In this document: piece by piece, positions 1 to 64,000 of the stretch
Layout: each line of letters begins with the position of its first letter
How positions within the stretch are numbered: position 1 is the first letter of the stretch
Assembly: GCA_947453695.1 (NCBI GenBank)
Contig: CANGHW010000004.1
Span: forward strand, 44,290-108,289
Direction: 5' to 3'
Source: Opitutia bacterium
GTDB lineage: Bacteria > Verrucomicrobiota > Verrucomicrobiia > Opitutales > Opitutaceae
Length of the DNA stretch: 64,000 nt
Notes under the pieces: model-generated
Database searches by the model: none
Seen by the model: the letters and a program-made list of their open reading frames with translations, nothing else
What the model was told of the DNA's origin: nothing
Translations under genes and position numbers: made by a program

Positions 1-906
1 CATGGCCGATTGCATGGCGGCCATACGGGCGGCACCGGCATCGGCGGATTGTCGGGCGGTGAGGGCGGCGTCGCGGGCGTGTTGGGCGTGTTCGGCGTTG
101 CGCAGCGTCATGCCGGACATCTCTTCGATCGCAGCAGCGGTCTCTTCGATCGAGGAAGCCTGTTCGGCGGCGCCACCGGCGAGGGAGTTGCCGTTGGCGG
201 AGACTTGGCTGGTGGTAGCAGCGACCTGCTCGCCGGCTTCGCGGATGGATTCGAGGGCGGCGAAGATGGGCCGCGAGATCGAATGGGCCGCGCGCAACGT
301 GACGAGGATAACGAGGCCGACGACGATGGCGCCACCGAGGAGGGCGATGCGGGCAAACTTGGAGCCGGCGGTGGTGACGCCCTCGACCACGGTGTTGAAC
401 TGACCGACCTGTTCCTCGACGAAGGATTCAAAGCTCGTCTGCAGGCGGTCCGAGATGTCGTCGACATCGTTCATGAGAGCCGTCCCTTCGGCCGTGCCCT
501 TTTGGATGTAGGCGAGGGTCATGCGCTGCCCGGCGGCGACGAAGGCGTCGATATCGGCATCGATGGCCTTAAGTTGGTCGAGTCGCTTGGAGTCGTTTTG
601 CGCGGTGTAGTGCGCCCGGAATTTTTCGACGTTTTTATGGAAGGCTGCGCGGGTTTTTCCGACGTAGGCGAAGACGTCCTTGACCTCACCGGCTTTGCGG
701 GTGGCGGACAGACCATTGAGCATTTCGCGGGTTTCGCGGACCTGCAGTTGCATGGTGCGGGCGAGGTCGGAGAAGACTGCCGACTGGGCGGCGCGTTGCA
801 GTTCCACGCGGTTGCGCTGGGCGCTCCAGACGGAGGCGCCAATGATCAAAATCAGGGCCAACGTCGGAATCGAGCAGACGAGGAAGAGCTTGGTTTGGAA
901 CTTCAT
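1..906 (-). CDS. Methyl-accepting chemotaxis protein (C-terminus truncated by window edge)
   Basis: Reverse-strand reading from ATG at 906: MKFQTKLFLVCSIPTLALILIIGASVWSAQ...GAIVVGLVILVTLRAAHSISRPI...AAEQASSIEETAAAIEEMSGMTLRNAEHA; two TM helices, HAMP-like region and start of MCP signalling domain. Missing from the ORF track because it has no stop inside the window. Confidence 0.9.
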   Translation of the reverse strand, partial: MKFQTKLFLVCSIPTLALILIIGASVWSAQRNRVELQRAAQSAVFSDLARTMQLQVRETREMLNGLSATRKAGEVKDVFAYVGKTRAAFHKNVEKFRAHYTAQNDSKRLDQLKAIDADIDAFVAAGQRMTLAYIQKGTAEGTALMNDVDDISDRLQTSFESFVEEQVGQFNTVVEGVTTAGSKFARIALLGGAIVVGLVILVTLRAAHSISRPIFAALESIREAGEQVAATTSQVSANGNSLAGGAAEQASSIEETAAAIEEMSGMTLRNAEHAQHARDAALTARQSADAGAARMAAMQSAM

Positions 907-932
907 TGGTGCCGGTGGCAGCGGAGGGCGGC

Positions 933-1436
933 TTATTTAACAGACGAATTCGCCTCGGACTTGGCTGTGTTTTGCGCAGCCAAGGTCTCTTTCATCCAGC
1001 CCGTGATCGCGGCCATCTGTGTCGGGCTTGGCGGGGAATTGGGATTAAGCATACGGTAAGTCCAGAAGGGCATGTCGCCTTCGTTGGCCGCATCTAACAT
1101 GTATTCGAGGCGTTTGTTCTGGGCGCTTTTGGAGAGCGTGCTGAACTCGGAGAGATTGAGCGAGCGCTTGCCGTCGCGGATGTGGCCGGCCACGATCCAG
1201 CCGAAAGGTTGGACGTGGGCATACCATGGATAACGGGTGTGGTTGGAGTGGCAGTCGTAGCAGCCATCCCGCAGATAGCGGAGGACTTTTACCGGGGGAT
1301 TCATCGTGGCGGCAAAGGACTTGGGGCCTTCGGCCTCCTTGTCGTTGTCCATCGGCTTGCGGATCAGCTGAATGACCAAAAACAGGGCAAGGAGCCCTTG
1401 GGCGATACGAAGGAGAATGCGCCGGAGCGTGGGCAT
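933..1436 (-). CDS. Haem-binding domain protein (monoheme, membrane anchored)
   Basis: MPTLRRILLRIAQGLLALFLVIQLIRKP...CYDCHSNHTRYPWYAHVQPFGWIVAGHI; CXXCH plus Haem_bd-type context. Internal ATG at 1436 preferred over ORF-track start at 1583, which overlaps the upstream gene. Confidence 0.8.
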   Translation of the reverse strand: MPTLRRILLRIAQGLLALFLVIQLIRKPMDNDKEAEGPKSFAATMNPPVKVLRYLRDGCYDCHSNHTRYPWYAHVQPFGWIVAGHIRDGKRSLNLSEFSTLSKSAQNKRLEYMLDAANEGDMPFWTYRMLNPNSPPSPTQMAAITGWMKETLAAQNTAKSEANSSVK

Positions 1437-1447
1437 CTGCGGGGCGG

Positions 1448-3499
1448 TCAAAATTTCAGCTGCACCTTGGCATAGAGCATATGCGCGGTGAAATCGTTCT
1501 GGCCGCCGTAGGAGCCGTCTCGGTTGGTGGCGTAGCCGTATTTGACGGTGTAGACGAGACGCTCGCTTTGGCGACGGACCCACGTGAGAAACGCGGTATT
1601 GAGGGTCAGGCCGGAGTTGAGCGGCAGGGTCACCTCGGGGTTGCTGGTGTAGTTATCGGCGCGGTAGTGGTAAACGTCGACGTAGATGTCGGTGACTTTG
1701 CCCAGAGCGTAACCGGCGCTGAGCGAGGCGCTCGCGTAGTTATTGTCCGAGTTGACGGTCAGTCGATGGGGCGGAATCCACAGCTGATCGAAGGTGACGT
1801 TGACCGTGCCGGTGACAAAGAGCTGCGGGATGGGCGTCCATGTGGCGCCCTGCGTGATGACATGGCGGGTGAGGCGGCCGTTCTCGATCTCGCCGAGGTT
1901 GTCGAAGGACGTCGTCACGGTGGACTTTTGGTAGGCGTAGCGCGTCGTGAAATTGAGATTGGCCGAGCGGCGCCACGAAAGACGCAGGGTCGTGTCGTGA
2001 CTGGCGATATCGTTGTCGACGATGAACTGCGGGTAACGGTCCTTCGAGGTGGTGAGATTGGACGTCGAGTCGCGGACGGCGCGGTAGTCGGCGAGTTTCA
2101 GGCGGTAGTTGTATTGGGCGCCGAAGGTGAGTCCGGGGCGGGCATACCACGTAGCCGAGGTGACATAGCGTTGGCCGTAGCGCTGGTAGTCTACATTGTG
2201 ATCGATCGCCGTGGTCGCGTTGGTGAGCAAAATACTTTGTTCCGCGAGGTTGCCGGTGCCCTGGTTCCACTGTCCGCGGGCGGAGAGGTGGAGATTGGGC
2301 CAGCGCTGATAACGCACCTCGAGGTCTTCGGTGACTTCATTCCATGAATCGTGGTTGGTGCCGTTGTAAGGGAGTTGGGAGGCTGGCACGGCGGTGCCGG
2401 TGAGAGAAGTGACGGTGTGCGTCTCGTAGCTTTCCTGGCCGAGATGTTCGAACTTAACGGCGGGCAGGACCGAGAGGTGTTTGGTGACTTGGTAATACAG
2501 ATTGGCGTTGCCGACATACTGTTTGAGTTGGCTGTTGCCATTCAGGTCGATGTAGCCGCCATCGCCGGACTGGCCGCCAGTGAACACGGGCAGGAAAGAC
2601 GCGTGGGGGGTGGTGCCGTAGATGCGGTTGCCGGACAGGTTGGTGTCGATCGTGGTGGCCAGGCCGCCCGCGGAGACACGGAGTTCCTCACTGACGATGC
2701 GCTCGTAGAACGCGTGGCCAGAGAAGAGATCGGTGGCCGCGCCTTCGTTTACGGTGAGGTAGCGGTCTTGAGGCTCGTTGGCGCGGCGGCGGGAGACGTC
2801 GGTGTTGTTAACTTTGGTGCGCTCGTAGCGGCCGGCCATTTTCCAATTAGCGGCTTCCGTGCGGTGGCTGGCCTCAAGCGTGACGATATCACGGGTCTCG
2901 TCGATCAAGGTGTAGGACGGGATGAAGGCGCGGGGAGAAAATTCGGGCGCCCCGAGATTGCTGTCACCCCAGCGCAACGAGTTTTTCGAGCCGGAGCGGG
3001 TGTTGCGATCGTAGCGCAGACGCCAGCGGATGCCGAGGCGGCTGATGTTGCCGAGTTCGACGGAAAAGTAACTGCGGTTGACGGCGAGGTCCTCGGGAAA
3101 CCAGGAAATGGCCAAATCGCGTGGCAGGAGCCGGCCGCCGGAGCCGTCATAGAAGATGCGGAATTTTTGGAAGTTGGCCTTGAGATAGAAAGTATCGGTT
3201 TTCTCCCACTGGAAGGCGAAGCGGTAGTCGCCGTTGCCGGGAATGGCGCGGGCGTCGAGGCGGACGACGTATTCGTCGCTGAGCTTGCCGATGGTGAAGT
3301 CTTCGACGCCGGCAAAACCGTCCTTATTCTGGCGCAGGGCTTTTTGGAAAGCAGCGCGGTCGCCGTCCAAGAAAGTGCCGCCGGCGGCAAAGGCGAGCGT
3401 GCCTTCGGTAACGACCTGGGCGGAGGCCGGGAGCGCGAGGGCGCAGGCCGTGAAGAGAATACCGCGGAAAGTAGAGTGCGAGAGGGAGCGCATGGGCAT
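1448..3499 (-). CDS. MtrB/PioB-family decaheme-associated outer membrane beta-barrel protein
   Basis: 683 aa, signal peptide, alternating beta-strand pattern ending in LYAKVQLKF (terminal aromatic), immediately downstream of a DmsE/MtrA-like multiheme cytochrome. Confidence 0.78.
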   Translation of the reverse strand: MPMRSLSHSTFRGILFTACALALPASAQVVTEGTLAFAAGGTFLDGDRAAFQKALRQNKDGFAGVEDFTIGKLSDEYVVRLDARAIPGNGDYRFAFQWEKTDTFYLKANFQKFRIFYDGSGGRLLPRDLAISWFPEDLAVNRSYFSVELGNISRLGIRWRLRYDRNTRSGSKNSLRWGDSNLGAPEFSPRAFIPSYTLIDETRDIVTLEASHRTEAANWKMAGRYERTKVNNTDVSRRRANEPQDRYLTVNEGAATDLFSGHAFYERIVSEELRVSAGGLATTIDTNLSGNRIYGTTPHASFLPVFTGGQSGDGGYIDLNGNSQLKQYVGNANLYYQVTKHLSVLPAVKFEHLGQESYETHTVTSLTGTAVPASQLPYNGTNHDSWNEVTEDLEVRYQRWPNLHLSARGQWNQGTGNLAEQSILLTNATTAIDHNVDYQRYGQRYVTSATWYARPGLTFGAQYNYRLKLADYRAVRDSTSNLTTSKDRYPQFIVDNDIASHDTTLRLSWRRSANLNFTTRYAYQKSTVTTSFDNLGEIENGRLTRHVITQGATWTPIPQLFVTGTVNVTFDQLWIPPHRLTVNSDNNYASASLSAGYALGKVTDIYVDVYHYRADNYTSNPEVTLPLNSGLTLNTAFLTWVRRQSERLVYTVKYGYATNRDGSYGGQNDFTAHMLYAKVQLKF

Positions 3500-3510
3500 G
3501 GGGGGAAGGC

Positions 3511-4332
3511 TCAGTAACGGAGCGTAGAATTTACGTTCGAGCCGTGGATGGCGTTGTGGCAGCCGGCGGTCCAGCAGGTGCCGCGGATGACGTTCGGCGA
3601 GTGATCGACTCCCCCGTGCATGATGGCCGTGCTACTGGCTTGGGGCTGAAAGTGGCACTGGTAGCAGAGGCTCGTGCCGCGGGATTTGAGCATCTTGTCA
3701 TTCACCGAGCCGTGCGGTGAGTGGCAGGCGACGCAGCCATCGCGCATGACTTCATGGGGGAAGACATAGGGGCCGGTTTGGGCCGGGTGGCACTTGGCGC
3801 AGGTGGCGTTTGAGGCGGTGATGAGGGAGCGGGCCCCGGCGCCGGCCGCGTGGGCTTCGCCTTCGTGGGGGTTGTGGCAATTAATGCAGCTGATTTTGCC
3901 GGCGAGCACCGGGTGGGTGTGGGGAAGGCTGAACTCCGCCCGGGTATTCGTATGGCACTGGAGACAGGTCTCCGGGGCGTTACGCGGGTTTACGATGGTG
4001 CTGCGGGTGCCGGCCTTGATGTGCAGGCTGGCGGGACCGTGGCAGGCCTCGCAGGAAACATTTTTCGTGGAGCCATCTTCACCGGGAGCGACGACCCGGG
4101 AGTGAGTGGCGTCGTGGAAACTCCGCGTGATATCGGTATGGCAGCGGGCGCAGGCTTGGGCGCCGACGAATTTCGCGCCCGGAATCTGCGGCGGGAGGAC
4201 GATCGGCCGGCTGACGACGGTGCAGGAGACGATGAGAATCGCCCAGGCGGCTAGACCGACCGCGAGGAGGCGATGTCGGGTGAAATTGAAGAGACGCAGC
4301 ATGGCTTGAACGAAGGAGAATCCGATTTTCAC
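3511..4332 (-). CDS. DmsE/MtrA-like multiheme c-type cytochrome (7 CXXCH + 1 CX4CH)
   Basis: CARCH, CEACH, CLQCH, CINCH, CAKCH, CVACH, CYQCH and CWTAGCH; N-terminal signal/lipoprotein-like region; typical HNAIHGSN C-terminus. Confidence 0.85.
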   Translation of the reverse strand: MKIGFSFVQAMLRLFNFTRHRLLAVGLAAWAILIVSCTVVSRPIVLPPQIPGAKFVGAQACARCHTDITRSFHDATHSRVVAPGEDGSTKNVSCEACHGPASLHIKAGTRSTIVNPRNAPETCLQCHTNTRAEFSLPHTHPVLAGKISCINCHNPHEGEAHAAGAGARSLITASNATCAKCHPAQTGPYVFPHEVMRDGCVACHSPHGSVNDKMLKSRGTSLCYQCHFQPQASSTAIMHGGVDHSPNVIRGTCWTAGCHNAIHGSNVNSTLRY

Positions 4333-4661
4333 TTGGCAAAATTCCTGACGATTTGAATGAGCGCGGTGATTTCTGCGTCAGAAAGTCGGTCGCTGAATGA
4401 TTCCATCTTTTCTTCGCCCTTCGCGTTTATGCGGCCGCCTTTGACGAGTTTCATAATGTCGGCGTCGGTGAGCTTGGCCTGATTGGCCTTGTCGGTCAGG
4501 TCCTTGGCGCCGGCTTTGCGGCCGATCCGGGTCTGGGCTTTGCCATCGGCGCCATGGCAGCCGGCGCAGTGGGTCTCCCAATTTTCGGCTGGGGTGGCGG
4601 CCGAGGCGGTGCTGGCAACGAGCAGCGTGGCGAAGAAGAAAATACGAGAAGCGGAGATCAT
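4329..4661 (-). CDS. Monoheme c-type cytochrome (class I)
   Basis: MISASRIFFFATLLVASTASAATPAENWETHCAGCHGADGKAQTRIGRKAGAKDL...; CAGCH motif; 4-bp overlap with next gene. Confidence 0.85.
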   Translation of the reverse strand: MISASRIFFFATLLVASTASAATPAENWETHCAGCHGADGKAQTRIGRKAGAKDLTDKANQAKLTDADIMKLVKGGRINAKGEEKMESFSDRLSDAEITALIQIVRNFAK

Positions 4662-4951
4662 TGTGGGCTTAGGTCTCGGGGCACGTAGGTTAAAAATGGT
4701 CGCAAGGACGGAGCGGGAGGGCGTAGACGGAGCGGGAGGACTACTCAGAGCAGGTGGTAGCGGGACAGGCGGGTGGGAGGCTTCGGACGGAGGGAAACAT
4801 AGGTTCGGCTTATCGCTTATCGGCGCGATTTGCCGCGGCCTGATCACAAAATGGTCACGTTTTGATTTGTTCCCGTGTCTTAAGTCGCCGCCGCCGCAGG
4901 CAGATAGTCGTGCGCGCCCGGCGTGGGTGTAGCGCAGCGATCCATGGGGCA

Positions 4952-4978
4952 CAAAAAAGGCCGACCCGAAGGTCGGCC
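4952..4978 (-). terminator. Rho-independent terminator downstream of the S46 peptidase gene
   Basis: GGCCGACC CGAA GGTCGGCC hairpin with A6 on + strand (U-tract on - transcript). Confidence 0.8.
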
Positions 4979-5003
4979 GGGGAATTGTCGGGGAACAAGC
5001 GGC

Positions 5004-7088
5004 TTAGCGCTTACCGTTGACGAGTTCGTTGGCGAGGGCAGGGACTTCGTAGACCTTGCGCAGGGCCTCGAGAATGCCGGCGCTGTGCACGCTGAGGGCG
5101 CGGGCCTGCTTGTCTTCGTAGCCGAAGTCGCCGGACAGGGACTGGATGTTGCCGTCGAAGATGATGCCGATGAATTCGCCCGCGGCATTGACGGTCGGGC
5201 TGCCAGAGTTGCCGCCGATGATGTCGCAGGTGCTCACGAAGTTGAACGGCGTGGCGAGGTTGAGGGCCGACTTCTTCTTCAGCCAGCGCTCGGGCAGCTC
5301 GAAGTCGCCCTTGTTGCCCTGCTTCGCGGCGCGCTCGTAGAGGCCGGCGTAGGTGGTGAGAGCGGGGACCTTCTGGCCATTCTCATCGTAGCCCTTCACG
5401 GGGCCGTAGCTGAGGCGGAGGGTGAAGGTGGCGTCGGGGTAGTTGCCGGCGCCTTCCAGGGCGAAGCGGGCTTTGCCGATGATGGCCTGGGCCTGCTGCT
5501 TGGTCTCGTCGGCGGCCTCGGAGATCTTGCGGAGCGAGCGGGCCTCGGCGTCGACCGCGCGGGCGACCTCGATCAACGGGTCTTTCGCCGCGGCAACGGC
5601 AGCGGCGCCGCCTTCGTAGAGTTTCTTCCGGAAAGCGACGTCGCGGACCTTCGTCGTGTTGATGAGCTCGGCGGCGCGGGCGCGGGGGGACTTGCCGGCG
5701 AGGACGGTTTTGACGACGGGGTCGTTTACGCCGAGCTGCTCGACCAGGTAGGTAAGCGAGTCGGCGAGGGTGACGATCTCGAGATCGGTGTAGATCGGCT
5801 TGTCAGAGAAGAGCTGCTGCTTGAAGGACTCGCGACGGGCATCGGAGTATTCGCGGAGACGCTCGCCATTGGGCTTGGGCGATTCGTCGGCCACGCGCAG
5901 GAGGGAGCGGGCGAGGCCGTAGGAATCGGCATTGAAGGCGACGGAGCCCTCGAGGAGACGCTGGCGGGTGACGATCGCGGCTACCTTCTTCTGGGCCTCC
6001 GCGATGCGGTCAAAGGCGGCGAGGGCTTCTTTACCGTCGGCGCGGTCGGCGAGCTGCTTTTTGAAAGCGGCCTCGGTGGCGACCTTGGCGCCGAAAAACT
6101 CCGGGTCCTGCAGCGCGGCGATGGCGCCATCGCGGGCCTTGCGGGTGTTTTGGATGCCGAAGAGCTCGTCCTTGGCGCGGCGGGCGTTTTCGGCGTCGCG
6201 ATTGCTCCAGTTGGAGAGGAGGACCTCACGGCGCTTCAAGAGCGCGAGCTGGTAGGGGAACTGGTTGTCGCGGATGTATTCGAGTTCCGGGATGGTGAGC
6301 AGGCGGCGGGTGGTGCCGGGGTGTCCGGAGACGAAGGAGAGCTCGCCGTCCTTGGCGCCCTCGGCCGACCACTTCAGGAAGTGCGGGGGCTTGATGGGCT
6401 GGCCGTTTTCATAGACGCGGAAGAAGCACACATCGAGGTTGTAGCGGGGATACTCGAAATTGTCGGGATCGCCGCCGAAGAACGCGACGCCCTGCTCGGG
6501 GGCGAAGACGAGGCGGATGTCGGTGTATTTCTTGAAGCGATAGAGATGATAGGCGCCGCCCTGATAGAGGGTGACGACATCGCTGCGGAGGCCGGTCTTG
6601 GCGAGCGACTCTTTCTCAATCTCGGCCGTGATCTTGCGGCGGGCGAGCACGGCGGCTTCGCCAGTGGCGCCGACCGGGATGGCGGCGTTGACGCGGAGGG
6701 TGACGTCTTCGATGGACTGGAGGACGTTGAGCTCGAGATCGACACACTTCTTTTCGTCGGCCTGTGTGGCGGCGTAGAGGCCGTCGCGGAGGTAGTTGTG
6801 TTTCTCGTCAGAGAGCTTCTGGAGATCGTCGGCGCCGACGTGGTGGTTGGTGATCACGAGGCCATCGCCGCTGACGAAGGAGGCGGAGCCGCCGCTGTTG
6901 AAGCGGACGGATGACTTCATGAGGTGCTCCAGCCAGGCGTCGGTGAGCTCGATGCCGTATTTCTTTTTGATCTGGTCGCGCGGCGGAGCGGAGTAGAGCC
7001 ACATGCCTTCGTCGGCACGGGCGACGGAGCCCGCGGACAGCGCGAGGAGCGCGGCGAGGGCCGGGGTGAGGAGGGAACGTAATTTCAT
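5004..7088 (-). CDS. S46 family peptidase (dipeptidyl-peptidase 7/11-like)
   Basis: 694 aa with signal peptide, DEGMWLY N-terminus, TNHH catalytic His context, GNSGSP catalytic Ser context. Confidence 0.9.
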   Translation of the reverse strand: MKLRSLLTPALAALLALSAGSVARADEGMWLYSAPPRDQIKKKYGIELTDAWLEHLMKSSVRFNSGGSASFVSGDGLVITNHHVGADDLQKLSDEKHNYLRDGLYAATQADEKKCVDLELNVLQSIEDVTLRVNAAIPVGATGEAAVLARRKITAEIEKESLAKTGLRSDVVTLYQGGAYHLYRFKKYTDIRLVFAPEQGVAFFGGDPDNFEYPRYNLDVCFFRVYENGQPIKPPHFLKWSAEGAKDGELSFVSGHPGTTRRLLTIPELEYIRDNQFPYQLALLKRREVLLSNWSNRDAENARRAKDELFGIQNTRKARDGAIAALQDPEFFGAKVATEAAFKKQLADRADGKEALAAFDRIAEAQKKVAAIVTRQRLLEGSVAFNADSYGLARSLLRVADESPKPNGERLREYSDARRESFKQQLFSDKPIYTDLEIVTLADSLTYLVEQLGVNDPVVKTVLAGKSPRARAAELINTTKVRDVAFRKKLYEGGAAAVAAAKDPLIEVARAVDAEARSLRKISEAADETKQQAQAIIGKARFALEGAGNYPDATFTLRLSYGPVKGYDENGQKVPALTTYAGLYERAAKQGNKGDFELPERWLKKKSALNLATPFNFVSTCDIIGGNSGSPTVNAAGEFIGIIFDGNIQSLSGDFGYEDKQARALSVHSAGILEALRKVYEVPALANELVNGKR

Positions 7089-7281
7089 AGGGGGCGGACC
7101 GTGTCATAACGGCGCCGCGAGGCGAGTCGGAAGATGCTATCCGCCGTGGCGGGGCGGAGGGGGAATTCAAACCGGTTTTACCGGCCACAATGGGGGCCCT
7201 TTCGCGGGCCGACCACTGGCCGGGTGGTGGGGCCCATCGGGCGTCGCGGGGGGCAGCAGACTCCGGCTCGGCCGAAAAGGA

Positions 7282-8313
7282 TCAGCTCGCGAGCGGGGTG
7301 AGGAGATACCCGCGGGGTTGGCCCCGGTAGAGGCCGTGGCCGACGATGGTCCCACTGGCATTGACGGCGACGGCTTCCTCGATGTGCCAGTCGGTGCGGT
7401 CGTCGATCAGGTCCTCCAGCCGCACGAGTCCGTCCTCCGGGGTCCAGCGGAACGCCCGGCGCTCGCCGGCGGAGTCGATGAGGCGACCGACGACCGTGCG
7501 GTTATCATTGACGCCGAGAGCTTCGCTCGTGCACGCGCCACCCATGCTGAGGTCGGTCGTGTGGCCATCCTGCCAGAGAAACGCTCGGGTCGTGCCGGCG
7601 GCATCACGCGCGTGGCCCACGACGAGCCCTTTGGGACTGAGGGCGGTGGCCCAGGAGTGGGCACCGTTGAAGCCGGGGATGGGCGTGTAGGCGCCTTGGC
7701 GCATACACCAAGCCTGAGTCTCATCAGGCCCGGAGCCGAGCGGGGTGGCGTTGAAAATGATATCGCCGGCATCGTTGACGCCCGTGGTAAACGTCGTGCC
7801 GCCCTGCGGAGGCACGAGAAACCGAGCGGGAGTGCCCGGGGCCACGAAGAACGCTCGGCTGAGAGTGAACTCGCCGGCGTCGAACAGGACATTGCCGACG
7901 ACCAGGCCGTGGGCGTTGACGCCGCGGGCGATGCTCACGGAGTCGGGCCAATGCCGCTCGCCGAAGGTGCCGAGGTGGGAGGCCCACGCCCGCAGTTCCC
8001 GCGGGCCCTCGCCGGTGACACCCGCCATGAGACCGTTGGAACTCAGACCGAACAACGGGGCCTGCCCGGTGGCGACGCCGGCCGGCACGCGCAACGTGCC
8101 CGTCAGGCAAAAGCCCCGGGATGGATCTTCCGGAGCCAGACCGAAGGCGCACGCCGCGATGTCGCCATTGTCATTCAGCGCGACGGGACGGAGGGGTGAC
8201 CCATCGACGTGGGAGCCGAGGTGGGCGAGGGTATAGGCGCGCGGCGCGGGAAAGCTGGATGAATCGCCGGCAAAAAAAGGGTGGCGGGAGCCAGGCTGGA
8301 CAAGGGCGGGCAT
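7282..8313 (-). CDS. HAF repeat-containing protein
   Basis: Repeated 'xAxxxNDxGxxxG...A(F/W)' units (VALNDNGDIAACAFG, GLSSNGLMAGVTGEG, GVNAHGLVVGNVLF, GVNDAGDIIFNATPLG, ALSPKGLVVGHARDAAGTTRAFLW, GVNDNRTVVGRLIDSAGERRAFRW). Confidence 0.75.
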   Translation of the reverse strand: MPALVQPGSRHPFFAGDSSSFPAPRAYTLAHLGSHVDGSPLRPVALNDNGDIAACAFGLAPEDPSRGFCLTGTLRVPAGVATGQAPLFGLSSNGLMAGVTGEGPRELRAWASHLGTFGERHWPDSVSIARGVNAHGLVVGNVLFDAGEFTLSRAFFVAPGTPARFLVPPQGGTTFTTGVNDAGDIIFNATPLGSGPDETQAWCMRQGAYTPIPGFNGAHSWATALSPKGLVVGHARDAAGTTRAFLWQDGHTTDLSMGGACTSEALGVNDNRTVVGRLIDSAGERRAFRWTPEDGLVRLEDLIDDRTDWHIEEAVAVNASGTIVGHGLYRGQPRGYLLTPLAS

Positions 8314-8501
8314 GGGGGGAGCGGAGCGGGAGGACCGACGCAATAGCATCGATGCAGCGGGAGGCGGCCGGGCCGCGATGGCGGATTGACGAGTGGCGGG
8401 GAATCGTTGACGAGCGGCGGGGCGTGGCGAAATCCCCGCCGCTTGACGCGGCGCGCGGGCGCGTGGCAGCCTGCGCGTTTTACCAATCTCTTCCGCGCGC
8501 G

Positions 8502-10670
8502 ATGCCCAAGAAACCCACTGCGAAAAACTCCGACCAACCCGAGCTGCCACTCGACAGCGCTGCGGCGCCCAAGGGTGAGACGCCCGTGCCCGCGGCGCCC
8601 GCACCGGCTGCGCCCGGTGGAGCCGAAGGCACGCCGCCCGCCGCACCCGCCGTCGATGCGGCGGCGCTCGCGGTGCCGGCCGATGGTCCCGCGGTCTTTA
8701 CGCCCGGCCCCCGCCGCGGCGGTGCGACCGTGCAGGAGGAAGACTCGCCGCTCGCGAAAAACTATCGCGGTTGGTTTCTCGAATACGCCAGCTACGTGAT
8801 CCTCGATCGCGCCGTCCCGCACATCGACGACGGCTTGAAGCCCGTGCAGCGCCGCATTCTCCATACGCTCTGGGACATGGACGACGGGCGTTTCCACAAG
8901 GTGGCCAATGTCGTCGGCCGCTCGATGTCGCTCCACCCGCACGGCGATGCCTCGATCGGCGCGGCGCTCGTCGCGATCGGCCAGCGCGCCTTCCTCATCG
9001 AGCCGCAGGGCAACTACGGCAACCTCCTCACCGGTGACGAAGCGGCGGCGCCGCGTTACATCGAGGCGCGTCTCACGAATTTCGCGAAGGATGTGCTCTT
9101 CAATCCGAAGACCACGGAATGGCAGTTGAGCTACGACGGCCGCGCGAAGGAGCCCGTCACGTTGCCCGCGAAGTTCCCCATCGTGCTCCTCGAGGGTGCT
9201 GAGGGCATCGCGGTCGGTCTCGCGACGAAGATTCTCCCGCACAATTTCAACGATCTCTGCCGGGCGGCGATCAATCACCTCCAGGGAAAAACCTTCCGCA
9301 TCTATCCCGATTTCGCCACGGGCGGCATTGCGGATTTCTCGGAATACAATGACGGCGAACGCGGCGGCAAAGTGAAGGTCCGCGCCAAGATCGAGCAGCG
9401 TTCAAAGTATCTCCTCGCGATCACCGAGCTGCCGTTTGGCTCGACGACGGAGACGCTCATCGAGTCGATCCTCTCCGCCAACGCGAAGGGCAAGATCAAG
9501 ATCAAGCACGTCGACGACAACACGGCCGACTCGGTCGAGATCCTCGTCCACCTCCCGCAAGGCGCGGAGCCGGACAAGGTGATCCAGCAGCTCTACGTTT
9601 TCACGAACTGCCAGATGCAGCTCTCGCCCGCCGCGTGCGTGATCGAGAACGACAAGCCGCAGTTCCTCGGCGTGAAGGAAATCCTCCGCCGCAGCGTCGA
9701 GCGCACGCGCGAACTCCTGAAGAAGGAACTAGAGATCAAGCTCGGCGAACTCGAGCAGCAGTGGCACTGGGATTCGCTCGAGCGCATTTTCATCGAGGAG
9801 CGCATCTACCGGAACATCGAGAAGTCGAAGACCTGGGAGAGCGTGCTTGAGGAAATCCGCGCGGGGTTGAAGCCGTTCATCAAGGACCTCCGTCGCGAGG
9901 TCACTGACGAGGACATCACCCGCCTCACCGAGATCCGCATCAAGCGCATCTCCGCCTACAACCGTTTCCAAGCCGACGAAGCCCTCAAGAAAATCGAAGA
10001 GGGGATGAAGGAGACGAAGGCACACCTGAAGAATCTCACCGGCTACACGATCGCGTGGTTCGAGATGCTCCAGGAAAAATATGGCAAGGGGCACAAGCGC
10101 CGCACGAGCTACGACGAGATCGAGCAGATCGACGCCTCGGCGGTCGTGTCGGCCAACCAGCGCCTCTACGTCAACAAAGACGACGGCTTCATCGGTCTAA
10201 ACTGGCGTCAGCACGAATACGTGCAGGACTGCACGATCCTCGACAGCGTGCTCACGATCATGCGCGACGGCTCGCTCAAGGTCGCGAAGGTGGCCGACAA
10301 GGTCTTCATGGGCCGCGACATCATCCACGTCGCGATCTTCCCGAAGGATGGCGACACGGCGTTCTACTCCATGGTCTACCAGGACAAGGAGAGCGGCAAA
10401 GCCTTCGCGAAGCGCTTCCAGATCGGCGGCCTCTCGCGCGACAAGCTCTACCCGCTCGTGAAGAACGAGGGCTCGAAGATCGTGTGGCTGCACGTCGCGA
10501 AGACGGAGAAGGAAATGCCCCGGCAGGTGAAGGTCTTCATCGACGGCCGCAGCGGTGCACGCGTGCGCGAAGTCGACTTCGACCTCGGCACGATTCCGGT
10601 GAGCACGCGTAGCGCCATCGGCGTCACCGTCTCGAAGTGGCCGGTGAAGGACGTGAAGCCCGTGGAGTGA
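8502..10670 (+). CDS. DNA topoisomerase IV / gyrase subunit A
   Basis: SYVILDRAVPHIDDGLKPVQRRILHTLWDMDDGRFHKVANVVGRSMSLHPHGDASIGAALVAIGQ ... RYIEARLTNFAKDVLFN; start at MPKKPTAKNS (8502) rather than 8121. Confidence 0.93.
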   Translation: MPKKPTAKNSDQPELPLDSAAAPKGETPVPAAPAPAAPGGAEGTPPAAPAVDAAALAVPADGPAVFTPGPRRGGATVQEEDSPLAKNYRGWFLEYASYVILDRAVPHIDDGLKPVQRRILHTLWDMDDGRFHKVANVVGRSMSLHPHGDASIGAALVAIGQRAFLIEPQGNYGNLLTGDEAAAPRYIEARLTNFAKDVLFNPKTTEWQLSYDGRAKEPVTLPAKFPIVLLEGAEGIAVGLATKILPHNFNDLCRAAINHLQGKTFRIYPDFATGGIADFSEYNDGERGGKVKVRAKIEQRSKYLLAITELPFGSTTETLIESILSANAKGKIKIKHVDDNTADSVEILVHLPQGAEPDKVIQQLYVFTNCQMQLSPAACVIENDKPQFLGVKEILRRSVERTRELLKKELEIKLGELEQQWHWDSLERIFIEERIYRNIEKSKTWESVLEEIRAGLKPFIKDLRREVTDEDITRLTEIRIKRISAYNRFQADEALKKIEEGMKETKAHLKNLTGYTIAWFEMLQEKYGKGHKRRTSYDEIEQIDASAVVSANQRLYVNKDDGFIGLNWRQHEYVQDCTILDSVLTIMRDGSLKVAKVADKVFMGRDIIHVAIFPKDGDTAFYSMVYQDKESGKAFAKRFQIGGLSRDKLYPLVKNEGSKIVWLHVAKTEKEMPRQVKVFIDGRSGARVREVDFDLGTIPVSTRSAIGVTVSKWPVKDVKPVE

Positions 10671-10889
10671 GTCGACTAGGTTGACGCTTCCTTTGGCGGT
10701 GCGCCGCGTCGAGCAACGGGCTCGCGCGGCCTGGCGACCGGCACGAGGCGTGAAGCGCGTGCTGCGTTCAGCGAAGCCGGCACGCACGGGCGCCCTACCC
10801 ATCGCGCGCAAGCGGGCAACTGACGACGGTGTTAACTGGTGGCCGTGAAGCTTGGGTGGGGCTGCAACTGGCCAGGCGGCTGACCTCTC

Positions 10890-11372
10890 GGGGACGGTTC
10901 AGACGGCAAACGGAGTATCTCGGACGCTAAACGGAGGGTCGAAGACACTGGAAGGACGGTCTCAGACACAAAACGGTCACTCTCAGGGACAAAAAGGAGC
11001 GTCTTAGACACAAAACGGACCTTCTCCGACGTAAAACGGACGCCTTTAGACACAGAACGGAGTGTCTCAGACGCAAAACGGAGTGCCTCAGACGTAAAAC
11101 GGCGTGCCACAGATGCTAACCTGTGTCATAAAGATGTCGGCGGGAGTCATAAAGATGCTGGCAGGACCGTAAAAGATGCCCGCAGGGGTCATAAAGACAG
11201 CGGCAAGACCGCAAAAGATGTCCGCCGGAGCGATAAAGATGCCCGCAGGACCGCTAAGGCTGGCGGCAAGAGGGGCCCAGACCCTGACCAGAGCGCCTCA
11301 GACGGCGGCAAGAGCGACCCAGACCACGAAAAGCGCGACTATGGAGGCGGCAGGCCCGACTCGGGCGCGGCT
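10890..11372 (+). repeat. Degenerate 21-bp tandem array, 23 units in constant register (two sub-families)
   Basis: Units from 10890+21k; first ~11 like cggagtgtctcagacgcaaaa, next ~6 like aggaccgtaaaagatgcccgc, last ~6 more diverged; no indels. Confidence 0.9.
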
Positions 11373-11566
11373 CTGACCGCGCAAGGCGGGGGCGAGCGCG
11401 CGTTTCGGATCCGGCCGCACTTGGGTGACGCCGGACGCGCGGGAAATCTGGCGTGGCCTGAGGGATGGGCGAATTCGCGATTGACGGTGCGACGGGGTTT
11501 TCTTGTTTCCCGGGGACCCCGACGCCACCCCGCGTCTTACCCCCCACTTCCACCTGAGGCTTCGTC

Positions 11567-12067
11567 ATGAGCAGCTTTCGCATCCGCCCGCAATTCACCC
11601 ACACCGTGCAGGCGAACCTGGACGCCACGCGGGAACAAATTCTCCAAGCCCTCGCACAGAAGGCGCCAGGGTTCGAGGTGCGGGCGTTTCCCGAATTCAT
11701 CGCGATTCATTTTGCCGAGGGCGAGCGGCGCTACTGGTCGCCGCGGCTCTTTCTCAATCTCGGCACCACTGAGGCCGGCGTGACGCGTATCGAGGGCATT
11801 TACGGACCGGAAATGGAAATCTGGTCAGTCTTCGTCTATGGCTACCTCGCGACCGGACTGCTCGGGACTTTTGCCGGTATTTTGGGTTTCGCCCAGCGTT
11901 CGGTCGGGTCGGAGCCGTGGGGCTTGTGGGTCTTGGCGGCGATGCTCGTGGTCGCCCTGCTGCTCTTCGTCGGCGGGCAGATCGGAGAAAAACGGGGCGC
12001 GTGGCAGACTTCGGAGTTACATCGCGCCTACGAGGCCGCGGTGGGGCGTCCGACGGAATTTCACTGA
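11567..12067 (+). CDS. Hypothetical membrane protein
   Basis: 166 aa, one or two hydrophobic segments (VYGYLATGLLGTFAGILGF, GLWVLAAMLVVALLLFVGG). Confidence 0.75.
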   Translation: MSSFRIRPQFTHTVQANLDATREQILQALAQKAPGFEVRAFPEFIAIHFAEGERRYWSPRLFLNLGTTEAGVTRIEGIYGPEMEIWSVFVYGYLATGLLGTFAGILGFAQRSVGSEPWGLWVLAAMLVVALLLFVGGQIGEKRGAWQTSELHRAYEAAVGRPTEFH

Positions 12068-12111
12068 GCCGTGCACTGACCGGCGACACGGCGCCGGGGG
12101 GAGCGCGCGGG

Positions 12112-13752
12112 TTAGGTTCGCGGCGTGGCGGTGAGCTCGGTCAATGCGTCGGCGATGGCGCGGTCGCTGCGGCAGCGGGGCATTTTGTGCTGACCGCCCC
12201 ACTTACCCTGGCGGCGTTGCCAAAGCTCAAACGTGCCGGGCGGGACGAGTTGCACGGTCGGCGCGTCGAGTCCGCCGCCCTTGCGCTTGGCCTCATAGTC
12301 GTCGTTGAGCCGCTGCAGTTCGGTGTCCAATTCGAGGGAGAGCTGCGCGAGCGGGGGCGTCGCCCCGGGCTGGAGTTCGATCCACCATTCATGGCGGCCG
12401 CGGCTCGGGCCGCGAACGGAGTCGGCGAAAACCGGGGCCACGTGAAAATTGGCGATGGTGAGGCGGTGACGCTGGCACACGTGCGACAGGGTGTCGGTGA
12501 CTTCCTTCTCGATGACGTGTTCGCCGAAGGCGCTGAGCTGGAGTTTGGTGCGGCCGACGTAGACGAGGCGCGGCGGCTCGGTGGACGTGAAGCGCACGAT
12601 GTCGCCGATGACGTAGCGCACGAGGCCGGCGGGCGTGGTCATGACGAGTGCGTAGTCGACGCCGGTTTGCACGCCGGAGAGGGGCACGGCTTTTCCTCCG
12701 AGCTCGGTGAGGCGCGAATCATCGAAGTCGGCCAGCGGAATGAATTCGTAGAAGATCCCGGCGTGGGTGAGGAGCCGCAGACCGGCGCCCGACTCGGCGT
12801 CCTGCACGGCGATGAAGCCCTCCGAAGCCGGGTAGACCTCGTGGAAATTGACGGTCGGGCCGAGGGCGGCGCGGAGTTCGTCCTGAAACGGCCCGAGGGG
12901 GACGCCGCCGTGGACGAGGCACTCGAAATTCGGCCAGAGGTCCTGCAGGTGGGCGATTTTTCGTCGCTGGAGCGCGGCGTGGGAGCGCAGCGAGGCCGCG
13001 AGGATCAGCACCCAACTCGGGATGCCGGCGAGCATCGTGATATCGATCGAGGCGGTGCGGCGCACGATGGCGTCGAGTTTGGCAGGCCAGTCGGAGATCT
13101 GGGCGATGTCGCGTCCCGGCTCATAGAGGTGCTGCTCCACCCAGCGCGGGAGATTGAGGGCCGTGATGCCGCTCAGGTCGCCGGCAAAGGCGGCGTGCGG
13201 GAGCATCTCCGGCAACGGCGTGAGGGCGGTCGATCCGCCGAGGAAGAGGTGGCGTCCGCGAAAGACCGAAGCACGGCCGGTGCGCGCGGCGTAGTAGAGC
13301 AGCGAGTCGAGGCCCGTTTGCCGGAAATGTCCGAGCATGGCGGACGTGATCGGGAGAAACTTGGTGCGGCCGGCCGTGGTGCCCGAGGATACGGCGAAGT
13401 GATTGCACTGGCCGGGCCAGAGGACATCCGCCTCACCGCGCTTCATCCGCTCGATGGCGGGCGCGAGCGTCTCGTAGGTTTGCGGTGCGATCCGGGATTG
13501 GAAGGCCGCGTAGTTGAGCTGGCTGGTGAGCGCGGCGGCGCGCCAGTGCGACGTGTGGGAAAGTGGAGCGACCAAGCCGCGAAAGACGGCCTCCTGATCG
13601 CGCAAGGCGGTGTGCGGTCGGCGCAGACGCCGGCGGGTGCGGGCGGCGAGGACGCCGGCGCCGAGCACGGAGAGCTGCTTCGTCCACGGGAGACGGGCAG
13701 CAGGGGTGGGCTCGGCTGACATGGCAGGCGAAGGAGCGGTGGCAGTGTTCAC
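12112..13752 (-). CDS. GH3 auxin-responsive promoter family protein (acyl-adenylate-forming)
   Basis: FAVSSGTTAGRTKFLPIT phosphate-binding-type motif, EVYPASEGFIAVQ, YVIGDIVRFT, YVGRTKLQLSAFGEHV motifs of the GH3/ANL fold. Confidence 0.88.
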   Translation of the reverse strand: MNTATAPSPAMSAEPTPAARLPWTKQLSVLGAGVLAARTRRRLRRPHTALRDQEAVFRGLVAPLSHTSHWRAAALTSQLNYAAFQSRIAPQTYETLAPAIERMKRGEADVLWPGQCNHFAVSSGTTAGRTKFLPITSAMLGHFRQTGLDSLLYYAARTGRASVFRGRHLFLGGSTALTPLPEMLPHAAFAGDLSGITALNLPRWVEQHLYEPGRDIAQISDWPAKLDAIVRRTASIDITMLAGIPSWVLILAASLRSHAALQRRKIAHLQDLWPNFECLVHGGVPLGPFQDELRAALGPTVNFHEVYPASEGFIAVQDAESGAGLRLLTHAGIFYEFIPLADFDDSRLTELGGKAVPLSGVQTGVDYALVMTTPAGLVRYVIGDIVRFTSTEPPRLVYVGRTKLQLSAFGEHVIEKEVTDTLSHVCQRHRLTIANFHVAPVFADSVRGPSRGRHEWWIELQPGATPPLAQLSLELDTELQRLNDDYEAKRKGGGLDAPTVQLVPPGTFELWQRRQGKWGGQHKMPRCRSDRAIADALTELTATPRT

Positions 13753-14870
13753 GCCGCGAGGGAGAGCCGGTTTGACTTCAAGCGGCGATAGAAGGCAGTC
13801 ACGTGCGGAAGAAATTGAAAGTAGTGGAAGATCAGCGACGCGTGTTGCACGGGATTCACGGTGTCCGTCTGACTGGAGACGGTCTTGAGTTCGCCCCGCG
13901 GGAAAAAGGCGGCGAGGGCCGTCTCGAAGGCGGCGCGAGTGGGGGAGCCGACGGCGATGACGGACGTTTCCTTTTCCGCGTAGAGCACGAGCGTCGGCGC
14001 CTCGGTCAGCGGCAATTGGTCGGCGACGGTCCAGGGCGACAGCGGTGGCATGTCGCGAAGGGCGCCGACCCGTTCACAGGCCCCGTGGGTGTCGATGTTT
14101 TGGATGGCGGCCAGCACACGATCGCGCAACTGGTGCAATTCCGGGAGCGTAAGGAGCACGCGCAGGGCCTCGCGATTTTGGGCACCAGCCTCGAACATCT
14201 TGGCGAAGATGGCCCGGGAGCGACTGATGACATCCTGGCTGACGGTGGCGCCGCTATCGAGATACGGCTTGAGTGCGCGACCGATGAGGGTCGAGGCCTT
14301 GACCTCGCCGGGAACGACGATGTCGGCGGCGCAGGCGACGGGGCTGACAAGCACAAGGCCGCCGATGTCGGGACTGCGTCCGGCGGCGCGGGCGCGGCGC
14401 AGCCAGTCGAGGGCGAGGCCGGCGCCAAAGCTCACGCCAAAAATCACGGGCCGCTGGCCGTGCGCGAGATTGAGCTCGGTAACCAAGTCATCGAGCTGCG
14501 CAGCGATCAGCTCGACGGAGAAGCCGCTGCGCGGATAGTTGAGATAGTAGACGCTGCCGCGGCGCAGCAGATAGCCGCGAAGCAAAAAGACCTGTTCGGT
14601 CGCATCCGGGACGAAGCCGCCGAGCACGATGGTCGGGACGGAGCCGAGCCGGCGCTCGCACAGCAACGTGGCGCCTTGGTGCACTCCGGCGGCGCCCCGC
14701 GCGATCACTTGGGTCTGCGCGGTCGTGTTCGCCGGGGTGTAGGGAATAGGGCGGGGTGGTCGCAACTTGTAACCGGTGGCGCGAAAAAACGTGTGGACTG
14801 GCCGGGCCGGGGAGAGGCGTGAAAACGCCGCGAGAAGGGAGAGGGCAGGAGCGAAGCTCAGGGCGGGCAT
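13749..14870 (-). CDS. Alpha/beta fold hydrolase
   Basis: Nucleophile elbow GVSFGAG; VLYAEKETSVI acid strand; overlaps GH3 gene by 4 bp. Confidence 0.75.
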   Translation of the reverse strand: MPALSFAPALSLLAAFSRLSPARPVHTFFRATGYKLRPPRPIPYTPANTTAQTQVIARGAAGVHQGATLLCERRLGSVPTIVLGGFVPDATEQVFLLRGYLLRRGSVYYLNYPRSGFSVELIAAQLDDLVTELNLAHGQRPVIFGVSFGAGLALDWLRRARAAGRSPDIGGLVLVSPVACAADIVVPGEVKASTLIGRALKPYLDSGATVSQDVISRSRAIFAKMFEAGAQNREALRVLLTLPELHQLRDRVLAAIQNIDTHGACERVGALRDMPPLSPWTVADQLPLTEAPTLVLYAEKETSVIAVGSPTRAAFETALAAFFPRGELKTVSSQTDTVNPVQHASLIFHYFQFLPHVTAFYRRLKSNRLSLAA

Positions 14871-14955
14871 GCACTATGACGGCGCGCCGTGCCGCAGCCG
14901 TTGGCAAAACGAAAGCGGTGCTGTAACGAAAACGTTGCCAGCCTGAAACCGCGGC

Positions 14956-15918
14956 GTGACTTGGACAGCCGCCGGGACCGGTGCGGTGGAGTTTGCCGGA
15001 ATGTCACCCGGGGCGTTTGCGAGGGGAGGCCGGAGTGGGAGAAACTGCGGCGTGAATCTTCTGCTCCCGTCCATTGCCGCGACTCCGCTCTCCCGTGCCG
15101 GGTCCGCCGCCGGGCCTGCGGAAACTGCCGGCGAGGACGCCGGGTCCGTGGTGAACTACTTCGATTCGCATGAGGCCGCGGCCCGCTACGCGGGCAGCCG
15201 GCCGCAGAGCCATGGCCGCGTGCTGGAGATGCTGCGACGCATCCTCGGGGCGAATCTGCCGGTGGGCCGGGCGCTGGATGTCGGCTGCGGGACCGGGCAC
15301 TCCACGGTGGCGCTGCTGCCGATGGCGGGCACGGTGGTGGGCCTGGATGCCTCGCCCTTTATGCTGGCGCAGGCGTGCCGCATGCCGGGCGTCGAATATC
15401 GCTGCGGCTACGCCGAGGCGCTGCCCTTCGGCCGCGGGGAGTTTGACCTTCTTACCGTGTGCTCAGCGTATCACTGGTTTGACCAGGATCGATTCCTGCG
15501 CGAGGCAGGGAGGGTGTTGCGGACGGATGGCTGGCTCGTGCTGTATAAAGTCGGCTCCACGGGAAAAATCGCGCACCGCCCGGATTTTGAAACGTGGCGG
15601 CGAGAGGTGTTTCGGGCCCGCTATCCGAAGACGGCGCGCAATGACGAACAACCCTCGGAGGACAAAGCGACGGAAGCCGGGTTTCAAGAAGTGGCCCGCG
15701 AGCGGAGGAGTCATGCCGTGCGCCACACCCTCGATGCGTATGTCGACAATCTGCTGACGCACGGCTCGCTGATCCGCGCAATCGACAGCCAGCGCGAGCC
15801 GGTAGGTGCGGCGCGGGAATGGCTGAGGGGCGAGCTATCGCCCGTCTTCGAGGCGGGGACGGCTGAGTTTGTGCACGAAGACTGGTTGCACGTGCTACGC
15901 CGGAAATCGGCCAGCTGA
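14956..15918 (+). CDS. Class I SAM-dependent methyltransferase (start uncertain; could be GTG at 15148/15151)
   Basis: VGRALDVGCGTGHSTVALLPMAGTVVGLDASPFMLAQA; YHWFDQDRFLREAGRVLRTDGWLVLY. Confidence 0.85.
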   Translation: MTWTAAGTGAVEFAGMSPGAFARGGRSGRNCGVNLLLPSIAATPLSRAGSAAGPAETAGEDAGSVVNYFDSHEAAARYAGSRPQSHGRVLEMLRRILGANLPVGRALDVGCGTGHSTVALLPMAGTVVGLDASPFMLAQACRMPGVEYRCGYAEALPFGRGEFDLLTVCSAYHWFDQDRFLREAGRVLRTDGWLVLYKVGSTGKIAHRPDFETWRREVFRARYPKTARNDEQPSEDKATEAGFQEVARERRSHAVRHTLDAYVDNLLTHGSLIRAIDSQREPVGAAREWLRGELSPVFEAGTAEFVHEDWLHVLRRKSAS

Positions 15919-16036
15919 GTGATATTCGGACGAGGACCAGTCCGCTGCCGCGGCACGATGGCCGGGAGGAGCAGGCGATCCAGAGACCGGGAAGTAAGCG
16001 CTGGTGTGATCGACCAGCGTGTATTGGTCGCCGCAA

Positions 16037-16312
16037 CTATTTCGCGCTGAGTCGGGCCACGACCGATTGCCAGCGCTTTTCCATCCACGTCTCGGCGATC
16101 GATCCTGAGCGCTCGAGTTTGAGCAGCAAATCGAACAAAGCGGGACCCTCGGCCTCGTAGTTTGCCCCGGATTCCACCCGTCGACGGAGCGTCTGCCATT
16201 GCGACGCTTCGGCACTGTCCGTGATCCGGCCGTCACAGGCGATGGCATCGACCAAGGCGAACAAGAGCCGGGACTCTGCCCTTACTCGTGAGAGTGAGAT
16301 CGTCGTGCTCAT
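16037..16312 (-). CDS. Small hypothetical protein, paralogous to the protein at 25488-25781
   Basis: MSTTISLSRVRAESRLLFALVDAIACDGRITD...LERSGSIAETWMEKRWQSVVARLSAK. Confidence 0.55.
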   Translation of the reverse strand: MSTTISLSRVRAESRLLFALVDAIACDGRITDSAEASQWQTLRRRVESGANYEAEGPALFDLLLKLERSGSIAETWMEKRWQSVVARLSAK

Positions 16313-16454
16313 GCCGTAGGGTGGAGCGGCAGGTGCGGCATTTCCATCTGAATTTCTCCGCATATCTTGGTGTTGAATTGTTCACGGATTGGCCTCGCCG
16401 GACGATGACCGAGGGCGGCGGCGTTGAGTTGATGGCGCGCCGGTGGCGCGGACA

Positions 16455-16491
16455 CAAAAAAGGCGGCGGGAACCACAACGATCCCGCCGCC
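16455..16491 (-). terminator. Rho-independent terminator for the alkaline phosphatase transcript
   Basis: GGCGGCGGGA / TCCCGCCGCC perfect 10-bp stem with A6 on + strand. Confidence 0.85.
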
Positions 16492-16558
16492 ACTGTTTGC
16501 TAATTTCTAAACCACACAACTAACCAAAGAACGACTGACAAAGGGGCGGAGCCGGGGC

Positions 16559-18559
16559 TCAGCGCTCGGCGATCGTGTTGTCGGCGCCGACGAGGGCGGC
16601 CTTCATCGCCTTGAAGAACACATCAGTGTTATCCATCGCGCCGGTGAAGAGCGCGGCGCCCCGACCGTAGGCGGAGAGCGGAATATCGGACGCGGTGTGG
16701 ACCGCGCTGGTGCCGAAGACCTGGCCTGCGATAAAATATCCGCCGGCGACTTTCCGTTTGGTCGGGTCGGCGGGATAGGTGTTGAGCGGGGCAGCGTTGT
16801 TAAACGGCTGCTGGGAATCCTGGAGCGGCCGTGGGCTGCTCTGCCAGTCTTCGTAGCGGTCCGACGCGGCGGCGTAGCCGATCAGCATCTTGCGATCGGG
16901 GTTGGTCGTCGCGGGATAGCCATCGGGCTGGATGCCGTAGATCGGGAAGCCGGCGAGATCGTAAGTGCCGACGACCGGGATGGCGCTGCCGGTGGCAGGA
17001 TCGCGCAGCTGGGCGGCACCGCCGCCGGAGTTGGCGCGGGCATTCAGGCTGGCCTGCGTGACGGTGGAGGCACCGATGATGTTGACGCCGGCGCACTCGT
17101 GGTCGGCGGTGATGAGCACGAGCGTATCGGGATTGGCGGAGGCGAAGGCCTTGGCGCGAGCCACGGCACGGTCGAACTCGATCGTCTCGAGGATCCAGCG
17201 TTCGCTGTCCATGTTGTGGGCCTGCTTGTCGATGGAGGCGCCCTCAATCATGAGGACGAAGCCGTTCGGATTCTTCGCGAGCACCTGGAGGGCCGCGTCG
17301 GTCATTTCATCGAGCATGGGCTGATCGGGAAAACCAAATTCATTGACGACGGCGGGATTGCCGCGGCGGCCGTCAATCTTGTCGGCGGCGACGTTCATAT
17401 TGGAGAAAGAATAGAGGCCGAGCAGCTTGGTGGTCGTGGCGGGGAGGGCTTTCAACTGCGTCGACGTGGCGGTGTAGGTGAAGCCGGCCTTTTGGAAATC
17501 CGAGATCAGATCGCGATTCGGGTCGAGTGCGCCAGCGGCGACGCCCCAGCCGGCGGCGAGTTCCGCCGGGAGAACGTAGTCCAGCGAGTTGACGCGCGAC
17601 GAACCGGGGGTCGTGGCGGGGAGAAACCATTTGCGGCCGCCGCCGAGGAGGACGGAGAGGTTGGCCTTGACGACGGATTCGTCGAGGTATTGATCGCAGA
17701 TGCCAGTGCCGTTGGCGCGATTCTGAGTGTGGACCGCCCAGGCAGCGGGCGTGGCGTCGAAGACATCGGCCGTGGTCACGATGCCGAGGGACTTGCCCTG
17801 AGTGCGGGCCAGGTATTCGCCCATGTATTCGGTGCGGGGATTGTCGAAGGCGTCGACCGTATCATCGGGGAAGACGCCCTCCTGATTGTTATTGTTTTTA
17901 TTGCCCGTCGAATAGCAGGAGGCGCCGGGAGCGGAGTCGGTGACGATGGAGTTGAGCGAGCAGGTCTGGATGAGGCCGGTGACCGGGAAGGTGTCCATCG
18001 CGAGCGGGGCGAGGGCTTTGCCCTGGCTCACCCCGTTGAGCACGAAGCGAGCGGCGGTGCGGTGGGCGATGCCCATGCCGTCGCCGATCATGACGATGAT
18101 GTTTTTCGCCTTGGCGGTGTTGCTCGCGGTGCCGAGGGAAACGATTTCGAAGTTGCCGGTGGCGATGACCGATTCGCGGTTGGGCAACTGGATCGCGCTC
18201 ACGATGAGGCGGTGCACACCTGGCGTCGCGAGGCTGTAGGCGCGCAGGGTGGCGACGACGGTATTGACCGGCAGGCCTGCAACGGTGGCGGGCACGAGCG
18301 TGACCGTGCCGGGCACTTCCGCATTATCGACGTAGAACTTTACGCCGGCGATGTTCTGAGCCGCGTCGGGCGAGATGGTGGCCTGGAGGTCGAAGCGTTG
18401 GCCGGGGAGAAAGCGCGAGATGTAGGGCGGCGCGGGATCCTTGAAGGAAAACAGGTCGCTCGGCGGAGTGAGGCGGGAGACCACGGGAGCGGCCGGGAGC
18501 ACGGAGGCAAAAGCGGTCGCGGCAGCGACGGCGAGGAGGAGGCGGTATCGTTGATGCAT
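16559..18559 (-). CDS. Alkaline phosphatase (PhoA-type fold, secreted)
   Basis: IIVMIGDGMGIAHRTAARF; TDSAPGASCYSTGNKNNN; MIEGASIDKQAHNMDSERWILETIEFD; LITADHECAG. Confidence 0.9.
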   Translation of the reverse strand: MHQRYRLLLAVAAATAFASVLPAAPVVSRLTPPSDLFSFKDPAPPYISRFLPGQRFDLQATISPDAAQNIAGVKFYVDNAEVPGTVTLVPATVAGLPVNTVVATLRAYSLATPGVHRLIVSAIQLPNRESVIATGNFEIVSLGTASNTAKAKNIIVMIGDGMGIAHRTAARFVLNGVSQGKALAPLAMDTFPVTGLIQTCSLNSIVTDSAPGASCYSTGNKNNNNQEGVFPDDTVDAFDNPRTEYMGEYLARTQGKSLGIVTTADVFDATPAAWAVHTQNRANGTGICDQYLDESVVKANLSVLLGGGRKWFLPATTPGSSRVNSLDYVLPAELAAGWGVAAGALDPNRDLISDFQKAGFTYTATSTQLKALPATTTKLLGLYSFSNMNVAADKIDGRRGNPAVVNEFGFPDQPMLDEMTDAALQVLAKNPNGFVLMIEGASIDKQAHNMDSERWILETIEFDRAVARAKAFASANPDTLVLITADHECAGVNIIGASTVTQASLNARANSGGGAAQLRDPATGSAIPVVGTYDLAGFPIYGIQPDGYPATTNPDRKMLIGYAAASDRYEDWQSSPRPLQDSQQPFNNAAPLNTYPADPTKRKVAGGYFIAGQVFGTSAVHTASDIPLSAYGRGAALFTGAMDNTDVFFKAMKAALVGADNTIAER

Positions 18560-18570
18560 GGAAAGGAAAA

Positions 18571-19155
18571 TCAGGAGCGGGGAGAATCAGCAGCGGTGGC
18601 AGGCTCGGGCGTCGGATCGAGCACGAGGCGGAAAATGGAATTGCGGCCGTCGGACTCGACGCGGGCGCCGAGCTCGAGCGTGCCGGTCAAGAGGAGCTGT
18701 CCGGGCTGCCACGGGATTTTTTGCGTGGGTGAAGCGGTGACGATGTGCACGGTCGCGGGCGGCGTATCATCCGCGACGCAGAGGCCGTTGGCCTCCACCG
18801 TCACCGGCCAGGCGGTGAGACGATAGACGCCGGAGCTGCGTTCCGGTTCGCGCACCATGTAGCCCGCCAAGCGCACGCGCTGGCCGGCGAGCGAGCGGAG
18901 CTTGGGGGAGTATTCGAGGCCGCGGTCGCCGATCGGTCCGAAGAATTCAGAAAATTCCACATGACTCACCCCGGCGGGAGGCGGGGGCAGGGAGGTGGCA
19001 GGCGAAGCTTTCAGCTCGCCCAGTGCGGCTTGGGACTGCGCGAGGTAGCGTTGCCACGCGAGGGCCTCGGGACGAGCGGCCGGGCCACGCGGGGTGTGGG
19101 GAGTAGGTTGAGCCAGCAGGGGAGCCGCGGCAAGGCACAGAAACAGCACACGCAT
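18571..19155 (-). CDS. Secreted hypothetical protein (DUF3299-like core)
   Basis: Signal peptide; VEFSEFFGPIGDRGLEYSPKLRSLAGQRVRLAGYMV; 11 bp upstream of alkaline phosphatase gene. Confidence 0.6.
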   Translation of the reverse strand: MRVLFLCLAAAPLLAQPTPHTPRGPAARPEALAWQRYLAQSQAALGELKASPATSLPPPPAGVSHVEFSEFFGPIGDRGLEYSPKLRSLAGQRVRLAGYMVREPERSSGVYRLTAWPVTVEANGLCVADDTPPATVHIVTASPTQKIPWQPGQLLLTGTLELGARVESDGRNSIFRLVLDPTPEPATAADSPRS

Positions 19156-19211
19156 ACCCGCAGCCTAGCAGCCGATTGTGGCGAAACGGAGGCGGCGCGG
19201 TGACTTGCCGG

Positions 19212-21275
19212 TTACGGTGTGGCGAGCGGGAGGGGCTCCGGCGTAAACGCGAGATACGGGGCGCAGAGTTCGATGAAGCGCTCGACGCTGAACGGCTTCA
19301 TCAACACCGGCACGCCCCAGGCCGCGATCTCGTCCTCGAGGTGGCGTTCGCCGGCGTGTCCGGTGACGAAGACGAGCCGCCGCGCGAGGGCCGGCTGTGA
19401 CTCGCGCAGCCAGAGGAAGAGTTCGGTGCCATTCATACCCGCCATGCGTATGTCCGAAACGACGAAATTGTAGCGCTCGGCTGCGAGCAGCTCCAAGGCC
19501 TCGACTCCATTCGTCGCGACATCGACATGACAGCCGAGCTGGACCGTCAGGATTTCCTGCATCAGCCGCTGCTCGATGAGTTCATCATCGACGACGAGCA
19601 CCCGGGCGCCGGCGGGTTTGCGCGGGGCAGCAGGGGAGGAGGAAGGGAGATCGGATAGTTCGAGGGCCATGGGAGGAGAGCTGTCGAGAGGGAGGGAGAC
19701 GTGAAAAGTGGTGCCGTGGTTGAACGTGCTTTCGACGGAGATCTCGCCGCCGTGTTGCCGCACGATGCTGAAGCAAATACTGAGACCGAGCCCGGTGCCG
19801 CGTTCCGGCCCTTTGGTCGTGAAGAAGGGATCGAAGATCCGACCGAGATTCTCCGGCGGGATTCCACTGCCAGTATCGGTGACGATCAGCGTAGCCGTGC
19901 GGTGGTCGGAGCGAATCTCGAGGGAGAGTAGCGCCGGATTGCGTCCGACCATGGAATCGAGGGCGTTGAGGGACAGGTTGAGCACGACCTGTTTGAGTTG
20001 GGAGGCATCGGCGCGGACCCAAACGGGGTGAGTGGGCACCCGAGGTTGCAGGGTGCAGCGGGTCTCGCGCACTTTGAAACGCAGCATGGCGAGCGCCTCA
20101 TCGACGACTTTGCACAGGTCCACGAGCGTAACCGCCGTATGGACAGGCTTGGAGAGTTGGAGGAGTTGGCGGATGATGGTCGCGGCCTCGGCTACGCTCT
20201 TAGTGATAAGCTCGGCGTAGAATTGCGTCTGAGAATCGGCATTCAGACGGATGAGTTCGGCAAATCCCTGGACGGGTGTCAGTTTGTTGTTCAGCTCGTG
20301 GGCGATGCCGCCGACCAAGGTGTCGAGCAGGGTTTGCTTCTCCTGCCGCACGAGATGGCGCTCCATGGCGCGCTGTTCGGTGATGTCCTCGACGCAGAGG
20401 CAAATCTGCCCGGTTTCGCGAATCCAGCCGGGTGAAAGTCGAAACAAACGCACGCCGCGACCGGGGACCGAGAAACTACATTCGCTCGCCATCGGAGATC
20501 CCGGGGCGCCACTGGCGAGGCGGTGCAGCAGCGCTGCGAAGGTAACTCGGTCAACCTCGCTTACGCGGGAGCCGAGTGAGATCGGGGGAGACTTGTCGGT
20601 CGGCAGATTGAGCAGCTCGGTCAGGCGGCGATTGTGCTCATGGATCGTGCCATGGCGGTCCAACAGGGCAATGCCGAGAGGATGGGTGTCGAACAACCCC
20701 AGGTAGAGTCCCTGCGATTGACGCAGCGCGTGATTGGTCTGGAAGAGCTCGAGATGGCGCCGGCGCAACTCGGCCACCTGCTCCGTAACCAGCCGAGATT
20801 GTAGTCGCGCGAGAGCATCGATCGGGATCAAGCCGATGAGATGATGATGCTCGTCCACCAGCACGACGTCTTCACGAAATTCGTCGCCATAGCGGGCGAG
20901 CGACTGATCGAGCACGGCACGCACCGGGGTCTTCGGGGAGAATACCAGCGGATGCTCCACCTGTGCCAGATGGGCAGGACTGCGACTATGGAGGGCGAAG
21001 CCAAACCGCGAACCGAGCAGAATGCCCAAGCGCAGGCGCGAGCATAGGCCGACCACGCGGTCGCCGCGCACCAGGGCGAGGTATTCGAGGCCGGATTCGC
21101 TAAACTCGCGGTGCACCTGCTCCAGCGGCAAATCCTGCTCCACAAAGCGCCGGTGGTGCACCAGTGACTCAAGTGACGTCGTCTCGGCTCCCAGTAGTCC
21201 GTCCGGCCCGGCAGCATTCTCCCCCGTCGGCAGTGACGGTGAGATCAGGGCGAGGGGCGTCGGGCGAACATCCAT
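19212..21275 (-). CDS. Hybrid sensor histidine kinase/response regulator with N-terminal CBS-like and PAS domains
   Basis: CBS-like N-terminus (EYLALVRGDRVVGLCSRLRLG...VVLVDEHHHLIGLIPIDAL), PAS, H-box GGIAHELNNKLTPVQGFAEL, G-boxes DTGSGIPPENLGRIFDPFFTTKGPERGTGLGLSI, C-terminal REC (VLVVDDE...VVSDIRMAGMNG). Confidence 0.9.
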   Translation of the reverse strand: MDVRPTPLALISPSLPTGENAAGPDGLLGAETTSLESLVHHRRFVEQDLPLEQVHREFSESGLEYLALVRGDRVVGLCSRLRLGILLGSRFGFALHSRSPAHLAQVEHPLVFSPKTPVRAVLDQSLARYGDEFREDVVLVDEHHHLIGLIPIDALARLQSRLVTEQVAELRRRHLELFQTNHALRQSQGLYLGLFDTHPLGIALLDRHGTIHEHNRRLTELLNLPTDKSPPISLGSRVSEVDRVTFAALLHRLASGAPGSPMASECSFSVPGRGVRLFRLSPGWIRETGQICLCVEDITEQRAMERHLVRQEKQTLLDTLVGGIAHELNNKLTPVQGFAELIRLNADSQTQFYAELITKSVAEAATIIRQLLQLSKPVHTAVTLVDLCKVVDEALAMLRFKVRETRCTLQPRVPTHPVWVRADASQLKQVVLNLSLNALDSMVGRNPALLSLEIRSDHRTATLIVTDTGSGIPPENLGRIFDPFFTTKGPERGTGLGLSICFSIVRQHGGEISVESTFNHGTTFHVSLPLDSSPPMALELSDLPSSSPAAPRKPAGARVLVVDDELIEQRLMQEILTVQLGCHVDVATNGVEALELLAAERYNFVVSDIRMAGMNGTELFLWLRESQPALARRLVFVTGHAGERHLEDEIAAWGVPVLMKPFSVERFIELCAPYLAFTPEPLPLATP

Positions 21276-21364
21276 GGCAAGCGTCGCCTCTCTGTTCGGT
21301 CAGAAGTGGAGATTTCCGGTTACGAACGGTGAAATCGCAGCGGAGGGTGCATCCGGCTCTTTCC

Positions 21365-23245
21365 TCAGGGCAGTTCGTAAACTTCCAGCAGACTCACGCC
21401 GCTGGCCCCGCCGACCCCGTTGACCTGAGCGGTGTAAGCGCCGGGGTCGAGGGTGATCAGGAGTGCGGCATCTCGACTGCGCTCTCCCAGCGCAAAGGCG
21501 CCAGTGGCACTGGCGGCGCTGCGGATATCGGCGGCATTGGCATTGTCGCCCCACGTATCGTTGCTGGCGACGGTGGCGCCGGAGGAGTTGAACAGTGTCA
21601 AAATGGGGTCGTTCAGGGCGCCCGCGACGCCGAGATCACCGAGGGCCGCGCCCACGCCGCGAATGAGAAACGTCTTGGGGCGGGGGCCGCCGGCGACGAA
21701 ACCGATCACATGGGCTGATGATCCCGTGCCCGTTTGAGCGCGGCTGGAGAGGTTTAACAAGCGACCCGGCAGGCTAAGACGGTAGACGAGCAGCATCGAG
21801 TCGTTCTCCATGCCGGAGGGATGAGCGTAGGCGACGCCGTCTTGCAGGCCGCTTTGGGTGATGAAGTCGTTGTCGTTGCCGACGAACAGGAAGTAGTCGT
21901 TGGGCGTGGCGGGATCGAGGGCCGGCACGAGGGTCATCGCCTCCCACTTTTCATAGAGGTTGTTGTTGTCGTCAGTGGGGCCGTTGTGGAGGCCGAACTT
22001 GGCCAGCTGAGCGGAATCGTTGAGGTCGATGAATTCGGCGCGAGTCGCTGGTTTGATCGACGCATCGAGCACTCCGGCCGGTGCGATGGGATTGGCCGGA
22101 TCGTCGAACTTGGAGCCGGCGATATTCGTGGCGGCACTGATGTCGTAGATGAGGATTTTGCGGTAGGTCGACGTGGCGATCGGGTAGGTGTGGCCAAAGC
22201 CGGCATCGCGGGCGAGGACGAGAAACTGGGTGTTGTTGATCGCGAGAATCTCGCTCTGGGCGCAAACCAGCGTGGCCCCGGCCGCGGTTTTCGTGGTGGG
22301 GAGTTGGAGGACATACTCGCCCTTGAGGGTCGGCGTGGCGCCGGAAATATCGTAGGCGAGCAGGCGGGTATTGAACCGAATCAAACTGGCGCCACCCGTG
22401 CCGCCATCCTGACGAGCGGCGGATTGGAGGAGGGCGAAGAGCGTCTTGCCATCGGGTGAAAGAGTGAGGCCTTCGAGACCCTGATTGTTTTGGCGACCGA
22501 CGGTGGGATCGATCGGGTTGGGCGCCGGTTGGCCCGGTGCAGGATTGTTTGAGGCGAAGGAATCTGCCCCAGCCCGTTGAGGGACTAGTGCAGCGGGTGG
22601 GCGAATGGCGCTCTGGAGCACGCCGCCAGCGGAAAACTTATAGATGTAGGGACCGTATTCGTCGCTGACGAAGAAGCTGCCGTCGGGCAGCCGCACAATT
22701 CCCTCGGCATCGATCGACAGGCGGCCGTTGAAGGCCTGGGGCATCGCAGGCAAGGTTGCGGTAGCCGCGCGCACGCCGGCGGCTCCTGCGGCGGTATCCA
22801 AGGCGGTGAAGGGCGTGCCGTTGGCTTCGGTCAGCAAGGTGGTATCAGCCACCGTGAGGCCGACTTGGTTCTGCGTAGCCGCACCTGCCACGGTGGGCGA
22901 AAACGTCACTGACAGGGTGAAAAAACGGGCGCGCCAATTGGTGGTGCCGGGATTGTTATATCCGCGGTCGGGCTGCATGTAGAAGGTCCCCGCGTAGGTG
23001 CCGTCAGCGTTTCGGCGCCACGACTTCGCGTCGTGCGTCAGGGCGGAAAACGAGCCGATGGTCTCGCCGAATTTGTCGCGGGCGGAGGCCGGAATGCGGC
23101 CGACGCCCACCAGGCCGTGATTCACGAAATGGTGTCCGTTATGTAACACGGACACGGGAGCGGGTTGGGCCGGGGCGGTGGAAAAGAGCGCGCCTGAGAC
23201 CGAAGACACGAAGAGCGAGGCAGCCAAAGAGCGGGAGATTCTCAT
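21365..23245 (-). CDS. Esterase-like activity of phytase family protein
   Basis: FKI-type secreted protein: GVGRIPASARDKFGETIGSFSAL...YMQPDRGYN; SIDAEGIVRLPDGSFFVSDEYGPYIYKFSAGG; NQGLEGLTLSPDGKTLFALLQS. Confidence 0.8.
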   Translation of the reverse strand: MRISRSLAASLFVSSVSGALFSTAPAQPAPVSVLHNGHHFVNHGLVGVGRIPASARDKFGETIGSFSALTHDAKSWRRNADGTYAGTFYMQPDRGYNNPGTTNWRARFFTLSVTFSPTVAGAATQNQVGLTVADTTLLTEANGTPFTALDTAAGAAGVRAATATLPAMPQAFNGRLSIDAEGIVRLPDGSFFVSDEYGPYIYKFSAGGVLQSAIRPPAALVPQRAGADSFASNNPAPGQPAPNPIDPTVGRQNNQGLEGLTLSPDGKTLFALLQSAARQDGGTGGASLIRFNTRLLAYDISGATPTLKGEYVLQLPTTKTAAGATLVCAQSEILAINNTQFLVLARDAGFGHTYPIATSTYRKILIYDISAATNIAGSKFDDPANPIAPAGVLDASIKPATRAEFIDLNDSAQLAKFGLHNGPTDDNNNLYEKWEAMTLVPALDPATPNDYFLFVGNDNDFITQSGLQDGVAYAHPSGMENDSMLLVYRLSLPGRLLNLSSRAQTGTGSSAHVIGFVAGGPRPKTFLIRGVGAALGDLGVAGALNDPILTLFNSSGATVASNDTWGDNANAADIRSAASATGAFALGERSRDAALLITLDPGAYTAQVNGVGGASGVSLLEVYELP

Positions 23246-23279
23246 AATCGAGAATCACACTACATCCCTCCGGTCACGA

Positions 23280-25184
23280 TCACGCGGCGGGAATGAAACG
23301 GTCCGGTGACACTTTCCGCCCCGACGCTCGGGGTGGTGGTTGGCTGGCGGATGGCGAAACGGGGCCAGGGACGTCCTGAGTCGCCGTTGCAGGCGGGGGC
23401 ACACCAAGAAATTGGCTCAATTCAACGGAGTCCCGGTTGAGTTCAGTGGCGCAACCGTTGAGGTCGCTGGCAAACCGGGCGCTGCGCGACGACTGCTCGG
23501 CGAGATTCGAGGTCCCGGACCGAAGTTCCAAGAGGGCAGTGCTGATGGACCCGATCTCTTCGGCCTGGCGATCCGAGACTGACTTGGTCTCTTCCACGAG
23601 TGCGCGAATCGCCGCGACGTCGCTGGTAATGGAGGCAAAATCCCGTTGAACCTTCTCGGCGGAGGCGACGCCCCGTTCGGTGGTGGACTGCGCTTCAGCG
23701 ACGACCTGTGCAGTCTCGTTCGCGGCGGAAGCACAGCGCTGCGCGAGGCGACGCACTTCCTCCGCGACGATGGCGAAACCGCGTCCGGCCTCTCCGGCAC
23801 GGGCGGCCTCGATGGCGGCGTTGAGGGCCAGAAGATTGGTTTGAAAGGCGATTTCGTTGATCGCCTGAACAGTCTCCCGGATGCGGCGGCTGCTCCCCGC
23901 AATATCGTTCATCGCCGTGTTCATACTGCGCACACTGTCCGTTCCGGCGTCAGCCCGGTCCGCCGCCTGTCTGGTCAGCACAGCAGCGCGAACCATATTA
24001 GAGAGGGTTTCCTTGGTTGTTTGGGCAACGGTTTGGGAGTTCGCGCTCAACAGCTCGATGGCAGACGATTGCTCCTCGACTGTGGCCGCCAAGGTGGCGG
24101 CGTCGGATTCAACTTGGCTCGTGCTCTGGGAAGTGCGGTGGGCAGCGCCCAGAACCCGCGCCGAAATCGGTCCGAGGCGGCGGCCTATTTTCCCGGCGAG
24201 ATTTCGACCCCAGAAGAGCGCGAGTGCGGGCATGACCAAGGCACCAATGCCCAACCCGACGAGCGTGCCGCGCAGGCGGCGATTTGCTTCGGCCGCCTGC
24301 ATCTTCGTATTGGCCATTACCTTTTGTCCGACGGAATCGAGTTCACGGAGCAACTTGTTCCCCGATTCGATCATGGTGGCTTGGGAGCGGTTGCGCTCGA
24401 TGATCGAGTCGCGCAGGCTGATCAGCTCGTCACGTAAATCCTTGGACTTGGAGTGGACATCTTCGATGAAGTCCCGGAGGTCGGATGGCGCAGTCGCCGC
24501 GAGAGCGGCCGCGACCGCGGTTACCACCGTGGCTTGTTGGGCTATGGCTTTATCGAGATAGGCCGGGTCATTGGAAGCGGACGTGGAGAGGACCAAGTTT
24601 TGAATCTCGCCGAGGCTGCCAAGTGCAGCCTCAAAACGCTTGCGATGGTCCGGAGGACGCTGGCCGGTGATCAAACGGCCATCGTCACTCAGGAGTTGAT
24701 AATAGAGAATATTGAGCATCGAGCTCTGAGCCGCCAGGCCGCGCACCGAGCGGTCGCACCGCTGAAACGATTCCGCAGTTTGTCGAAATGCGACGCCCCA
24801 CGCAGCGAGCAGAGGAAACGTCTGGCGCACGGTGGCGGCCGCGCCATCGGCACTTTCGGTGCCCGCCATTTCGACGCGCAAACGGCCAAAGTGCCGAACC
24901 GTTTGGGTGAATTCTTGCTCGGCAAGCTTGCGGTCTTCTTCCGCGTGCGTGCGCACATAAGTATTCAGCTTGAGTGCAACTTGGTTGGTTACGCGCATCA
25001 ACTCGGCGGTAGGCGCTGCCTGTTCGGAGATGTCGGCCAAGAGATTGGCCATGCCCCGGCCGGCCAGCAAAAGGGTAAAGATCGCGCCGGCGCAAAGGAC
25101 AAAGCAGGCTGCGCCCGCCACCAGCGATGCCCGGCGCATGCTGCGATGTAGTGTGCTAATGCGAGAAAAGATGCTTTGCCCCAT
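23280..25184 (-). CDS. Methyl-accepting chemotaxis protein
   Basis: N-terminal TM, 4-helix-bundle-like sensor, signalling tip [49 protein letters not shown]. Confidence 0.93.
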
Positions 25185-25487
25185 GCCCGCATATTTTCGG
25201 ACTTCCGCCCCAAAAATTTAGATTTTGGGCCAAAATGTAACAAACGGGCTTTGATTCGACTGAGCGTCGGATCAAAGCGGAAGGAGAACTGCACTTGAAA
25301 ATCGACCAGCGGCACGCGCAGCACAGCGGGCTTTGGGCGGTTACGCTGTCTAACTCGCGTCTAGGGGAGAACTTACCGCCCAATTCCGGCACGCATGGCT
25401 CGGCCGGGAATACGTGCGTTACTCCAGAACTGAACCGCACTTCGACCCAAATGAGGCGATCAGTGGAGATTGAGTGCGAATTTCTGG

Positions 25488-25781
25488 CTAGGTGGAAGTT
25501 CGTCGCCCCGGGGTAGGCGATGACGGCGAAATACCTCGCGGAGAGGACGCCCGGGCCTTCCTCCAGTGGAATTCGATCCACGTTCCAACCAACACACCGG
25601 TGAGTTCCACGTCGCGAAAGAACGCGAGAAGCTCAGCATAGACTATCTCGGGGTGCGAAGCATTGAAGCGTTGCCGCAGATCGTCCCAGCGTTGTTCGGC
25701 AGAAATAGCCGAAAGGCGGCCTTCGTCTCGTGCGCTCTCAAGGAGCGCATAGAGCAAGCGTGCTTGTTCAGCCGCGGACAT
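25488..25781 (-). CDS. Small hypothetical protein, paralogous to the protein at 16037-16312
   Basis: MSAAEQARLLYALLESARDEGRLSAISAEQRWDDLRQRF...VELTGVLVGTWIEFHWRKA. Confidence 0.5.
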   Translation of the reverse strand: MSAAEQARLLYALLESARDEGRLSAISAEQRWDDLRQRFNASHPEIVYAELLAFFRDVELTGVLVGTWIEFHWRKARASSPRGISPSSPTPGRRTST

Positions 25782-26012
25782 GGTGATAATCGGTTCGAAA
25801 GATCAAACGAAGGGTATCCAGTGGCAGCCGAAACTTATCGAACACGGGATAACGCCGGGGAAAGTTTCATTAGGCTCCGTTTGATCGGTGCGAAGGCTGC
25901 GTCAAGCGGACGCATACGGAGCCACGATTTCTTCACCGTCCCGTAACATTGGGGCGGCGATTCGGAGCTACGCGTGGTGGGATGAGCCCGAATCGGCAGA
26001 CCGATCATTAAA

Positions 26013-26056
26013 GTCATGTGATCGTCACATGAGTGTCATGAAACTGTCGAAAAGTA
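26013..26056 (+). promoter_or_regulatory. Pho-box-like array of four 11-bp direct repeats
   Basis: gtcatgtgatc|gtcacatgagt|gtcatgaaact|gtcgaaaagta; GTGTCATGAAACTGTCGAA resembles CTGTCATAAAACTGTCACA. Confidence 0.55.
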
Positions 26057-28389
26057 GGTGCAGTATTCGTCACGTGATCTTTTCACCCAACACCTACCCT
26101 GGCATCGTCCGGATCGCCGCGACGTTTCTTGTGACTGCGGTCCTTGGCTTCAGCCAAGCCGCCTCGACCCCAACCGGCACGTCGGTGACCGACCGTGCCA
26201 TCCGACTCCAGGAGTTCGAAGTGACTGAGCCGCGCACTTCGGCCCAAAGTATGGCGCCGACCGAGGCGCGTCTCGAGGCGACGCAGCCCGAGTCGATTAT
26301 CAATCTCCAGACGATCCAGAACAGCATCGCCCCCACCGCCGACTACGCGATGATCGCGGCCCTGTCGCCGAGTGTGACCAATTTTTCGACGAACGGTCCG
26401 GGCCTCAACGAATCGAAGCCCACGCTCCGCGGGTTCAATGATGGAAGCTATAACGTGACGATCGACGGCATCCCGTTCGGCGACGGCAACGATTTCAATC
26501 ACCACACCACGAGCTATTTTCCGGCAAAGCTGCTCGGCCGGGTAACGGTCGACCGCGGTCCCGGCACGGCGAGCACGATCGGCATGGCGACGTTTGGCGG
26601 CACGATCGCGATGGAGACCAAGGATCCGCGCGACGTCGCTTCGTTTGTCCCCACGCTCAGCTACGGCAGCTGGAAGACCCGCCTCGCTCACTTCGAGGCC
26701 AACACCGGCATCATGCCGAAAACCAATGGAGGCTCCTTGATCGCGAGCTACCAATACATGGATTCGGACGGCTACAAGACCTTCGGCACGCTGCGCCGAA
26801 ATACCTATTTCTTCAAATATCTGCAGCCGATCGGCCGCAGTTCGACGCTCTCGTTCATGGGTGAATACAATAACATCAAGTTCAACAACCCGAACGCCTC
26901 GCCACTCACCGGTCTGCAGATTCAGACGCTCGGCCGCAATTTCGGCCAGGTGGCCGATCCCCTCGACCGCAACGGCAACTACTACGGCACCAACTATCAG
27001 GCTAAGTCCACGGATACCGCGTTCATCGCCCTCGACAGCGATCTCGGCGGCGGCTGGAAGTTGAATGACAAGGCCTACACGTTCTCCTACAGCAACAACA
27101 GCCATGAGTCCCCGGCGAACAATGGCGGCGCAACCATCGTGGCGGGCAAGGTCGTGGCGGGCACGGATCTGGCCGGTCGTTTCAAGGTCAACTTCGTCCG
27201 CGCCATCGGCAACACGCTGGCCGTGTCCCGGACCGACGACGTCGGCACCTTTAAGACCGGCGTATGGTATGACTACCAGTTCGGGCCCCGCTACCAATAC
27301 GCCCTCGACTACAATGTCGCCAATGCGCAGCGCCTCGGGATGGTCGCCATGCCGGCCGGCTACCTCGACCCCCTCGCACCCAGCACGAAGGGCGGCTACG
27401 TCTACAATATGCATTTCTACACGCGCACCTTCGAGCCCTACGTCGAATACGCGTGGCGTCCGGTGCAGGGGCTGACGTTCACGCCCGGCGTGAAATACAT
27501 GTCCGTCCAACGCAAGATCGACGCCCCGATCAATCAGACCGCGAATCTCCTGCCGGCCTACTACACCGAAACCTATTCGAAGGCCCTGCCGGTTGTTCTG
27601 GCGAACTATCGGCTCGCTCCGCAGTGGTCGGCCTACGGCCAGTTTGCTCAAGGCTTCCTGACCCCGCCGCTGGCGTTTTTCCAAGAGGATCACCCCGAAA
27701 ACAACGTGGTGAAGCCCCAGACCACGACCAACTACCAGCTCGGCACGGTCTACAAGACGAACCGTTTCAATGCCGACTTCGCCGGCTACTTCATCCGGTC
27801 GCACAATCTGCCGGTCTCGGTGGTAAATCCGAACCAGACTGGAATCATCAATCAGAACGACAAGGTTACGTTTACCGCCAAGGGGGCTTACTACTACGGC
27901 GTCGAAGCGCAGGGCACGTATTACGTGGGCAGTGGCCTGAGCGGTTTTGCCAACGCCTCCCGCAACTACGGCACGTATGAAAGCTCCAAGCGCCGGATCG
28001 ATGGCATTCCGCAGAGCACGGCGGGTTACGGTTTCATTTACGACCACGCCGGATTCTTCACGTCACTCATGTCGAAATACAGTGGTCCCTACACCACCTA
28101 TACGGCGTCCGCGGCCAGTCCCGATCTTCCGCTGCCCGCCGGCACGCTGTCTATCGTGCAAGGTGGCTACACCATGTATGACCTTTCGCTCGGCTATGGG
28201 GCCAAGCTGCGTCGGGGAGCGTTTCTCAAGAGCTTCAAGGCTCGGTTGCAGATCAACAACTTGTTTGATCGCGATGTGATCCTCCTGAAGTCCGCTAAGG
28301 CGACCGCCGGAGCGCTCAATAAGCTCACTAGCACTTACAACCCGCTCGTCACCCGCGGTTATTTCCTGACGGTGGCGACTGAGTTCTAA
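26029..28389 (+). CDS. TonB-dependent receptor (start 26029, 26038 or GTG 26074)
   Basis: Plug domain (LRGFNDGSYNVTIDGIPFGDGNDFNHH...VTVDRGPGTASTIGMATFGGTIAMETK), beta-barrel, terminal aromatic F. Confidence 0.9.
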   Translation: MSVMKLSKSRCSIRHVIFSPNTYPGIVRIAATFLVTAVLGFSQAASTPTGTSVTDRAIRLQEFEVTEPRTSAQSMAPTEARLEATQPESIINLQTIQNSIAPTADYAMIAALSPSVTNFSTNGPGLNESKPTLRGFNDGSYNVTIDGIPFGDGNDFNHHTTSYFPAKLLGRVTVDRGPGTASTIGMATFGGTIAMETKDPRDVASFVPTLSYGSWKTRLAHFEANTGIMPKTNGGSLIASYQYMDSDGYKTFGTLRRNTYFFKYLQPIGRSSTLSFMGEYNNIKFNNPNASPLTGLQIQTLGRNFGQVADPLDRNGNYYGTNYQAKSTDTAFIALDSDLGGGWKLNDKAYTFSYSNNSHESPANNGGATIVAGKVVAGTDLAGRFKVNFVRAIGNTLAVSRTDDVGTFKTGVWYDYQFGPRYQYALDYNVANAQRLGMVAMPAGYLDPLAPSTKGGYVYNMHFYTRTFEPYVEYAWRPVQGLTFTPGVKYMSVQRKIDAPINQTANLLPAYYTETYSKALPVVLANYRLAPQWSAYGQFAQGFLTPPLAFFQEDHPENNVVKPQTTTNYQLGTVYKTNRFNADFAGYFIRSHNLPVSVVNPNQTGIINQNDKVTFTAKGAYYYGVEAQGTYYVGSGLSGFANASRNYGTYESSKRRIDGIPQSTAGYGFIYDHAGFFTSLMSKYSGPYTTYTASAASPDLPLPAGTLSIVQGGYTMYDLSLGYGAKLRRGAFLKSFKARLQINNLFDRDVILLKSAKATAGALNKLTSTYNPLVTRGYFLTVATEF

Positions 28390-28426
28390 TTGAGAAGATT
28401 CGAACTGGCAGAGTAGCCGGAGAGCA

Positions 28427-28480
28427 GGCGGGTGAGTCCCTTCGACTTAAGCGAAGGGATCCTCACCCGCCACTTTTTTA
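28427..28480 (+). terminator. Rho-independent terminator after the TonB-dependent receptor gene
   Basis: GGCGGGTGAG t CCCTTCG acttaag CGAAGGG at CCTCACCCGCC followed by TTTTTTA. Confidence 0.88.
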
Positions 28481-28597
28481 GACGCTGAGGAGGTGCCGGC
28501 TGAAATGGGTGAACAATCGTTCAGGGGCGCGCGCACAGCGCCCCTTGGGCCACGCCGGGACTCATTCACACGCAGCGTGCGCTGGAAGTGTTCTCTA

Positions 28598-29428
28598 CTA
28601 CGCGGCGCCGACCGAGACTTCGCCGGCGGCCACCTCGGCGATCGCTTCGTCGTGGTTCGAGTCGGCGGTGAGGGGGAATTCGCGCACGAAGTCGGCGAAG
28701 TCGACCAATTCGAAACGACCGTCGTAGTGCTCTACAATGGCGGTGAGCGACTCGACCCAGTCGCCGCTGTTGAGGTAGTGGACATCGCCCATCTGCTTGT
28801 CGGCGGCGGTATGGATATGGCCGCACATCACGCCGGCGCAGCCGCGGGCGCGGGCGAGTTCGGTGATGTGGGCCTCGAAGTCTCCCACGTGGCTCACCGC
28901 CTGTTTGACGCGGGCTTTGATGGCCTTGCTGAGCGACCAATACTCCTTGCCACGCCAGGCGCGCCACAGGTTGTAGGCACGATTGAGTTTGAGCAGTAAC
29001 TGGTAACCCCAATCGCCCAGATGGGCGAGCCAGACGAAGTTTTTGGTGATCGTGTCGAACACATCGCCGTGGAGGACGAGGTAGCGGCCGCGTGGGGTCT
29101 CGTGGATGTAGTCTTCGACGATGCGGAGATTCTCGAAGTCGAGCGGGAGAAAACTCGCGAGGATGTCGTCGTGGTTACCACGGAGGTAGATGACCTCGGT
29201 GTCACGCTTCTCGAGTTTCTTGAGGACGATACGGATGAAGCGGGTGTGGGCCTTGGTCCACTGGCCGGAGCGGGTGAGCTGCCAGCCGTCGATAATATCG
29301 CCGTTAAGGATGAGTTTTTCCGAGCGGGTATGACGGAGAAAATGGTTCACCTCGTGAGCCTTGCTCTCGGCGGTGCCGAGGTGAACGTCCGAGAGAATGA
29401 CCGTGCGCACACGGAGAAGTTTTTTCAT
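28598..29428 (-). CDS. Metallophosphoesterase, PlcP/LpxH-like (UDP-2,3-diacylglucosamine diphosphatase-type annotation)
   Basis: ILSDVHLGT, LNGDIIDGW, LRGNHDD, VLHGDVFD, CGHIHTA motifs; LGDWGYQLLLKLNRAYNLWR...YWSLSKAIKARVKQAVSHVGDFE. Confidence 0.87.
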   Translation of the reverse strand: MKKLLRVRTVILSDVHLGTAESKAHEVNHFLRHTRSEKLILNGDIIDGWQLTRSGQWTKAHTRFIRIVLKKLEKRDTEVIYLRGNHDDILASFLPLDFENLRIVEDYIHETPRGRYLVLHGDVFDTITKNFVWLAHLGDWGYQLLLKLNRAYNLWRAWRGKEYWSLSKAIKARVKQAVSHVGDFEAHITELARARGCAGVMCGHIHTAADKQMGDVHYLNSGDWVESLTAIVEHYDGRFELVDFADFVREFPLTADSNHDEAIAEVAAGEVSVGAA

Positions 29429-30375
29429 GGCGTCGAAAACGCGAAACCGGCGGGAGCTAGGTCGTGGGCTTGGGCGACCGCACGGGTGGCGGCGGGCACG
29501 AGGAGATGAAGGCTACGCGGATGAACGGCGATCTCGAGCGTCGCCGGCAGGTGGTGCGTCTCGCCGTCGGTGTGAATCAGGCCGGGTGAGGACCGCTCGA
29601 TCTGGAAATGTGCGCCGCTCAGGCGGCGCACGTGACTGCTGCGGTCGAACCGGCCGAGGAAGAGTCGGGCGGCGAGGCCGACGGAACCGAGGACTCCGAC
29701 CGGCTGCACCGCGATGAGGTCGAGCAGGCCATCGTCGACGCGGGCGCCGGGTGCGATACGGGCGTTGTTGCCGTATTGGTCGGAGTTGGCGATCGCGACG
29801 AGGAGGATGTCGAGTGTCTGGCGCTGCCCGTGGCTGACGATCGTGACGCGCTCGGGGCGCAGTTCGCGCAGGGCGGCCACGGCGGTGCGGGCGTAGGCGG
29901 GGAGGCCGCGGCGGGTGAGGGTGTTGAAACGCAGGCTGACATCGGCGTCCAGCCCGAGCCCCATGGCATTGAAAAACGGGCGGCCGTTGACCGAGCCGGT
30001 ATCGAGGGCGGCGACGCGCGTGGGCGGGCCGGAATGAGCAATGAGTGCCAGGGCAGCAGGCAAGGAAGTCGGCAGGCCGAGGTGAAGAGCGAGACCGTTG
30101 CCGGAGCCGCAGGGGACGAGCGCGAGCGCCGTCGGCGTGTGCAGGAGGGCTTGGGCTACCTCGTTCATCGTGCCATCGCCACCGACCGCCACGACTTGGG
30201 CGCAGCCCGCCAGCGCGGAGGTGCGGGCGAGGGCGGTGGCGTGGCCGGGACCTTCGGTGAGAACGAGGTCGGCGTCGAGTGAGTGGGCGGAGATAAACCG
30301 GCGCAGATCGGCGGCGAGCGTGGGCCGGCGACGATTGCGACCGGAGGTGGGATTAAGAATGAAGCGGATCTTCAT
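29425..30375 (-). CDS. Diacylglycerol kinase family lipid kinase
   Basis: FILNPTSGRNR, VAVGGDGTMNEVAQAL, PCGSGNGLALHLGLP motifs. Confidence 0.88.
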   Translation of the reverse strand: MKIRFILNPTSGRNRRRPTLAADLRRFISAHSLDADLVLTEGPGHATALARTSALAGCAQVVAVGGDGTMNEVAQALLHTPTALALVPCGSGNGLALHLGLPTSLPAALALIAHSGPPTRVAALDTGSVNGRPFFNAMGLGLDADVSLRFNTLTRRGLPAYARTAVAALRELRPERVTIVSHGQRQTLDILLVAIANSDQYGNNARIAPGARVDDGLLDLIAVQPVGVLGSVGLAARLFLGRFDRSSHVRRLSGAHFQIERSSPGLIHTDGETHHLPATLEIAVHPRSLHLLVPAATRAVAQAHDLAPAGFAFSTP

Positions 30376-31568
30376 GCGCTGGCTGGAGTGGGCGTGGGAC
30401 CGCGGAACGGCACGGGAACGGGCTCGCTCTCGGTTTCGGTCTCAGCGCTGGTGGCGACGAGGGTGGCGGGGCGCAGCAAGTGTTCGGCGATCGTGCGGGC
30501 GGCGGTCGGGCGTGCCAGCTGGTCGAGGGCGCGCCTCCACGTCTGCCAGACGGCCCCGCGGGCGTCGAAGGCGCGACACAGCGTGTCGATGACGGCAGAG
30601 GGCGTCTCGGCGAGTGCGCCGACATCGTGGCGGCGGAGTAACTCGTAGTTGCCCTCCTCCTGGCCGGGCACGACCTGATTGACGATCATCGGGCAGCGGG
30701 CGGCGATGGCCTCCTGAGTGGTGGCGCCACCGGCTTTCGAAACGACGACGTGATGCGTCATCAACAGGCGCGGAATCTCCTGGGTCCAGCCGAGCACCGT
30801 GGCCGGGCGCGTGCGGCCCGCGGCGAGTGCGGCGAGTTTACGCTGGAGCCGTTCATCGCGGCCGACGGCGATGGTGATTTCCCAGCCGGTCTCGGCCAGG
30901 AGCCGGCGGGCGGTTTCCTCGGCGTGACGGGTGCCGGAGTTGATGATGTAGAGAACGCGCGGGGCGCCACCGGTCGCGAGGTCAGGTGGCGCGAAGTCCG
31001 CAGCATGGTCGCTGAAGAAACTCGTGACGGGGAACCCCGTGGTGTGCAGCCGATCCGCGGCGATCCCGGCCCGGCGCAGGACCGCGGTGGAATCGGGGTT
31101 GGGGAGAAACCAGCCGGCGCACGGGACGCGCCACCAGAGGGAATTGATGCTGATCGAATCCGTGACGACGTAGTAATGCGCCGGCAGCACGCGGCCGCGG
31201 CGGGCGAGCTCGGCGAGAAAGTAAGCGTAGACCGGATAGGTGCTGCAGAGCACGGCCGGGCGCTCGCGGGCGATGATCGCGTCGACCACGCGCAGCTCGC
31301 GCTGGAGCAGCCACAGTGCCGCCGGAAAGGGCGACGAACGATCCAACCAGGCATAGAAGGCACTCCAGAGTCGCGGCGTGCGATTGATGAGGCCGACGTA
31401 GAAACGGCGCGCGTGGATATTGAGGCGCGGGGAGGCGAGGGCGAAGGCGTCGACCAGCAGGGCAGTGCCAGGGCCGTGGCGTTCGTCGCACGCGGCGGCG
31501 AGCGCGCGGGCGGCGGCGTTGTGGCCCTCGCCGAAGCCGGCGGTGAAGATGAGAATACGGGTGCTCAT
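30372..31568 (-). CDS. Glycosyltransferase, MGDG synthase-like (GT28-type)
   Basis: MSTRILIFTAGFGEGHNAAARAL; VVVSKAGGATTQEAIAARCPMIVNQVVPGQEEGNYELL. Internal ATG at 31568, overlapping the GT4 stop. Confidence 0.85.
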   Translation of the reverse strand: MSTRILIFTAGFGEGHNAAARALAAACDERHGPGTALLVDAFALASPRLNIHARRFYVGLINRTPRLWSAFYAWLDRSSPFPAALWLLQRELRVVDAIIARERPAVLCSTYPVYAYFLAELARRGRVLPAHYYVVTDSISINSLWWRVPCAGWFLPNPDSTAVLRRAGIAADRLHTTGFPVTSFFSDHAADFAPPDLATGGAPRVLYIINSGTRHAEETARRLLAETGWEITIAVGRDERLQRKLAALAAGRTRPATVLGWTQEIPRLLMTHHVVVSKAGGATTQEAIAARCPMIVNQVVPGQEEGNYELLRRHDVGALAETPSAVIDTLCRAFDARGAVWQTWRRALDQLARPTAARTIAEHLLRPATLVATSAETETESEPVPVPFRGPTPTPASA

Positions 31569-32725
31569 GCGACGGCAGGCTCGAGGGTGGCGACCGGAGT
31601 GCCGGCGACGGTGGCGAGGTCGGCCTCGAAGCGGGCGATCACGTGTTCCCACGATTGAGGTTCGACGGCGCTGCGCGCCGATTGGCGAAGGTGGGCGCGC
31701 AACGTAGTGTCGGTGGCGAGGCGGGTGGCGGCGTTGAGCAAGAGGTCCGAGCGGTCGGTGGGCACGGCCAGACCATTGTGGCCGTGCTGGATGAACTGGC
31801 GGGCGGCGGCGTAGTCGAAGCCGGCGACGGCCAGCCCGCTGGCGAGCGCCTCGGTGAGGACGTTGCCGAAAGTCTCGGTGAGGCTCGCGTGAATATAGAT
31901 GTCGGCCGAGGCGTAGTGGCGGGCGAGGTCGTCGCGGGAGACGAAACCGGTGAAAACGAAATCGGGTTGAGCTCGCTGGAGCTGGGCGCGCAGCGGGCCG
32001 TCGCCGACGAGAACGAAGCGACAGCGCGGATTGGCGGCGCGCATGGCGGAGAAAATCTCGAAGAGCAGCGGGTAGTTTTTCTCCGGGGCCATCCGACCGG
32101 CGTGGAGCACGACGGGATTTTCCGGAGTGGCATTCCACTTGAGCCGGAGATCCCCGGAACGGCGGGCGGGGTGAAACTGCCACGTGTCGACGCCGCGGGA
32201 CAGGACGGAAACATTCAGGAAGCCGAGAGCAGAGAGGTCGGCGCACAGGCTTTCTGTGGGGGCAAACGTGCGGGCGGTGCGATTGTGCACGCGGCGCAGC
32301 CACCAGAGCACGGCACGATGCAGGGAGGCGTAACCGTAGTGGGTGGTGTAGGCGTGGAAATTGGTATGAAAGCTCGATGTGACCGGAATGCCGAGCGCGC
32401 GAGCCGCCGTGATTGCGGAGGCGCCGAGCGGGCCTTCCGTGGCGACGTGGACGAGATCGGGGCGATCGGCGCGCCAGCGTCGGCGCAGAGCGGAGCCGGC
32501 CGGGAGTCCGAAGCGGAGCAGCGGGTAGCCGGGGACGGGTAGGCCGGGCAAGGGCACCTCGACGAACTCGGGGTGGGTAGCGTCGCCCGGCAGGTCGGCG
32601 CGACGGGGCCGATAAATTGTGACGGTATGGCCGCGGCGGCCGAGTTCACGGGCAATGACGCCAAACGTCATCGCGACCCCATTGATCTCCGGCGGGAAGG
32701 TTTCGGTGACGAGGGCGAGTTTCAC
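31565..32725 (-). CDS. Glycosyltransferase family 4 protein
   Basis: MKLALVTETFPPEINGVAMTFGVIARELGRRGHTVTIYRP; LHAGRMAPEKNYPLLFEIF; HASLTETFGNVLTEALASGLAVAGFD. Confidence 0.93.
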   Translation of the reverse strand: MKLALVTETFPPEINGVAMTFGVIARELGRRGHTVTIYRPRRADLPGDATHPEFVEVPLPGLPVPGYPLLRFGLPAGSALRRRWRADRPDLVHVATEGPLGASAITAARALGIPVTSSFHTNFHAYTTHYGYASLHRAVLWWLRRVHNRTARTFAPTESLCADLSALGFLNVSVLSRGVDTWQFHPARRSGDLRLKWNATPENPVVLHAGRMAPEKNYPLLFEIFSAMRAANPRCRFVLVGDGPLRAQLQRAQPDFVFTGFVSRDDLARHYASADIYIHASLTETFGNVLTEALASGLAVAGFDYAAARQFIQHGHNGLAVPTDRSDLLLNAATRLATDTTLRAHLRQSARSAVEPQSWEHVIARFEADLATVAGTPVATLEPAVA

Positions 32726-32877
32726 GAGGTAAGGTGGCGATGGCGTGGAGCGGGAAGGAGGGCGGCAGTGGTGCGTTGGCCGGAAGCATGGGCGAGGTGC
32801 GTGTCGAATACGTGGCGGCCGCGTTACGTTTGCGGGAAATTGCCGGTCGCGGCCGGGAGTGGGTCCGGACCGGAGCG

Positions 32878-32918
32878 AAAAAAATGCCGGTCCCCGCGCA
32901 ATGAACGCAGAGACCGGC
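32878..32918 (-). terminator. Probable rho-independent terminator downstream of the TonB receptor at 32957
   Basis: GCCGGTC...GACCGGC with inner GCG/CGC and A7 on + strand. Confidence 0.65.
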
Positions 32919-32956
32919 GGAAGGAGGAGCGGGGCGGTAAGGCCGGGACCGACGAC

Positions 32957-35900
32957 TCAGAAGGAGCGGGTGAACTCGACTGACCACGTGCGGCCCGCGA
33001 GGAGATTCTGGCTCACGCCGGGGCTGTAACCGAAGCCGCCGGTGCCGATGGGCGGGGCCTTGTCCGTGAGATTGACGACGCCGACGTTCACGCGGGTATT
33101 GCGCAGCCACGGACTCTCGGTGCGGCCGAAGCGGTAGGCGACGGAGAGGTTGTAGCTGATGGTGGAGTCCGTGATGTAGCGGTAGACAAACGCGCCGGCG
33201 GTGAAGTGTTTGGCGATATAAGCGGGCTGACCGAGCGAGTCGTAGATGGCCGCGGTCGTAGAGGCGCCGGAATCCTGAGACGGGCCGACGTAGTAGGCGC
33301 CGAGGTTGGTCGTCCAGGACCCGCGTCGCCAGGTGAGGTTGGTCGTGCCGCGCCAACGGGAGGCGCCGTTGACGTTGAGGTCGTTGTTCTCGATCGCGGC
33401 CTGGTTGGCGGGGCGTTGGACCGAGCGGGATTTCACGAGGTAGGCCCATTCGGAGTTGAGCACGACGATGCCGAACGGAAGCTTCGGGAAGAGGTAGCGC
33501 ACGCCGAGGTCGACGCCTTCGTGATCGCTGGTGGCGAGGTTGATGAACGGTTGATTGACCGAGAACACCTTGCCAGCGATGCCCTGCTGGTTGTTGGGGT
33601 TGGCGGTGTTGTAGGGGACGAAGGCGGCGATGTCTTCCGGGGTAACCGCGTAGCGCACGACATCGGGGTCGCCCTTGTAGTTGGCGGTGCCGCTGCCGAG
33701 ATCGATGGCGGAGATAGGGCGGCCGGCGGCGAGCTGGGATTTTGTGTAAGCTTGGAGCAGCGCTACGTCGCTGGCGCGGATCTGCGCGGTGCTGCGCTGG
33801 CCGAGGAGGTTGGTGCGCTCGATGCGCCATTGATCGGCGGTGAGGCTCAGGCCTTTGATGCCGGGGACGTCGATTACGACGCCGTAGGTTTTGCCCTTGG
33901 ACTCGGAGGCCTTGAGGTTCGGGTTGCCGCCGAAATAGGTGCGCTGCACGTAGGCACCCTCGTTGGTGAGCGGGTTGCGATAGGTGTCGATGTCGCCGGC
34001 GCCGGCGGAGATTGACCAGCGTGGGCTGGTGAAGAGGGCGGCGAGGCTGGGGGCCATGAAGCCCTCGTTGTAGGAGCCGCGGAGCATGAGCCAGGAGAGC
34101 GGACGCCAGTTCACGCCGACCTTGGGCTTGGTGGTGTTGCCGAAATCGCTGTAGTTCTCGTGGCGGCCCGAGGCGGTGAGCTCGAGGGTGTTGATGAACG
34201 GCACGCGGCGCTCGGCACTGACGAGTGGCACCACGAACTCGGCGTAAAAGCTCGTGATGTTGCGATTGCCGATCACGTCGGGGCGCGGCGGGTGGAGGAG
34301 GTAGTCGTTGTCGGTAGTGTCGAGACCGGAGCTGGCGGGATTCTCACCGCTGAACGGAGGGCGGAGGTCGGCGAGTTTGTCTTTGCGATATTCGCCACCG
34401 AAGGACGACATGATGTCGCCGCCCCACCAGCGAAGCACGCGACCGGTGACGCGCAGATCGCCGCTGGCGATGGAGCTCGTGGCGTTGCGGGAATAAACGG
34501 AGGAGAACGAATTAACGACCGCGGCGGGATTGGTGTAGGGCTTGTCGGCGACAACGGCGCCGTTCAGCACCTTGAAGGTGTAGCCGAAGGGATTGTAGGC
34601 ATTAGCGTCGGTGCGCGCGAGGGCCTGCGTGAGGAAGCTTTCCCGGACATCGGGGTAGGCGTTGTCCTCGCCCTTCACGCGATTGTAGAAGCCGGAGGAT
34701 TCCCAGTTCCAGGTGTCGCCGAGTTTGCCTTTGAAGCCGGCGGCGATGCGAACGACGTCGGCTTTGGTGGAAATTTTTTCGACGCCGAGATCGGGCAGCG
34801 TAACAGAAACCAGACTCACTGTGCGTGGAGCGCCCGTGAGGCGGGCGGTGCCGTCGGCGTTGGCGGCGCCGGTCGCGCTGTAGAAGCGGGAACCGTAGGG
34901 GTTATAGGGATTGTCCACCGACATGACGGCTAGCTTGTCCGTCGTGGGCGCATTGAGTGCGAGCGGCTGGCGGACCATGGTGGAGTCGGCCTTGTAGTAG
35001 GAGAAGTCGGCGAAGGCGGTGACGGTTTTAGTCACGTCATACTCGGCGGAGAAGAACGAGTTCGCGCGAGCCATGCGAGGGGAGGCCATGCCGAACTCAT
35101 TGAGATCGAGATAGAATTCCGGATTGGCGGCGAAGGTCGGAGCGACCGTGGTAAGTGTGGGCGTGCCGGCGACGGGGCGGAAGTAGTTGCTGGCCGTGGC
35201 GGTGCCGAGGCGGAAGATCGGCCAGCGGCCGCGGGCGGTGCGGGCGTCGAAGGGGCCGCCGAGAGCGTTGAACGGGGCGGGCGCTTTCGCGGTGAGATTG
35301 GAGGTGCTGCTGAAGTCGCGGTCGCGGAGGAAAATCGCTTCTTTGTAGAGCGACTCGACGGTGCCGAAGAACCGGCCGCGGCGGCCGTCAAAGTTGGTGC
35401 CGAAAGTCAGGGCGACCTGCGTGCTCTGGCCGCCGCCGCCCTCGGTGAAACCTTGGCGAAGATTTACTTCGGTGCCGTTGAAGGAGCGCTTGAGAACGTA
35501 GTTGATGACGCCGCCGACGGCATCGGAGCCGTAAATGGCGGAAGCGCCGTCGCGCAGCACCTCGATGCGCTCGATGCCCTGCGTCGGGAGCTGGTTGACG
35601 TTCACGGCTTGGGAAAGGCCAGCGGTCATCGGGTTAATGGCCATGCGGCGACCGTTGACGAGAATGAGGGTGCCGGTGGCGCCGAGGTTGCGGAGATTGA
35701 TGTTGGCGTTGTCGCCACGAGCGCCGGAAGAGCCGAGGCGGGTTTCGTTTTCCGGGAGATTTACGACCGACGGGAGCGACGTTAGCATGTCGACCGGCAG
35801 GAGCGCCTGGCGGGCGATCATGGCGTCCTGGTCGATCACGGTGATCGGGACGACTTTCTCCATGTCGAGGCGCTGGATGTTGGAGCCGGTGACGACGAAA

Positions 35901-36043
35901 TTTTGCAGGGCAACGACGTCGGCGGGTGCGTTTGCCGAGGTGGGCTTTTCCGCCGCGGAGGCGGCGATAGATCCGAGGAGTATGGCCCCCATGTAGAGGA
36001 GCGGAGGGCGAGATGAGTGTGATGTGGGCGGCATAGTAGTCAT
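32957..36043 (-). CDS. TonB-dependent receptor
   Basis: Plug: VVTGSNIQRLDMEKVVPITVIDQDAMIARQ...LVNGRRMAINPM...GIERIEVLRDGASAIYGSDAVGGVINYVLK; barrel end VEFTRSF. Start at ATG 36043 preferred. Confidence 0.92.
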   Translation of the reverse strand: MTTMPPTSHSSRPPLLYMGAILLGSIAASAAEKPTSANAPADVVALQNFVVTGSNIQRLDMEKVVPITVIDQDAMIARQALLPVDMLTSLPSVVNLPENETRLGSSGARGDNANINLRNLGATGTLILVNGRRMAINPMTAGLSQAVNVNQLPTQGIERIEVLRDGASAIYGSDAVGGVINYVLKRSFNGTEVNLRQGFTEGGGGQSTQVALTFGTNFDGRRGRFFGTVESLYKEAIFLRDRDFSSTSNLTAKAPAPFNALGGPFDARTARGRWPIFRLGTATASNYFRPVAGTPTLTTVAPTFAANPEFYLDLNEFGMASPRMARANSFFSAEYDVTKTVTAFADFSYYKADSTMVRQPLALNAPTTDKLAVMSVDNPYNPYGSRFYSATGAANADGTARLTGAPRTVSLVSVTLPDLGVEKISTKADVVRIAAGFKGKLGDTWNWESSGFYNRVKGEDNAYPDVRESFLTQALARTDANAYNPFGYTFKVLNGAVVADKPYTNPAAVVNSFSSVYSRNATSSIASGDLRVTGRVLRWWGGDIMSSFGGEYRKDKLADLRPPFSGENPASSGLDTTDNDYLLHPPRPDVIGNRNITSFYAEFVVPLVSAERRVPFINTLELTASGRHENYSDFGNTTKPKVGVNWRPLSWLMLRGSYNEGFMAPSLAALFTSPRWSISAGAGDIDTYRNPLTNEGAYVQRTYFGGNPNLKASESKGKTYGVVIDVPGIKGLSLTADQWRIERTNLLGQRSTAQIRASDVALLQAYTKSQLAAGRPISAIDLGSGTANYKGDPDVVRYAVTPEDIAAFVPYNTANPNNQQGIAGKVFSVNQPFINLATSDHEGVDLGVRYLFPKLPFGIVVLNSEWAYLVKSRSVQRPANQAAIENNDLNVNGASRWRGTTNLTWRRGSWTTNLGAYYVGPSQDSGASTTAAIYDSLGQPAYIAKHFTAGAFVYRYITDSTISYNLSVAYRFGRTESPWLRNTRVNVGVVNLTDKAPPIGTGGFGYSPGVSQNLLAGRTWSVEFTRSF

Positions 36044-36217
36044 GGCGGGAGGTGCGGTTGGTTTAGCGCGGAGGTTGGCCATGCTACCGGGGGTTTGTGG
36101 CGAATGGGCGGCGTTGCGGTGACGGACGAGTGAAGATTCCGGCGGTGTATTTGAGCTCGGCGGAAGAATCTGAGCTTGAATTGCTCTCGGGCATCGCATC
36201 GCCTGCGCGCCGTCGCG

Positions 36218-36736
36218 ATGCCACCCCACACCGACCATGCCCGCTGGTTTGCTGAAGAAGTGCAGCCGCACGAAGCGGCACTGCGCGGATATCTTCACCG
36301 ACAGTTTCCCTCGGTCGAAGCCGACGACGTGGTGCAGGAGTCCTACCTCAAACTGTGGCGGATGGGTGCGAAGGTCGATTCGGCCAAGGCGTATTTTTTC
36401 TCCATCGCGCGTAACACTGCGCTGACGTTCTTTCGCCGCCGTCGGATCTTTTCTGATGTGCCGGTGAACGAACTGCCCGAGTGGCGGGTGGCTGATGTGG
36501 CGCCGGATGCAGCGGAAGTCGCTTACACCCGGGAACGCATGGAGCTGGCCGTCGAGGCACTGGATAGCTTGCCGCCGCGCTGCCGTGAAATCTGTGGGCT
36601 GGCCGCGTTGGAACAGCTCGCGCCCGCGGAGATTGCAGCCCGCCTAGGTCTCGCGGAGAGCACAGTTTATGTGCAACTAGCCCGTGGGGTGAAACATTGC
36701 GCACACTACCTGCGCGAACGGGGGGAAGGCCGATGA
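36218..36736 (+). CDS. RNA polymerase sigma factor, ECF (FecI-like)
   Basis: VVQESYLKLWR region 2; LPPRCREICGLAALEQLAPAEIAARLGLAESTVYVQLARGVKHC region 4. Confidence 0.9.
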   Translation: MPPHTDHARWFAEEVQPHEAALRGYLHRQFPSVEADDVVQESYLKLWRMGAKVDSAKAYFFSIARNTALTFFRRRRIFSDVPVNELPEWRVADVAPDAAEVAYTRERMELAVEALDSLPPRCREICGLAALEQLAPAEIAARLGLAESTVYVQLARGVKHCAHYLRERGEGR

Positions 36737-37758
36737 CAGCGAACCGCACTATCTCGGCTGCGTCATGCGCGGCCTCGATCGAAGATACCGCTGCCTCGTG
36801 GTTGGTGCGGCGCAACGGCGGCCTAGCTCCGGAGGAGAACCTGAAATTCGAGGCGTGGCTGGCGGCCGACGCTAGGCATCGGGCCGCATGGGCAGAGATG
36901 GAAGCGGCGTGGGCCGCGCTGAGTTTTCCAGGTCAACGTGGGCGAGGCGATGAGGCCAAGCGGGCGCTCGCGGCCCGGGTTGCGCGGCGGGGCCGACGCC
37001 GGTGGGCGATGGCGGGAGCCGCATTGCTCTTCGTTGTGGTGGGGCTGGTGAGCTTTCGTTCCGGTCGCATCGCTTCCGCTCCACTGAACGTGGCTGGCAG
37101 CGTGACGGTCCGGCCCGATACCCAAACCCTGCCCGATGGGTCGACGGTGGAACTCAATGCGGGGGCCGAGATTTTGGTGGAGTTTTCGCCCGAGGTCCGC
37201 GCGGTGCGCCTCGTGCGGGGCGAAGCGTTGTTTGCGGTCGCGAAGAATCCCGCGCGGCCCTTCGTCGTCAGTGCCGGCGCCGTGAGCGTGCGGGCGGTGG
37301 GCACGGCCTTTGCCGTGCGCCAGGGCGAGGCGGAGGTGGGAGTATTGGTGACCGAGGGGAAGGTCGCGGTCGAGCGGGCGGGGAGTGCGGGGCGGGTCGG
37401 GAACCCGGCGGTAGAACCGATTTTCGTAACGGCAGGTGGTCGCGTGGCGATGCCGGCAGACGCCACGCCAACGCCGCCGATCAATGTGACGACCCTCTCG
37501 GCGGGGGAAATCGCTGAGGCGCTGGCGTGGCGTGGACGGCGCGTGGAGTTTACCCGCACCACGCTCGCGGAAGCGGTGGCGCTGCTAAACCGGCAGAACG
37601 ATGTGCAAATTGTCATCGCCGATGCGGCAGCCGCGCGACTGGCGATCAGCGGAATATTTTGGGCGGATGATCCCGAGAGCCTTGGGCGGTTGCTGGAGTC
37701 GGGTTTTGGCCTCGAGGCGACGCGGACCGACCGGACGATCACGTTGCGGGCGCGCTGA
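36733..37758 (+). CDS. FecR family anti-sigma / signal-transduction protein
   Basis: DUF4880-like N-terminus (WLAADARHRAAWAEMEAAW), single TM, FecR domain (TLPDGSTVELNAGAEILVEFSPEVRAVRLVRGEALFAVAKNPARPFVVSAGAVSVRAVGTAFAVR); 4-bp overlap with sigma gene. Confidence 0.9.
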   Translation: MTANRTISAASCAASIEDTAASWLVRRNGGLAPEENLKFEAWLAADARHRAAWAEMEAAWAALSFPGQRGRGDEAKRALAARVARRGRRRWAMAGAALLFVVVGLVSFRSGRIASAPLNVAGSVTVRPDTQTLPDGSTVELNAGAEILVEFSPEVRAVRLVRGEALFAVAKNPARPFVVSAGAVSVRAVGTAFAVRQGEAEVGVLVTEGKVAVERAGSAGRVGNPAVEPIFVTAGGRVAMPADATPTPPINVTTLSAGEIAEALAWRGRRVEFTRTTLAEAVALLNRQNDVQIVIADAAAARLAISGIFWADDPESLGRLLESGFGLEATRTDRTITLRAR

Positions 37759-37817
37759 GCAGCGGTGCGGGTGAGAAAATAGTTTCGCGGCACGTAAAGA
37801 TTCAGGCGGGTTGGTGA

Positions 37818-37830
37818 GTCTAACTTAGAC
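37818..37830. promoter_or_regulatory. Perfect 13-bp palindrome GTCTAACTTAGAC just upstream of TonB receptor gene
   Basis: Direct sequence reading; 13 bp before ATG at 37844. Confidence 0.35.
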
Positions 37831-37843
37831 CAGCTGACCACTC

Positions 37844-40800
37844 ATGATTCGAACTACCCCTCGATGGCTTGGACTCTTGTTGCTTGCATTGGCGCCGTGC
37901 GCCGCGCTTTCGGCCGAGTCCACGCGAACTTTTAATCTTCCGGCCGACCAGGCCGAGAAGACCCTAAAACTGTTTTCCGAGCAGTCGGGTCGCGGCCTGA
38001 TCATGGGGGCAGACGCGGTTGGGGCGACGCGCACCAATGATGTGCGGGGTGACTTTACCGCGCCCGAAGCACTGTCGCGCATGCTGGCCGGGACAGGCTT
38101 TGTCGCCACGCAGGATGAGAAGAGCGGTGCGTTTGTCGTGCACCGGGAGAAGCCCGGCCCAAACGGGGCCCGGGCGGCGCAATCCACGCCAAGCGACCGC
38201 CCGAAAACAGATCCGGCTCCTGATCCGACGGCTGTCCGTCCCGCCAACGCGGACGGCGTGATCGAACTCAGCCCCTTCCAAGTCGAAGCCGAGTCGGAGA
38301 CGGGCTACCGTGCGACGTCGACGCTGGCGGGCACACGGCTCAAGACCGACTTAAAGGACATCGGTGCGGCGGTGTCCGTCGTGACCGAGGAGATGATGCG
38401 TGACCTCGGTGCGGTGAATGCCGAGGACATCTTGGTTTATACGGCTGGCACCGAGGTCGGTGGCGTTTCAGGCAACTTCCTCGGCGACGGTCTCGACCGC
38501 AACGGCAGTAACAACGACTCCCGCACCAATCCTGCGGAGAACAACCGCGTCCGCGGTCTCGCGAAGATCACCAATACCCGTGACTACTTCGTCACCGACA
38601 TCCCGTTTAACCAATACAACTCTACCGCCCTCACACTCAGCCGCGGCCCCAACGCGATCCTCGCCGGTGCGGGGTCGCCGGGTGGCGTGCTCGATCGCTC
38701 GCTGAAGACCGCGGGGTTCAAGGATCGTAACGAAGTGACGGCCCGCGTCGGCTCCCACGGCGCCCACCGCGAGACCCTCGATATCACGCGGGTGCTTGTG
38801 CCCAACCGCCTGTCCGGTCGCCTCGTGTTGCTCAACGAGAACCTCGAATACGACCAGCGTCCGGCGGTGATGAAGGATCAGCGCCTCTTCGGCTCGCTCA
38901 CGTGGCGGGTGCAGCCCGGACGCAAGGACTCCTGGCTCGGTGCCACCACCGTGCGCGCAAACTACGAGGCCGGTGAGATCCAGGGCACGCCGCCCAACCC
39001 ACTGCCGCCGATCAACGGCTATGCCTCCTTCTTTCTCGACGGCCGCCCGCGGTTTAACGCCGTCACCAACGTCTACTCCAACGGCGCGGGTCAGACGGTC
39101 GCTGCGACGGCGGTCGTGCACACCAACGCCTACTTCAAGAACTTCACGGCTTTTCTCACGCAGCCCGATGCCCATACGCCGACGATGGGCTACACCGCGG
39201 CTGGTTTCACTGGTGTGCAGGGACTGGTGGGCACGATCAACGGCGCGGCCGGCACGCTCGTGCCTGTCAGCCGCACCTATCAGGCGACGAACTCGCTCCG
39301 CGGTTTCAACAATACCGTCAACCTGGTGCGCATGACTGACGAAGATCGCGCGACCTTCGACTTCCGCGAGAACCTGCTCACGGGCGCCTTCGACTTCGTG
39401 AAGCACAAATTTCACGCCAACAACGTCCGACTCGAGCAGCTCTTCTTGGACGGTCGGGCCGGCGTCGAACTCGTCGCCGACTACCAGCACTACACACGCC
39501 GCAATAACATCCCGTTCACCGGCTCTGACGTGCAGATCAAAATCGATATCACGCAGATCCACGCCAACGGGCAACCCAACCCGAACTTCGGGCGCCCGTT
39601 CATCGTGACCCAGGACATCAACGGCCTGCAAAATCTCGAAACCACCAATGCCTCGTGGCGCGCTACGGCGTTCTATACGCAGGACTTTCGTAAATCCCGC
39701 ACGTGGCTCGGACGAGCCCTTGGCACCCATACCTTCACCGGCCTAGTAACCGAGACGACGACCGACCGCGCTACGCGGGCCTACAATAGCCCGTGGGTCA
39801 CGACCGATCCCACGATCAACCTCGACAGCCTCCTCGCCAATCCGGGGCTCTTCGCCCGCAATGCCCGCGCTCTCATTTACCTCGGTGGCAGCGCCGACAC
39901 CCTGAGCAGCGCGACGCAGTTGAAACTCTCGCCCGTCACTGCGCGGCTCTCGGGCCCGGGCGATGTGGTGAATGTTTCCTTTTTCGATCCCGTCACGAAC
40001 TCCTTCCGCATCGCTCCCATGACGATCGGGCAGATCGTCAAGAGCGCCGGGAAGCGGCAGGAGAAACTCGAGTCGTCGGCGCTCAGCCTGCAGAGCCACT
40101 GGTTCGACCGCACACTCGTCACGCTCGCGGGTCTGCGGCGTGATCGCGACACCAACTACACGGCGGCCAACCCCGTCGTGCTCCGTGATGGCAACATCGA
40201 CCCGGCCACCCTCCTGTTACCCGTGGCGCCCTCTTCGATGAACGTCGCGACGAGTCCGTCGTTCAGTGTGGTCGGCGTGTTGCCGGAAAAATTGCGCGCC
40301 CTGCTGCCCTTCGATTCCAGCCTGCGCGCCTACTGGAACACCTCGAAAAATTTTACGCCTTCGGGCCAGCGTCGCAATGCCTTCAACGAAGAGATCGGCA
40401 CCCCTGACGGTAAGACCACCGAGCGCGGGCTCATGCTCACAACCTTCGGCGGAAAACTCGATTTGCGCCTCAACTGGTTCAAGTCCTCCGCTCGCAATGC
40501 GTCGGACTCGGCCGTCGCCGCCGCTTCCGCGATAAATTCGACCTACACGATCGTGGACTACCTGTTGCTCGCCGACACTAACCGGCTGGCGACCCGCGAT
40601 TGGGGCTACGGCAGTTTTCCGACCTTTACGGACGTGGCGCTGGCGCACTTCGCTGCGCTGCCGAAGCGCCTGAAGATCGGGGAGGCCAACAACTTCAACC
40701 CTCGCCTCGTGCGCGGTGCCAACGGCACCTACACGCTCGAGCGCGAGTCGATCACGAATATCGCCTCGACCACCGACTACGTCGCCAGCGGCCTGGAGCT

Positions 40801-41446
40801 GGAGGCGGCGCTCAATGTGACCAAGGCGTGGCGCCTCTCGTTCAATGTCGTGAAGACCGAGACCGTGAAGTCCAACGTCGGCACGGACCTCCGCGCCTAC
40901 GTCAACGAATACCTCGCCAACCTCCGCGCCGCGAATCCCCAGTTGCTCTCGGGCGCGCAGAACCCCGGCCAGCAGGCCGGTCCGTGGGGCGATGTGTTCA
41001 ACGGTTCTGTCGTCGTGCCACTGCAGATTGCTGAGCGGACCGCCGGCAGCGCCAGCCCGGAGCTCGTGAAATGGCGATGGAATCTAGTGAACCGTTACGA
41101 CTTCACCGCCCGTGCGCTCCGCGGCGTCTACGTGGGCGGCGCGCTGCGCTGGCAGGACAAGGCCGTCATTGGCTATCCGTATGTGACCGGCCCCGCCGGT
41201 TCCCAAGTCGCCGACCTCGCCCACCCGTTTTTCGGCTCAACGGATCTCCGCGGTGACGCCTTTGCCGGTTACCGCGCGGACAAATTTATCGGCCGCAAAC
41301 TCAAGTGGTCGCTGCAGCTGAACGTGCGCAACGTGATCGGCGACGACCGTCTGATCGTTGTTACTGCCAATCCCGATGGCACTCCCGGTGCCGTGCGCAT
41401 TCCGCCGGAGAAGGCTTGGTTTCTGACGAGCACCTTCCAGTTTTAG
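37844..41446 (+). CDS. TonB-dependent receptor with N-terminal STN domain (transducer type)
   Basis: STN: TRTFNLPADQAEKTLKLFSEQSGRGLIMGADAVGATRTNDVRGDFTAPEALSRMLAGTGFVA; TonB-box-like/plug and barrel, terminal F. Confidence 0.92.
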   Translation: MIRTTPRWLGLLLLALAPCAALSAESTRTFNLPADQAEKTLKLFSEQSGRGLIMGADAVGATRTNDVRGDFTAPEALSRMLAGTGFVATQDEKSGAFVVHREKPGPNGARAAQSTPSDRPKTDPAPDPTAVRPANADGVIELSPFQVEAESETGYRATSTLAGTRLKTDLKDIGAAVSVVTEEMMRDLGAVNAEDILVYTAGTEVGGVSGNFLGDGLDRNGSNNDSRTNPAENNRVRGLAKITNTRDYFVTDIPFNQYNSTALTLSRGPNAILAGAGSPGGVLDRSLKTAGFKDRNEVTARVGSHGAHRETLDITRVLVPNRLSGRLVLLNENLEYDQRPAVMKDQRLFGSLTWRVQPGRKDSWLGATTVRANYEAGEIQGTPPNPLPPINGYASFFLDGRPRFNAVTNVYSNGAGQTVAATAVVHTNAYFKNFTAFLTQPDAHTPTMGYTAAGFTGVQGLVGTINGAAGTLVPVSRTYQATNSLRGFNNTVNLVRMTDEDRATFDFRENLLTGAFDFVKHKFHANNVRLEQLFLDGRAGVELVADYQHYTRRNNIPFTGSDVQIKIDITQIHANGQPNPNFGRPFIVTQDINGLQNLETTNASWRATAFYTQDFRKSRTWLGRALGTHTFTGLVTETTTDRATRAYNSPWVTTDPTINLDSLLANPGLFARNARALIYLGGSADTLSSATQLKLSPVTARLSGPGDVVNVSFFDPVTNSFRIAPMTIGQIVKSAGKRQEKLESSALSLQSHWFDRTLVTLAGLRRDRDTNYTAANPVVLRDGNIDPATLLLPVAPSSMNVATSPSFSVVGVLPEKLRALLPFDSSLRAYWNTSKNFTPSGQRRNAFNEEIGTPDGKTTERGLMLTTFGGKLDLRLNWFKSSARNASDSAVAAASAINSTYTIVDYLLLADTNRLATRDWGYGSFPTFTDVALAHFAALPKRLKIGEANNFNPRLVRGANGTYTLERESITNIASTTDYVASGLELEAALNVTKAWRLSFNVVKTETVKSNVGTDLRAYVNEYLANLRAANPQLLSGAQNPGQQAGPWGDVFNGSVVVPLQIAERTAGSASPELVKWRWNLVNRYDFTARALRGVYVGGALRWQDKAVIGYPYVTGPAGSQVADLAHPFFGSTDLRGDAFAGYRADKFIGRKLKWSLQLNVRNVIGDDRLIVVTANPDGTPGAVRIPPEKAWFLTSTFQF

Positions 41447-41543
41447 TCGTGCGTGTCGATTCCCCCGGCGCGCACAACCCTGCTCCGCTCTTCACGGCCT
41501 GTAGTGCGACCGGAGATTCACTTCCAATTCAACCCTGACTATC

Positions 41544-44500
41544 GTGAAATATCGCCCCACCCCTATCGTCGTTGCTGGATGGCTGCTGGCCGCCAGTGCC
41601 TCATTCGGCCAGACCCCGAACGGTCCCGCCAAACCGACTCCGCCCCTCGCCGGCGCTGCGGCGGAGGAGGCTGTCGCCCTCAATCCCTTCGTCGTCAGCG
41701 AGGACGACAACGTGGGCTACGCCGCCACGAGCACACTCGCTGGCACGCGTATCAATACCGCGCTCCGCGACGTCGGCGCGGCCATCAGCATCGTCACGCC
41801 GGAGTTTCTTCGCGATACGGCTGCGACCAACCTCGGTGAGCTCCTCTCGCTCACAACCGGCACCGAGATCGGCGGCGTCTCGGGCAACTTCGCCGGTGGC
41901 GCGACGGCCAGCGGTCGGCCCGATCAGTCTGACAGCCGAGAGAATCCGCAGGGCAACAACCGCGTGCGCGGCATCGGCGCCGCCACCACCACGCGCGACT
42001 ATTTCATCACCGATATCCCGTTCGACGCCTACAACTCCTCCGGCGTCACTATCAGTCGCGGTCCAAACTCCCTGCTCTTCGGCATCGGCAATCCCGCCGG
42101 TGTGATCGAGGGCTCCCTCATCCATCCCCAGCTGCAGCGCAACCGCACCGAGATCGGCACACGTTACGGCTCGATGGATTCCTATCGCGGCACCGTCGAC
42201 ATTAACCGCGTGTTGGAGAAAGGCCGTGTGGCCTTCCGCATCGCCACGGTCAACGAGCAGAACAACTACCAGCAGGAGCCGGCCTTTGATCGCAAACGCC
42301 GCGCCTATGGCGCCCTCACGCTGGTCGTCCGCGACGGCAAGAAGTCCACCTGGCTCGGCAAGACCTCGGTCCGTTTCTCCGGCGAGGCCGGCGACAGCCA
42401 GTCGAATCCGGTGAACGTGATCCCGCCGGTCAATTCGATGACCAACTTTTTCTCCGCGCCTAATCCGGCCATCGCTGCGATCCCTGGCACCGGCATCGAC
42501 GCACGTCTCATCGCCGGCTCCCCGACGTTCTCCTATCGCCCGAAGGTTACCGTCGATAACCGCCAGAGCTCCTCCGCCCTCGTGGCCGCCACGCCCGGCA
42601 TTGGCGTGCCCTACTTCATCCAAATCCCCGTCGTCTTCGACACGCCCGGCCAGCAGAAGGCCGGTTTCGCCAGCTCGACCAACCCCGCCCTCGCCGGCAT
42701 CGCGGGCATCATGGGCCGCATTCGTTACGCCCAAAATCCCAACGGCCGCGAAGCCATCGATACCTTTTATAGCGGCAGCATCGTCCCCACTGGTTTCGTC
42801 GCGAGCACGCTTCAAAACACGGCGATCTTTGATTATCGGAAACACCTCTTGAGTGGTGGCCTGAACCACATCGACCAAGTTTTTCAGGACGGTAATGTCG
42901 CCTTTACGCAGGAACTCTTCGGCGGACGCGGTGGACTTGAGATCGCCTATGACCAGCAGCGCACCCGCTCGACCCGCCTGTTGCCGTTTTCGTTCGGCGA
43001 CAACGGCGGCGGCGCCCCGGGTGGCGGCATCGCCATCGATGTCGCGCAGTTTCTTTCCAACGATCAGCCCAATCCCAATGTTGGTCGGCCGTTCATCGAC
43101 CAGCAGGGCATCACGGATCGCACCACCATGGGTATGCGTGAAGCGTTTCGCGCCACGGCGTTCTATCGCCTCGATCTCGAAGACCGCGGGATGAAGCTCT
43201 TCGGGATCCCGCTCGGCAACCACGTCTTCACGGGACTCCAAACGCGCAATCGCAACGACGCCTCCACCTTCAGCTACGCCACCGGCTGGACCAGCGCGAC
43301 GCGCAACCTGAACACCGACGTATTTCAGAGCACCATCAGCGGCAACTTCCGCACCACACCCATCGTCGTCCAATATCTCGGGCCCTCCGTGATGAATGCG
43401 AATTCGCTCAACGACGTGCGCATCACCAACGTGATCGACGCCCGCGTCCCCAAGACCGGTGACACTTACAACGTCAGCTTCTTCGATTTCACCGGCAAGA
43501 AAATGGTCACCGAGCCGCTGTCTGTGCTGCGGTTCCTCAATGGCAACTCCAAGAGCCGCCAGCTCATCGACTCGCAGTCGTTCAGCCTTAAGAGTGACTT
43601 CTTCAAGAACAACATCGTGAGCGTCGTCGGCTGGCGCTGGGACCACCTGAAAACCTACTCGAGTCTCGGCAACACGCGTAACCCCGACGACTCGCTCAAC
43701 AACTCCGCCCTGCGCCTCGATTCGAAACCCAACCTCGATGAGCGCGGCCGTAATTTCACCTGGAGCACCGTGGGCCGCGTGCCGCGTTTCCTCACGAAAC
43801 GGCTGCCCCTCGGCATCGAACTCGGCGGATTTTTCAACGCCTCGGGCAATTTCAACCCCGTCAACATCCGCTCCAATCTCAATGGCGCCATCATCCCCGC
43901 GCCTGCCGGCACCACCCGCGAATATGGCGTGCTCATCGAGTTCCTCGATCGCCGCGTTTCGCTGCGCGTAAATGAATTCCACACGATCCAAACTAACAGC
44001 AGCAACGGCGCACAGGGCGCGACGGCCGGCGTGTTCAACTATCCGAGCTTTATGGTGGATCGCTATGTCACCGCGCAGACGCAGGGCATTGCCTTCAACA
44101 CGATTCCCGGTGTCACCGCCGCCGGCTACAATTCCTACCAGCAACTCTACGCTGCACTCTTCCAACTCCACCCCGAGCCTACGCGCACGCTGAAGAACAT
44201 GCGTCTCAATGCCGCCGGCACGGCCGTGCTTTCAGACGGCATCGCCGGCCTGACTGATACCAGCGACCTCGACGCCCGTGGTTTGGAAGCCGAGCTCGTC
44301 GGCAACATCACCAACCGTTGGCGCATGTCGTTCAACGTCGCGAAGCAGGAGACGGTCGTGAGCGGCTCAGCTCCGCTCACCAAGCAGGTCGCCGACGCCG
44401 TCTATGCCAATCTCGTGAAGTTCAATCTCCTCGGCATTGACCAAGGCCCCGCGCTCCCTGAGCGCCAGACCGCCGCCTCCCGTTTCTCCAGCAATGTCGG

Positions 44501-45011
44501 CAATGCCCTCGCCGCCACGCTCTCCCGCGATGGTGCGGTCTCACCCGAACAGCGGAAATGGCGCGCGAATTTCACCTCCTCCTACGATCTCCGCGACTTC
44601 CAGAATCCCATCTTGAAAGCCATGTCCGTCGGCACCTCCGTGCGCTGGCAGGATAAGATCGCCATCGGCGCGCCCTTCCTCACCGGCGAGGCCCTTAAGC
44701 AGAAAATTGTCGCGACTAACAAGCTCTACACCAGCACGAGCCAGATCGCGAACAGCGATCCCGTCATGCAAACCCAGTTCCCGGACCTCGCTCATCCATT
44801 CTACGGCAAAGAGGAACTCGCCGGCGATTGGTGGGTGAGCTACCGCCGCAAGATTTTCAAAAACATCGACTGGCGCCTGCAGCTCAACGTCCGCAACGCC
44901 TGGGGCAACGGCAACGACATTCCCGTCACGGCCAATCCCGACGGCTCCCTCGCCGTCGTCCGCATTCCCAACGAGACGCGCTGGACACTCTCAAGTTCGT
45001 TCAGCTTCTAA
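41544..45011 (+). CDS. TonB-dependent receptor (paralogue of preceding gene, no STN domain)
   Basis: GYAATSTLAGTRINTALRDVGAAISIVTPEFLRDTAATNLGELLSLTTGTEIGGVSGNF aligns with GYRATSTLAGTRLKTDLKDIGAAVSVVTEEMMRDLGAVNAEDILVYTAGTEVGGVSGNF of the upstream receptor. Confidence 0.92.
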   Translation: MKYRPTPIVVAGWLLAASASFGQTPNGPAKPTPPLAGAAAEEAVALNPFVVSEDDNVGYAATSTLAGTRINTALRDVGAAISIVTPEFLRDTAATNLGELLSLTTGTEIGGVSGNFAGGATASGRPDQSDSRENPQGNNRVRGIGAATTTRDYFITDIPFDAYNSSGVTISRGPNSLLFGIGNPAGVIEGSLIHPQLQRNRTEIGTRYGSMDSYRGTVDINRVLEKGRVAFRIATVNEQNNYQQEPAFDRKRRAYGALTLVVRDGKKSTWLGKTSVRFSGEAGDSQSNPVNVIPPVNSMTNFFSAPNPAIAAIPGTGIDARLIAGSPTFSYRPKVTVDNRQSSSALVAATPGIGVPYFIQIPVVFDTPGQQKAGFASSTNPALAGIAGIMGRIRYAQNPNGREAIDTFYSGSIVPTGFVASTLQNTAIFDYRKHLLSGGLNHIDQVFQDGNVAFTQELFGGRGGLEIAYDQQRTRSTRLLPFSFGDNGGGAPGGGIAIDVAQFLSNDQPNPNVGRPFIDQQGITDRTTMGMREAFRATAFYRLDLEDRGMKLFGIPLGNHVFTGLQTRNRNDASTFSYATGWTSATRNLNTDVFQSTISGNFRTTPIVVQYLGPSVMNANSLNDVRITNVIDARVPKTGDTYNVSFFDFTGKKMVTEPLSVLRFLNGNSKSRQLIDSQSFSLKSDFFKNNIVSVVGWRWDHLKTYSSLGNTRNPDDSLNNSALRLDSKPNLDERGRNFTWSTVGRVPRFLTKRLPLGIELGGFFNASGNFNPVNIRSNLNGAIIPAPAGTTREYGVLIEFLDRRVSLRVNEFHTIQTNSSNGAQGATAGVFNYPSFMVDRYVTAQTQGIAFNTIPGVTAAGYNSYQQLYAALFQLHPEPTRTLKNMRLNAAGTAVLSDGIAGLTDTSDLDARGLEAELVGNITNRWRMSFNVAKQETVVSGSAPLTKQVADAVYANLVKFNLLGIDQGPALPERQTAASRFSSNVGNALAATLSRDGAVSPEQRKWRANFTSSYDLRDFQNPILKAMSVGTSVRWQDKIAIGAPFLTGEALKQKIVATNKLYTSTSQIANSDPVMQTQFPDLAHPFYGKEELAGDWWVSYRRKIFKNIDWRLQLNVRNAWGNGNDIPVTANPDGSLAVVRIPNETRWTLSSSFSF

Positions 45012-45026
45012 GTCGTCGCTCTGCTC

Positions 45027-46607
45027 ATGTTGCCCGCCACCCGCCTCGCCCTGTTAGCCCTGGCCGCCGTGGCCGGGGGACTCCTGCCCGTCGTCGCCGC
45101 GACCGCCGATCGCCCGCCCAACATCGTGCTCATCGTGGCCGACGACCTCGGCTACGGCGATCTCGGCTGCTACGGCGCGACGCGCATCAAGACGCCCCAC
45201 ATCGACCGTCTCGCCGCGCAGGGCGTGCGCTTCACCGCGGGCTACGCGCCGTCGTCGACGTGCACGCCCACCCGTTACTCCATCCTGACCGGCGAGTATG
45301 CGTGGCGGCAGCCGCCCAAGAAGACCGGCATCCTCGACGGCGATGCGCCGCTCTGCATCGAGCCGGGCCGGCTCACCTTGCCCGCGCTGCTGCGTGCAGC
45401 CGGCTACCACACTGGAGTCGTCGGCAAATGGCACCTCGGCCTTGGTGACGGTGTCGTCCCCGTGAATTTCAACGGCGAGATCAAACCGGGCCCGCAGGAA
45501 ATCGGCTTCGACTACAGCCACATCATCCCCGCGACGGTGGACCGCGTGCCGTCTGTGTGGATCGAAAACCGCCGCGTCGTCGGTCTCGATCCCGTCGATC
45601 CGATCACCGTGAGTTACGTAGCCGACCTTAAGGCCGAGCCCACCGGAATCGACCGGCCCGATCTACTGAAGCAGGGCGCCGACAAGCAGCACTCCGGCAC
45701 GATCATCAATGGCATCAGCCGCATCGGCTACATGAAGGGTGGGAAATCCGCGCGCTTCAAAGACGAGGAACTGACCAGCACTGTCGTCCGCAAATCCGTC
45801 GCCTACCTCGAGGCGCACCGGGCCGCGCCGTTTTTCCTCTACGTCGGGCTCTTCGAGCCGCACGTGCCGCGCGTGGCCGAGCCGCCGTTTGTCCGCACGA
45901 GCGAGACCGGCGTGCGCGGCGATGTCATCCAGCAGCTCGACTGGGCCACTGGCCAAATCCTCGCCGCCCTCGAGCGGCTCGGCGTGGCCGACAATACCCT
46001 CGTGCTCCTCACCTCTGACAACGGTCCGGTTTTGTTTGATGGTTACCGCGACGGTTCGGCCGAGGATGTCCGCGATCACCGCCCGGCCGGCCTGCTGCGG
46101 GGTTGGAAATACCTCGTCTACGAGGGCGCCTGCCGCGTGCCGCTCATCGCCCGCTGGCCGGCCCGGATCAAGCCGCGTGTCAGCGACCAGATGTTCGGTC
46201 TCGTCGATCTTCACGCCACGCTCGCGCGGCTCAGTGGCGGGAAATCCTCCTCCGCGGTCGCGCCCGATAGCCTCGATCTTTCCCGCGTGCTCCTCGGCGA
46301 AACGCAGGAAAATCTCCGCGACCACACCGTGCTCCACGGTCTCTCCAACACTCTCGCGCTCCGCGCCGGCCGTTGGAAATTTATCCCCGCCAACGCGACC
46401 GCGGCCGTCTCCGGCATCGGCAGCGGCGCGAATCCCTCCGACCCGCGTTTCGCGGAAAACCGCATCACCGCGCCGTTGCTCTTCGACCTCGACGCCGATC
46501 CCGGTGAGCGCACCAACGTCCTCGCGCAACACCCGCAGATCGCTGAGCAGCTGAAGCAGAAACTTCAGGCCCTCACCGGTGCCGGACCGGCCGGAGGCAC
46601 CCGGTGA
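45027..46607 (+). CDS. Sulfatase (type I, Cys-type CTPTR)
   Basis: PPNIVLIVADDLGYGDLGCYGA; STCTPTRYSILTGEYAWR; GKWHLG; LLTSDNGP. Confidence 0.92.
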   Translation: MLPATRLALLALAAVAGGLLPVVAATADRPPNIVLIVADDLGYGDLGCYGATRIKTPHIDRLAAQGVRFTAGYAPSSTCTPTRYSILTGEYAWRQPPKKTGILDGDAPLCIEPGRLTLPALLRAAGYHTGVVGKWHLGLGDGVVPVNFNGEIKPGPQEIGFDYSHIIPATVDRVPSVWIENRRVVGLDPVDPITVSYVADLKAEPTGIDRPDLLKQGADKQHSGTIINGISRIGYMKGGKSARFKDEELTSTVVRKSVAYLEAHRAAPFFLYVGLFEPHVPRVAEPPFVRTSETGVRGDVIQQLDWATGQILAALERLGVADNTLVLLTSDNGPVLFDGYRDGSAEDVRDHRPAGLLRGWKYLVYEGACRVPLIARWPARIKPRVSDQMFGLVDLHATLARLSGGKSSSAVAPDSLDLSRVLLGETQENLRDHTVLHGLSNTLALRAGRWKFIPANATAAVSGIGSGANPSDPRFAENRITAPLLFDLDADPGERTNVLAQHPQIAEQLKQKLQALTGAGPAGGTR

Positions 46608-48241
46608 TACGCTGGTCCCTTTGGGTGGCGGGCTTTGCGGGCCTCGCTGCGGCCGCCTCGGCGGCCACTTTCTACGTGCATCCCGCTGCCGGTGACGATG
46701 CGCGCGCCGGCACAACGGCCGAGGCTCCCTGGAAATCGCTGGAGCGGGTCAATGCCCAGCGCCTCCAGCCCGGTGATCGCGTGCTGTTGGCCGGCGGACA
46801 ACGCTTTGCCGGCCAACTCGCCCTGACGGGTCTCGCGGGCTCCGCCGAGGCGCCGATTGTGGTCGCCAGCTATCGCCCCGCCGGAGTGACCGCTGAGGCG
46901 CGCGCGACCGTCGACGGCCGCGGCTATGTGGCGGCGGTGCACGTTACCGACAGCCGTCATCTCGAAATCGCCGATCTGATCCTCACCGCCGACGGCGGCG
47001 GGCTCCTTCCCGGGCAACCACCCAAGGCCGACCAGCGCTGCGGCGTGCTCGTCGAGGCCGCCGCTGGAGTCACCTCCGGCCAGATCGTTCTGCGCGGCCT
47101 GCTCGTCCGGGATGTTTCTTTCGAGGCACCGGGCTTCGCGCGTCCAGCTGCCGACGTCAAAACCGCCAACGGCGCCGGTCGCTACGGCTGGGGCATCCGG
47201 TTCATCGTGCACGGCGCCGGCGCCGAACTGCGCGGCCTCACGGTGACGGATTGTCAGATCGAGAATGTTGACCACACCGGCCTCAAGTTCACCGCCCCGA
47301 CCGACGGCATTCGGGACGTGCGCGTCGAACGCGTGCGCGTGTCCCACTCGGGCGGTCCGGGCGTGCAGATGTCCGGCGTGCGTGGCGGCCGCTTCAGCAC
47401 GCTCCTCGTCGATCATTCTGGCAGCACTCGCGACACCCGCAACTGGGGCCGCGGCAGCGGACTCTGGACCTGGGGCACAAGCGACGTGGTCATTGAAAAA
47501 AGCGAGTTCCGCGACGCCCACGGGCCCGGCGACTCCGCTGGGGTTCACATCGACTACAACTGCCGCAACGTCGTCGTCCAATACAACCTCAGCGCCAACA
47601 ACGCCGGCGGCTTTTGCGAGGTGCTCGGAAACAATTTCAACTGCGCCTATCGCTACAATGTCAGCATCAACGACGGCCACCGCGTGAAGGGCCGCGACGG
47701 CGCGTTTCAGGAGGGAAAAACGTTTTGGCTGAGCGGCTACGTCGGCCGTGGTCCGCGCCGCGGTCCGTTCAACACCTACTTCTATAATAACACTATCTAC
47801 GTCGATGAATCCATCGTGGCCAAGATGGCCGTCGGCCCCACCGCGGAGGGCATATTGATCGCCAACAACATTTTCTATGTCAGGGGGCGCAGCCAGATGG
47901 TGGCCGGCGATCAATTCAGTGCCGATCACGCGGCCGACGGGCCCCTCCGGCGCGTGGTGTTTGAGAACAACCTATTCCTCCGCGCCGACAACTGGCCGGC
48001 TGGCGTCGGTCTCGCAGACCGCGCACCGCTGATCGGCGACCCCGGCTTCGCGCGCCCGTCGGGCCGCATGATTGCGGACCTCATGCCGGGCGATGGCGCG
48101 CTCGTGAAGAACCGCGGTGTGCGCGTCACCAAACTTCCCGGCGACGACGTCGGACTCACCCTCGGTCTTGAGGTCACGCACGACATTCTCGGCCATCCCA
48201 TTGTCGGTCTTCCCGATCTCGGCGCCATTGAGCTGCCCTGA
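46604..48241 (+). CDS. Right-handed parallel beta-helix protein (candidate polysaccharide lyase/hydrolase)
   Basis: ATFYVHPAAGDDARAGTTAEAPWKSLERVN...LQPGDRVLLAGG; repeated beta-helix turns (GIRDVRVERVRVSHSGGPGVQM..., HIDYNCRNVVVQYNLSANNAGGF). GTG start overlapping sulfatase TGA. Confidence 0.82.
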   Translation: MIRWSLWVAGFAGLAAAASAATFYVHPAAGDDARAGTTAEAPWKSLERVNAQRLQPGDRVLLAGGQRFAGQLALTGLAGSAEAPIVVASYRPAGVTAEARATVDGRGYVAAVHVTDSRHLEIADLILTADGGGLLPGQPPKADQRCGVLVEAAAGVTSGQIVLRGLLVRDVSFEAPGFARPAADVKTANGAGRYGWGIRFIVHGAGAELRGLTVTDCQIENVDHTGLKFTAPTDGIRDVRVERVRVSHSGGPGVQMSGVRGGRFSTLLVDHSGSTRDTRNWGRGSGLWTWGTSDVVIEKSEFRDAHGPGDSAGVHIDYNCRNVVVQYNLSANNAGGFCEVLGNNFNCAYRYNVSINDGHRVKGRDGAFQEGKTFWLSGYVGRGPRRGPFNTYFYNNTIYVDESIVAKMAVGPTAEGILIANNIFYVRGRSQMVAGDQFSADHAADGPLRRVVFENNLFLRADNWPAGVGLADRAPLIGDPGFARPSGRMIADLMPGDGALVKNRGVRVTKLPGDDVGLTLGLEVTHDILGHPIVGLPDLGAIELP

Positions 48242-48259
48242 TCTGCCACCCTCTCGCCT

Positions 48260-49732
48260 ATGTCCCGCCATCTGTTGATTAGTGCCAGTCTCCTATTCTC
48301 GATCGTCGTCCCTGCTTTCGCGGCCGCCGGAGCAGCCGAGCCGCCGCCCAATATCGTCGTGATCCTCGCCGATGACATGGGCTACGGCGATCCTCACTGC
48401 TACAACCCGGCCTCGAAAATCCCGACGCCGAATATGGACCGCCTCGCGGCCGAGGGACTGCGGTTCACCGACGCGCATACCCCTGCCGCCGTTTGCACGC
48501 CCACGCGCTACGGTCTGCTCACCGGACGCTACTCGTGGCGCACGCGTCTCAAGAACATGGTGCTCTGGACCGAGTATGAGGAGCCGTTGATCGAGCCCAC
48601 GCGCGAGACGGTCGCACGGCTGCTCCAACGCGCTGGCTATCGCACCGCGGCCGTGGGCAAGTGGCACCTCGGCCTGAATTTCGCGAAACCCGGCGGCGGC
48701 TTTGTCCGCGGCAAGACCGACCACCTCAACGGCGCCGGTGGCACGCGCGAGGTCGATTTCACGCAGCCGGTGCAGGGCGGGCCGTTGGCGCTCGGCTTCG
48801 ATTCCAGTTTCCTGCTGCCCGGCGGCATCAACCTCGAGCCACATTGCTGGCTGGCCGATGATCGCGTTGTCGGCCAGCCGACCGTTTGGCGGGCCAAGGC
48901 TGCAGCGACGCGCCCCGGCACTTCCGGTCTCGAGGTTCACGAGGGCTGGATGACCCCCGACTGGAGCGACGAAGCCGTCGGCCCGACGCTCACTGCAAAG
49001 GCCGAGGCATTTCTGGCGGCGAGCGTCGCTGCGCGGAAGCCCTTCTTCCTCTACTTCGCGTCGCAGGCGCCGCACCGGAACTGCGTGCCCGCCGATTTCG
49101 CCCGCGGCAAAAGCCAGGCCGGCGTGCGCGGTGACATGGTCTACGAGTTCGACTGGGCCGTCGGCCGCGTGCTTGCGCAACTCGACGCTCTCGGTGTTGC
49201 GCAAAACACCCTCGTGATCGTCACGAGCGACAACGGCGCCGTGCCCAAGAGCGACGAAGGCGATGACTTCGGTCACCAGTCCAACGGCGAACTCCGCGGC
49301 TCCAAAGGCGGCCTCTTCGAAGGCGGCCACCGCGTCCCGTTCCTCGTGCGCTGGCCCGGCCACGCGCCGGCCGGCCGCACCAACGCCTCGCTCGTCGTGC
49401 TCACCGACCTGCTGGCAACCTTGGCTGAACTGGCTGGGATCAAACCGCCACCCGGCGCCGGTCCCGACAGTTTCAGCGTGCTGCCCGCCCTTCGCGGTGT
49501 CGCGATGGACGCCGCCGCGCGCCCCGCTGTCGTGCTGCATGCGGGCAACGGCCTCTTTGCCGTGCGCCAGGGACCGTGGAAACTGATCTTCGACGCGAAA
49601 CGCCAACCGGCCCAGCTCTTCAACCTTGAGCAGGATCCGCGGGAGGCTACGAACCAACTCGCCGCTGAACCCGCGCTAGCCGCCCGCCTCCGGGCAGAGT
49701 TTCTCCGCATCTACGACGCTCCTTCCCCATGA
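48260..49732 (+). CDS. Sulfatase/arylsulfatase (type I, Cys-type CTPTR)
   Basis: PPNIVVILADDMGYGDPHCYN; AAVCTPTRYGLLTGRYSWR; GKWHLGLNF; IVTSDNGA. Confidence 0.93.
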   Translation: MSRHLLISASLLFSIVVPAFAAAGAAEPPPNIVVILADDMGYGDPHCYNPASKIPTPNMDRLAAEGLRFTDAHTPAAVCTPTRYGLLTGRYSWRTRLKNMVLWTEYEEPLIEPTRETVARLLQRAGYRTAAVGKWHLGLNFAKPGGGFVRGKTDHLNGAGGTREVDFTQPVQGGPLALGFDSSFLLPGGINLEPHCWLADDRVVGQPTVWRAKAAATRPGTSGLEVHEGWMTPDWSDEAVGPTLTAKAEAFLAASVAARKPFFLYFASQAPHRNCVPADFARGKSQAGVRGDMVYEFDWAVGRVLAQLDALGVAQNTLVIVTSDNGAVPKSDEGDDFGHQSNGELRGSKGGLFEGGHRVPFLVRWPGHAPAGRTNASLVVLTDLLATLAELAGIKPPPGAGPDSFSVLPALRGVAMDAAARPAVVLHAGNGLFAVRQGPWKLIFDAKRQPAQLFNLEQDPREATNQLAAEPALAARLRAEFLRIYDAPSP

Positions 49733-50592
49733 TCATTCGTAAATTTCTCTTCCTCTGCACCGCCGTGTGCGCCCTCGCGGGCCGCGCCGGCGCTGCGACC
49801 GAGACACTCACTTACAAGCAGGCTGGCGACCGCGCGCTGCAGCTTTTCATTGAGAAACCCGCCGACTGGAAAGCCACCGACCGCCGTCCCGCGGTCGTGT
49901 TCTTCTTCGGCGGTGGTTGGGTCGGCGGATCGCCGACCCAGTTTGCCCCGCAGAGCGCCTACTTCGCCACCCGCGGCCTCGTCGGCGTGCGCGTCGAGTA
50001 TCGCGTGATCCCCAAGGGCAACGATGGTCCTCCGATCGTCTGCGTGCAGGACGCCAAGTCTGCGCTGCGTTACGTGCGCGCCCACGCTGCCGAACTCGGC
50101 ATCGACCCGCAGCGGATTGCCGGCGCCGGCGGTTCGGCGGGTGGGCACCTCGCCGCGTTCACCGCTCTCGTCCCCGGCCTCGACGACCCAGCCGACGACC
50201 TCAAGGTCTCGTGCCGGCCCGACGCGCTCGTGCTCTTCAATCCCGTTTTCAACAACGGCCCCGGCCAGTGGGGCCACGGCCGGGTAGGGGAGCGCTATCG
50301 GGAATTTTCCCCGGCGCATCACATCGCGAAAACTGCTCCGCCCACGACCGTGTTTCTCGGCGACGCCGACAAACTCATCCCTGTAAGCGTGCTCACTGAG
50401 TTCGCCGCCGAGATGAAGAAAGCCGGCGTGCGCTGCGAAGCCCATGTCTACCCGCAGGCCGGTCACGGTTTCTTCAACAAGGACCCATATTACACGCTCA
50501 CCCTGATCGAGGCGGACAAGTTCCTCGCGTCCCTCGGTTGGCTCACGGGTGCGCCGACGCTGACCGCTCCGGCGATGCCAGCGCCGCATTGA
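49729..50592 (+). CDS. Alpha/beta hydrolase, BD-FAE-like carbohydrate esterase
   Basis: PAVVFFFGGGWVGGSPTQF; GAGGSAGGHLAAF nucleophile elbow; FLGDADKLIPV; YPQAGHGFFN; 4-bp overlap with sulfatase. Confidence 0.85.
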   Translation: MIIRKFLFLCTAVCALAGRAGAATETLTYKQAGDRALQLFIEKPADWKATDRRPAVVFFFGGGWVGGSPTQFAPQSAYFATRGLVGVRVEYRVIPKGNDGPPIVCVQDAKSALRYVRAHAAELGIDPQRIAGAGGSAGGHLAAFTALVPGLDDPADDLKVSCRPDALVLFNPVFNNGPGQWGHGRVGERYREFSPAHHIAKTAPPTTVFLGDADKLIPVSVLTEFAAEMKKAGVRCEAHVYPQAGHGFFNKDPYYTLTLIEADKFLASLGWLTGAPTLTAPAMPAPH

Positions 50593-50625
50593 CGAACCGG
50601 CGCGCCGACGCGAACACTCAGCCCG

Positions 50626-51165
50626 ATGAACCTCAAAACCATTCTCCTGACCGGCTGCCTCGCCGGCTTCGTCTCCGCTTCCTCCGCTGCCCGCGCCGAA
50701 AAGCCACTCGCGCTCGCCAACGGCGATTTTGAACAACAGCTCACCGGCTGGACGGCCACCGGTGACAACGGCATGAGCGCCGTCGTCGCCGAAGCCGCCC
50801 ACTCAGGGAAGTTCGGCCTGCGCGTGACCGACACTAGCGACACGCTCGGCTCCAGCCTCGCCGCCGCGAAGTTTCCTGCGACCCCGGGCAAGACCTACGA
50901 AGTGCGCTTCGCATCCCGCGTCATCAAGGGCAACGCCCTCGGCGTCTACGTCCGGTTCTACAACGCAAAGGGCGAATTCCTGAATACTCCCGAGAAGAAG
51001 AACCAAAATATCTTCCGCATGGCGGCGAAGGACACCGAGTGGAAACAGAACTCTCTCAAGGGTGTCGCCCCCGAAGGCGCCGTGCACGTCGAGGTCTGGA
51101 TCCACTCGTTCACCAAAGGCCAGGTCACCGCCGACTTCGACGGTTTCACCCTCGTCGAACTCTGA
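50626..51165 (+). CDS. Secreted carbohydrate-binding-module-like protein (CBM4/9-type jelly roll)
   Basis: Signal peptide then LANGDFEQQLTGWTATGDNGMSAVVAEAAHSGKFGLRVTDTSDTLGSSLAAAKFPATPGKTYEVRFASRV...VHVEVWIHSFTKGQVTADFDGFTLVEL. Confidence 0.78.
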   Translation: MNLKTILLTGCLAGFVSASSAARAEKPLALANGDFEQQLTGWTATGDNGMSAVVAEAAHSGKFGLRVTDTSDTLGSSLAAAKFPATPGKTYEVRFASRVIKGNALGVYVRFYNAKGEFLNTPEKKNQNIFRMAAKDTEWKQNSLKGVAPEGAVHVEVWIHSFTKGQVTADFDGFTLVEL

Positions 51166-51202
51166 AGCTAAAGCCGGGCGCCGTTCGCCTGTCCTGTTTT
51201 CT

Positions 51203-51234
51203 CGCCCGCAGCCGCTCCGGCCCGCGGGCGTTTT
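51203..51234 (+). terminator. Rho-independent terminator after the CBM-like gene
   Basis: CGCCCGC ... GCGGGCG stem followed by TTTT. Confidence 0.65.
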
Positions 51235-51243
51235 GCTGTCGGC

Positions 51244-51639
51244 CTACTTGAGCTGCAGCAGATCCCACTTGTTGCCGTAGAGATCACGAAAAACTGCGAC
51301 GGTGCCGTAGTCCTCCTCGCGCGGCGTCTCGAGAAACTCCACGCCGCGCGCGCGGAAGGCGTGATAGTCGCGGTAAAAATCGTCGGTGTTGAGAAACAGG
51401 AAAACGCGTCCGCCCGTCTGGTGACCCACGGCAGCGAGTTCCGCTTCGTTCTTCGCCTGGGCCAGCAACAGCCGGCAGCCATCAGGTCCGATACCCGGTG
51501 GCGCCACCAGCACCCAGCGCTTGCCCGGTCCGCGCGGCGAATCCTCGACCAGCCGGAAGCCGAGCGCGCCCGTGTAGTAGGCGATGGCCTCATCGTAGTT
51601 TCGGACTACCAGAGAAACGGTGGCCAGGGATTGGTGCAT
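51244..51639 (-). CDS. VOC family (glyoxalase/bleomycin-resistance-like) protein
   Basis: VSLVVRNYDEAIAYYTGALGFRLVEDSP...VAVFRDLYGNKWDLLQL. ATG at 51639. Confidence 0.88.
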   Translation of the reverse strand: MHQSLATVSLVVRNYDEAIAYYTGALGFRLVEDSPRGPGKRWVLVAPPGIGPDGCRLLLAQAKNEAELAAVGHQTGGRVFLFLNTDDFYRDYHAFRARGVEFLETPREEDYGTVAVFRDLYGNKWDLLQLK

Positions 51640-51804
51640 GGTGGTTACGCGCCGAGCACACCCACCGGAGACATGAAGTCGAGGGGATAGCCGGCACCGT
51701 GAGACATCGCTAAATTTCCCGCAGCTTTGGGTGGACAGCGCGGCCGGTTTTCCGAATGACATCTGCAGTCTCTTTCCCCTCCACCCCGAACCGCGTTAAT
51801 CACC

Positions 51805-52875
51805 ATGTCGTTTCCCTCGCTCCGCCTTGCCTCTCTGTTCTGTGCGTTGACCGCCTGCGCCGTCGCCCATCCCGACGATAACATGCCGGTGCGCAAGGTC
51901 GCCGCGGCGCCGCTGCCCAATGCCCCGCTCGGTTCCGGCGCGTGGCGCTTTGAAGTTGAGAGCGGCTGGGCCAAGGTCCCGGCTAACACCAACCTTGGGC
52001 CCACCCACGGCGGCATCGTCGTCGACAAGGCTGGCCTCATTTACATGAGCACGGACGGCCCGCTCGGCATTTTGGTGTTTCAACCGGACGGCAAATTCCT
52101 CCGCAGCATCGCGCCCGAGTTTTCCGGCATCCACGGCCTCATGATTCGGGAAGAAGGCGGTAAGGAGTTCATCTACGCCGCGCATGTCACCGCGAGCGAA
52201 GTCGTGAAACTCGACCTCACCGGTAAAGCCGTGTGGACGATCGGCGTGCCCAAGGAGAGCGGCCTCTACGATCAGCCAGCCGACACGAAGAAGAAGCCGC
52301 AGGCCTACAAGCCCACGGCCATCACCGTCGGACCAGACAACCGCATTTACGTCGCCGACGGTTACGGCGCGAGCGTCATCCATGTTTACAGCCCCGAGCG
52401 GAAATACCTGAAGACCATCGGCACCAAGGGCGAGGGCGACGGCCAGTTCAAGACCTGCCACGGCATCGCGCTCGACACGCGCTCTGGTAAACCTCTCCTC
52501 CTCGTATGCGACCGGGAAAATAAGCGCCTTGTGCACCTCGATCTCGAGGGCAACTTCGTCCGCACCCTCGCCACCGACCTGCGCCGGCCGTGTGCCGTCT
52601 CGATCAAGGGCGACTATGCCGCCGTCGCCGAACTCCAGGGCCGCGTCGTGATCACCGACAAGGAGGGCAAGATCGTCGCCACCCTCGGCGACAACCCCGA
52701 CCAGAAGCAGTGGGCTGCCTTCAAGCTCGCGCCCGAATTCTGGCAGGACGGCATCTTCATCGCGCCGCACGGCGTGGCCTTCGACGCCTCTGGCAATATC
52801 TTCGTGCAGGATTGGAACTACATCGGCCGCCTCACGAAGCTCCGCCGCGCCCCCGGTCTCGCGTTGGCGAACTGA
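51805..52875 (+). CDS. 6-bladed beta-propeller / NHL-repeat secreted protein
   Basis: Repeated blades: GGIVVDKAGLIYMSTDGPLGILVFQPDGKFLRSI; ITVGPDNRIYVADGYGASVIHVYSPERKYLKTIG; GVAFDASGNIFVQDWNYIGRLTKLRR. Confidence 0.85.
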   Translation: MSFPSLRLASLFCALTACAVAHPDDNMPVRKVAAAPLPNAPLGSGAWRFEVESGWAKVPANTNLGPTHGGIVVDKAGLIYMSTDGPLGILVFQPDGKFLRSIAPEFSGIHGLMIREEGGKEFIYAAHVTASEVVKLDLTGKAVWTIGVPKESGLYDQPADTKKKPQAYKPTAITVGPDNRIYVADGYGASVIHVYSPERKYLKTIGTKGEGDGQFKTCHGIALDTRSGKPLLLVCDRENKRLVHLDLEGNFVRTLATDLRRPCAVSIKGDYAAVAELQGRVVITDKEGKIVATLGDNPDQKQWAAFKLAPEFWQDGIFIAPHGVAFDASGNIFVQDWNYIGRLTKLRRAPGLALAN

Positions 52876-52947
52876 GTTTTCCCGATTTCGTGTTGGGCGT
52901 GCGATCGCAGGTCGCGCGCTCAACTGCTCGCCGCGCCGCGACCAAAG

Positions 52948-52966
52948 TTTGTCGCAGTCGTGCTAG
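52948..52966 (+). promoter_or_regulatory. Shared motif TTTGTCGCAGTCGTGCTAG upstream of PSD1 gene
   Basis: Near-identical to TTTGGCGTCGTCGTGCTAG at 61762-61780; further CGTGCTAGCG at 52982. Confidence 0.35.
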
Positions 52967-53019
52967 TGTCACCGCGAAGAGCGTGCTAGCGTCTCTGCGT
53001 TCCCTGGCATTTTCCCCGC

Positions 53020-56000
53020 ATGCTTTCTCTACCGTCCCGCGCAGTGTTCTCCGTCTTGGCTTTTGGCGCCGGTGGCGTCGCGTCCACCTGGGCCGCATCC
53101 TCCGCGCCTACGAAGCTCGAGTATAACACCCACATCCAGCCGATCCTCGCGGAAAACTGTTTCCACTGTCATGGCCCTGACTCCGGCACGCGCAAGGCCA
53201 AGCTTCGCTTGGACCGCGCGGAGTTCGCGACCGCCGTCCGCGGCACTCACGAGCCCGCCATCGTGCCGGGCAAGCCCAATGAGAGTCCGTTGATCGAGCG
53301 CATCGTGTCGAAGGACCCCGACGAGATCATGCCGCCGCCTGAGGCTCACAAGACCCTCAAGCCCGAAGAAATCGCGCTGCTGAAACGCTGGATCGCCGAG
53401 GGCGCCCAGTATCAAGAACACTGGTCGTTCCTGCCGCCCGTGCGCCCCTCGGTGCCGGTCGTCGCCGGGGCCGCCGCCAAATGGGCGCGCACACCGGTCG
53501 ATCGCTTCATTGCCGAGAAGATCACCGCCGCCGGCCTGACGCCCGCCCGCGACGAGGAGCCCGCCCGTTTGTTGCGCCGGGTGACTTTGGATCTCACCGG
53601 CCTTCCTCCGACGCCTGAAGATCTCGCGGCGTTTGTCCGCGATCCCTCGCCCGCCGCCTACGACCGTGCCATCGAGCGACTCCTTGCGAGCGATGCCTGT
53701 GCTGAGCAATTCGCCCGCCAGTGGCTCGACGCGGTGCGCTACGCCGACACCCACGGCATTCACATCGACAATTACCGTTCGATCTGGCCCTACCGCGACT
53801 GGGTCGTGAACGCGTTTCGGCAGAACCTCCCGTTTGACCAATTCACCGTCGAACAGATGGCTGGCGACCTCCTCCCAGACGCCACGATCGAGCAGAAGAT
53901 AGCGTCCGGCTTTAACCGCTGCCTGCCGACGACGAGCGAGGGCGGGGCCATCGCTGCCGAATACGAGGCCATCTACGCCAAAGACCGCGTCGAAACGATG
54001 TCCACCGTCTGGCTCGGACTCACGACCGGCTGCGCGGCGTGCCACGACCACAAATTCGATCCGGTCAGCACCAAGGACTTCTACTCTCTCACCGCTTTTT
54101 TCCGGAACAACACGATGCCCGCGATGGATGGCAACGTGTCTGATACTGCGCCGTCGCTCTTCGTCCCTGCCGTCTCCGACCGCACCCGTTGGACTGCACT
54201 GCAGGCCGAACTCACCGCGGCCCGCGCCGCGCTCGAAGTTCGCGGCAAGGAGGCCGATGCCGACTTTGAATCGTGGCTGGCCGCTGCCAAGTTGCTGGTG
54301 CCGCCGCCGGGCAACCGCCACGTCGCGCTGCACCTCCCGCTGATTGATACACCCCCGTCCGCCGCCCCTGCAGCTGCGGCTCCGACCGTCGATACGCCGG
54401 TGGCGGCCGTCGCTCCGGTGGTCGGACCGTATGGCCCCGCGACTCACCTCACCAGCGCGGATCGCGTGCTCGGCCCGAGCGTGCCCTTCCTCCGTGGCGG
54501 GGCGGAGAGTTTCGCTCTCCTCGTGCGAGTTGACCAGAAGCCCACGGGCACACTGCTCTCCTGTCTCGATGAGGAAGGGAAACAGGCCGGCTGGGAGCTC
54601 TTCCTTGAGAACGGCAAACTCGGTCTCCTCGTCACCGACGGCAAGGGCACCGTCAACGCCCGCGGCGTCGCCGGCGCCGCCCTCGCCCCCGGCAAGTGGC
54701 ACCATGTCGTCCTGAGTTTTGACACCGCCTCGCTCCGTAGCCGCACGATCGAAGTGCTGCTTGATGGTCGCGGCGTCGCCAACTCCGCCGTCTCCGCCCA
54801 TCTGCCCGTCGACATTATCCCCGCCGCTCCGCTCCGGCTCGGTTCCCGGCATTCCGCCACTGGCGCCGCCGCGGCTTCGTTTAAGGAAGGCGACGTGTGG
54901 GTGCAGGACCTCCGCCGCTATCGTCGCGGTATTCTCGCCGCAGAGGCCAAGCTACTTGCCGATGCCGCGCTCGACACCTCGGCCGCGCTGGCCGCCCTCC
55001 CTGAAAAACGCTCGGCCGCGCAGAAAAAACTCCTCCGCGCCCATTTCCTCGCTGCGGTGGATTCGCCCGCGATGAAACTCGCCGCCGACGTCGACCGCCT
55101 GCTCGTCGACGACGATGCGATTCGCGCCCGCGGCGGCGTCACGTTGGTGATGGAGGAAAAGAAAGACTCCGAGGCCTTCGCCCACGTTCTCACCCGCGGC
55201 GAGTATTCTCAGAAGGCGGAGAAGGTGGCCGCCGACACCCCGGCCGCATTGCCGCCGTTTCCGGCCGAAGCGCCGCGCAACCGCCTCGGCCTCGCCCGCT
55301 GGATCGTCGATCCGCGCAACCCCCTGGCCGCGCGCGTTACGGTAAACCGCGTTTGGCAGAACGTCTTCGGCACCGGCCTCGTCGAATCCGCCGGCGACTT
55401 CGGTGTCACGGGGGCGCATCCTTCGCACCCCGAGTTGCTCGACTGGCTCGCCGTCGAGTTTCGCGAGACCGGCTGGGATTACCGCCGGCTGGTGAAACTC
55501 CTCGTCACCAGCGCGACCTATCGCCAGTCCGCCGCCGCGACTCCCGCGCTCCTCGAGCGTGATCCGGCCAACCGCCTCCTCGCCCGTGGACCGCGCTATC
55601 GCCTCGATGCCGAGCAACTCCGCGACCAAGCCCTCGCCGCCTCTGGCCTGCTCGTCGCCAAACTCGGTGGCCGCCCCGTGCGCCCCTATCAGCCAGAAGG
55701 GATCTGGGAGGATGTCGCCATGAAGGAGTCGACCACGCGTTACTATCGCCAGGATTCTGGCGAAAACCTCTACCGCCGCTCGCTCTACACGCTGATCAAG
55801 CGCACCGCCTTCGCGCCAACGATGGAAATTCTTAACGCCCCGAATCGCGAGGTCTCCTGTGTGCGCCGCGACCGCACCAACACCCCGCTTCAGGCCCTCG
55901 TCACCCTCAATGATCCTCTCTTTGTCGAGTCCTCCCGCCAGCTTGCTGCCCGCGCCTTGCGCGCCGGTCCGGCCTTCGATGCGCGCCTCGATGCCGTGTC

Positions 56001-56223
56001 GCTGCGCCTCCTCGGCCGCACGTTCACGAAACCCGAGCGCGCCGTCGTCCGTCGCACCTTAGACCAAGCCTTGGCTACCTATCAGCGCGATCCCGCCGCC
56101 GCGCAGAAACTCCTCGCCATTGGTGAATCGCCCGCCGACGAAAAACTCCCCGCCCCTGAGCTCGCCGCGTGGACCCTCGTCGCGAGCCAAGTCATGAACC
56201 TCGACGAATCGCTCACGAAGTAA
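53020..56223 (+). CDS. PSD1 / planctomycete cytochrome C domain protein (DUF1549 + DUF1553) with LamG-like insertion
   Basis: IQPILAENCFHCHGPDSGTRKAKLRLD; DRFIAEKITAAGLTPARDEEPARLLRRVTLDLTGLPPTPEDLAAF; CAACHDHKFDPVSTKDFYSLTAFF; WIVDPRNPLAARVTVNRVWQNVFGTGLVESAGDFG. Confidence 0.93.
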   Translation: MLSLPSRAVFSVLAFGAGGVASTWAASSAPTKLEYNTHIQPILAENCFHCHGPDSGTRKAKLRLDRAEFATAVRGTHEPAIVPGKPNESPLIERIVSKDPDEIMPPPEAHKTLKPEEIALLKRWIAEGAQYQEHWSFLPPVRPSVPVVAGAAAKWARTPVDRFIAEKITAAGLTPARDEEPARLLRRVTLDLTGLPPTPEDLAAFVRDPSPAAYDRAIERLLASDACAEQFARQWLDAVRYADTHGIHIDNYRSIWPYRDWVVNAFRQNLPFDQFTVEQMAGDLLPDATIEQKIASGFNRCLPTTSEGGAIAAEYEAIYAKDRVETMSTVWLGLTTGCAACHDHKFDPVSTKDFYSLTAFFRNNTMPAMDGNVSDTAPSLFVPAVSDRTRWTALQAELTAARAALEVRGKEADADFESWLAAAKLLVPPPGNRHVALHLPLIDTPPSAAPAAAAPTVDTPVAAVAPVVGPYGPATHLTSADRVLGPSVPFLRGGAESFALLVRVDQKPTGTLLSCLDEEGKQAGWELFLENGKLGLLVTDGKGTVNARGVAGAALAPGKWHHVVLSFDTASLRSRTIEVLLDGRGVANSAVSAHLPVDIIPAAPLRLGSRHSATGAAAASFKEGDVWVQDLRRYRRGILAAEAKLLADAALDTSAALAALPEKRSAAQKKLLRAHFLAAVDSPAMKLAADVDRLLVDDDAIRARGGVTLVMEEKKDSEAFAHVLTRGEYSQKAEKVAADTPAALPPFPAEAPRNRLGLARWIVDPRNPLAARVTVNRVWQNVFGTGLVESAGDFGVTGAHPSHPELLDWLAVEFRETGWDYRRLVKLLVTSATYRQSAAATPALLERDPANRLLARGPRYRLDAEQLRDQALAASGLLVAKLGGRPVRPYQPEGIWEDVAMKESTTRYYRQDSGENLYRRSLYTLIKRTAFAPTMEILNAPNREVSCVRRDRTNTPLQALVTLNDPLFVESSRQLAARALRAGPAFDARLDAVSLRLLGRTFTKPERAVVRRTLDQALATYQRDPAAAQKLLAIGESPADEKLPAPELAAWTLVASQVMNLDESLTK

Positions 56224-56228
56224 CCGCC

Positions 56229-57725
<1,497 letters not shown>

Positions 57726-57747
57726 GCGGCCGGGGGCATTGCCGATC

Positions 57748-60237
57748 ATGTCTGCGGTGCGACTCCTCTGCGCTTTATTGTTCGGCGGGGCCGTCACCGC
57801 GGTGTGGTCGGCGGAGCTGCCGGTTCCTGCCCAGATCGAGTTCAACCGCGACGTCCGGCCGATTCTCGCGGACAATTGTTTTTCCTGTCACGGCCCCGAT
57901 GCCGCGCATCGCAAGGGCAAGCTGCGGCTCGATGTGCGCGCCGACGCGCTCGCCCGCGAGGCGTTCGTGCCGGGGAAACCGGCCGACAGCGAACTCGTCG
58001 CCCGCGTGCGTTCGCCGGATCCCGAAGAGGTCATGCCGCCGCCGGACGCTCACAAGACCCTGACCGCGCGGGAAAAACTCATACTCGAGAGATGGATCGC
58101 TCAGGGCGGGAATTACCAGCGGCACTGGGCTTACGAACCTCCGGTGAAGGCTACCATCCCCGCCGGCGCGCATGCGGTTGATGTGCTCGTGGCGCGACGG
58201 CTTGCCCAAGTCGGGCTGACCCCTGCGCCCTCGGCCGGCCGGCGCACGCTCATCCGGCGCCTGCATGCCGACCTCCTCGGCGTGCCGCCCACGCCGGCCG
58301 AGGTGACGGCGTTTGTCGACGATCCCGCGCCCGACTCCTACGAACGCCTCGTCGAGCGTCTCCTCGAGCGTCCGCAGTATGGCGAGCGCATGGCAATAGG
58401 CTGGCTCGATGGGGTGCGGTTTGCCGACACGATCGGCTATCACAGCGACAATCCCCGCAACGTCTGGCCCTACCGCGATTGGGTGATCGCGAGCTTCAAT
58501 GATAACAAGCGATTCGACCGTTTTACCCTCGAACAAATCGCCGGTGACCTCTTGCCCGATGTTTCGCAGGAGCCGCGCGTGGGCTCCGCATTCAACCGCC
58601 TGCTCCTCTCGACGGAGGAAGGTGGCGCCCAGCCGAAAGACTACGAGGCGCGCATGCTGGCCGACCGCGTGCGTGCCATCGGCACCGCCTGGCTCGGGCA
58701 GACGACCGGGTGCGCGCAGTGTCACGACCACAAGTTCGACCCAATCACGACGCGCGACTTCTACGCGCTCGGGGCATTTTTCGCCGATGTGAAGGAGGCT
58801 GCCATCGGCCGCCGGGAGGACGGCATGGTCGTGGCCACGCCCGAGCAGGCGGCCCGCCGTGCGGAGTTGCACGCGGCGGTTGTTGCTGCACGGTCCGCGG
58901 TGACGGCCCGGGCCGACGTTCTCGCCGCGGCCCAAGCCCAGTGGGAAGCCGCGCCGCCCGCCCCTAACACGCCCCGCCCGGTGCTGACGGTGTTGCAGAA
59001 AACAGCCGCGGCGCGCACGGCGCGCGAACGCCAGACCCTACAGGCGCACTTCCGCACCCATGTGAGCACCGTGGCCCGGACCGAACTCGCCGCGCTCGCG
59101 ACGGCCGAGGAGCAGGAGAAGGCCTATACCGAGTCGCTGCCGCATTGCCTCGTGACCGAAGCGACACCCGCGCGCCGCGCGGTCCGGGTGCTGCCGCGCG
59201 GCAACTGGATGGATGAGTCCGGCGAAATCGTGGCCCCGGCCATTCCGGCCTTTCTCGCGCCGCCCTCGACGGGGGCGTCCGCCGGCGATGCTACGCTCAC
59301 TCGCCTCGATCTCGCGCGCTGGCTGGTGTCGCGGGAGAACCCGCTCACGGCCCGCGCTTTCGCCAACCGCCTGTGGGCGCAGTTCTTCGGCCTGCCGCTC
59401 AGCCGCGTGCCCGGCGACCTCGGTGCCCAGGGCGAGCCGCCGCCCAACGGTCCCTTGCTCGACTGGCTCGCGTGCGAGTTCATGGATCACGGCTGGGACG
59501 TGAAACACCTCGTGCGCACGATCGTGACGAGTGCGACCTACCGGCAGACCTCGGTCGCCACGGCGGAGCAACTCGCCGTCGATCCCGCCAACCGCGAACA
59601 CGCCCGCCAGGGGCGATTCCGCCTCGAGGCGGAGCTGGTGCGTGACTACGCGCTTGCCGCCGCCAGCCTGCTTTCGCCGCGTGTAGGTGGGCCGAGCGTT
59701 AAACCCTACCAGCCCGACCACTACTGGGAGATGCTGAATTTCCCACCGCGTGACTACGTGCCCGACGGCGGTGAAGCGCAGTATCGGCGCGGCCTGTATG
59801 TCTGGTGGCAGCGTTCTTTTTTACACCCTAGCCTGCTCGCCTTCGATGCGCCGAGTCGTGAGGAGTGCGCGGCCGAGCGGGTCCGGTCCAATCTACCCCA
59901 GCAGGCGCTCGTGCTCCTCAATGACCCGACCTACGTCGAGGCCGCGCGCGCCTTCGCCGCCCGGATCGTCGCCGGCGGCCGCACGCCGGAGGAGCGGATC
60001 ACGTGGGCGTGGTCGGTCGCACTCCAGCGTGCTCCGCGCGCCGAGGAAATGAGCACGGCCGCCGCGCTGTGGGCCGAGCAACTCGCCGTTTACCGTGCGG
60101 ATCCGGGGGCGGTCGAGGTGCTGCTCGCGACCGGTGCATCGGCCGCGCCTGCCGGTGCCGACCGCGTCGAACTGGCCGCGTGGACGCACGTCGCTCGCGT
60201 GCTCCTGAACCTCCACGAATTCATCACCCGCGAGTAG
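57748..60237 (+). CDS. PSD1 / planctomycete cytochrome C domain protein (DUF1549 + DUF1553), no LamG insertion
   Basis: VRPILADNCFSCHGPDAAHRKGKLRLD; CAQCHDHKFDPITTRDFYALGAFF; PLTARAFANRLWAQFFGLPLSRVPGDLG. Confidence 0.93.
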   Translation: MSAVRLLCALLFGGAVTAVWSAELPVPAQIEFNRDVRPILADNCFSCHGPDAAHRKGKLRLDVRADALAREAFVPGKPADSELVARVRSPDPEEVMPPPDAHKTLTAREKLILERWIAQGGNYQRHWAYEPPVKATIPAGAHAVDVLVARRLAQVGLTPAPSAGRRTLIRRLHADLLGVPPTPAEVTAFVDDPAPDSYERLVERLLERPQYGERMAIGWLDGVRFADTIGYHSDNPRNVWPYRDWVIASFNDNKRFDRFTLEQIAGDLLPDVSQEPRVGSAFNRLLLSTEEGGAQPKDYEARMLADRVRAIGTAWLGQTTGCAQCHDHKFDPITTRDFYALGAFFADVKEAAIGRREDGMVVATPEQAARRAELHAAVVAARSAVTARADVLAAAQAQWEAAPPAPNTPRPVLTVLQKTAAARTARERQTLQAHFRTHVSTVARTELAALATAEEQEKAYTESLPHCLVTEATPARRAVRVLPRGNWMDESGEIVAPAIPAFLAPPSTGASAGDATLTRLDLARWLVSRENPLTARAFANRLWAQFFGLPLSRVPGDLGAQGEPPPNGPLLDWLACEFMDHGWDVKHLVRTIVTSATYRQTSVATAEQLAVDPANREHARQGRFRLEAELVRDYALAAASLLSPRVGGPSVKPYQPDHYWEMLNFPPRDYVPDGGEAQYRRGLYVWWQRSFLHPSLLAFDAPSREECAAERVRSNLPQQALVLLNDPTYVEAARAFAARIVAGGRTPEERITWAWSVALQRAPRAEEMSTAAALWAEQLAVYRADPGAVEVLLATGASAAPAGADRVELAAWTHVARVLLNLHEFITRE

Positions 60238-60245
60238 CCGCCGCC

Positions 60246-61691
60246 ATGAGCCTGTTCCCTGTCCTTCCTTCCACCCGCCGCGCCTTTCTCGGCCGCGTCT
60301 CGCAGGGCGTCGGTGCCGTCGCGCTCGCCACTCTGTTGGACCGAAGCACCGCATCGCTTGCGGCCGCCGCCGCGCCTGCCGGAAGCCGTGGCGCGGTTCA
60401 CCCGCTGCCATTGCCGCAAAAGGCCAAGCGCGTGATTTGGCTCACGATGGCCGGTGGGCCGTCTCAGTTCGAGACCTTCGATCCGAAGCCGAAGCTCGCG
60501 GCCATGCACGGTGAGGCGATGCCGGAGAGCCTCACGCAGGGGCAGCAACTCGCGCAGTTGCAGGGGCAGAAACTCGTGTGCTTCGCGCCGCAGTTTCCCT
60601 TCGCGAAATTCGGGAAGAATCAGACCGAGATATGCTCCCTCTTTCCGCACCTCGGCTCGGTGATCGACGATCTCTGCCTCGTGCGGTCCATGACGACCGA
60701 CGCCATCAACCACGATCCGGCGCATATGTTCATGAACACCGGCGCGCAGATCGCCGGCCGCCCCAGCATGGGGGCTTGGATCAACTACGGACTCGGCAGT
60801 GAGGCCGAGAATCTCCCCGGTTTCGTCGTCATGGTGTCGACCGGCCCGGGGCGCTCGCCGCAGCCGATCTCAGCGCGGCAGTGGAGCAGCGGTTTCCTGC
60901 CCAGCCGGTTTCAAGGCGTGCAACTCCAGGGGCGCGGCGATGCCGTGCACTATCTCGCCAATCCCGGCCGCGTGACGCGCGGCCAACAGGGGGCTGACAT
61001 CGCGGCGATCAACTCACTCAACCGCCAGCACGACTCTTTCGTGCATGATCCGGAGATTGCCACCCGGATCGCGCAATACGAGCTGGCGTTCCAGATGCAG
61101 GCCAGCGTGCCCGAGCTGACCGATCTCCGCGGGGAAAACGCCGCCACGCTCGCGCGCTACGGCTGCACGCCCGGCGACGGTTCGTTTGCATCGAACTGCT
61201 TGCTTGCCCGCCGGCTCGCCGAGCGCGGGGTGCGTTTCATCCAACTCTATCATCGCGACTGGGACCACCACAGCCAGTTGCGCGAGGAGCTGCCGCTGCG
61301 CGCCTTGGAGACGGATCGCGCCGCCGCTGCTCTCATCTCCGATCTCAAGGAACGCGGAATGCTCGACGACACACTCGTGGTCTGGACCGGCGAGTTCGGC
61401 CGCACTCCGATGTCGCAGGGCAATAAAGGCACCGTCGGCCGTGATCACCATAATAAGGCCATGTCCATGTGGCTCGCCGGTGGAGGCGTCCAGCGCGGGC
61501 TCGTCTACGGCGCCACCGACGACCTCGGCTACGCCGCCGTGGACAAGGTCTGCACCGTGCACGACCTGCACGCGACGATGCTGCACCAGCTCGGCATCCG
61601 CCACGATGCGTTCAGCGTGAAGTTTCAAGGCCTCGATGCGAAGCTCACTGGCGTCGAGGGCGCGCGCGTTCTCGCCGACATCCTCGCGTAA
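60246..61691 (+). CDS. DUF1501 domain-containing protein
   Basis: STRRAFLGRVSQGVGAVALATLL; KAKRVIWLTMAGGPSQFETFDPKP; VVWTGEFGRTPMSQG; GRDHHNKAMSMWLAGGGVQRGLVYGATDD. Confidence 0.93.
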   Translation: MSLFPVLPSTRRAFLGRVSQGVGAVALATLLDRSTASLAAAAAPAGSRGAVHPLPLPQKAKRVIWLTMAGGPSQFETFDPKPKLAAMHGEAMPESLTQGQQLAQLQGQKLVCFAPQFPFAKFGKNQTEICSLFPHLGSVIDDLCLVRSMTTDAINHDPAHMFMNTGAQIAGRPSMGAWINYGLGSEAENLPGFVVMVSTGPGRSPQPISARQWSSGFLPSRFQGVQLQGRGDAVHYLANPGRVTRGQQGADIAAINSLNRQHDSFVHDPEIATRIAQYELAFQMQASVPELTDLRGENAATLARYGCTPGDGSFASNCLLARRLAERGVRFIQLYHRDWDHHSQLREELPLRALETDRAAAALISDLKERGMLDDTLVVWTGEFGRTPMSQGNKGTVGRDHHNKAMSMWLAGGGVQRGLVYGATDDLGYAAVDKVCTVHDLHATMLHQLGIRHDAFSVKFQGLDAKLTGVEGARVLADILA

Positions 61692-61761
61692 GTCTGGCCG
61701 ACGCGGAGGGCAGGGGAGTGCGCCGAGTTAGCAGGCCGCCGCCGCCGCATCCCCACCACAA

Positions 61762-61780
61762 TTTGGCGTCGTCGTGCTAG
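61762..61780 (+). promoter_or_regulatory. Shared motif TTTGGCGTCGTCGTGCTAG upstream of third PSD1 gene
   Basis: Matches motif at 52948-52966. Confidence 0.35.
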
Positions 61781-61848
61781 CCAAGCGCGCAGGCCTCCAC
61801 TACGGTTTGGTGATTCCCGTGGTCTCGATTCCAACCCCGTCCGCCCCG

Positions 61849-64000
61849 ATGCGCCGTTCACTCCTTCTTTGCGCCACCGCGTCATTGCTCGTCGCCGCGT
61901 CTTCGCGCGCCGCCGCGCCCGCCAAGGTCCAGTTCAATGACCAGATCCAGCCGATCCTCGCGGAAAACTGCTACGCCTGCCATGGCGCCGACCCCGGCTC
62001 ACGCAAGGCCGGCCTCCGCCTCGACCGCGCCGAGCACGCGTTCAAGCCGCTCGAGAAGACCGGCCCAGTCATGGTGCGCGGCAAACCGGATGAAAGCCCG
62101 CTCATCAAGCGCATCGAATCGAAGGACGAGAAGGAGGTCATGCCACCGCCCGAGTCGCACAAAACCCTCAAGCCCGCCGAGGTTGCGCTCCTCCGCCAAT
62201 GGATTGCCGAGGGCGCCGAGTATCAGGAGCACTGGGCCTTCCTTCCGCCGGCCCGCCCCGCGGTGCCTTCAATCGCAAATCGTAAGTCGCAGATCGGAAA
62301 TCCGGTCGACGCCTTCATCCTCGCCCGCCTTGCCAAAGAGAAACTCAGTCCCGCGCCCGAGGCTGATCGGCGCACGTTGCTGCGGCGCGTGACGTTTGAT
62401 CTCACCGGCCTCCCGCCGACACCCGCCGAGGTGGATGCGTTTCTCGCCGACACGAAGCCGGGCGCCTACGAGCGCGTGGTCGACCGCCTGCTCGCTAGTC
62501 CGCGCTATGGCGAGCACCGTGCGCGCTACTGGCTCGACTACGTGCGCTATGCCGACACCCACGGCATCCATTTCGACAACTACCGCTCAATCTGGCCCTA
62601 CCGCGATTACGTGATCCGGGCGTTCAACGCCAACAAGCCCTTCGATCGCTTCGTCCGCGAACAGCTCGCAGGCGATCTGCTCCCCGCGCGCAATCTCGAC
62701 GAACTCGCCGCCACGGGCTTCATGCGCTGCAACCTTACGACCAACGAAGGCGGCACTGTTACCGAAGAAGTGTTCGTCAACCAGACCCGTGACCGCGTCG
62801 AGGCGTTCGGCGCGACCTTCCTCGGTCTCACTACTGGCTGCGCGGCGTGCCACGATCACAAATTCGATCCCTTCTCCCAGCGCGATTTCTACGGCCTCGC
62901 CGCCTACCTCTCGAACACCGTCGAGAAACCGTGGGACCTTAACATCGCCGAGCCACTGCCTGTGCTCCGTCTACCGAAAGAAGAGAATCGTCCCGCAGCC
63001 GAAGCCGTTCTGGGTCACCGCGCCGATTTGCAGGCTAAGCTCGACACCCGACGCGCCCGCGCCACCGCCCTGATCGGCGAGTGGCTCGCCAGCGGCAACC
63101 GTCCCAAGCCCGTCGCCCCCGCCGCCCTCGAACTGCGCCTCAAGCTCGACGAAGGCAGTGGCGACACCGTGAAGAATTCCGCGCCAGGCGCGAAGGTCAC
63201 CGAGTTTAAGGCCGACACCAATCCCCTCGTCTGGGGCGAGAACACCTGGCTTTGGCCGTCCATGCGCATGGATATCTTCACGCGCCTGAATCTCGGCGAC
63301 CTCGGTGATGTAGATGCGGGAGAAAGTTTTTCCGCAGGCGCTTGGATTCATCTCCGAGCAAAACCCGGTGGCGGTGCTCGCACCGGCACGGGCAGTGGCA
63401 CGCTCCTCGCGCGTATGGGCGACGCGAAACGCAAAGGTGGCGCCGGCTGGGAGATTTACCAAGAGGGCGGCACGTTTACGGTGAACCTCGTCCCTGCGAC
63501 GGAGCCGCCGCCACCCGCGACCGCGACCACTGGAGACAAACCGCTCGTCGAGACCGTCGCGGCCGTTTCCGCTCCGGCTGCTGCCGCCGCAGCCCCCAAG
63601 AAAAAAGGCTCCGCGATTAAGGCGCCCGCACCCACTACGGCCGTCACCACGACCGCCGTGGCGCGTCGTGCTCTCTCCGTTGTCACGCGTGGCACCTTCC
63701 CGCGAGACGAGTGGCTCCACGTATTCTTCACCTACGATGGCTCGCGCAGCGGCTCCGGCATAAAGATCTACGTCAACGGCCAGTCCGTCCCCACCGAGAC
63801 CAAGGTCGATGCTTTCGGCGACAAAGACACGATTCGCACCGATGCCGCGATGCACGTCGGCCGGCGCGATGACTACAACCCCATGCGCGAGACCCGCTTT
63901 CAGGATGTGCGTTTTTACCGTCGCGCACTCGCCGCGGATGACGTTGCGCGCCTCCCCTTCGAGGAGATCGCGGCCGAGATCGTTGCGCGGCAGCCCGATC
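61849..64000 (+). CDS. PSD1 / planctomycete cytochrome C domain protein with LamG-like region (truncated by window end)
   Basis: MRRSLLLCATASLLVAASSRAAAPAKVQFNDQIQPILAENCYACHGADPGSRKAGLRLD; CAACHDHKFDPFSQRDFYGLAAYL. Absent from ORF track because no stop in window. Confidence 0.9.
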   Translation, partial: MRRSLLLCATASLLVAASSRAAAPAKVQFNDQIQPILAENCYACHGADPGSRKAGLRLDRAEHAFKPLEKTGPVMVRGKPDESPLIKRIESKDEKEVMPPPESHKTLKPAEVALLRQWIAEGAEYQEHWAFLPPARPAVPSIANRKSQIGNPVDAFILARLAKEKLSPAPEADRRTLLRRVTFDLTGLPPTPAEVDAFLADTKPGAYERVVDRLLASPRYGEHRARYWLDYVRYADTHGIHFDNYRSIWPYRDYVIRAFNANKPFDRFVREQLAGDLLPARNLDELAATGFMRCNLTTNEGGTVTEEVFVNQTRDRVEAFGATFLGLTTGCAACHDHKFDPFSQRDFYGLAAYLSNTVEKPWDLNIAEPLPVLRLPKEENRPAAEAVLGHRADLQAKLDTRRARATALIGEWLASGNRPKPVAPAALELRLKLDEGSGDTVKNSAPGAKVTEFKADTNPLVWGENTWLWPSMRMDIFTRLNLGDLGDVDAGESFSAGAWIHLRAKPGGGARTGTGSGTLLARMGDAKRKGGAGWEIYQEGGTFTVNLVPATEPPPPATATTGDKPLVETVAAVSAPAAAAAAPKKKGSAIKAPAPTTAVTTTAVARRALSVVTRGTFPRDEWLHVFFTYDGSRSGSGIKIYVNGQSVPTETKVDAFGDKDTIRTDAAMHVGRRDDYNPMRETRFQDVRFYRRALAADDVARLPFEEIAAEIVARQPD

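Follow-up and report, generated by a model that had tools for sequence, protein, structure and literature searches.

A non-coding array of 21-bp units with a possible helical register, one of a dispersed class in an Opitutia bacterium

Does the DNA between a topoisomerase gene and a membrane-protein gene of an Opitutia bacterium (Opitutaceae) hide a further protein gene, or is it a repeat that matters as DNA? The window analysed here is a 64,000-nucleotide stretch of contig CANGHW010000004.1, in which a preliminary description had drawn attention to degenerate repeat units at 10890-11372 that can be read as a series of heptapeptides. That description leaned towards selection on protein in the frame starting at 10884, and it named a decayed gene, a gene with an unusual start, and a repeat at the level of DNA or RNA as the options. 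The array is not a hidden protein gene; it is a non-coding repeat, and our results count against both gene options as well as a structured RNA and show that it acts as a DNA-level repeat. We put at about one in two the reading that it is a non-coding intergenic minisatellite whose 21-bp register is kept by way of its match to about two helical turns.

The array does consist of 23 consecutive 21-bp units in a single register (Table 1). Identity between positions is 0.62 at a lag of 21, 0.63 at 42 and 0.57 at 63; for lags of 3 to 62 apart from these it stays within 0.18-0.31. The periodicity is far above chance expectation. A cyclic-profile alignment in which indels were allowed placed the array at 10898-11368 with zero indels, bearing out the constant register claimed beforehand. 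Tandem Repeats Finder (TRF) likewise detects the array, but only piecemeal, in three segments (10908-11113, 11125-11254 and 11262-11352). Three related blocks follow one another in a chain, with some positions kept between them, such as a GAC/GAT core, and others exchanged.

Table 1. Features of the array locus, in window coordinates
Feature	Positions	Strand	Description	Basis
Upstream gene	8517-10670	+	DNA gyrase/topoisomerase IV subunit A type; start position approximate	PF00521, E 3.9e-105
Curvature maximum	10851-11150		300-bp window, predicted curvature 1.361, rank 1 of 30,110 in 1.52 Mb	dinucleotide wedge model
Whole array	10890-11372		23 degenerate 21-bp units, indel-free, non-coding	lag-21 identity, profile alignment, TRF
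Block A	10890-11120	+	11 units, consensus CGGAGnGTCTCAGACACAAAA read on the + strand	unit listing, PWM
Block B	11121-11267	+	7 units, consensus AGGAGCGATAAAGATGnCGGC; A-to-B order also in the array of contig C25	unit listing, PWM
Block C	11268-11372	+	5 degenerate units, consensus AAGAGCGACTCAGACGnCGnC	unit listing, PWM
ATTGACGGT block	11480-11509	+	upstream of the 11567 gene; similar stretch at a like place in G007	by eye
Downstream gene	11567-12067	+	putative membrane protein, 166 aa, without Pfam family, ATGAGC start	G007 orthologue, 70% identity

The heptapeptide frame has properties that invite a coding interpretation. It is open for 228 codons, and plain column shuffles of the array are rarely so free of stops (P=0.004). 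Asp is retained at the fifth heptad position, described as nearly always Asp, in 19 of 23 units, through both GAC and GAT. The preliminary description is also right about the heptads, about the in-frame TGA (10881-10883) and GTG (10845), and about a frame that stays open to 11570 and meets the ATGA at 11567. However, a Markov null that preserves linkage between adjacent columns yielded one or more open frames in 40% of trials (P=0.40), so the lack of stops is unremarkable. With a codon log-likelihood of -24.6, the frame has non-coding usage; no start codon precedes the array in this frame, the earliest lying after it (from 11421 on), and a Pfam search with the frame gave no match.

Comparison with the one homologous array found, which lies on contig C25 of the same genome (78% identity over 233 bp), points the same way. 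The two arrays differ by 51 substitutions and no indel. These substitutions fall 20:18:13 on codon positions 1, 2 and 3, without a third-position excess, and pN/pS is 0.80 in the heptapeptide frame as against 0.85 and 0.78 in the remaining + frames; the lowest value among the six frames, 0.49, belongs to a stop-rich reverse frame. Selection on protein thus finds no support in the frame-by-frame comparison that had been proposed to detect it. No frame is open across the sister array L031, and profile alignment revealed 1-bp register shifts in four other sister arrays (L035, L042, L045 and L112). Together with arrays of 22 bp in a second genome, a length that cannot hold a reading frame, these shifts come close to refuting the coding claim by the test of indels not divisible by three. 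We therefore regard a heptapeptide-repeat protein gene, or a decayed one, with a non-canonical start or readthrough, as very improbable, and consider it very likely that the array class as a whole is non-coding. More generally, 21-bp arrays give long open frames by arithmetic, and heptapeptide ORFs of this kind need more evidence before they are annotated as proteins.

The ATGA overlap with the 11567 gene is present as described, but it is not a sign of coding. In a genome of the same genus, G007, the topoisomerase gene and the orthologue of the 11567 gene are adjacent and the array is absent, the intergenic spacer measuring about 283 bp as against about 897 bp at the window locus. Because this array-less G007 gene likewise starts with GTCATGAGCAGC, the TGA is a piece of the Met-Ser start (ATG-AGC) of the gene itself. 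The heptapeptide frame continues past the array through the block at 11480-11509 and simply traverses the spacer ahead of the 11567 gene. That block is a possible promoter region; a consensus promoter scan found nothing.

The window array is not confined to one locus and belongs to a genome-wide class. We scanned 1.52 Mb of its own genome for periods of 9-63 bp using a detector that gives less weight to low-complexity coding sequence; the source assembly is fragmented (356 contigs, 93% complete, 2.7% contamination). Fourteen period-21 arrays were found. With the window left out, there are 13 in 1.46 Mb, equivalent to about 57 in 6.38 Mb, implying roughly 60 such intergenic arrays in the genome by extrapolation from the 1.52-Mb sample. 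The spectrum had 16 detections at 21 bp (the 14 loci) and 13 each at its multiples, 42 and 63 bp, single detections at 22, 54 and 57 bp, and none at any other period, which shows 21 bp to be almost the only period of the class. Gene calls, made with a simple gene finder written for the present analysis, were absent at the midpoints of 12 of the 14 arrays and weak at the other two (L244 and L251, log-likelihoods 13.5 and 10.3); we judged these two calls spurious, and hence none of the arrays to lie inside a convincing gene. No gene orientation was clearly preferred around the arrays (7 tandem, 3 divergent, 1 convergent).

There are small families within the class (the window array and C25; L039 and C236; L008 and L112). 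By comparison with column-permuted controls, 12 of 136 pairs of consensuses were similar at P<=0.05, where about 7 are expected, and the consensuses are mostly unrelated to one another. The arrays at L008:1171-1632 and L112:14533-15141, on separate contigs, have a ATGGCCTT core in common in opposite orientations. Dyad symmetry was significant in L109 alone among the own-genome arrays. At L109:14424-14843 several units are near-perfect palindromes in which both arms change in step (GGATTTACAAATCC, GGACGCGCGCGTCC).

Searches beyond this genome found no counterpart of the array. A DNA search of 252 genomes of the family and 385 of the class, which covered the related Opitutaceae that the preliminary description had proposed to search, and a translated search of 57 relatives, returned homologous arrays in the own genome only. 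Phage and plasmid records held no homologous array, and one degenerate pattern had no match in IMG/VR. Samples of same-genus genomes (about 0.65 Mb) gave a single detector hit, L070 in G008, which reads as coiled-coil coding sequence and was rejected, leaving no genuine array. Two further candidates were set aside in the same manner, the repeat at L132 5960-6750 as coiled-coil coding sequence and L088 as coding low complexity.

Within the class, the register is kept while the bases vary. Over about 5.9 kb of array sequence, cyclic-profile alignment found five 1-bp register shifts, and adjacent units within arrays differ at 21-49% of sites, with 2,480 differences over 331 units, the two counts being drawn from overlapping but non-identical sets of arrays. 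Single-base register shifts are thereby shown to be very rare across the class. Change rates are heterogeneous among columns in every array (P from 0.017 to 3e-18), some columns being near-fixed and others near-random. The array substitutions have a ts/tv of 0.68 and are near saturation; neighbouring columns co-vary, an effect that fades within a few bases. Most 21-bp arrays have only slight sub-periodicity of 10-11 bp, a point against the helical reading. The retention of a period near 21 bp against indels, despite base variation, is as expected of a helically phased DNA element.

Predicted DNA curvature is extreme at some of these arrays. In a dinucleotide wedge model applied to 30,110 windows over the 1.52 Mb, the top four curved loci are all at 21-bp arrays; of the 31 most curved windows, 22 belong to arrays, with 0.3 expected. 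Column-permuted arrays of the same period served as controls. Three models put the window array above them in curvature at P=0.01-0.02, and they give Fisher P values of 0.001-0.003 for the arrays taken jointly. Individually, curvature exceeds these controls significantly in the window array, C25, L109 and L251, the last being the only significant one among the later-found arrays (four, plus L104), and it is unremarkable in L009, L031, L042, L045, L111, L112b, L244, L250 and L254. A weak 21-bp array below the threshold of the scan, L104:4232-4700, adjoins a region with many A- and T-runs and ranks second in the sample for curvature. About half of the 21-bp arrays are not curved, nor are the tested 22-bp arrays of the second genome in the wedge model; therefore, curvature can be at most part of the story.

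The second genome came from a survey of 80 loci of named Verrucomicrobiota (1.27 Mb), one of which, L132 from Opitutus sp. isolate 26_gen (Opitutaceae), has a 22-bp array. In this isolate (G272/G196) there were 45 significant 22-bp matches at about 40 places, with 40 of 321 candidates scored, and the arrays form a private family with about 40 or more dispersed members (L132, L219-L238). The 20 that we inspected in G272 have in common a dyad-symmetric consensus, TGCGGACnnGGTCGnGnCAAGG, whose half-period is 11 bp, and show only 4 indels in 177 units. They sit between called genes, with overlaps of no more than 44 bp at some ends, and 19 of the 20 have at least one gene 3' end facing them. None of the other 251 family genomes searched contains the TGCGGACnnGGTCGnGnCAAGG array. 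Additional short dispersed repeats occur in the flanks of these arrays (L219-L237). The 21-bp and 22-bp sets resemble each other as dispersed, degenerate intergenic arrays with few indels and a period of about two helical turns. They differ in that the 22-bp arrays have one common consensus, an 11-bp half-period and a dyad, are shorter and uncurved, and lie mostly near gene 3' ends. The two sets are independent in sequence and close in period.

The exact 21-bp spacing, despite mostly differing sequences, suggests maintenance at the DNA level. We propose that 21-22 bp, being two turns of the helix, would hold the register, and that the conserved skeleton of each unit would face one side of the DNA. 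The units may be sites for a phased nucleoid DNA-binding or bending protein, and arrays with an A/T patch, the window array included, would also act as strongly curved DNA. That selection acts on the helical phase of the arrays seems to us to have somewhat less than an even chance. The main rival is that these are neutral or self-propagating minisatellites: a quirk of replication or recombination in this lineage duplicates DNA in 21-bp steps, unequal exchange then spreads the units and alters blocks of a few bases, and the period reflects mechanism and not use. We consider this rival a serious one, with perhaps a minority chance of being correct. It fits the privacy of the tested array families to the own genome and their mostly unrelated sequences, the co-variation of neighbouring columns, whose short range of a few bases is what exchange of small tracts would leave, and the absence of flank, orientation and RNA signals. 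However, very few register shifts have occurred although variable columns are near saturation, near-fixed columns inside the units are unexpected from simple neutral drift, and the arrays of a second genome have almost the same period, 22 bp, but another consensus.

Two other explanations carry far less weight. A transcribed array of structured or processed RNA could be suspected from the short inverted repeat GTCTnAGAC in block A units and from the dyad symmetry of L109 and of the 22-bp consensus, yet the folding energies of the array do not beat those of shuffled sequences (z 0.40 and 0.08 for the two strands), an Rfam search of 10600-11700 was empty up to E=1, and the other own-genome arrays have no significant dyad signal; we think it highly unlikely. 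There is equally little probability in a minisatellite borne by a miniature transposable element (MITE) like BrickBuilt of P. gingivalis (PMC4596501), which the arrays recall in being imperfect 21-23 bp repeats dispersed between genes, and which would suit the longer spacer at the window locus than in G007. The 14 own-genome arrays have no leader or tail in common, their terminal inverted repeats do not exceed 7 bp, and their consensuses are mostly unrelated; comparison of their flanks gave one divergent match of 296 bp (L021-L031) and two of less than 30 bp. Helically phased minisatellites remain our preferred account, the best reading being that the class is lineage-specific. Taken further, about 60 intergenic DNA scaffolds with a conserved spacing of exactly two helical turns per unit and largely free sequence might serve as platforms for a putative nucleoid protein, with a 22-bp analogue in a relative, a suggestion that we regard as tentative and rather doubtful. 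Mostly unrelated arrays with one exact period allow a clean test of whether spacing alone is selectable in bacterial intergenic DNA.

As far as we know, large numbers of long degenerate satellites are rare in bacterial genomes, and our literature search found no directly relevant description of arrays in Verrucomicrobia or Opitutaceae. The REP/BIME elements of enterobacteria are, like the own-genome arrays, many dispersed intergenic repeats, for which nucleoid or gyrase-binding roles have been proposed. REP units are palindromic hairpins, whereas neither the window array nor, L109 excepted, any other array tested is significantly palindromic, and the window array folds no better than shuffles. 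In architecture, the nearest published object is BrickBuilt of Porphyromonas gingivalis, which is built of imperfect 23-nt direct repeats with 1 to 22.8 copies per element and is always intergenic, at 19 dispersed loci, and confined to one species and a close relative (PMC4596501). It has a single consensus, a leader and a tail with IS5-like inverted ends, and indels of up to 6% within elements (PMC4596501). Dispersed, imperfect intergenic tandem repeats of 20-25 bp are equally what the 14 arrays in 1.52 Mb of our genome represent. In contrast to BrickBuilt, these arrays have mostly differing consensuses, unrelated flanks and very rare register shifts.
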